Source of the DNA: a virus
IMG/VR virus record: IMGVR_UViG_3300021964_000498
Span: 1-24,824 of that record
Direction: 5' to 3' (one strand)
DNA length: 24,824 bases
Every line of letters starts with the position of its first letter. Within the stretch, counting starts at the first letter, position 1. The notes under the pieces were generated by a model. That model saw only the letters and a list, made by a program, of their open reading frames with translations, was not told where the DNA came from and made no database searches. The position numbers and the translations under genes were made by a program. Shown one piece after another: positions 1 to 24,824 of this stretch.

Positions 1-74
1 GTTGATTTCTTTTTACTACGGCTGATGCCTAGTTTACGTCTTCTGTTTATGTTTGCGTATAGTCCTTGTTTCAT
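1..74 (-). CDS. Small basic KGLYANI-type phage protein (partial, C-terminus outside window)
   Basis: Only the first 24 codons are inside the window. The protein starts MKQGLYANINRRRKLG and continues with serines and lysines (SRSKKKS). This resembles a family of very short, lysine- and arginine-rich phage proteins that begin with KGLYANIN-type sequences and are common in marine podoviruses and cyanophages; their function is not known. The ATG at 74-72 overlaps the TGA of the preceding membrane coiled-coil gene (ATGA), so translation is probably coupled to it. A GGAG lies about 14 nt upstream, too far to be an ideal ribosome site. The reading frame is open to the window edge. The family assignment rests on recalled sequence similarity only. 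Confidence 0.72.
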   Translation of the reverse strand, partial: MKQGLYANINRRRKLGISRSKKKS

Positions 75-322
75 CGTTTCATTAACATCTCCATCATGCG
101 GTCTAGTTTATGGCTGATCTCTTTAACACTGCTCTCAAGACCCGTCATACGGTTCTCAACAGCGGTGTCTCGTTCACGTTGTGCAGCCAGTTCTACTTCA
201 ATCTTTGTTAAACGTCTCTCATCACTATCCAACCGATCTGTCAGCTTTTTAATCATCCACCCAATAACACCAAGAACGATGGCAAGGGCAGAGTCGAGAA
301 AGTGTGAGACGGATTCAGTCAT
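71..322 (-). CDS. Membrane-anchored coiled-coil protein, candidate lysis-associated protein
   Basis: An 83-aa protein with one hydrophobic segment near the N-terminus (about residues 9-24, SALAIVLGVIGWMI) and then a long charged helix (about 26-80) with heptad-like spacing, rich in E, R and K. The shape, a short N-terminal anchor followed by a coiled coil, is seen in inner-membrane spanin subunits and some holin or hemolysin-XhlA-like proteins. It lies after the tail fibre genes, where T7-like phages carry holin and Rz genes (17.5 and 18.5), which supports a lysis role. I see no family-specific motif, so the function is inferred from topology and position. The start ATG at 322 follows the previous stop by a few bases and has no clear Shine-Dalgarno; the stop overlaps the next ATG (ATGA). 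Confidence 0.75.
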   Translation of the reverse strand: MTESVSHFLDSALAIVLGVIGWMIKKLTDRLDSDERRLTKIEVELAAQRERDTAVENRMTGLESSVKEISHKLDRMMEMLMKR

Positions 323-326
323 CCGA

Positions 327-1067
327 TTACACTACTATCCTAAGTTCTCCTGTGGAAGTTTTATAAACGTCGTTTGTAGCCAAACCTCCGCTTGTAGCTG
401 CACTGTTGTCAGCAAAGGTTGGAAGATTGGGGATTTGAGGAATAATGTAATCAACGGCAGATAGTGTTTTTCTTTCAAACTCAATAGCTTGCTTATCGCT
501 TCCTCCACCTCCAGCTGCGACAGAACCTACAGAAAACTTACCGTCTGCTGAAGAAACATTATAAATACCTTTATCTGTAGCTGACTGACTCGCATCTTTT
601 AGTTGTATAATAGCATCTTGCTGTGCAGTGCAAACTAGTATACCGTCATTACTTGCTCCTGTGCTTTCAATAGTCATTACAGCACTCGCTGTAGAAGATG
701 TAATACCTACTTGAGATATAGTTTCTAAAGAAGAATCATTTAAATCACCACCAATGCGTACTTGGTCAGAGGTATTTATTTTAAATACTGCGTCAGTCGT
801 ACTGATCTTATCGTGTGTAACAGCTCCTGTAGTGATAACCGTATCTCCATCTCCTGTGGAAGTAACTTCACCAGTATGATCAGGGTGCGAGTAAGCATCG
901 CTTGCCTTCGCTAGCTCAGTGCTATCCGGAATACCGGGCAGTGGTGGGACAGTGTGTACTATTAAAGTCTTTTTATCGGTGTCTACTGTTACTTCACCGT
1001 CCGCTCCCTGAAAGCCAGCGTGTTGTGAAGTTGTTCCTCTTCTTAATTTTACTTGTATGTTTGGCAT
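327..1067 (-). CDS. Short tail fibre protein with Mtd_N-like N-terminus (third fibre gene)
   Basis: A 246-aa fibre-like protein. It begins with an RRGT-containing N-terminal module (residues 4-38, KLRRGT...GFQGADGEVTVDTDKKTLIVH) of the kind found at the N-terminus of the Bordetella phage Mtd tropism determinant and many phage fibres, where it mediates trimer attachment. The centre is rich in T, S, G, D and A and looks like beta-structured fibre shaft. Near the C-terminus there is a Gly-rich stretch (AAGGGGSDKQ), then the sequence LPTFADNSAATSGGLATNDV and a TGELRIVV end, which resembles recalled C-termini of marine phage fibre proteins. It shares its first 35 residues in pattern with the preceding 230-aa protein, so the pair are paralogues with different shafts. 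No Shine-Dalgarno is visible before the ATG at 1067. Confidence 0.83.
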   Translation of the reverse strand: MPNIQVKLRRGTTSQHAGFQGADGEVTVDTDKKTLIVHTVPPLPGIPDSTELAKASDAYSHPDHTGEVTSTGDGDTVITTGAVTHDKISTTDAVFKINTSDQVRIGGDLNDSSLETISQVGITSSTASAVMTIESTGASNDGILVCTAQQDAIIQLKDASQSATDKGIYNVSSADGKFSVGSVAAGGGGSDKQAIEFERKTLSAVDYIIPQIPNLPTFADNSAATSGGLATNDVYKTSTGELRIVV

Positions 1068-1103
1068 AGTTAGTTGTGGTTATTGGTTCGCTTTGCTCTC
1101 ATC

Positions 1104-1132
1104 GTGTTTACTTACTATCGTTCGATAAACAC
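1104..1132 (-). other. Inverted repeat directly after a fibre gene stop codon
   Basis: A 7-bp perfect inverted repeat (GTGTTTA at 1104-1110 with TAAACAC at 1126-1132) begins on the base after the TGA of the 230-aa fibre gene. The loop region holds a second palindrome, ATCGTTCGAT (1117-1126), that competes with it. No U-run follows on the transcribed strand, so it is not a standard intrinsic terminator. It may stabilise or separate the two fibre messages. The role is inference only. Confidence 0.35.
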
Positions 1133-1825
1133 TCATGCGATTGATCCAAAGTCTAATGTTGTTGATAGTCTGTCTGAGTTTACTGATCCGTTTGTAAGTC
1201 CTACCTTAGCTGTATTTAAAGCTACAGCAGCAGAATCTGTATAACTGATCTTTGCAGTGTTAGCGGCTACAGCAGTGTTGTTAGCTACTTCCGTGTCAAA
1301 GTCTGAGATAGTAGATGCAGTCTGTGTACCTGTGTGATTACTTCTGTTTCTATTGTTTGTGTCTCTTGTGTTTAACTCAGTAGTAGTTTCAAAGTTAGCT
1401 ATATCAGAAGTCTGTACAGGAGCAGCAGCGGAAGCAGCGGTATTAAAGTCACTTATCGTACTGGCAGTTTGTGTACCCGTGTGATTAGCTCTATTCTTTA
1501 AATTAGCATCACTATCATTAGCAGTAGCACCGTCAGCTACGTTTAACAATGTTTGAGTCTGTGCCACGCTTAACTCTAATATATCAGAAGAACCAGCTGT
1601 ATTGTTACCAAGTATCGTATTGGCTGGTATCTCTTCTATCTTAGCGAACGTAACGGAATCATCAGCAATCGACGCTAACGATCCAACAGGAGTACCACCA
1701 GCAGTAGAACCGTCGTGTACAAACAAGTCCTTGGTATCGGTTGTATATACTAGCTCTCCCTCTTGCCCTATAAACGTAGCGTTATCAGCAGCCGTCCCTC
1801 TTCGTAGTTGTACTTCAATACTCAT
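1133..1825 (-). CDS. Short tail fibre protein with Mtd_N-like N-terminus and NHTGTQTAS repeats
   Basis: A 230-aa fibre-type protein. Residues 5-40 (QLRRGTAADNATF, then EGELVYTTDTKDLFVHDG) form the Mtd_N-like attachment module. The shaft contains two exact copies of NHTGTQTASTISDF at residues 114-127 and 163-176, separated by a T/N/A-rich linker, which is typical of repetitive trimeric fibre shafts. The C-terminus (RLSTTLDFGSIA) is short, without an obvious receptor-binding head, so it may be an adaptor on which the next fibre gene builds. It follows the gp17-like gene directly: a strong Shine-Dalgarno (GGAGG, 1833-1837) lies inside the end of that gene and decides the ATG at 1825. Host recognition is the likely role; the receptor is unknown. 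Confidence 0.83.
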   Translation of the reverse strand: MSIEVQLRRGTAADNATFIGQEGELVYTTDTKDLFVHDGSTAGGTPVGSLASIADDSVTFAKIEEIPANTILGNNTAGSSDILELSVAQTQTLLNVADGATANDSDANLKNRANHTGTQTASTISDFNTAASAAAPVQTSDIANFETTTELNTRDTNNRNRSNHTGTQTASTISDFDTEVANNTAVAANTAKISYTDSAAVALNTAKVGLTNGSVNSDRLSTTLDFGSIA

Positions 1826-2617
1826 TTATGCAATTCCTCCGTAGCTGTAAGATGCGGTTACTGGATCACCCACTATACTACCGTAATCAAAATCAGTAGG
1901 TACATCCGTTATAGCTGTTTTATATCCCCTTTCAATAACAAGTATCTCTTTAGTATTAGCGGGAGGAGAATCAAAACGTATTTCGTTACTTAAACCTACG
2001 ATTGTATAGTCGTCAGGATCGATTACCTCTCCGTCTATTGTAACTAGAAAAGCAGCAGACGTGGTAACATTACTACTAAATGTCAGTGTAAAGTCTGTTT
2101 CAATACCGTCCCCTGTAAATTTACTAAAACTGGGAGGATTACCTGTATCTTGGTTTATTGCAGATATAGCACTGTCAACATAGCTTTTGGTTGTAGCGTC
2201 GCTGGCCCCACTGGGAATACCTACATTTATAATACGTTCACCCTTTGCGTCCCACGCTGTACTACCTTGAACTTTCTGCAACGACGCATCGTTTAGTTCC
2301 CCTATCTCTTGGTGCAAATAACGATTGTGACGATACGCTCTGTCTAGCTCTGACTCTGTTAATACTGATCCGTTCTCAAAGTCTACAAGGTCTGTGTCAC
2401 GTTGACTCTGTCTCCTTACTCGTACATTAACACCGTTACCGGGAGCAGTTGTCATTTCCACTCGCTTGGTAGGCAGGTCTGTATTGATGGTAAAATCAGA
2501 AGTATCAACACCGTCTACCGCAACCGTTACGTGTTCATCTTCTAAGTATTCAAAGTTGATGGCAAAGAAAGTATTACTACCGTCTCCTGTATAATCGTTG
2601 TAGGTTGGTGTTGGCAT
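1826..2617 (-). CDS. T7 gp17-like tail fibre base protein
   Basis: A 263-aa protein whose first 150 residues match the N-terminal tail-attachment domain of the T7 gp17 family: YNDYTGDGSNTFFAINFEYL, a V-VDG strand, then RVRRQSQ, a DF-NGS-LTESELD--YRHNRYLHQE helix and IPSGASDATTKSYVDSAI. In T7 this domain fixes the fibre to the tail tube; the T7 protein is 553 aa, so this one lacks a long shaft and tip. Residues 167-231 repeat the N-terminal module (KFTGDGIETDFTLTF, VTIDG, VIERGY). It ends YSYGGIA at the start of the next fibre gene. The short length suggests it is the base of a multi-protein fibre with the next two gene products. There is no Shine-Dalgarno; an AT-rich leader precedes the ATG. 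Confidence 0.92.
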   Translation of the reverse strand: MPTPTYNDYTGDGSNTFFAINFEYLEDEHVTVAVDGVDTSDFTINTDLPTKRVEMTTAPGNGVNVRVRRQSQRDTDLVDFENGSVLTESELDRAYRHNRYLHQEIGELNDASLQKVQGSTAWDAKGERIINVGIPSGASDATTKSYVDSAISAINQDTGNPPSFSKFTGDGIETDFTLTFSSNVTTSAAFLVTIDGEVIDPDDYTIVGLSNEIRFDSPPANTKEILVIERGYKTAITDVPTDFDYGSIVGDPVTASYSYGGIA

Positions 2618-2621
2618 GATA

Positions 2622-2635
2622 TTATATTATTACTT
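2622..2635 (-). promoter_or_regulatory. AT-rich leader motif AAGTAATAATATAA before gp17-like gene
   Basis: This 14-nt word lies 4 nt before the ATG of the gp17-like gene, where a Shine-Dalgarno would be expected and is missing. The identical word lies 3 nt before the ATG of the 105-aa gene at 21055, and the first ten bases (AAGTAATAAT) recur across the start of the gp16-like gene at 7256. A role as an A/U-rich translation initiation element is inferred from the repeated position. Confidence 0.4.
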
Positions 2636-2657
2636 ATTGAGCGAGGAGTTCAAGCAC

Positions 2658-5600
2658 TTAAAAGCCTACAAAGTCTGTTAGAACCTTTAATTGTTTATTT
2701 TGTAGCCCTTCGTTTGTTATCTGATTAGTCCACGAGTCGCCATCTGTATCTAGATAATTGTTTCTAAAATCTTCATCCTGTTCTATTTGTTCCCACACGT
2801 CGTTTTTAAAACTTGTAACTTTATTAGATATTAAATCAGCTTTAGTTGCGTCGTCTGCGTTCACTTTAACCTGTGGTGCATTCATGTATTCAGGTGAATT
2901 AATTAAAATATTTAAATTCTGTCTTAACGTAAGCCCATCAAAATCAACAGTATTAGACATTTTATCCATCCATGCGTCATATAAAGACTGACCTGTCCGT
3001 TTGTGATAGAACTTCCTAGTATCCATTCCACTCTTTCTGTAAGTCTGTGTCTGTCCTAGCTTGCCTCTTAATCCTGCTATCTCAGTCATGATAGGATCAT
3101 TCTTTTTGTCAGACCAAGTTATAGGGCTTATTATCCCCCACCAACCGTCCATACTCCAGACTCTCTCTACTTTCTCACCCAATAGATTTCTACGATATTG
3201 ACCGGGGTGTATTCCTAGCATTCTTTCTTTTGCACGAGCTTGCCATTCAACTGCTTCTCTTTGAAATTGTTCGTTTATCGCTACTAAATCACGAGTCATC
3301 GTAGGACTGAGAGACATAGCCCAACCTCTAGGAATATCCATAGCAGTCTTTTGAGGGTCTAACGCCACATCCAAAACCTCGTACAACCCTGTTATGAAAT
3401 ACTTATTGGTCATATTCTCAACAATAGAAGCACTTAGTGCGTCCACAAATGTTTTGTCAGTATCACTAAGTTCATCAAAAGTTAAACCAGTCATACCCAT
3501 GTAATGAACAATATCTGCCATAGAAGACATGAAAGTAGACCAAGGTTCTAAACGTTGATAGCTGATTCGTTTCCCTGCTATCGTAATACTATTAGGTCTC
3601 CAACCAGCATCAACTAAACGCTTTCTTTGTTCCGTTGTTAAGTAAGCTCCTGTACCTGATATAGCACCAGTAGTAGCAGCGTAAGCCAATGATGAAGTTA
3701 AAGCTACTCCCATTATCATATTAGTCATAGCTTCAGCTTCTTGTTCTTTTAACTTCAGCGTTAAATCTTGCTGTTCTCTATATAGATCGTCTAATGTTTT
3801 TTCCGTTTCTCCTATGACGTCTTCCGAGGCTCCTTTAGCAGTTCGCATTGCCTCCCCTTTTTCTATGTCATCAGCCAATCCTTTAAGTTGTTTATGTAAC
3901 GGTGATTGTTTCGCTACAAACTTATAAAGGAAACCACCAGCAGCGGTAGGCGGGAAGTGATCTAAGCCAAACTGAGCGATTGATGTAGGTGTTTTTATAA
4001 ACGGAACCTGTAGTCTTAAAAGTATTTTTAGAGGATTGTAATGTGCATCTTCTCCACCTCTAGTCCATCTAGCAAAAGCCCTTGCAGTTTGAGAGAAATA
4101 TTTATCAGCGTAATCAGCTTGGTATGTTATAGATAAAGCCAATTGTTCTACCTCGTTAAACTCTTCTTTACCTGCCCATTGCGGAAGTCCTTCTGACTCT
4201 CGAAACGCTTCCTTCATTCTTTTATCTACATAGTCATTCAAAGCTTTAGCGTCCAAACCTTTACCGATACCTTCGCTCATCGCCAAAGAACGCATAGCTC
4301 TCATTAGTCCCATGGCTTTAAACGGTTCATCCATAACACCCATAGCTCTAAAGCTTATAGAAAACAACGGATCAAGAGCTTTACCTATCTGAGTAGTAGG
4401 TTCTCCTTCTAACATTTCTAACAAAAACTTTCTTAACCTAGTCTCATTACGTTCAGTCTTTACTCCGTACTGTTTGATTAATTCTGTTAGTTTCTTTTTA
4501 TCTTTTAAAGCAACCTTAATAGGTGTCGCACTAACAGCCACCTCGCCCGCTTCCATTAAATCTTCTTCATGCCTCCTAAAGGATTTAGGTAAAATAGCTG
4601 ACTGTCCTTTGTCTTTGTAGGTCTGCTTCATCAAGTCCCAAAACGTAGTAAAGTTAGAGAAGTATTCCGACATCCCTTGTACCTCTGCTTTCGCTAACTT
4701 AAAAGCCTCAGCTGTAGATATATCCTCAAAAGGGTTTGTTTTGGCTTTTATGAAAGCTTTAACAGCTTGCTGTATGGGCTGGTATACAACATTAAAAGCA
4801 GCAGTAGGCACACCAACTAACCAAGTACGAGGACTGAATAACATCATATTCATTCGCACTGTTTCAAAAGCTCTTAACATTAACTCAAATGTACCTGAAG
4901 CTGCTTGGTCAAATTCTCTAAAACCTGACAACTCTCTAATTAATTTCTCAGCTAATTCATTCTCAGCTTCTATATCAGCGTTCTTTACTTTTTGTTTGAG
5001 AACTTGTTTAGCTTTCCGTGCTTCTTGTTGTAGTAAAGCTATGTCTTGCGGTGTATTGTTTTCGTTAGCTTTTTTAGCTAAGTACTCCCGTATTTCTTTA
5101 ATACTTTTATCAGACATTTCGTCTAATTCTTTTATGTTCGCTCTTAAATTAAACTTTTGAAATAACTCCTTCGACCTAAGTTTTCGTATAACATCATCAC
5201 GCATTTCAGCCAACGCATTACTCAAGTCAGCTCTTACGTGATCTAATAATACTTCTTTTTCTATCGGACCTAAATCAGTCTTTTTAGCTATACGGTCAGC
5301 TACTTCATCAACAAGCACACGTTCGTTACCTTCTTTAATAGCTTTATTTAAACTCGTGCCAATGCTTTTTAATTCGTCGTTTATTATTTTATTAACAAGT
5401 TTTGCTCTGTTAGGTAGTACATCGAATAAACGTTTACCTTCCTTGCCTGTTAATAAATCGTTTAAAACTTTTAATGCTCTGCTTTTATCTTCTGCTTTTA
5501 TATTTTTAGCATCAGATATTTCCTTAATCGTTTTAGTTATAGACTCACGATACTTCTCAGGATTGGCTAGTATATCTTGTACATTATCTAAAACAGACGA

Positions 5601-7256
5601 TACTCGCTTAGCAGCCTTTTTATTACTCTTAACTGCGTCTGTTAATGTAGTTGTAATCCGCTTGGAGAATATATCTAGGGATGCTTTTTGTTGTGGTACT
5701 TTTTTCTGTAGAGTCTTAGATACATTCTCAGCAATACTCCGCTGGTACTTAGACCAAATGTTTTCAACAGCGTTATTTAAAGAACGTCCAAACGTGGCAT
5801 CTAAAGCATCAGACAGTGTGCCTCCTTTGATAACACCATCTACATCTGCTATCTCTTTCTTTAAACTGTCTATTATAAATTCGTCTTTTATTTTTCCATC
5901 CTTAACGTCGCCTACTAATTTAAGTAAGTCGTCTATCTGATTCATCCGTTTTAAGACTTCGGGTTTATACACCATAGACTTACTAAAGAAATCCAAAGGA
6001 TCAGCAGCAAAGGCTCTAAGAGATTGTCCAGTTATTCTACCAGCCCTAGCTCGTATCTCCATCAACTTTCTGTATCTTCTTACATCAGTTTCAAAAGTAC
6101 TTAAAATAGCTCTAACAGATTCAATATCTTTCTGCTTCAACAAATCCATCATCTCTATGATCTTAGGATTCATACGTTCAGCTACACCTTTCTCTAAGTT
6201 CACCATCCTTCGTATCTGATCCGGTAAACTAGACGCTCTGTTTATATATTCCTCAATGTCTAACTCAGGACTCTTAGGCTCTTCTTTTTTTAGTTTAGGT
6301 GCTTCTGCATCAGCCTTTTTGAAAGCTTCTTCTTTTTTCTCAGGTGCAATATCTTCTTTGGGTTTAACATCACCGAACAGTTCATCTAACTCTGGGTCTA
6401 CCTCGTCTACTATATCATCCTTTGGATTTAACTCAGTAAGAACGTCGTCTTTGATTTTGTTCTCATCCTCGATTACTTTCTTTAATTCTTTCAGTGCAAT
6501 ACGAGCGTCGCCTTTACCCTCGGCAGCTTGGCGTACTTTCTTTAACGCTTTAAACTTACGCCACACCATGCCTGTATATCGACCTACACCAAATGTGGTT
6601 AAGTTAACGCCAGCTCCTAAAAGTCCACCTTCAATCGTTGCCTGTAATCTTTTCTGAAAAGCTTGATCTGCTTCGTGGTCTTCTATGTCTGTTGTTATAT
6701 AATCAGCAACAGCACCTCTTAATGCCCCCTCCGATGCTATACCAGCTAGTCTTGCTGCCTTTTTACCCTTGGGTGTCTTTGTTATTAGACCTGTCAGTTT
6801 TGTTGTTTTAGCCGACAGTCCTGTAGCTTTGCTTACACCTTTTATTGTTGTAGATATAGCACCGCCGGGAACCCAAAACGATCCTAACCACGATCCTATC
6901 TCAGCAGTTATGTCTTCAGCAGCACTTTGTGGTTCTTCGAATAATTCATCTTCCCATCTAGCTCTTGTAGAAAACTCAAACCACTCATTTAAAACATTAT
7001 ATATGTCCTCGGTCGCCCGTACTGGTATTCTACTTAGCGTCCTTGTAACATCTCCCCTTCTCTTAGTCCACGATGTAAAACTGTCCCAGTAATCGTCATC
7101 CTCACCTAAGTCAGCAGGTTCAGGGTCTAAAGTGGTATAGTCACGTAGGGGCTTTGTTGTTTCCCACCAGTCTTGCTGAGTACTTAAACTAGGAAGCGAT
7201 GTCGCCTCGACTGTAGGAGCCGTGGTATCCCACCAATCATTTTGTGGATCAGCCAT
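2658..7256 (-). CDS. Giant internal virion protein (gp16-like, internal core protein D)
   Basis: A 1532-aa protein, about the size of T7 gp16 (1318 aa) and in the same place, between gp15 and the fibre genes. In T7 this protein is ejected ahead of the DNA and forms part of a channel across the cell envelope. The N-terminus has repeated acidic-aromatic motifs (DWW at 7-9 and 29-31, DYW at 55-57). A K/E-rich, helical middle (about residues 230-770) follows, then hydrophobic or amphipathic segments near 800-830 (MMLFSPRTWLVGVPTAAFN) and near 1190 (MIMGVALTSSLAYAATTGA) that could insert into membrane. I do not see the lytic transglycosylase domain that T7 gp16 carries at its N-terminus. The C-terminal GQYRRNLLGEKV and SMDGWWGIISPI patterns resemble recalled large internal proteins of marine podoviruses. 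It starts 2 nt before the gp15 stop codon. Confidence 0.85.
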   Translation of the reverse strand: MADPQNDWWDTTAPTVEATSLPSLSTQQDWWETTKPLRDYTTLDPEPADLGEDDDYWDSFTSWTKRRGDVTRTLSRIPVRATEDIYNVLNEWFEFSTRARWEDELFEEPQSAAEDITAEIGSWLGSFWVPGGAISTTIKGVSKATGLSAKTTKLTGLITKTPKGKKAARLAGIASEGALRGAVADYITTDIEDHEADQAFQKRLQATIEGGLLGAGVNLTTFGVGRYTGMVWRKFKALKKVRQAAEGKGDARIALKELKKVIEDENKIKDDVLTELNPKDDIVDEVDPELDELFGDVKPKEDIAPEKKEEAFKKADAEAPKLKKEEPKSPELDIEEYINRASSLPDQIRRMVNLEKGVAERMNPKIIEMMDLLKQKDIESVRAILSTFETDVRRYRKLMEIRARAGRITGQSLRAFAADPLDFFSKSMVYKPEVLKRMNQIDDLLKLVGDVKDGKIKDEFIIDSLKKEIADVDGVIKGGTLSDALDATFGRSLNNAVENIWSKYQRSIAENVSKTLQKKVPQQKASLDIFSKRITTTLTDAVKSNKKAAKRVSSVLDNVQDILANPEKYRESITKTIKEISDAKNIKAEDKSRALKVLNDLLTGKEGKRLFDVLPNRAKLVNKIINDELKSIGTSLNKAIKEGNERVLVDEVADRIAKKTDLGPIEKEVLLDHVRADLSNALAEMRDDVIRKLRSKELFQKFNLRANIKELDEMSDKSIKEIREYLAKKANENNTPQDIALLQQEARKAKQVLKQKVKNADIEAENELAEKLIRELSGFREFDQAASGTFELMLRAFETVRMNMMLFSPRTWLVGVPTAAFNVVYQPIQQAVKAFIKAKTNPFEDISTAEAFKLAKAEVQGMSEYFSNFTTFWDLMKQTYKDKGQSAILPKSFRRHEEDLMEAGEVAVSATPIKVALKDKKKLTELIKQYGVKTERNETRLRKFLLEMLEGEPTTQIGKALDPLFSISFRAMGVMDEPFKAMGLMRAMRSLAMSEGIGKGLDAKALNDYVDKRMKEAFRESEGLPQWAGKEEFNEVEQLALSITYQADYADKYFSQTARAFARWTRGGEDAHYNPLKILLRLQVPFIKTPTSIAQFGLDHFPPTAAGGFLYKFVAKQSPLHKQLKGLADDIEKGEAMRTAKGASEDVIGETEKTLDDLYREQQDLTLKLKEQEAEAMTNMIMGVALTSSLAYAATTGAISGTGAYLTTEQRKRLVDAGWRPNSITIAGKRISYQRLEPWSTFMSSMADIVHYMGMTGLTFDELSDTDKTFVDALSASIVENMTNKYFITGLYEVLDVALDPQKTAMDIPRGWAMSLSPTMTRDLVAINEQFQREAVEWQARAKERMLGIHPGQYRRNLLGEKVERVWSMDGWWGIISPITWSDKKNDPIMTEIAGLRGKLGQTQTYRKSGMDTRKFYHKRTGQSLYDAWMDKMSNTVDFDGLTLRQNLNILINSPEYMNAPQVKVNADDATKADLISNKVTSFKNDVWEQIEQDEDFRNNYLDTDGDSWTNQITNEGLQNKQLKVLTDFVGF

Positions 7257-7258
7257 TA

Positions 7259-9754
7259 TTACTTATTAAACAATTCTCTTTGAGAACCTATAAAAATCAT
7301 TAAATTAGGAGGAAGGATAACGCCATCTGTATTTGGTTCTGTAGGACCGTCGAATATGCCAAACTTATCTCTCATCTTACGTAAAGTAGAAAATTTAGTA
7401 TCTTCTATATTCTGCTCTTGCAAGGGCAATTTATGATATTCAGTAAGTTCATTTATGTAAGCGTCTCCTAGTGCTCTTAAATCGTCTACTTTACCAACAA
7501 CAGGTGTCATACGCCAATCAACTAAATCTTTTTTAATATCAAAGTTAGGGACTTGGTCGATACTGCTGTAACCAAAGCGTTGCCTAAGAAGTCTAGATGT
7601 TTCTTTCATCCGTGCAGGTGCATCTTTGTCGTCGAAAAACTCAGGGAGACCCAAGTTACTAACTTTAACTGAAGAGCTAAGGGCAGCTACGTTCTGTTCT
7701 TTTAATAAAGCTTTATCAAATCTATCAGCAGCCTCTAAAGCTTTAGCTCTCATAGGAGACCCTGCCCCTGTCATTTCCCTAAAAGCATAGTCTTTTTCCC
7801 CTATAGTTTCCTCAGAAAAAGGGGATAATTGCATCTGTGTTGGACTACGTAGACCTCGAATAAATCCTAACCAAAGTGGTTCTAAATCTCTTAAATCTCT
7901 TTCGGCTTGTTCTAGTTTGTTGTTAAATTCAGTAGGATCAAAACCTTTAAATGCTTGTCTCTTACGCTCCTGATCGCTTACAGTCTTTATAGTTTCCTGC
8001 AATCTCTTCCAACGTCCTTGTAATTGTTCGGATATTTTCTTTTCTTCCTCCAACATCAACTCTTCACGATTAGGATCATCCGGGTCAATTTTATCTGATG
8101 CTTCTCGTATTAAAGTTTCGTACCTTGTTTTAAAACCAGATTCATAAGGCTCAACCAACTGATCTATTTGTGCTCGGCTTGCTGTTAGTTTACCCGCTTG
8201 CATATACAAAGCTTCAGTGTTTGTTTTTAAACTATTATTAAAAGACGAGGTAGTTGTTTGTTTAGCTTTTGAGTTTTCCCACCATTTCTTTTTATCTAAC
8301 TCTAATTCTTTAGCAACGACAGCAGCCCTAGCCTTTTTGTCCATTATAGGACCACCCTTAAACCCTGCACCACCTGAGCTTAAAAAATCAGACGATGTGA
8401 GAGTAGGGTTCGTTTTAGCCATCTCTTCAAATCTATCTATCAGTTGAGGGAGTTCCTCGTTTGTTAGATACATACTGCTAAGCTGTAGCTGTTGGAGTCT
8501 AGTACTACCAAAAGAACGTGCTGCCTTACCGAAAGCTTCTCTTGTTACATCGCTATCTAAAAATCTACTTAAATAACGAGTATATCCAGCTACGTCACTA
8601 TTAGAGTAAACATCATTGGCTATCTCTAACGCTTCCTCACTGGAATATCCAGCGTGTTGTAACTGTCTTGCTATCTCTCTTTTCGCTCTGTTATCTATTT
8701 CTTCGTTACCTGTAGCTCCAGCTTGTATAGCGTTACTTGCAATGGTATATTCGTTTACAATCCTTTTAGCTACATCGTCTACATCAGATTCAATCTTTTC
8801 TCTAGCTTGTGCTATCTGATCTCTGAATGTTGCAGTCCCGGAACGTATTGCAGCTCCTTCTCTGTTGATGTTTCCTAGAAAACCTTTATCACCTGTTAAA
8901 TCAATCTTCGTTAAGTGGTCTAGTATTCTCTCAGCTTTTTCGGGTTGCGGGTCGTCTCCAGCTAATAGCCCTCTAATATTAGGCACAGCAAATCCGTTCC
9001 AAAGTAGTTCAACAGCACGAGACCTCGGTATTTTATTTTCTACCATTAAGTCCAAACGTTCTTTAAGATCCGCTTGTAATGCCTCGGCTTGCTCTTTTGT
9101 TTCTGTACCTAAGACACGATCACCAAAGTCTTGATTTAAACCTTGAATGTACATATCTTCATTGAAACGCTGTATGACTTTGTCTCTTTTTTCTGTGGCT
9201 TCTATCTTAAATCTGTCTTTTATTTCAGAAGAGAACTCCGCAAAACCTTGTAATGCTAATTCAGAACCACCAGCTTGACGTAGTCTTTCAATAGAAGCCG
9301 TCTCTTCTTCCTGCATTATTTGGTCTATTATATCATAGTTACCGTTCTCAGGATTCATTTCGACTTCTTTTAATCGTCCTTGTAATCCCCCAAAGAAGTT
9401 AGCTTTTGCCTCCCGTTGTCCTATATGTTTCCTAAATCCTTTCTGATAACCAAACAACTGAGAACGTGGCATCAAACCTTGATCGACTAACTTCTCACCT
9501 GCTGCGTCTAATCCTTCAATAGCGTCGTCTAAATCTGCTGAAGCTGCTGCTATCTGTCCTTCCTTAACTCCTTGTTTATATTCAAAGGCCTCTAGCCCTG
9601 CGTACTGCTGTCCTATTTTACCCGCAACGTTTAGCGACTTAGCTAGATTAATTAAAGGAGATTCAGGTGCTTGTTGTGTAGCTACTCTAATACTACGCCA
9701 ACCTGCTGGACTAACAGTAGCCTGAAGAGAAGGTTTTTTAAATAGTTCTGCCAT
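7259..9754 (-). CDS. Internal virion protein (gp15-like, internal core protein C)
   Basis: An 831-aa, mostly helical, charged protein with no signal peptide or membrane segment. T7 gp15 is 747 aa and lies between gp14 and gp16; length and order match. T7 gp15 forms a ring in the internal core and is ejected to build the periplasmic DNA tunnel. The N-terminus (SLQATVSPAGWRSIRVATQQ, then a GQQYAGLEAFEYKQG segment) and the alternating coiled-coil-like blocks (about residues 210-360 and 520-650) fit this role. The start ATG at 9754 is one base after the gp14 stop region, with AGAGG about 6 nt upstream. Identity rests on synteny and size; the sequence itself is strongly diverged. Confidence 0.82.
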   Translation of the reverse strand: MAELFKKPSLQATVSPAGWRSIRVATQQAPESPLINLAKSLNVAGKIGQQYAGLEAFEYKQGVKEGQIAAASADLDDAIEGLDAAGEKLVDQGLMPRSQLFGYQKGFRKHIGQREAKANFFGGLQGRLKEVEMNPENGNYDIIDQIMQEEETASIERLRQAGGSELALQGFAEFSSEIKDRFKIEATEKRDKVIQRFNEDMYIQGLNQDFGDRVLGTETKEQAEALQADLKERLDLMVENKIPRSRAVELLWNGFAVPNIRGLLAGDDPQPEKAERILDHLTKIDLTGDKGFLGNINREGAAIRSGTATFRDQIAQAREKIESDVDDVAKRIVNEYTIASNAIQAGATGNEEIDNRAKREIARQLQHAGYSSEEALEIANDVYSNSDVAGYTRYLSRFLDSDVTREAFGKAARSFGSTRLQQLQLSSMYLTNEELPQLIDRFEEMAKTNPTLTSSDFLSSGGAGFKGGPIMDKKARAAVVAKELELDKKKWWENSKAKQTTTSSFNNSLKTNTEALYMQAGKLTASRAQIDQLVEPYESGFKTRYETLIREASDKIDPDDPNREELMLEEEKKISEQLQGRWKRLQETIKTVSDQERKRQAFKGFDPTEFNNKLEQAERDLRDLEPLWLGFIRGLRSPTQMQLSPFSEETIGEKDYAFREMTGAGSPMRAKALEAADRFDKALLKEQNVAALSSSVKVSNLGLPEFFDDKDAPARMKETSRLLRQRFGYSSIDQVPNFDIKKDLVDWRMTPVVGKVDDLRALGDAYINELTEYHKLPLQEQNIEDTKFSTLRKMRDKFGIFDGPTEPNTDGVILPPNLMIFIGSQRELFNK

Positions 9755-9755
9755 A

Positions 9756-10373
9756 TTATGCCTCTAAACTAGCTCGGTATGAACGACCTGCGGTGTACGA
9801 TTGTATACCACCACTCAAAGATTGTAGTCCAGCTAACGTTAAACTAGGACGTGATATAGGTTTAGCTATTCCGATCTGACGTTGAGTAGTAGCAAACCCT
9901 GCTTGTTCAAGACCCATAGCAGTAGCCACTTCTCCCATACCTTGTTGTTGTGCTATTCTAAATTGAACACCGCCAGCTTGTCTTGTTATATCATCACGTA
10001 AAGCTTCAAGTGATAATCCTGTTATACCACGATTAGCTGCAATAGCTGTTGCTGTTCCTAAAGCTCCTTCAGTTCTTCTAGCTATATCAGCTAATTCTTC
10101 CCCAGCTGCTTTTTGTTTCTGAGCCTCCTGTATACGTATTGCTGTTTGTTCCTGTGCAAAACGTTGACGTTCAGCTGCTGCTGCTTGTGCTTGGTGTTTA
10201 GCTTGTGCTTTCGCTTGTTGACGTTGTCCTGCGTAAGAAACAAGAGGAGATGCCACACTAGCAACAGTACCTGCCCCCAATAAACCTAAACCCAATGTAG
10301 ACGCACCTGCCTGTACTGCTGCTGCCGCTGAACCGTAACCTGCTATTGCTGCTCCTATTGCTGGAAAACACAT
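9756..10373 (-). CDS. Internal virion protein (gp14-like, internal core protein B)
   Basis: A 205-aa protein starting MCFPAIGAAIAGYGSAAAAV, with a long hydrophobic Ala/Gly-rich N-terminal stretch (residues 5-48), then an A/Q-rich helical segment (AKAQAKHQAQAAAAERQRFA) and a IAANRGITGLSLEALRDDI motif typical of gp14 homologues. T7 gp14 (196 aa) is ejected from the head and forms the pore in the outer membrane. Size, order between gp13 and gp15, and the amphipathic N-terminus agree. A good Shine-Dalgarno (AGAGGA) lies about 9 nt before the ATG. The opening MCF is shared with the proline-rich 69-aa protein at 21286, which may be chance. Confidence 0.87.
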   Translation of the reverse strand: MCFPAIGAAIAGYGSAAAAVQAGASTLGLGLLGAGTVASVASPLVSYAGQRQQAKAQAKHQAQAAAAERQRFAQEQTAIRIQEAQKQKAAGEELADIARRTEGALGTATAIAANRGITGLSLEALRDDITRQAGGVQFRIAQQQGMGEVATAMGLEQAGFATTQRQIGIAKPISRPSLTLAGLQSLSGGIQSYTAGRSYRASLEA

Positions 10374-10377
10374 ATAA

Positions 10378-10815
10378 TTACTTCCTCTCTAATATAAATG
10401 ACATATACCCATCGTACTGGCAATCGCTAAACTCAGCACCCAACCACTGCAACCACCTGTAACTCAACGTGTTAGTCTTCATTACTACGTTAGTCAGAAA
10501 GTCAAAACCTACCATCATCTCATCTACCCACTGCTTTGAATGTTTAAGAAAGTACTTCTTAGCGGTGGCCAATCGTCGTGTTCCTAACAACCACACAACA
10601 CCAACGTTCTCGTGTGGAGTGACACCAAAGCTGCAATACAATCCGTCGTTACCTCGTAGTGAATAACACTTACTGCTTGTTTCAAACGATAGGTTGACAG
10701 CGTCCTTTGGGTGGTGCATTAGACCGATACATTCCATCATGTCCTCTTCTCTCATATCGTCGTACAATTCGAACGCATCCATGTCCGGCATAGCTTCCTC
10801 TACCCTAAGACCCAT
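10378..10815 (-). CDS. gp13-like internal/assembly protein with GNAT-like fold
   Basis: The protein is 145 aa from the ATG at 10815. A longer frame from 10848 is possible, but the inner start has a strong Shine-Dalgarno (AGGAG, 8 nt upstream) and reduces the overlap with gp12 to 11 nt, so I prefer it. The body (EAMPDMDAFELYDDMREEDM, then YSLRGNDGLYCSFGV, VGVVWLLGT, AKKYFLKHSKQWVDEM and WLQWLGAEF) matches the gp13/DUF2833 family of T7-like phages, which has an acetyltransferase-like (GNAT) fold but is thought to act in virion maturation. T7 gp13 is 138 aa. Position between gp12 and gp14 agrees. Whether it binds acetyl-CoA cannot be judged; I see no clear P-loop. Confidence 0.88.
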   Translation of the reverse strand: MGLRVEEAMPDMDAFELYDDMREEDMMECIGLMHHPKDAVNLSFETSSKCYSLRGNDGLYCSFGVTPHENVGVVWLLGTRRLATAKKYFLKHSKQWVDEMMVGFDFLTNVVMKTNTLSYRWLQWLGAEFSDCQYDGYMSFILERK

Positions 10816-13800
10816 ATCGTTTACTCCTTGGTACAACCATTGATTCAAACTCAGCAGCTAACAACTTACACGGCAACGCACTATCACTCTTTACTTCAAT
10901 AGTCACCTTGTCGGGTTGTCCTTGTACTGCAAATCTGAAGTGACCGTCTTGTGGTACGAACTCGTTTAATAAAAGATTAGCTCCTGTAATGTCAGGATTG
11001 AACACATACTTATAGGTGTCACGGTACTCAGGTGTTACTTCAACAACAAAGTGTCCAGTGTCTGCATAGTTGATACTACCGTTACGGATCGTTTGGAATG
11101 TATAATCAGAAGCACTACGTCCTCCTCGTTCCGTTGGTTGTTTTATCGCTTGGTTAGAGAACCTGTACAACATATTGTACGGCTTGCCTATAACAAAGTA
11201 CGTATCGTCGTTGTAAGTCTTACCTAATGCCCACGCTGTTGCGGAACTAAAGTCTGTACTAACAACCCAGTAATCTGTCCAATCAGCACCTGTACCCGGT
11301 TCAGTAGCAGCTGTAGAAGTGTGTACTTGAGTATCAGGATCAGTATGTACGCACTTATAAACTGTACCACCATTACTCACATAACTAGCTAACGCACCTG
11401 TTACATCCACCGTAGTGTTGTCCACCATAGTAATAGCTCGTTGTGTTCCTATCTTAGTATAAATCTCTATATCAGTACCAAGACTGACGTTGTATGGTAT
11501 ATTACTAATACGTGTCGTTTTAGCAGCCGTATCGTAAGCAGCTACAGTAACATCGTTTCCGTCTACCCTACTGTCCAACAACAACGGATACGCTAGTCCT
11601 TCGTCCGTCAGTCCGTCTTCCAACGTCAAGAACTCTAGGTGTAACCCTTCAGTATCCTTGGTTATCATGTACAACTTACTGTCTATGAAATCAAAACCAA
11701 CAACGTCACGATCAAAAGTAAACTTCATCCAAGCACTCTGTACCTTCTCCTTGTTGCTCCAGAAGTATTTATAAACGAACAACGTCTTCAGATCGCTGTC
11801 TACACCGATACATATAGTATTCTCTTGCTGGCTACCTGCTATCTTACGTACATTGTTTGGTATGTACTTGGGTACTTGTTGTGTAACTTCCTCTGCATCA
11901 AACAGTTCTGTATTGTTATCAACAAAGTATTCATACATTCCTTCGAAGTCGTTACGTTTAAATGTAAAGTATATATAGTTACCGAGAGCTACGGGTTCTA
12001 CACTGTCTGATATGTCGTACTCAGTAACAGGAGAGATAGCCACCGTCCTAGGACTTAGTACATCAGCACCACGCAATACGAACTGGGACTGCTTACTGAA
12101 CAGCATCAGCTTCTCTTGGAACGGTATAGCGTGTTGTAAGATAGCTACCTTTGTGTGACTGAGTCCGACGTCTATCGGTGCACTGTCTAACAGCTGCTGT
12201 GTGGTAGTCCTAAAGAAGTTAAAATAGTTGTCTGCTTCGCTAAAGATAACAGATGTATCAGTAACAAACCCTAAACGGTTCTTGAAGAAGAAGACGTCGT
12301 TGATAGTTTGGTCTACAAAAGATGGGAATGGATTGGTGTAACCGTCACCCGCTCTACGTCTCCCATATCCCGGTGGTCTCTCAAAGTATTGAGCGTTTGT
12401 CTTCCAAGGTTGTGCGGAGTTAACAGCAGTTGTAGTTACCCAATAGTCAAGCCACGATGTACCGTCATACGAAACACCAGAAGACCATGCGGACGCAGAA
12501 CTTATACTAGGATCAGCAGTCCAATACTCTACCCAATCAACACCCGTTCCCGGTTCGTTTGCAGCTGCTGAAGTGTGATCCTGAATACACCTATAAAAAA
12601 CTCCGCTCGATTCTACAGCATCACCTGTACCCGGTTCAGTATCAGCATTCGATATATGGTCTTCTACTAGGTTATAATACGTTCCGTTGTTTACTACTAT
12701 GTTAGAGTATTCGTTTGGTGTTTGTAGTGTAAAACTATTTATCTTACCTGTAGTCGCGTCGTAGGAATCAACAACAAGGACAATCGGCATAGTTGTGAAG
12801 TCGATAGTTGTATCAATACCTCGTGCTCCTTTAGCGGATTCAGACCCATCGTCCCATCCTACTGTTTCAACCCAACTACCCTCACCAAACTCTTCCCTGT
12901 CTTTTGTTTGAAAACGAACGTAGTAATCATCCTGTGCTATATCAGCATCTCCTCTTACTCGCACCCTAAAGTTATTGTAACATTTCGCAGGTAGGTCAGT
13001 AATGCTACCAACTTCTTTATAAGCTAATCCTAAACCTTGGTTACCTAATCCGTCTTCTGTTCTTATACTAAAATCTGTATCTCCAGTTATCTTAATAACA
13101 GCACCGTCTCGTTCTACTTCAAAATTACTACCACCGGGGATAGAAAGACCAGTCAAGAAATCGGGCATAGTAACACCCGGAGTAGAAGGAAAAGATGTGT
13201 AAAAAGTTTCTTGAGTTTCTACGCGGTAGTTACGGTTTGGATTTGTTTTTGCACCTAAAACGGTAGCATCAGCCTCTATTTTCTTAATCGTAAGCACAAA
13301 AGGTTTATCAAAAGTACCCGGTACTGTTTGCGTATTGTCGTACCCTCTTCCTTTATGCGTGAGTACCGACGATTGAACAGCACCGTTCGCCCCTATAATA
13401 AGAGTACCTTTAGCACCTATACCTATTTTTTGAGCTAAGTCGGGTTGTATTCCCGGTACCGTAGCATCGTCTTCAAACTGTTCAATAAAATATTCATAGG
13501 ATGTAGCTTTTGTGTAAGTCTTTGATCCTTGACCTAAACCCGTTCTTACGGTTGTCTTACCACTCGGTTCAAAACCACTTCCTCCCGTAAGCGACACTCC
13601 TCCAACTATGCCTTCTGAACCGAAGTAAGCGTTCAGTATTGTCTCTAAATCCTGTGCTATGACTTCAGTATCTGCGTGTGTCCCTGAAGAATTAGAACTA
13701 CCACTCTCATAAGTATGCCCCGAAGGCGGTGTTTTATTACTTTGTGTAGACGTACCACCGTGCGGTATGACATCTCCGTCTATGTAAATGTCGTAAGTCT

Positions 13801-14335
13801 TCTCGTAATCTCCCAGCTTAACAAACACCAAAGCGTTATATTTACCTTCGTCGTCTTGTACGTGTTTTGATAACAGAACAGTATTTGTATCTACTTTTAC
13901 TTCTCTCTTCTTATTAACAAGAAACGTATAGTCAGCTACCGTCAACGCTCTCAGATCATTCAAGGGATCAGTAACAGAAGTACCAAGACTAAGATAGCTG
14001 TTAGCAATAGATGTAACGGTAACAGGTATAGATGTACCTAACGATACGTCGTAAGCACTAACACCAGCAGGAATACCTAACGATACATTACCTAACGATA
14101 CGACTATAGCGTACTGGTTGGTTTCGTCCCGTTTAACAAAGTGTGTGAATATATTAGCCGTACCGTCTGTGTCTAAATTCTTTACGTAGTTGGTATTAGG
14201 ACGTTTCTTTAGTCCCTCAACAACAGTAGCCCAAGCATTGATCTGTTCGTCGCACTGACCGGGATAACGCAGATTGTCAGGCTGCTGCGATACACCTTGG
14301 GCTAAGTTAGGTACGCTATTTACTAACAGAGGCAT
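10805..14335 (-). CDS. Tail tubular protein B (gp12, nozzle), enlarged with carbohydrate-binding-like inserts
   Basis: An 1176-aa homologue of the T7 nozzle protein gp12 (794 aa), which closes the distal tail tube. The start is characteristic: NSVPNLAQGVSQQPDNLRYP, then QCDEQINAWATVVEGLKKRP and later LTVADYTFLVNK. The core PPGYGRRRAGDGYTNPFPSF, FFFKNRLGFVTD, VIFSEADNYFNFFRTT and FSKQSQFVLRG is also typical. The extra length comes from inserts. Modules with YY/FYRC, EPGTG and DW-(D/E)YW signatures occur at about residues 548-650 and 980-1040 and resemble small chitin- or carbohydrate-binding modules. SLG-containing micro-repeats lie near residues 79-122. The start ATG overlaps the end of gp11, with an AGG just upstream. 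Confidence 0.94.
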   Translation of the reverse strand: MPLLVNSVPNLAQGVSQQPDNLRYPGQCDEQINAWATVVEGLKKRPNTNYVKNLDTDGTANIFTHFVKRDETNQYAIVVSLGNVSLGIPAGVSAYDVSLGTSIPVTVTSIANSYLSLGTSVTDPLNDLRALTVADYTFLVNKKREVKVDTNTVLLSKHVQDDEGKYNALVFVKLGDYEKTYDIYIDGDVIPHGGTSTQSNKTPPSGHTYESGSSNSSGTHADTEVIAQDLETILNAYFGSEGIVGGVSLTGGSGFEPSGKTTVRTGLGQGSKTYTKATSYEYFIEQFEDDATVPGIQPDLAQKIGIGAKGTLIIGANGAVQSSVLTHKGRGYDNTQTVPGTFDKPFVLTIKKIEADATVLGAKTNPNRNYRVETQETFYTSFPSTPGVTMPDFLTGLSIPGGSNFEVERDGAVIKITGDTDFSIRTEDGLGNQGLGLAYKEVGSITDLPAKCYNNFRVRVRGDADIAQDDYYVRFQTKDREEFGEGSWVETVGWDDGSESAKGARGIDTTIDFTTMPIVLVVDSYDATTGKINSFTLQTPNEYSNIVVNNGTYYNLVEDHISNADTEPGTGDAVESSGVFYRCIQDHTSAAANEPGTGVDWVEYWTADPSISSASAWSSGVSYDGTSWLDYWVTTTAVNSAQPWKTNAQYFERPPGYGRRRAGDGYTNPFPSFVDQTINDVFFFKNRLGFVTDTSVIFSEADNYFNFFRTTTQQLLDSAPIDVGLSHTKVAILQHAIPFQEKLMLFSKQSQFVLRGADVLSPRTVAISPVTEYDISDSVEPVALGNYIYFTFKRNDFEGMYEYFVDNNTELFDAEEVTQQVPKYIPNNVRKIAGSQQENTICIGVDSDLKTLFVYKYFWSNKEKVQSAWMKFTFDRDVVGFDFIDSKLYMITKDTEGLHLEFLTLEDGLTDEGLAYPLLLDSRVDGNDVTVAAYDTAAKTTRISNIPYNVSLGTDIEIYTKIGTQRAITMVDNTTVDVTGALASYVSNGGTVYKCVHTDPDTQVHTSTAATEPGTGADWTDYWVVSTDFSSATAWALGKTYNDDTYFVIGKPYNMLYRFSNQAIKQPTERGGRSASDYTFQTIRNGSINYADTGHFVVEVTPEYRDTYKYVFNPDITGANLLLNEFVPQDGHFRFAVQGQPDKVTIEVKSDSALPCKLLAAEFESMVVPRSKRYGS
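11287..11306. repeat. 20-nt direct repeat copy A inside gp12
   Basis: This 20-base word encodes part of a TEPGTG motif of a carbohydrate-binding-like insert and is identical to 12622-12641 in the same gene. A third, diverged copy of the motif (NEPGTG) is encoded near 12540. It suggests recent duplication or gene conversion of the insert module. Confidence 0.8.
12622..12641. repeat. 20-nt direct repeat copy B inside gp12
   Basis: Second exact copy of the word at 11287-11306, about 1.3 kb away and in the same reading frame of gp12, encoding the first TEPGTG motif. The flanking bases differ on both sides. Confidence 0.8.
14035..14101. repeat. Triple 13-nt repeat (TACCTAACGATAC) within gp12
   Basis: Three exact copies occur at 14035-14047, 14074-14086 and 14089-14101; the last two are 15 nt apart. 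On the coding strand each reads GTATCGTTAGGTA and encodes the SLG core of VSLG(T/N/I) in gp12. Two further SLGT motifs in the protein (near 13981 and 11478) use different codons, so the protein motif itself seems to be favoured as well. Confidence 0.8.
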
Positions 14336-14913
14336 TACCTGTCAAGCACACGCATTACGCTGTAGTTATCAAAGATAGTACGGTCTGCATTCTCGGAGTC
14401 ACTATCAATAGCCCGTGCTTTCGCTTCGACTTCGTCTCGTAGTGCAAATCCTTCGATCTCACGACTACCAAGAAAACGATTACTGAATATACGGGCAGCT
14501 TTAATAGTGATGTAGTTTCTAAATTGTTCAGGTATCTCTGTAAAGTCTAACTGAAAAGTAACAGAGGCTTTTACCTCTTTTGTCCAGACGTCTGTGTGAT
14601 TCTTCCTGTCGTATAAAGTATTACCACGTTGTACAGGATCGACGTCTGTATATATCTGTGGGTCTAAGTCTATGGTTAACACATTGCGGGGTAAAGTAAT
14701 CTTACTGTTAGTCGCATCAGGAGTGAATGGATATTCGTGCTCCGTGTTAAAGTGCCAACCTTCTGACTGTACGGCTCTACTCGTTTCGTCTAACACATTC
14801 TCTGCTTGAACCACGGTAATCGGAACAGCAGTGCCTCCTAACGTGTTAACGGGTGCTTCGCCTATAACGGCAATCATTGTGTTTACCGCTTCGAGTTTAG
14901 TTGTAAGAGCCAT
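14335..14913 (-). CDS. Tail tubular protein A (gp11, adaptor)
   Basis: A 192-aa protein homologous to T7 gp11 (196 aa), which forms the ring that joins portal to nozzle and carries the fibres. The N-terminus LEAVNTMIAVIGEAPVNTL, the segment ENVLDETSRAVQSEGWHFNT and the C-terminal AARIFSNRFLGSREIEGFAL are family signatures. Length is normal. It lies just after the capsid gene and abuts gp12, as in T7. No Shine-Dalgarno is seen before the ATG at 14913. The 65-nt gap to the capsid stop holds no convincing terminator. Confidence 0.93.
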   Translation of the reverse strand: MALTTKLEAVNTMIAVIGEAPVNTLGGTAVPITVVQAENVLDETSRAVQSEGWHFNTEHEYPFTPDATNSKITLPRNVLTIDLDPQIYTDVDPVQRGNTLYDRKNHTDVWTKEVKASVTFQLDFTEIPEQFRNYITIKAARIFSNRFLGSREIEGFALRDEVEAKARAIDSDSENADRTIFDNYSVMRVLDR

Positions 14914-14978
14914 TGTAATAAAGGTTTCGGTAGAAGGGAGCGGAACGAATCACAGACCTCCCAACACCGAGAGAGTGG

Positions 14979-16070
14979 TTACTTCTGAAGTTCGATAGCA
15001 CACTCAGGACGGAGGATTCCGTGACCCATAGCATACTTCGCAACGAAAAGCGTACCTTGACGCTCAATTTGGTACTCAGATTCAGTAGCCAAGTCGAGCA
15101 GTTTAACTGTTCCAACAGCAGCGGAATGAGAAACAATACCAAGTGTGTTAAGGAAGTTTCCGTTGTATCCTACGCCTCCAGTACCGAACACATCATTAGA
15201 AGCCAATCCGTCACCTGTAGAAACAGCAGACAAATCAGTTGATGGGATGTGGTTGGATTTGTAGATAGTGATACCTGCAATCTGTGGGATTGATCCAGAA
15301 GCAATGCTTCCTAAACCTCCGACGTCTTTATTGACAGCAGAAGTAGAGATAGCGAGCGTTCCTGCACCACCAGTGATTAACTTGTAGTACTCTTGAGGAC
15401 GAAGAACGCAGAAACGACCGTCACTAGGAACATCGTTTTCGTCGAGCTTCTGAGCTGCAGTAAAGAGAGCAGCTGTTAATTCAGCACCTGTAGGATCAGT
15501 GTTGTCTGCATCATCAAGTGAGTCAGCACCTGTACCCATTGCGTTAGCAGAAACGTCAAGAATACCACCAGCTGGGCGACCAGACAAGTTAGCGTCAGAA
15601 CGAGCAGCAGCAATGAATACTTTAGCAAGAGCTTCATCGAAACGTTTTGCAAGAGCCTTACCCAACTCGTTAGCGTAAACGCTGCGGATGTCGTAGTGGT
15701 TCTTCATGTCATCGATGTTAGCCAAGAAAGTAGAAGCTACTAACATATCATCAATAGTGATAACACGTTCTGTTTTCTTGATGTCACTAAGGTATTTGCT
15801 TGTTGCTCCACCTTCCTCAGCGATGTTCTCACCGGGTGTGTGGTAGTTAGCCGAAGCAATACCTGTTACTGGGAACTGAGCGGATTTACCGTTCTCAATT
15901 GTACGAATAGTGTGTAGTGGTTTAAAGATGTTAGACTCTTCAAAGCTTTGCAGAATTTCTCCGCTGAACTTTTTGAGGAACAACTCGTTGTTATCAGTAC
16001 CTGCAACTAATCCTGCTCCAGCACCTCTAAGACCTACACGACTGGGATCTGTTATACCTTCTCCTGCCAT
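14979..16070 (-). CDS. Major capsid protein (gp10-like)
   Basis: A 363-aa major capsid protein of the T7/HK97-fold class (T7 gp10A is 345 aa). Typical parts are the N-terminal GADNNELFLKKF-like stretch (here GTDNNELFLKKFSGEILQSF), IFKPLHTIRTIENGKSAQFP, TGIASANYHTPGENI, the TIDDMLVASTFLANIDDMKN block, the FDEALAKVFIAAARSDANLS helix and YAMGHGILRPECAIELQK at the end. Hundreds of copies build the head around the scaffold protein encoded upstream. A strong Shine-Dalgarno (AGGAG about 10 nt upstream) decides the ATG at 16070. It is preceded by the longest untranslated stretch in the right two thirds of the window, which fits separate, high expression. Confidence 0.95.
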   Translation of the reverse strand: MAGEGITDPSRVGLRGAGAGLVAGTDNNELFLKKFSGEILQSFEESNIFKPLHTIRTIENGKSAQFPVTGIASANYHTPGENIAEEGGATSKYLSDIKKTERVITIDDMLVASTFLANIDDMKNHYDIRSVYANELGKALAKRFDEALAKVFIAAARSDANLSGRPAGGILDVSANAMGTGADSLDDADNTDPTGAELTAALFTAAQKLDENDVPSDGRFCVLRPQEYYKLITGGAGTLAISTSAVNKDVGGLGSIASGSIPQIAGITIYKSNHIPSTDLSAVSTGDGLASNDVFGTGGVGYNGNFLNTLGIVSHSAAVGTVKLLDLATESEYQIERQGTLFVAKYAMGHGILRPECAIELQK

Positions 16071-16191
16071 AATATATAATCTCCTATGTTAAGTTATTAA
16101 TTGATTGTGTTTGTTTGGTTGACTTTCACTTCGTTCGTTCACACAGGATTGTCCTCCGCAGAGGGTCGAGGGACTAGTAGTCGCTAGTTGT
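16071..16191 (-). promoter_or_regulatory. Capsid leader with two small hairpins, candidate promoter/processing region
   Basis: This 121-nt gap is the only sizeable non-coding stretch inside the head genes. On the transcribed strand it contains a hairpin ACTAG-CGACTA-CTAGT (16173-16188), then CCTC-TGCG-GAGG (16153-16164), then an AT-rich tail and the AGGAG of the capsid gene. T7 has its strongest late promoter in this place. The string GCGACTACTAGT is faintly like the core of a T7-type promoter, but the match is gapped and lacks the GGGAG start, so I call only a leader or regulatory region. Confidence 0.4.
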
Positions 16192-16314
16192 CTAATTAAA
16201 TATGTTACCGATTACTATAAGACCAATAAATGCACCAATTGTCAACACTAGGACTTTCTGACGTGGTGGTAGATCGTTGTAGATTCTAAGTAATCTTTCT
16301 ATTTGATATTTCAT
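16192..16314 (-). CDS. 40-aa single-span membrane peptide, candidate holin-like
   Basis: A small frame with ATG at 16314 and TAG at 16192-16194. The protein starts MKYQIERLLRIYNDLPPRQK, a positively charged N-terminal half, followed by one hydrophobic span (KVLVLTIGAFIGLIVIGNIF) that ends two residues before the C-terminus. The positive-inside rule predicts N-in, C-out. The start overlaps the end of the lipoprotein gene by 29 nt, so the two are probably co-translated; upstream bases are purine-rich (AAGAAAG) but not a strong Shine-Dalgarno. Small peptides of this form occur as holins, pinholins or lysis modulators in phages, and the neighbouring lipoprotein has spanin topology. It is also short enough to be a chance frame. 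Confidence 0.6.
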   Translation of the reverse strand: MKYQIERLLRIYNDLPPRQKVLVLTIGAFIGLIVIGNIFN

Positions 16315-16732
16315 CTTTTGCTTTCTTGTGTACGTATCTCGTATATATGATTGGTATGACATTCCACAAGACTACACCGATGAGGCACAGCTTTAGCAAG
16401 CCATAAATTTCGTTTAACATACCGTCAAAAAACCCGTTATCCATTGACGCATCTAGTTGATTATTAACGAGTTGCTTTATATCTCCTTCACTTAACGCCT
16501 TGACTTGTTCCGTTAAATGTTTGTTTTCTTCCATGTATTTGGCTGTTTCTCCCACACCCCAACCAAGTGCAGCACCACCAGCAGCGGTTCCCGGACCTCC
16601 TAAACTACCTACTGCTGCTCCACCCGTAGCTCCGAGAGCCGGATAAAATGATGCCTTGGAACAACCCGCAAAACTCCCCATAACCGATAAAAGGGAGAAA
16701 ACTAAAGCGAGTCGTCCAAGGCATCTGTTCAC
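16286..16732 (-). CDS. Lipoprotein with C-terminal transmembrane anchor, candidate unimolecular spanin
   Basis: A 148-aa protein with a GTG start at 16732. The N-terminus is a lipoprotein signal: basic MNRCLGR, hydrophobic LALVFSLLSVMGS, then lipobox FAGC with Cys24. A glycine-zipper-like stretch (residues 34-61), a helical charged region (62-105) and one hydrophobic span (about 111-131, GLLKLCLIGVVLWNVIPIIY) follow. The last 17 residues are positively charged (HKKAKDEISNRK), which suits a cytoplasmic tail. Outer-membrane lipid anchor plus inner-membrane C-terminal span is the topology of one-component spanins such as phage T1 gp11, which fuse the two membranes at lysis. The position between scaffold and capsid is unusual for a lysis gene. 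An alternative is a Gly-zipper envelope protein for superinfection exclusion. Confidence 0.8.
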   Translation of the reverse strand: MNRCLGRLALVFSLLSVMGSFAGCSKASFYPALGATGGAAVGSLGGPGTAAGGAALGWGVGETAKYMEENKHLTEQVKALSEGDIKQLVNNQLDASMDNGFFDGMLNEIYGLLKLCLIGVVLWNVIPIIYTRYVHKKAKDEISNRKIT

Positions 16733-16756
16733 CTTACTAATTATGAATGAAAGAAA

Positions 16757-17542
16757 TCATATATTACTCACAGCCAGTCGTCTGTCAATCTCTTGATGAT
16801 AAGCTTTGTCACCACTACGATAACGTGGGTCTGACTGTGCACGTGCTAATTCTTGCATACTCTTAAACGGCATGGTTGATGAACCACTAACCGCACCTTG
16901 CACTAAAGTTTTTGGACGACTGCCTGTAGCATTCTGATAACGAGCGTATAGTCCTTGTACTGCTAACTTCGCTTGTTGTACTGACCCAGACGTGACGGCT
17001 TCGTCAAACGCATCGACCTCTTCGGATGGTAAGTGTTCGTTTGCCCATTCAGCCATCTGATCGTAGTCACCACCTGCCACTCCTTTGATCTGGGCTTCTT
17101 CTGATTGTAATAAAGCTTGTTGACCAGCTGCGTAACTATCGACGAGATCACGTGGTAGTCCTACTTTTTCAAGCTTTTGATAAGTTTCATCAGACAGCTG
17201 ACCGTCATTTTGAAAGAACTCCTGACTAGCTTCCACAACAGCTTCGTTATAATTACCAGCTTCTGGCTTGTCGTTTTCATTCTCGGTCTCTTCGGTTTGT
17301 TGTGGTTCTTCTTCGGCTTGTTGCTCTTCGGCGGTTGGTTGTCCAAGTTTCTTCTCAAGCTCACTATAAGCGTTCGCCATGTCTTCCGCTGACTTGAACT
17401 TTTCAGGTAACCATTCAGGACGTTCTTCCGTCGATGCTTGTTGTTCTTCCGTAGTCTCAGCAACTTCGTCAGTCTGAGCTGCTTCGGGTTCGATCTCATT
17501 CGGTGCTTTCTCGTTAATCTCTACTCGGTGTAGTTCTGCCAT
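16757..17542 (-). CDS. Scaffolding protein (gp9-like)
   Basis: A 261-aa protein between portal and capsid, the position of the T7 scaffold gp9 (307 aa). The first 100 residues are extremely rich in E, Q, T and A (for example EPEAAQTDEVAETTEEQQAS), and the protein has the typical RPEWLPEKFKSAEDMANAYSE segment, also seen in other marine T7-like scaffolds. A conserved GGDYDQMAEWANEHLP helix and a C-terminal FKSMQELARAQSDPRYRSGD module follow; the C-terminus of such scaffolds binds the capsid protein. It would be lost from the mature head. A GAGGA lies about 11 nt before the ATG. Confidence 0.92.
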   Translation of the reverse strand: MAELHRVEINEKAPNEIEPEAAQTDEVAETTEEQQASTEERPEWLPEKFKSAEDMANAYSELEKKLGQPTAEEQQAEEEPQQTEETENENDKPEAGNYNEAVVEASQEFFQNDGQLSDETYQKLEKVGLPRDLVDSYAAGQQALLQSEEAQIKGVAGGDYDQMAEWANEHLPSEEVDAFDEAVTSGSVQQAKLAVQGLYARYQNATGSRPKTLVQGAVSGSSTMPFKSMQELARAQSDPRYRSGDKAYHQEIDRRLAVSNI

Positions 17543-17548
17543 AATTTA

Positions 17549-19111
17549 TTATTCCTCGGTAGGTTGTTCTTGTTGTGTTGCCATGTACTGCTCCTGTGCA
17601 GCATTGATAGCGGGTGCTACGGCAGGGCTTCCCAACTTCATCATCATCTCTTGTTGTTGTTGCATCTGCATAGCTTGTTGAATCTCTTCTTCCGTCTTGA
17701 TTAGTCCCTCAGTTTCTATACCAAGAGCAGTAGCACGACGCTTGAAGTAATCAGATACGTTAAGATATTGATTGACTGCTTGTGGTCCTACTACCTGATT
17801 AGCACCAGCAAGAAACATATCAAGACGATTAAGATCATTACCACGACCCAATGCTTCCACACCAGTAACGATGGTAGGTTTAACAATATCCTTGGGTAGC
17901 TTAGGTAGTCGTTTCTCTTTGGACATACGATCCATCAAACGAGTGACGATAGGCAGTTGCATCTCCTGAGCTAAGAGAGAGTAGAGACCACCGAGGGCAG
18001 CTTCAAGCTCTTGGCTTAACATCCGTATCTCCTCGGCAGTCACTCTCTCGGCATCTCTAACAACCCCCGATGTCAGTAGAAAGGCTTGGCTCAATCGATC
18101 TGTTATACCAGCCATTGTAGTCTGTGCTGTCCGTAGATCGTTGAACTTATTAAGTTGTAAGACGGAGACGTCTCCTTCGCTGCCTTGTACAATCGCACCG
18201 TTAGGAGCTTCAGCCAGTGTCCTTGCCCGTGTCGTTCCGTTAGGATTGACCATGAACAATACCTTAGCTGCTGCTGCACTGGCTTCTACGATTGATTTAG
18301 TTAACGACTCCAACGAGCGAATGTCTCCGATATACTCTTCAACAAATCCACGTCCGTAGTCTTCTCCATCTATTTGAGTGTAACGCAAGGGTAGCCACGG
18401 GGACTTTTCTAACGGATAACGTCCTACGCTTTCCTCGATCAGCATACCCTTTACGTCTTGATACACTTTAAATTCATCATCTTCACGCACGATAGCAGTG
18501 TACAAATCACACGTGTTTTCTTTCTCTTGTCTGTACACTTCTTCCCGTACCGACTCAGGTAACATCATAGGTGCTACTGTTTCTTTCACAGCTATGTGTG
18601 TAACGTTACCCATTGGATCACGCTTAACAACGTAACGATCCAACTTAAATGTTCTCATACCTCCTTCGTCCGGCAAGTATAACAAAGCGTTACCCGTGAT
18701 CAAAAGATTCTTGAGTGCTTGAAATATACCGTTCCTAAAGTTCTGTACTTCTACTTCCTGTGATACACTACGTTCCACATCAGCTAAAGCTTTCTCTAAG
18801 TCTGTACGTAGCTGCTCTGCACCCTCTTGCCCCAGTTCAGCTTTCGCTTTGTCTAACTCGTATCTATCTATAACAAGACGAAAGAACGGAGCGTTCGGTG
18901 GTAGTAAAGCTAACAATAACTTAGACGATAGATTCAGAACACCACGTGCTCCTATGCCTTGGTACGGTGTGTAGTATTTAGTGGCGTAGTTGTGCCCGTC
19001 AGGAGGCAGTACATAGGGTAGGGTTAACTCTGACGATTGACGTCCTCTGTCTAAAAACGACCACCGCTGGTTCTCTAACGAATGGTATAACCCTTGGGCT
19101 GTTTCGTGCAT
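17549..19111 (-). CDS. Portal protein (gp8-like head-tail connector)
   Basis: A 520-aa homologue of T7 gp8 (536 aa), the dodecameric portal through which DNA is packaged and ejected. Signatures are SLENQRWSFLDRGRQSSELT, LPYVLPPDGHNY, YQGIGARGVLNLSSKLLLAL, LPPNAPFFRL, LKNLLITGNALLYLPDEG, PLRYTQIDGEDYGRGFVEEY and LTSGVVRDAERVTAEEIRML. The C-terminus is Q/M/E-rich. It starts ATG at 19111, two bases after the stop of the 75-aa gene, and ends six bases before the scaffold ATG. Confidence 0.95.
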   Translation of the reverse strand: MHETAQGLYHSLENQRWSFLDRGRQSSELTLPYVLPPDGHNYATKYYTPYQGIGARGVLNLSSKLLLALLPPNAPFFRLVIDRYELDKAKAELGQEGAEQLRTDLEKALADVERSVSQEVEVQNFRNGIFQALKNLLITGNALLYLPDEGGMRTFKLDRYVVKRDPMGNVTHIAVKETVAPMMLPESVREEVYRQEKENTCDLYTAIVREDDEFKVYQDVKGMLIEESVGRYPLEKSPWLPLRYTQIDGEDYGRGFVEEYIGDIRSLESLTKSIVEASAAAAKVLFMVNPNGTTRARTLAEAPNGAIVQGSEGDVSVLQLNKFNDLRTAQTTMAGITDRLSQAFLLTSGVVRDAERVTAEEIRMLSQELEAALGGLYSLLAQEMQLPIVTRLMDRMSKEKRLPKLPKDIVKPTIVTGVEALGRGNDLNRLDMFLAGANQVVGPQAVNQYLNVSDYFKRRATALGIETEGLIKTEEEIQQAMQMQQQQEMMMKLGSPAVAPAINAAQEQYMATQQEQPTEE

Positions 19112-19113
19112 AC

Positions 19114-19341
19114 TTATGCTTCGGGATCGCTAGCCCACTCAGGACCACTTATTACATCAAGTATCTCAGCGTGGTTATACTCCGTCTTACCGAGTAGAAA
19201 GAATGGTTGTGTACCTTCGTACTTAACAATCGTCTTAGTGCCGTCTAAACTATAAATCAACGCATCAGCAGATGCCTCTAACACTTGATTGAAATCTACG
19301 CTTGGAACTTCCGATGCTTCTATAATTACATAATTTCTCAT
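19114..19341 (-). CDS. Hypothetical 75-aa protein before the portal gene
   Basis: A short acidic protein (MRNYVIIEASEVPSVDFNQV start, GPEWASDPEA end) with predicted beta-strand character and no membrane segment or signal. It lies tightly between the LamG-type protein and the portal, without gaps, so it is surely expressed with them. Small proteins of this size and position occur before the portal in many marine T7-like phages, but I do not recognise a function. Confidence 0.75.
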   Translation of the reverse strand: MRNYVIIEASEVPSVDFNQVLEASADALIYSLDGTKTIVKYEGTQPFFLLGKTEYNHAEILDVISGPEWASDPEA

Positions 19342-19349
19342 ATCTTTAA

Positions 19350-20528
19350 TTAGCTAGGGACATTAGTATCTGTGATTGAAGCACCTGATGCTGTTAAATT
19401 TTCGCTTCCTACTTGGTCCGTGATGGTAGAACCTGAAGCACTGTCGCCCATCCTCCACCAATGAGTAGTATTGTAGCTACCAGATAAATCATCAGGCACT
19501 CCGCTGTTATATATAGCTGACACATCGCTTGCAGAAAGCCCTTGTGAGTGGAAACTTATCTCATCCATTTGACCGTCAAAGAAATAACCTGTAGCATGAT
19601 AACCGAAGTTTCCAATATCAAGTGCAGTTGAGTTACTAATGCTACTTTTTTCAATACCATTAATATAGACTTTTTGTGTGCCACTTGTCCTTTCTACAAC
19701 GAGGTGATACCAATTATTTATTGAGTAGGCTGATGTTATATCAACTTGAGTACCCCAACTTTTTAGAGTAAGAGTACCATTACTGATGTATGCTCTCCCA
19801 GATGCCCCTTTGAATAAGAAATCTTGTGAAGTACTCTCTGGATAGAACCACATTGATACAGCTAAGTCATTCGTACCTAAAGTTATATATCTATTAGTTG
19901 CGGAAGTACCAAAATATAAGTGGTCATCTATACTATCAAAGTCTGCACTATATGTGTTAACGAACGGAGCAGTAGATGTGTCCCCTGTTACATAATAATT
20001 GTCAGTAGAGATAGGTACTAAATCAATAACTCCATACTGTCCGATAGTAGCCACTCCTAAGTTGTAGCCAGCTACAGTCGCCCCCGTTCCAGCTTGCAGT
20101 ACAACTCTGCCCGCTCCTTTTTGTACGATGGTGCAATTAAAACCACTACCCAAACTTTGAGGTACTGTGATGTAAGCATTGTTAGATTCATCTACGATTA
20201 CAACCTTACCGTTATCACTAGCTGTCAAAGTATATCCTAGAGGCGTGCCTGTGAATGTGGGAGTGGTTATTGCTTTTGCAGTCGAAGCGAAGTCTGTACT
20301 TGCTGATGTTGCTGCTGTGCCTAGACCTAAGTTAGTGCGAGCAGTAGCAGCGTCGTTGAGATCACTCAAGTTGTTTACTGCTTCTAGGTCTCCCTGCGGA
20401 GCCGCCGCCATTAAATTGGTAACAGTTAATTGTTTTGTTGTACTATCGGTATCATCAACGACAGCTAGGAAATCAGCTCCAGCTACTGTTGATAAAACTC
20501 CTAGGTCACTTATTTTTTTATTAGCCAT
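19350..20528 (-). CDS. Fibre-like protein with C-terminal LamG/concanavalin-type lectin domain
   Basis: A 392-aa protein. The N-terminal half is fibre-like: KKISDLGVLSTVAGADFLAV, then NLSDLNDAATARTNLGLGTA, a sequence common in tail fibres, and a TASDNGKVVIVDESNNAYI/ITVPQSLGSGF beta domain. From about residue 190 it has the pattern of a LamG-like jelly roll (PF13385 type): SADFDSIDDHLYFG, LAVSMWFYPESTSQDFLFKG, NNWYHLVVERTSGTQKVYIN, DGQMDEISFHSQGLSASDVS and a closing YNSGVPDDL/WWRMGD. Such domains bind sugars, often with calcium. Its gene sits before the portal, not with the tail fibres, which points to a head fibre or decoration, or to a separate adhesin. No Shine-Dalgarno precedes the ATG. 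Confidence 0.85.
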   Translation of the reverse strand: MANKKISDLGVLSTVAGADFLAVVDDTDSTTKQLTVTNLMAAAPQGDLEAVNNLSDLNDAATARTNLGLGTAATSASTDFASTAKAITTPTFTGTPLGYTLTASDNGKVVIVDESNNAYITVPQSLGSGFNCTIVQKGAGRVVLQAGTGATVAGYNLGVATIGQYGVIDLVPISTDNYYVTGDTSTAPFVNTYSADFDSIDDHLYFGTSATNRYITLGTNDLAVSMWFYPESTSQDFLFKGASGRAYISNGTLTLKSWGTQVDITSAYSINNWYHLVVERTSGTQKVYINGIEKSSISNSTALDIGNFGYHATGYFFDGQMDEISFHSQGLSASDVSAIYNSGVPDDLSGSYNTTHWWRMGDSASGSTITDQVGSENLTASGASITDTNVPS

Positions 20529-20533
20529 GAGTA

Positions 20534-20734
20534 TTAAGCGGGTTCAAATAATAATATTTCTTTGAGTTCAGTTGTCAATGGTTCACTTGCTTCTGTAAGG
20601 ATTGCTCCGTCTATGACTTCTTCTTGTGGTACGTCAAATCCGTAGAGCTTTTCAAAGGCAGGTCGTATGAAGTTGCCGGGCAACGGTGTTATGTTGCTAG
20701 GTTTCTCTATCGACGGTGTGAGAAGTAATGACAT
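20534..20734 (-). CDS. Hypothetical 66-aa protein
   Basis: A small acidic protein (MSLLLTPSIEKPSNITPLPG start) without membrane span, signal or recognisable domain. The sequence NFIRPAFEKLYGFDVPQEEV looks like a folded helical segment. It lies 5 nt before the LamG-type gene and 3 nt after the 105-aa gene, in one continuous set, and is probably co-expressed with them. A virion or fibre-assembly role is only a guess from its neighbours. Confidence 0.7.
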   Translation of the reverse strand: MSLLLTPSIEKPSNITPLPGNFIRPAFEKLYGFDVPQEEVIDGAILTEASEPLTTELKEILLFEPA

Positions 20735-20737
20735 TCT

Positions 20738-21055
20738 TTATAGAGAGTCAACTGTACCAGTAGAGAACACGCTGTGTGTACCGCTGGTGTAAGCTGTGAT
20801 GTTAGCTCTGATCTTTTCGTAGTGACCGTGGTCATCTCTGATCATTACATCTCCGTCAGTGGTTACGTCTTCAGAGTGGATCGTTCTCCATCCTCCTCCA
20901 ATGTACGCCTGAATGGCTATGGTTGCTGTACCGCTGACTGTAGTAGAGATTACAAATGTATATCCCTTAGTACGCTCAGACCCGAACGAACTACCCGCCC
21001 CTGCTGATGTAGCATCTGAGAGTAGTGTCTTTTTATCTAGTGTGCGAAGGCTCAT
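20738..21055 (-). CDS. Hypothetical 105-aa beta-rich protein, possible virion component
   Basis: The protein starts MSLRTLDKKTLLSDATSAGA and is rich in T, S, G, V and I with alternating hydrophobic residues (YTFVISTTVSGTATIAIQAY, IHSEDVTTDGDVMI, HSVFSTGTVDSL). This suggests a compact beta-sandwich, as in small head or tail decoration proteins, but I do not recognise a family with certainty. The ATG at 21055 has no Shine-Dalgarno and is preceded by the AAGTAATAATATAA leader word, also found before the gp17-like gene. Confidence 0.75.
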   Translation of the reverse strand: MSLRTLDKKTLLSDATSAGAGSSFGSERTKGYTFVISTTVSGTATIAIQAYIGGGWRTIHSEDVTTDGDVMIRDDHGHYEKIRANITAYTSGTHSVFSTGTVDSL

Positions 21056-21058
21056 GTG

Positions 21059-21072
21059 TTATATTATTACTT
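21059..21072 (-). promoter_or_regulatory. AT-rich leader motif AAGTAATAATATAA before the 105-aa gene
   Basis: Second exact copy of the 14-nt word at 2622-2635. It is 3 nt before the ATG, in place of a Shine-Dalgarno, in the short gap after the proline-rich 69-aa gene. An initiation role is inferred from the shared position. Confidence 0.4.
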
Positions 21073-21076
21073 TGTT

Positions 21077-21286
21077 TTATTGTGAAAGTTGTACGCCAGT
21101 CTGACCAGCTGCTCCACCCATTGAAACACTAGGACGACGAACAGTCAATTGTTGTGTGCCTCGACGCTTCTTAGGTTCCGCTCTCATAGCTCGTTGAGTA
21201 ACAGCACGTTCCGCAGTAGGTAGCGGAGGAGGAGGTGGTGCTGGTGGTGGTGGCGGTGCGGGTACGGATGGTGAGCTAAAGCACAT
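21077..21286 (-). CDS. Proline-rich 69-aa hypothetical protein
   Basis: The protein begins MCFSSPSVPAPPPPPAPPPP, a poly-proline stretch to about residue 22, followed by a basic region (AMRAEPKKRRGTQQLTVRRP) and a VSMGGAAGQTGVQLSQ tail. The proline run would form a stiff extended rod. Short proteins of this design are found near the portal in other marine podoviruses, as I recall, but no function is known to me. It is 2 nt after the 66-aa gene and has no good Shine-Dalgarno. Confidence 0.75.
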   Translation of the reverse strand: MCFSSPSVPAPPPPPAPPPPPLPTAERAVTQRAMRAEPKKRRGTQQLTVRRPSVSMGGAAGQTGVQLSQ

Positions 21287-21288
21287 GA

Positions 21289-21489
21289 CTATTGTTTGGT
21301 TACTATGTTATCTTGAAGTTGTTCGTCGTATATCTGTTGTAAATAATTAATTACACTACGTTGTCCTACTTTAAACCATACCAATCTATCGTCGTCTGTC
21401 AACAGCGGACATTTATCCGGGTACAGCTTGTCAAGCTTATCTATTAAATCTTTGCTAAGAGCGGGTAATACTATTTCTTCAGTTGTCAT
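21289..21489 (-). CDS. Hypothetical 66-aa protein following the methyltransferase gene
   Basis: The protein (start MTTEEIVLPALSKDLIDKLD, then LYPDKCPLLTDDDRLVWFKV and a GQRSVINYLQQIYDEQL helix) is acidic, soluble and without recognised domain. The ATG at 21489 overlaps the TGA of the MTase-like gene (ATGA), so the two are translationally coupled. It is the last gene of the DNA-metabolism block. Confidence 0.8.
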   Translation of the reverse strand: MTTEEIVLPALSKDLIDKLDKLYPDKCPLLTDDDRLVWFKVGQRSVINYLQQIYDEQLQDNIVTKQ

Positions 21490-22139
21490 ATAAGTTCTAG
21501 TTGTTTATTTTCCTGTTTACATCCTACTCCCCACTGTTCAGCCATAGCATCTGCTATACCTTGAAATGTTTTAGAGCGTAGCTTCTGTCTCTCTGCTTTG
21601 GTCTTAGCTTTAGCAAATGCTTCAGCGTACCAAGCCGGATGTTTCTTACCGCTCTTGAATGTAACAAACTCACCCTTACCCACAATCTTGGTAGGTTTTA
21701 ACTCAGGCAGGTTCTTTAACCATAGGCAGGTAGTCTTCTGTGCTTCGTTCCCAAACTGCCAAGGCTGTATGATCTGATCCGGCTTTCGTATCTCTGAAGA
21801 TATAACACTCACAGGATTTTCAACTGCTATCCGTTCAATCGGTGCATCCATAAGTAACCTGACAAAATCCAAGGCGTCTCTTCTGTTAGTCCACCGCTCT
21901 TCATTCCTGCTGCCGTCTTTGTTATATAACCATCTGTTACCGCTTACCGCTAGGTAGGTGCAGGGAGGATGAGCGATCATTAAGTCCCAATTGTCGTCGA
22001 GTATATCTGTAACGGAGCCTTGGTAATGTGGACCCTCTACATCTGTCGGTAATAAGTCACAAGACATTGCGTCGTGTCCTTTTTTAATGAAAGCATCTCT
22101 AACTGCTCCACTATATTCACACGCTATAAGTACTTTCAT
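21486..22139 (-). CDS. Cytosine-C5 methyltransferase-like protein (small, SAM-dependent)
   Basis: A 217-aa protein with key C5-MTase motifs: motif I-like VLIACEYSGAVRDAF (residues 3-17), an acidic CDLLP (27-31) for SAM ribose, motif IV PPC (58-60, with the candidate catalytic Cys60) and motif VI-like AVENP (105-109). A conserved QPWQFGNEAQKTTCLWLKNL block follows. The usual target-recognition domain and motif X are not evident, and the protein is much shorter than the typical 300-400 aa, so it may be a minimal phage MTase or may act on a mononucleotide or with a partner. It overlaps the diphosphohydrolase-like gene by 23 nt. Likely roles are DNA modification against host restriction or base modification. 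Confidence 0.85.
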   Translation of the reverse strand: MKVLIACEYSGAVRDAFIKKGHDAMSCDLLPTDVEGPHYQGSVTDILDDNWDLMIAHPPCTYLAVSGNRWLYNKDGSRNEERWTNRRDALDFVRLLMDAPIERIAVENPVSVISSEIRKPDQIIQPWQFGNEAQKTTCLWLKNLPELKPTKIVGKGEFVTFKSGKKHPAWYAEAFAKAKTKAERQKLRSKTFQGIADAMAEQWGVGCKQENKQLELI

Positions 22140-22491
22140 TCTCTATATCATCCAGTTCTATTGGTAAATTACCTTTGTTTATTTGATCCTTTGTCCACAA
22201 CCACGCTGACGCATTCCACAAGATCGCACCCGCATGATCCTCTGACGTGTCCCCGTCAGCCAACGCTAACAAGTGCCTGAACATACTGTCGTACAGTCGT
22301 GTTAACGGGAATCCTTTTCTCCAGTTGTTGTCTCCGTAAAGCTTTCCGCCATCTTCAAATCTTTTGGCGAGACTGCGTAAGGCGATTGGAGGAATAAGCG
22401 AGGGTCGTCCCCGTCCAATGTCCCCGTCACGTCTAGCACCTGTGGTGAAATCTTTAGTATATCCTTGGTTTGGTAGTTTCTCGGTGTCCAT
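22117..22491 (-). CDS. dATP/dGTP diphosphohydrolase-like protein (DUF5664 type)
   Basis: A 124-aa protein with the signatures of the dATP/dGTP diphosphohydrolase N-terminal/DUF5664 family: FTTGARRDGDIGRGRPSLIP, LAKRFEDGGKLYGDNNWRKG, SMFRHLLALADG and the metal-binding-type EDHAGAILWN (E84, D85, H86). In some phages such proteins shape the nucleotide pool, including in Z (diaminopurine) genome pathways; the role here is inferred. The family signature begins close to the ATG, so the start at 22491 is credible. There is no Shine-Dalgarno, and the first 190 nt lie inside the exonuclease frame. The preceding A7 run could allow -1 frameshifting from the exonuclease, giving a 366-aa fusion. Confidence 0.85.
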   Translation of the reverse strand: MDTEKLPNQGYTKDFTTGARRDGDIGRGRPSLIPPIALRSLAKRFEDGGKLYGDNNWRKGFPLTRLYDSMFRHLLALADGDTSEDHAGAILWNASAWLWTKDQINKGNLPIELDDIENESTYSV

Positions 22492-23216
22492 AGTTTTTTT
22501 ATTGTGTTAGTTCTAAAGCAGTAGTTATCAGCTTGCAGCAGTCGTGCCATCCACGCATTCATCAGTGCGTCGTTCTCGGTCATGCCTACATCTTCGTAGC
22601 ATTTCTTCACCACATCCCAATCGTATCCTTCTTTATCAAGTAGACGTTTGGCAGTGACAGCTCCCACTTTAGGTACACCACTGTATCCATCTGTTGCGTC
22701 ACCTGTAAGTGTTTGTATCAGGTGGTATCGGTCTGCGTCTTCCTGACTGACGTGATGCGTTTCGTCTTTGTTGAAGTCGTAGTAGATGCCCGGTACGCTT
22801 TTGAAGTCTTTGTCAATGGAGACGATAATCGTTTCCTCATCCATCTTTTTGTCCGTTGCCAGAATTGATATGACGTCATCAGCTTCTAAGTTCGGCCATA
22901 GTTGACCGTCCATTTCTTCTATTATCCACTTCTTTACTTGTTTTAATATGATAGGTAATCGACTCTTTGATCTGTTAGATTTGTAGTCAGGATTAAGAAT
23001 ACGACGATAGTTAGCACGATCAGTCAAAGCCATAACGATGTCGTCTGCTTGTAACTTCTCTTTGAACTGTTCGACGCGATTAACAATACGTGCTTTGGCT
23101 AGTGCCATGTCTGCGTGTACTGTCCACATCTCCTCCTTCCACTCAATTGATTCCTCGGCTATTACTGATGCTTCAAACGCTAACACGTCAGCATCAATCA
23201 ATAATGTTTTATTCAT
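22302..23216 (-). CDS. 5'-3' exonuclease (T7 gp6-like), C-terminal tail overprinted on next gene
   Basis: A 304-aa FLAP/5'-3' exonuclease. Visible parts are LLIDADVLAFEA (D8, D10), the arch-type NPDYKSNRSKSR (75-86), EADDVIS (111-117, two Asp for metals), SIDKDFKSVPG (133-143) and the helix-three-turn motif TGDATDGYSGVPKVGAVTAK (171-190). In T7 this enzyme degrades host DNA, removes RNA primers and supports recombination. The enzyme core appears to end at KLWTP (241-245). Residues 246-304 are read out of frame over the diphosphohydrolase gene and look unrelated to the family. GGAG about 10 nt before the ATG makes a good Shine-Dalgarno. The frame overlaps the nuclease gene by 8 nt. Confidence 0.9.
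   Translation of the reverse strand: MNKTLLIDADVLAFEASVIAEESIEWKEEMWTVHADMALAKARIVNRVEQFKEKLQADDIVMALTDRANYRRILNPDYKSNRSKSRLPIILKQVKKWIIEEMDGQLWPNLEADDVISILATDKKMDEETIIVSIDKDFKSVPGIYYDFNKDETHHVSQEDADRYHLIQTLTGDATDGYSGVPKVGAVTAKRLLDKEGYDWDVVKKCYEDVGMTENDALMNAWMARLLQADNYCFRTNTIKKLWTPRNYQTKDILKISPQVLDVTGTLDGDDPRLFLQSPYAVSPKDLKMAESFTETTTGEKDSR
22494..22500 (-). promoter_or_regulatory. Candidate -1 ribosomal frameshift site (A AAA AAA) at exonuclease/diphosphohydrolase junction
   Basis: The exonuclease frame reads ATA AAA AAA CTA TGG, so the seven A residues form an in-frame A_AAA_AAA slippery heptamer (codons 239-241). A -1 slip continues as ACT ATG GAC, which is exactly the frame of the DUF5664-type gene, joining it one codon before its ATG. 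The -1 frame has a stop (TAA) only a few codons upstream, so the overlap window opens just before this site. No clear upstream Shine-Dalgarno-like stimulator or strong nearby pseudoknot is seen; a small CACC-ACA-GGTG hairpin lies about 45 nt downstream. Confidence 0.5.
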
Positions 23217-23697
23217 AATATAGGCTCCAGTTGTCCTGCCATTTCTTGTACTTCGATGTACTGTCAGGTGCTGGGTTTAGTTTTACGGTTTTAGATTGTA
23301 TTTCATTTCTTGGTATCATCCACCACGTGTCTTCAGGCACAACATATATACCAACAACATCGATGTCGTGTGACATATAGTCTTTATTCTCACAACCAAC
23401 GGACGTGACACAGCTATAACAATTCCTAGCCGGAGTAGCCCGTGTGTTGGTTGCTTTGATTTGTACCTTTAGGGTTCCTGCTGGACACGTGACGATCATA
23501 TCCCACGGCATTGGTGTTACAGGTAGGTGTGGTTCAAAGTTCCGTTCCAAACATTCAGTGATAAACTTTTGTTCAGCTATTGCTCCTGTTCGCTGGGATG
23601 ATGAGGAAGGCATAGGTAGGTTGAGGTCAACAGTATCGTATAATTCTGCAACCTTCAAGTGCCAATCGTATTCAAGCTCTAGTGTGTCTGTGCCCAC
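23209..23697 (-). CDS. PD-(D/E)XK endonuclease
   Basis: A 162-aa protein with a GTG start at 23697 and a GGAG a few bases upstream; the start overlaps the polymerase stop region by 19 nt. Catalytic pattern: RTGAIAEQKFITECLERNF (E42), PMPWDMIVTCP (D66) and LKVQIKAT (Q79, K81), followed by DIDVVGIYVV and WWMIPRNEI strands. This is the layout of the small PD-(D/E)XK family related to intron-associated and archaeal Holliday-junction-type nucleases (PDDEXK_5-like). In T7 the endonuclease gp3 lies before the polymerase; here a nuclease lies after it and may provide the same resolvase and host-DNA-breaking function. A homing role is less likely because no intron is visible. Confidence 0.85.
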   Translation of the reverse strand: MGTDTLELEYDWHLKVAELYDTVDLNLPMPSSSSQRTGAIAEQKFITECLERNFEPHLPVTPMPWDMIVTCPAGTLKVQIKATNTRATPARNCYSCVTSVGCENKDYMSHDIDVVGIYVVPEDTWWMIPRNEIQSKTVKLNPAPDSTSKYKKWQDNWSLYYE

Positions 23698-24824
23698 GTC
23701 TCTCCAATCTTTGCTTCCCCGTCCAACATGACATTTAGTTTTAACTCTTTACCTGCACGTCGTATTGCATCCACTGCCAACTCACAAAACACACTTGCTT
23801 TGTCAGGTTGTACCTCTGCTTGGAACTCGTCGTGTACGTTAGCAACAAAGCTGTACTCTCTACCGTGTTGCCACTTCATTTGATTAAGACGAGTGAAGAG
23901 TTGAAGTAACGCTACCTTCATACACACAGCACCTGCTGATTGTAACAACATATTCAACGCAGCGTGTGGTGAACGAACAGGAAGTATGCGACCATCCAAC
24001 CCAGTCAGCTTGTTGCTTCGTTGTACTTTTTGTTGCACATCTGCTTGTAATCTTTTCAGTGCTGGTAGGTTACTCAAGAACTTACGCTTTAACATCTGTC
24101 CTTCTTTAGCACTACCACCCACGATCTCTCCAATCTTAGCGTCACCTGCTCCGTAAAGAAAGGCGTAGATAAATGTCTTAGCTTGGTCTCGTGTCTCCAG
24201 TCCTGCTGCTTTCTGATTCAGTGTGTGTATGTCTCCTTCGATAACTGTCTTAGCATATTCACCTCCGTCATAGTAAGCGAGGTAGTGGGCAAGCATTCGT
24301 AGTTCCAGTCCTGCTGCGTCACACCCGACTAACTTGTACCCGTCTCCTGCTTTAAACAGATCACGACATTCCTCTCCATACTCAGCACGACAAGCAGGTA
24401 CTTGAGCTACGTTAGGATTCTGATGGGTACAACGACCAGTGACTGCACCATTTGTGTTGACCCGTCCGTGTATCCGTCCGTTCTTTTGTAGCTTCAACCA
24501 CGCTTGATTACCCTCTGCTAATTGTCCTAACCTCTTGGTAACCAACAAGTAATCACACAACACCTCAGCAAACGGGTGCTCAATGCTACGCAGCACAGCT
24601 TCGTCTACCTTGGGTGTCTTAGCGTCAGGTTCTATCGGTAGTTCGTACCCTAAAGACGACAAGCGTTCAGCTATCTGCTGACGACTACCGGGATTGAACG
24701 GTACGGTCTTCGTCTTGTTAGCTAGTTTGACTGCGTCTTTGACTAATGTCTGCTTTAAGTTACGACTCTTCAGTTGTTTCTTTAGTTCCGTCTTGGTTGC
24801 AGCTGAGATTATTTCGAGTCCGTC
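23679..24824 (-). CDS. DNA polymerase, family A, T7 gp5-like (partial, N-terminus outside window)
   Basis: The last 381 codons of the gene; the frame is open to the window edge, with KTVPFNPGSRQQIAERL near the edge, so the apparent TTG start at 24662 is internal. This is the polymerase domain: VTGRCTHQNPNVAQVP (template and primer contact), motif A GCDAAGLELRMLAHY (about 24301-24335), motif B RDQAKTFIYAFLYGAGDAKI (about 24149-24194) and motif C VHDE (about 23828-23841). In motif B the residue matching E. coli Pol I Phe762 is Tyr, as in T7. The exonuclease domain would be upstream. It copies the phage genome, presumably with host thioredoxin. It is the first gene of the block seen here. Confidence 0.97.
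   Translation of the reverse strand, partial: DGLEIISAATKTELKKQLKSRNLKQTLVKDAVKLANKTKTVPFNPGSRQQIAERLSSLGYELPIEPDAKTPKVDEAVLRSIEHPFAEVLCDYLLVTKRLGQLAEGNQAWLKLQKNGRIHGRVNTNGAVTGRCTHQNPNVAQVPACRAEYGEECRDLFKAGDGYKLVGCDAAGLELRMLAHYLAYYDGGEYAKTVIEGDIHTLNQKAAGLETRDQAKTFIYAFLYGAGDAKIGEIVGGSAKEGQMLKRKFLSNLPALKRLQADVQQKVQRSNKLTGLDGRILPVRSPHAALNMLLQSAGAVCMKVALLQLFTRLNQMKWQHGREYSFVANVHDEFQAEVQPDKASVFCELAVDAIRRAGKELKLNVMLDGEAKIGETWAQTH

Follow-up and report, generated by a model that had tools for sequence, protein, structure and literature searches.

The sequence analyzed here (the window) is an entire IMG/VR contig of 24,824 bases. It represents part of the genome of a T7-like phage, with transcription running on the minus strand. 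The portal, scaffold, and capsid proteins match Pfam families, as do the tail tube and gp14-type proteins, and among named records Ayaqvirus S45C18 has the closest capsid protein (58% identity). Between the scaffold and capsid genes lie two small genes for membrane proteins, one encoding a 148-aa lipoprotein with a C-terminal transmembrane span (LIPO148, a candidate unimolecular spanin or u-spanin) and one encoding a 40-aa peptide with a single span. The features of this cassette and its surroundings are collected in Table 1.

Table 1. Features of the window around the scaffold-capsid slot, with the evidence for each
Feature	Position	Strand	Evidence or remark
Portal gene	17549-19111		Pfam family match
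Scaffold gene	16757-17542		Pfam family match
LIPO148, 148-aa lipoprotein with C-terminal transmembrane span, candidate unimolecular spanin	16286..16732	-	GTG start; conservation, dN/dS
LIPO148 signal peptide, residues 1-23	16664..16732	-	Hydrophobic core in all 38 variants, sequence variable
LIPO148 lipobox FAGC, lipid cysteine Cys24	16661..16672	-	xxGC in 38/38 distinct variants
LIPO148 Gly-zipper-like stretch, residues 34-61	16550..16633	-	Weak PF13488 match, Gly/Ala positions mostly invariant
LIPO148 C-terminal transmembrane span, ~residues 112-130, then basic tail	16343..16399	-	Hydropathy, flanking charges
40-aa peptide, basic N-terminus and one C-terminal span	16192..16314	-	ATG at 16314, stop to 16192; homologues at 127/127 loci
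UNCG-type hairpin CCTC TGCG GAGG	16153..16164	-	Conserved upstream of capsid gene
Capsid gene	14979-16070		Pfam family match
83-aa protein, one span then coiled coil	71-322	-	Accompanies both cassettes; weak matches to PHROGs of lysis proteins

A preliminary description of the locus had proposed the 148-aa lipoprotein with its FAGC lipobox (Cys24), C-terminal span and basic tail, followed by a 40-aa single-span peptide overlapping the end of the lipoprotein gene by 29 nt; the coordinates and all of these features were confirmed. Searching with the LIPO148 protein by tblastn, followed by confirmation of the matches, identified at least 131 viral contigs that carry the gene. Among the 38 distinct LIPO148 variants, the lipobox glycine, the lipid cysteine, the mature N terminus CSKASFYP, and the C-terminal span are all kept, while the signal peptide is free to vary and yet always ends in xxGC after a hydrophobic core. 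The preliminary description had named loss of the lipobox or of the C-terminal span as evidence against its proposal; no variant has lost either. In all 38 variants, a middle region of fixed length (86 residues) precedes the best C-terminal hydrophobic window, the periplasmic part contains no cysteine, the span has a mean hydropathy of at least 2.0, and acidic residues before the span and basic residues after it give a positive-inside charge distribution. With a median dN/dS of 0.12, LIPO148 is under purifying selection.

The preliminary description had singled out a Gly-zipper stretch. Most of its Gly and Ala positions are invariant and LIPO148 matches the Gly-zipper_Omp family (PF13488) over residues 32-71, but the score of 16.8 bits lies below the curated cut-off of 25; the hydropathy of the stretch is too low for an obvious span. 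An AlphaFold model of LIPO148 was poor (mean pLDDT 49) and consisted of helix and coil, with an ectodomain that is not visibly beta-rich. No LIPO148 relative was found by a scan of GTDB genomes, a PDB profile search gave only noise, and Pfam and PHROG scans of both LIPO148 and the 40-aa peptide returned nothing above threshold.

A homologue of the small peptide (34 to 42 aa, one C-terminal span) follows LIPO148 in 127/127 checkable loci, always between the scaffold and capsid genes, so the pairing noted in the preliminary description is conserved across related phages. The conserved features of the peptide are its single span and basic N terminus. A longer in-frame ORF of 56 aa, starting at 16362, was rejected, its N-terminal extension being absent from a divergent clade. 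The 40-aa call is considered correct because in that clade the small peptide starts at or just beside the LIPO148 stop codon. Given the 131 contigs, the kept lipobox and span, the dN/dS of 0.12, and the peptide at 127/127 loci, the LIPO148 ORF and its peptide are more than chance open frames. Outside the cassette, in the leader that separates it from the capsid gene, a UNCG-type hairpin lies ~92 nt 5' of the capsid start. It is present in 95/107 distinct upstream regions, in four perfectly paired stem versions with a fixed TGCG loop followed by ACAAT, and looks like a conserved RNA element. Scans for sigma-70-like promoters and terminators gave hits at chance level only.

A census of the slot in this group covered 209 loci with both scaffold and capsid genes, of which one contig may supply several. 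LIPO148 occupies 119 and an alternative cassette occupies 90; each locus has one or the other, and none has both. The alternative is built around HOL3TM, a three-transmembrane protein of 154-155 aa; in front of it there is usually CC, a protein of 105-124 aa that combines an N-terminal span with a coiled coil. Among long records, CC is found in 14/16 with HOL3TM, a co-occurrence that mostly reflects tight linkage inside the cassette, vs. 1/22 with LIPO148 (record G039, which codes for a CC homologue as well). A phylogeny of 119 capsid genes (58 from LIPO148 loci and 61 from HOL3TM loci) requires 10 switches of cassette type, and well-supported branches enforce no fewer than 9 of these; the window's own nine-member capsid clade contains both types. 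Nine loci have CC and HOL3TM followed by a C-terminal fragment of LIPO148 and, where the sequence was read, the small peptide; these remnants are a trace of replacement. The slot is read here as a probable lysis-gene site, at which sister phages repeatedly swap LIPO148 for unrelated lysis-like genes.

HOL3TM genes (e.g., L052 656-1123 and L093 5264-5728) also encode a lipoprotein, read from a nested gene in the +1 frame. The nested signal and lipobox are present in 71/71 and 8/10 distinct HOL3TM genes (79/81 in total), whereas permuting synonymous codons, which keeps the HOL3TM protein unchanged, gives an expectation of 0.00014 and 0 nested lipoproteins per gene. In the 155-aa HOL3TM genes, synonymous variability drops from ~0.3 to 0.08 at codons 61-75. 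HOL3TM itself has no detectable homology to known holins: a Pfam scan that included PF11351 (GTA_holin_3TM) gave no hit, and hhalign against a bona fide member of that family returned a probability of 0.7%. In profile comparisons, neither of two 3-TM proteins showed homology to HOL3TM.

CC belongs to PHROG_20984, a family widespread in SAR11 phages. In 7/13 phage records an annotated endolysin (peptidase M15 or lysozyme) lies within ~2.5 kb of the CC gene and in 6/13 none is nearby, a count that rests on the deposited annotation. In Pelagibacter phages (e.g., L251 3938-4360 and L248 4001-4384), members of PHROG_20984 are single-span coiled-coil proteins often encoded near M15 peptidase or lysozyme genes. 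The family is a candidate i-spanin family of SAR11 phages. By analogy, CC resembles an i-spanin, the nested lipoprotein an o-spanin, and the 3-TM protein a holin. The sister cassette recalls the embedded architecture of Rz/Rz1: a membrane-protein gene harbors a lipoprotein gene in its +1 frame, and the partner is a single-span coiled-coil protein. The difference is that the harboring gene is the 3-TM holin-like one, whereas in embedded Rz/Rz1 it is the i-spanin gene. In the window, a single protein would take over the work of both spanin components.

The same slot recurs in other phages. In Limnohabitans phage YIMV22061 it is occupied by a GTA_holin_3TM protein (PF11351, 64.6 bits; PHROG_3427 holin), a family that the sister HOL3TM does not match by HMM or profile comparison. 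Pseudomonas phage LUZ100 resembles the window in having a small membrane protein (gp37, 65 aa, PHROG_9685) and a lipoprotein (gp38, 63 aa; L262 1675-1866) between scaffold and capsid. LUZ100 gp38, which unlike LIPO148 lacks a C-terminal span, matches the Rz-like spanin family PHROG_1275 (1.6e-12), and the paper on this phage reported no spanin found (PMC10134795). In Ayaqvirus S45C18 the slot holds a PHROG_9685 protein and then a 104-aa ORF; a lipoprotein ORF that overlaps the latter gives a weak match to Rz-like proteins. Other related phages have basic small ORFs alone or nothing in the slot, with no membrane gene annotated in some. The preliminary description was right that the cassette sits among head-assembly genes and had regarded this as odd; because several other Autographiviridae have lysis genes at this place, the position is no longer puzzling.

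Other lysis genes were sought in the relatives of the window. No endolysin was recognized in ten long relatives by a search with six Pfam families (amidase_2, amidase_3, two M15, phage lysozyme, and SLT), and no endolysin domain was found in the large internal proteins of several of them. The search works on such records, since the amidase_3 of Ayaqvirus was detected by it. The ten relatives searched include a complete one (G001; L120-L122), and the records of 36-47 kb seem to be complete or nearly so. The lysis pathway is thus incomplete as described here, and either an enzyme of an unrecognized family or a different lysis scheme would account for it. The contig of G001 carries ~7 kb repeated at its ends (135-7020 and 39862-47220) in slightly different copies, as if two strain variants had been joined or the genome were redundant.

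An Rz/Rz1 pair elsewhere in the genome, which the preliminary description had regarded as evidence against its proposal, was not recognized in any of the four near-complete LIPO148 relatives (G001, G002, G003, and G006); a 44-aa lipoprotein ORF is present in G001 alone. Nor did the near-complete relatives yield another protein with both outer- and inner-membrane anchors. The 83-aa protein at 71-322 was considered as an i-spanin; a KK immediately follows its span and it accompanies both cassettes, two points that speak against its being the swapped component.

LIPO148 shows the sequence-level u-spanin features examined here and falls outside the T1 gp11 sequence family. A published survey describes 13 u-spanin families, in which 58/58 proteins lack periplasmic cysteines; the ectodomain of T1 gp11 is beta-rich, a property typical of u-spanins and not strictly defining (PMC6139136). 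LIPO148 shares with T1 gp11-type u-spanins the N-terminal lipobox, the single C-terminal span, a similar size, and the absence of periplasmic cysteine. It differs in its middle region, a Gly-zipper and probable helix with no recognizable beta character, and in its location between the scaffold and capsid genes and not beside an endolysin gene. No sequence similarity between the two was detected: tblastn with LIPO148 against 50,697 phage records (INPHARED, which should include most phages with known u-spanins) found no match at E values up to 1. The u-spanin topology advanced in the preliminary description is strengthened by the conserved features and the missing cysteines, while homology to T1 gp11 was not detected.

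We propose that LIPO148 represents a new candidate family of u-spanins, located in a lysis slot whose content is exchangeable, and assign this reading a probability of roughly 0.7. It rests on the topology, the strict pairing with the small peptide, the exclusive replacement by the other cassette, and the lysis families in the same slot elsewhere. The protein is probably built to bridge both bacterial membranes and to burst the outer one. After export, the signal peptide would be removed and Cys24 lipidated, which would anchor the N terminus in the outer membrane. The C-terminal span would remain in the inner membrane, its basic tail in the cytoplasm, and the 86-residue cysteine-free middle would cross the periplasm. 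When the cell wall has been broken down late in infection, LIPO148 molecules may collapse and thereby fuse the inner and outer membranes. Most likely the co-encoded peptide takes part in this lysis step as a small holin-like or regulatory membrane peptide. To our knowledge, the mechanism by which u-spanins work is not known.

The complementarity of the two cassettes makes a reasonably strong case that LIPO148 stands in for a two-component spanin. The corresponding argument that the 40-aa peptide replaces or assists a holin is weak, because the 83-aa transmembrane coiled-coil protein accompanies both cassettes and could itself be a holin or regulator. The mini lysis cassette suggested in the preliminary description gains from the conservation of the pair and from its repeated replacement by a holin-like and two-component-spanin-like cassette. 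A more specific proposal is offered tentatively, as possible but doubtful: the slot would be a lysis exchange site at which a one-protein spanin and a two-protein spanin, the outer-membrane partner of the latter nested in the +1 frame of the holin gene and not of the inner-membrane partner's gene, have replaced each other on nine or more occasions, and the enzyme with which these phages degrade the cell wall would fall in no recognized family. No description of the slot, the swaps, or the nested arrangement was found in the literature searched, which does not prove novelty.

The main rival is superinfection exclusion or envelope modification, in which the pair would alter the cell surface or inner membrane early and exclude further phages. 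Lipoproteins and tiny membrane peptides serve exclusion in other phages, and, like many moron loci, this one is mosaic, with a pattern of swapping that also fits host-envelope-modifying morons. Morons, however, are usually present or absent, whereas one or the other cassette is found at all 209 loci; moreover, the cassette lies among late structural genes, its same-slot alternatives in other phages are lysis families, and the alternative within the group consists of coiled-coil, holin-like, and nested lipoprotein genes. The preliminary description had raised exclusion on the strength of the Gly-zipper; this explanation gained no support, and we regard it as unlikely.

LIPO148 might instead be a late lysis accessory that tethers the membranes or regulates the holin while another protein ruptures the outer membrane. 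Such a role would be compatible with the lack of a recognized endolysin, with the weak matches of the universal 83-aa protein to PHROG lysis families, and with the Gly-zipper middle, which sets LIPO148 apart from the beta-rich T1 gp11. We consider it quite improbable, as the topology of LIPO148 matches that of u-spanins in every clearly testable point and the near-complete relatives offered no second dual-membrane-anchored protein to do the rupturing. A head-assembly or virion role, with the pair aiding capsid assembly at the membrane, would explain the fixed site between the scaffold and capsid genes but is very unlikely: the lipoprotein signal exports LIPO148 away from assembly, unrelated membrane proteins freely replace the pair, and in some related phages the annotation shows no membrane gene in the slot.

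Reading LIPO148 as a candidate u-spanin in a lysis slot explains why lysis-like genes stand among head genes, and adds to the class a candidate whose Gly-zipper middle contrasts with the beta-rich T1 gp11. It also provides function hypotheses for PHROG_20984, an unnamed family common in SAR11 phages. The interchangeability of one- and two-component spanins has been argued mainly from complementation in Escherichia coli. Uncultured marine T7-like phages appear to have made this exchange many times at one genomic address, and would thus offer matched natural pairs for a direct test.
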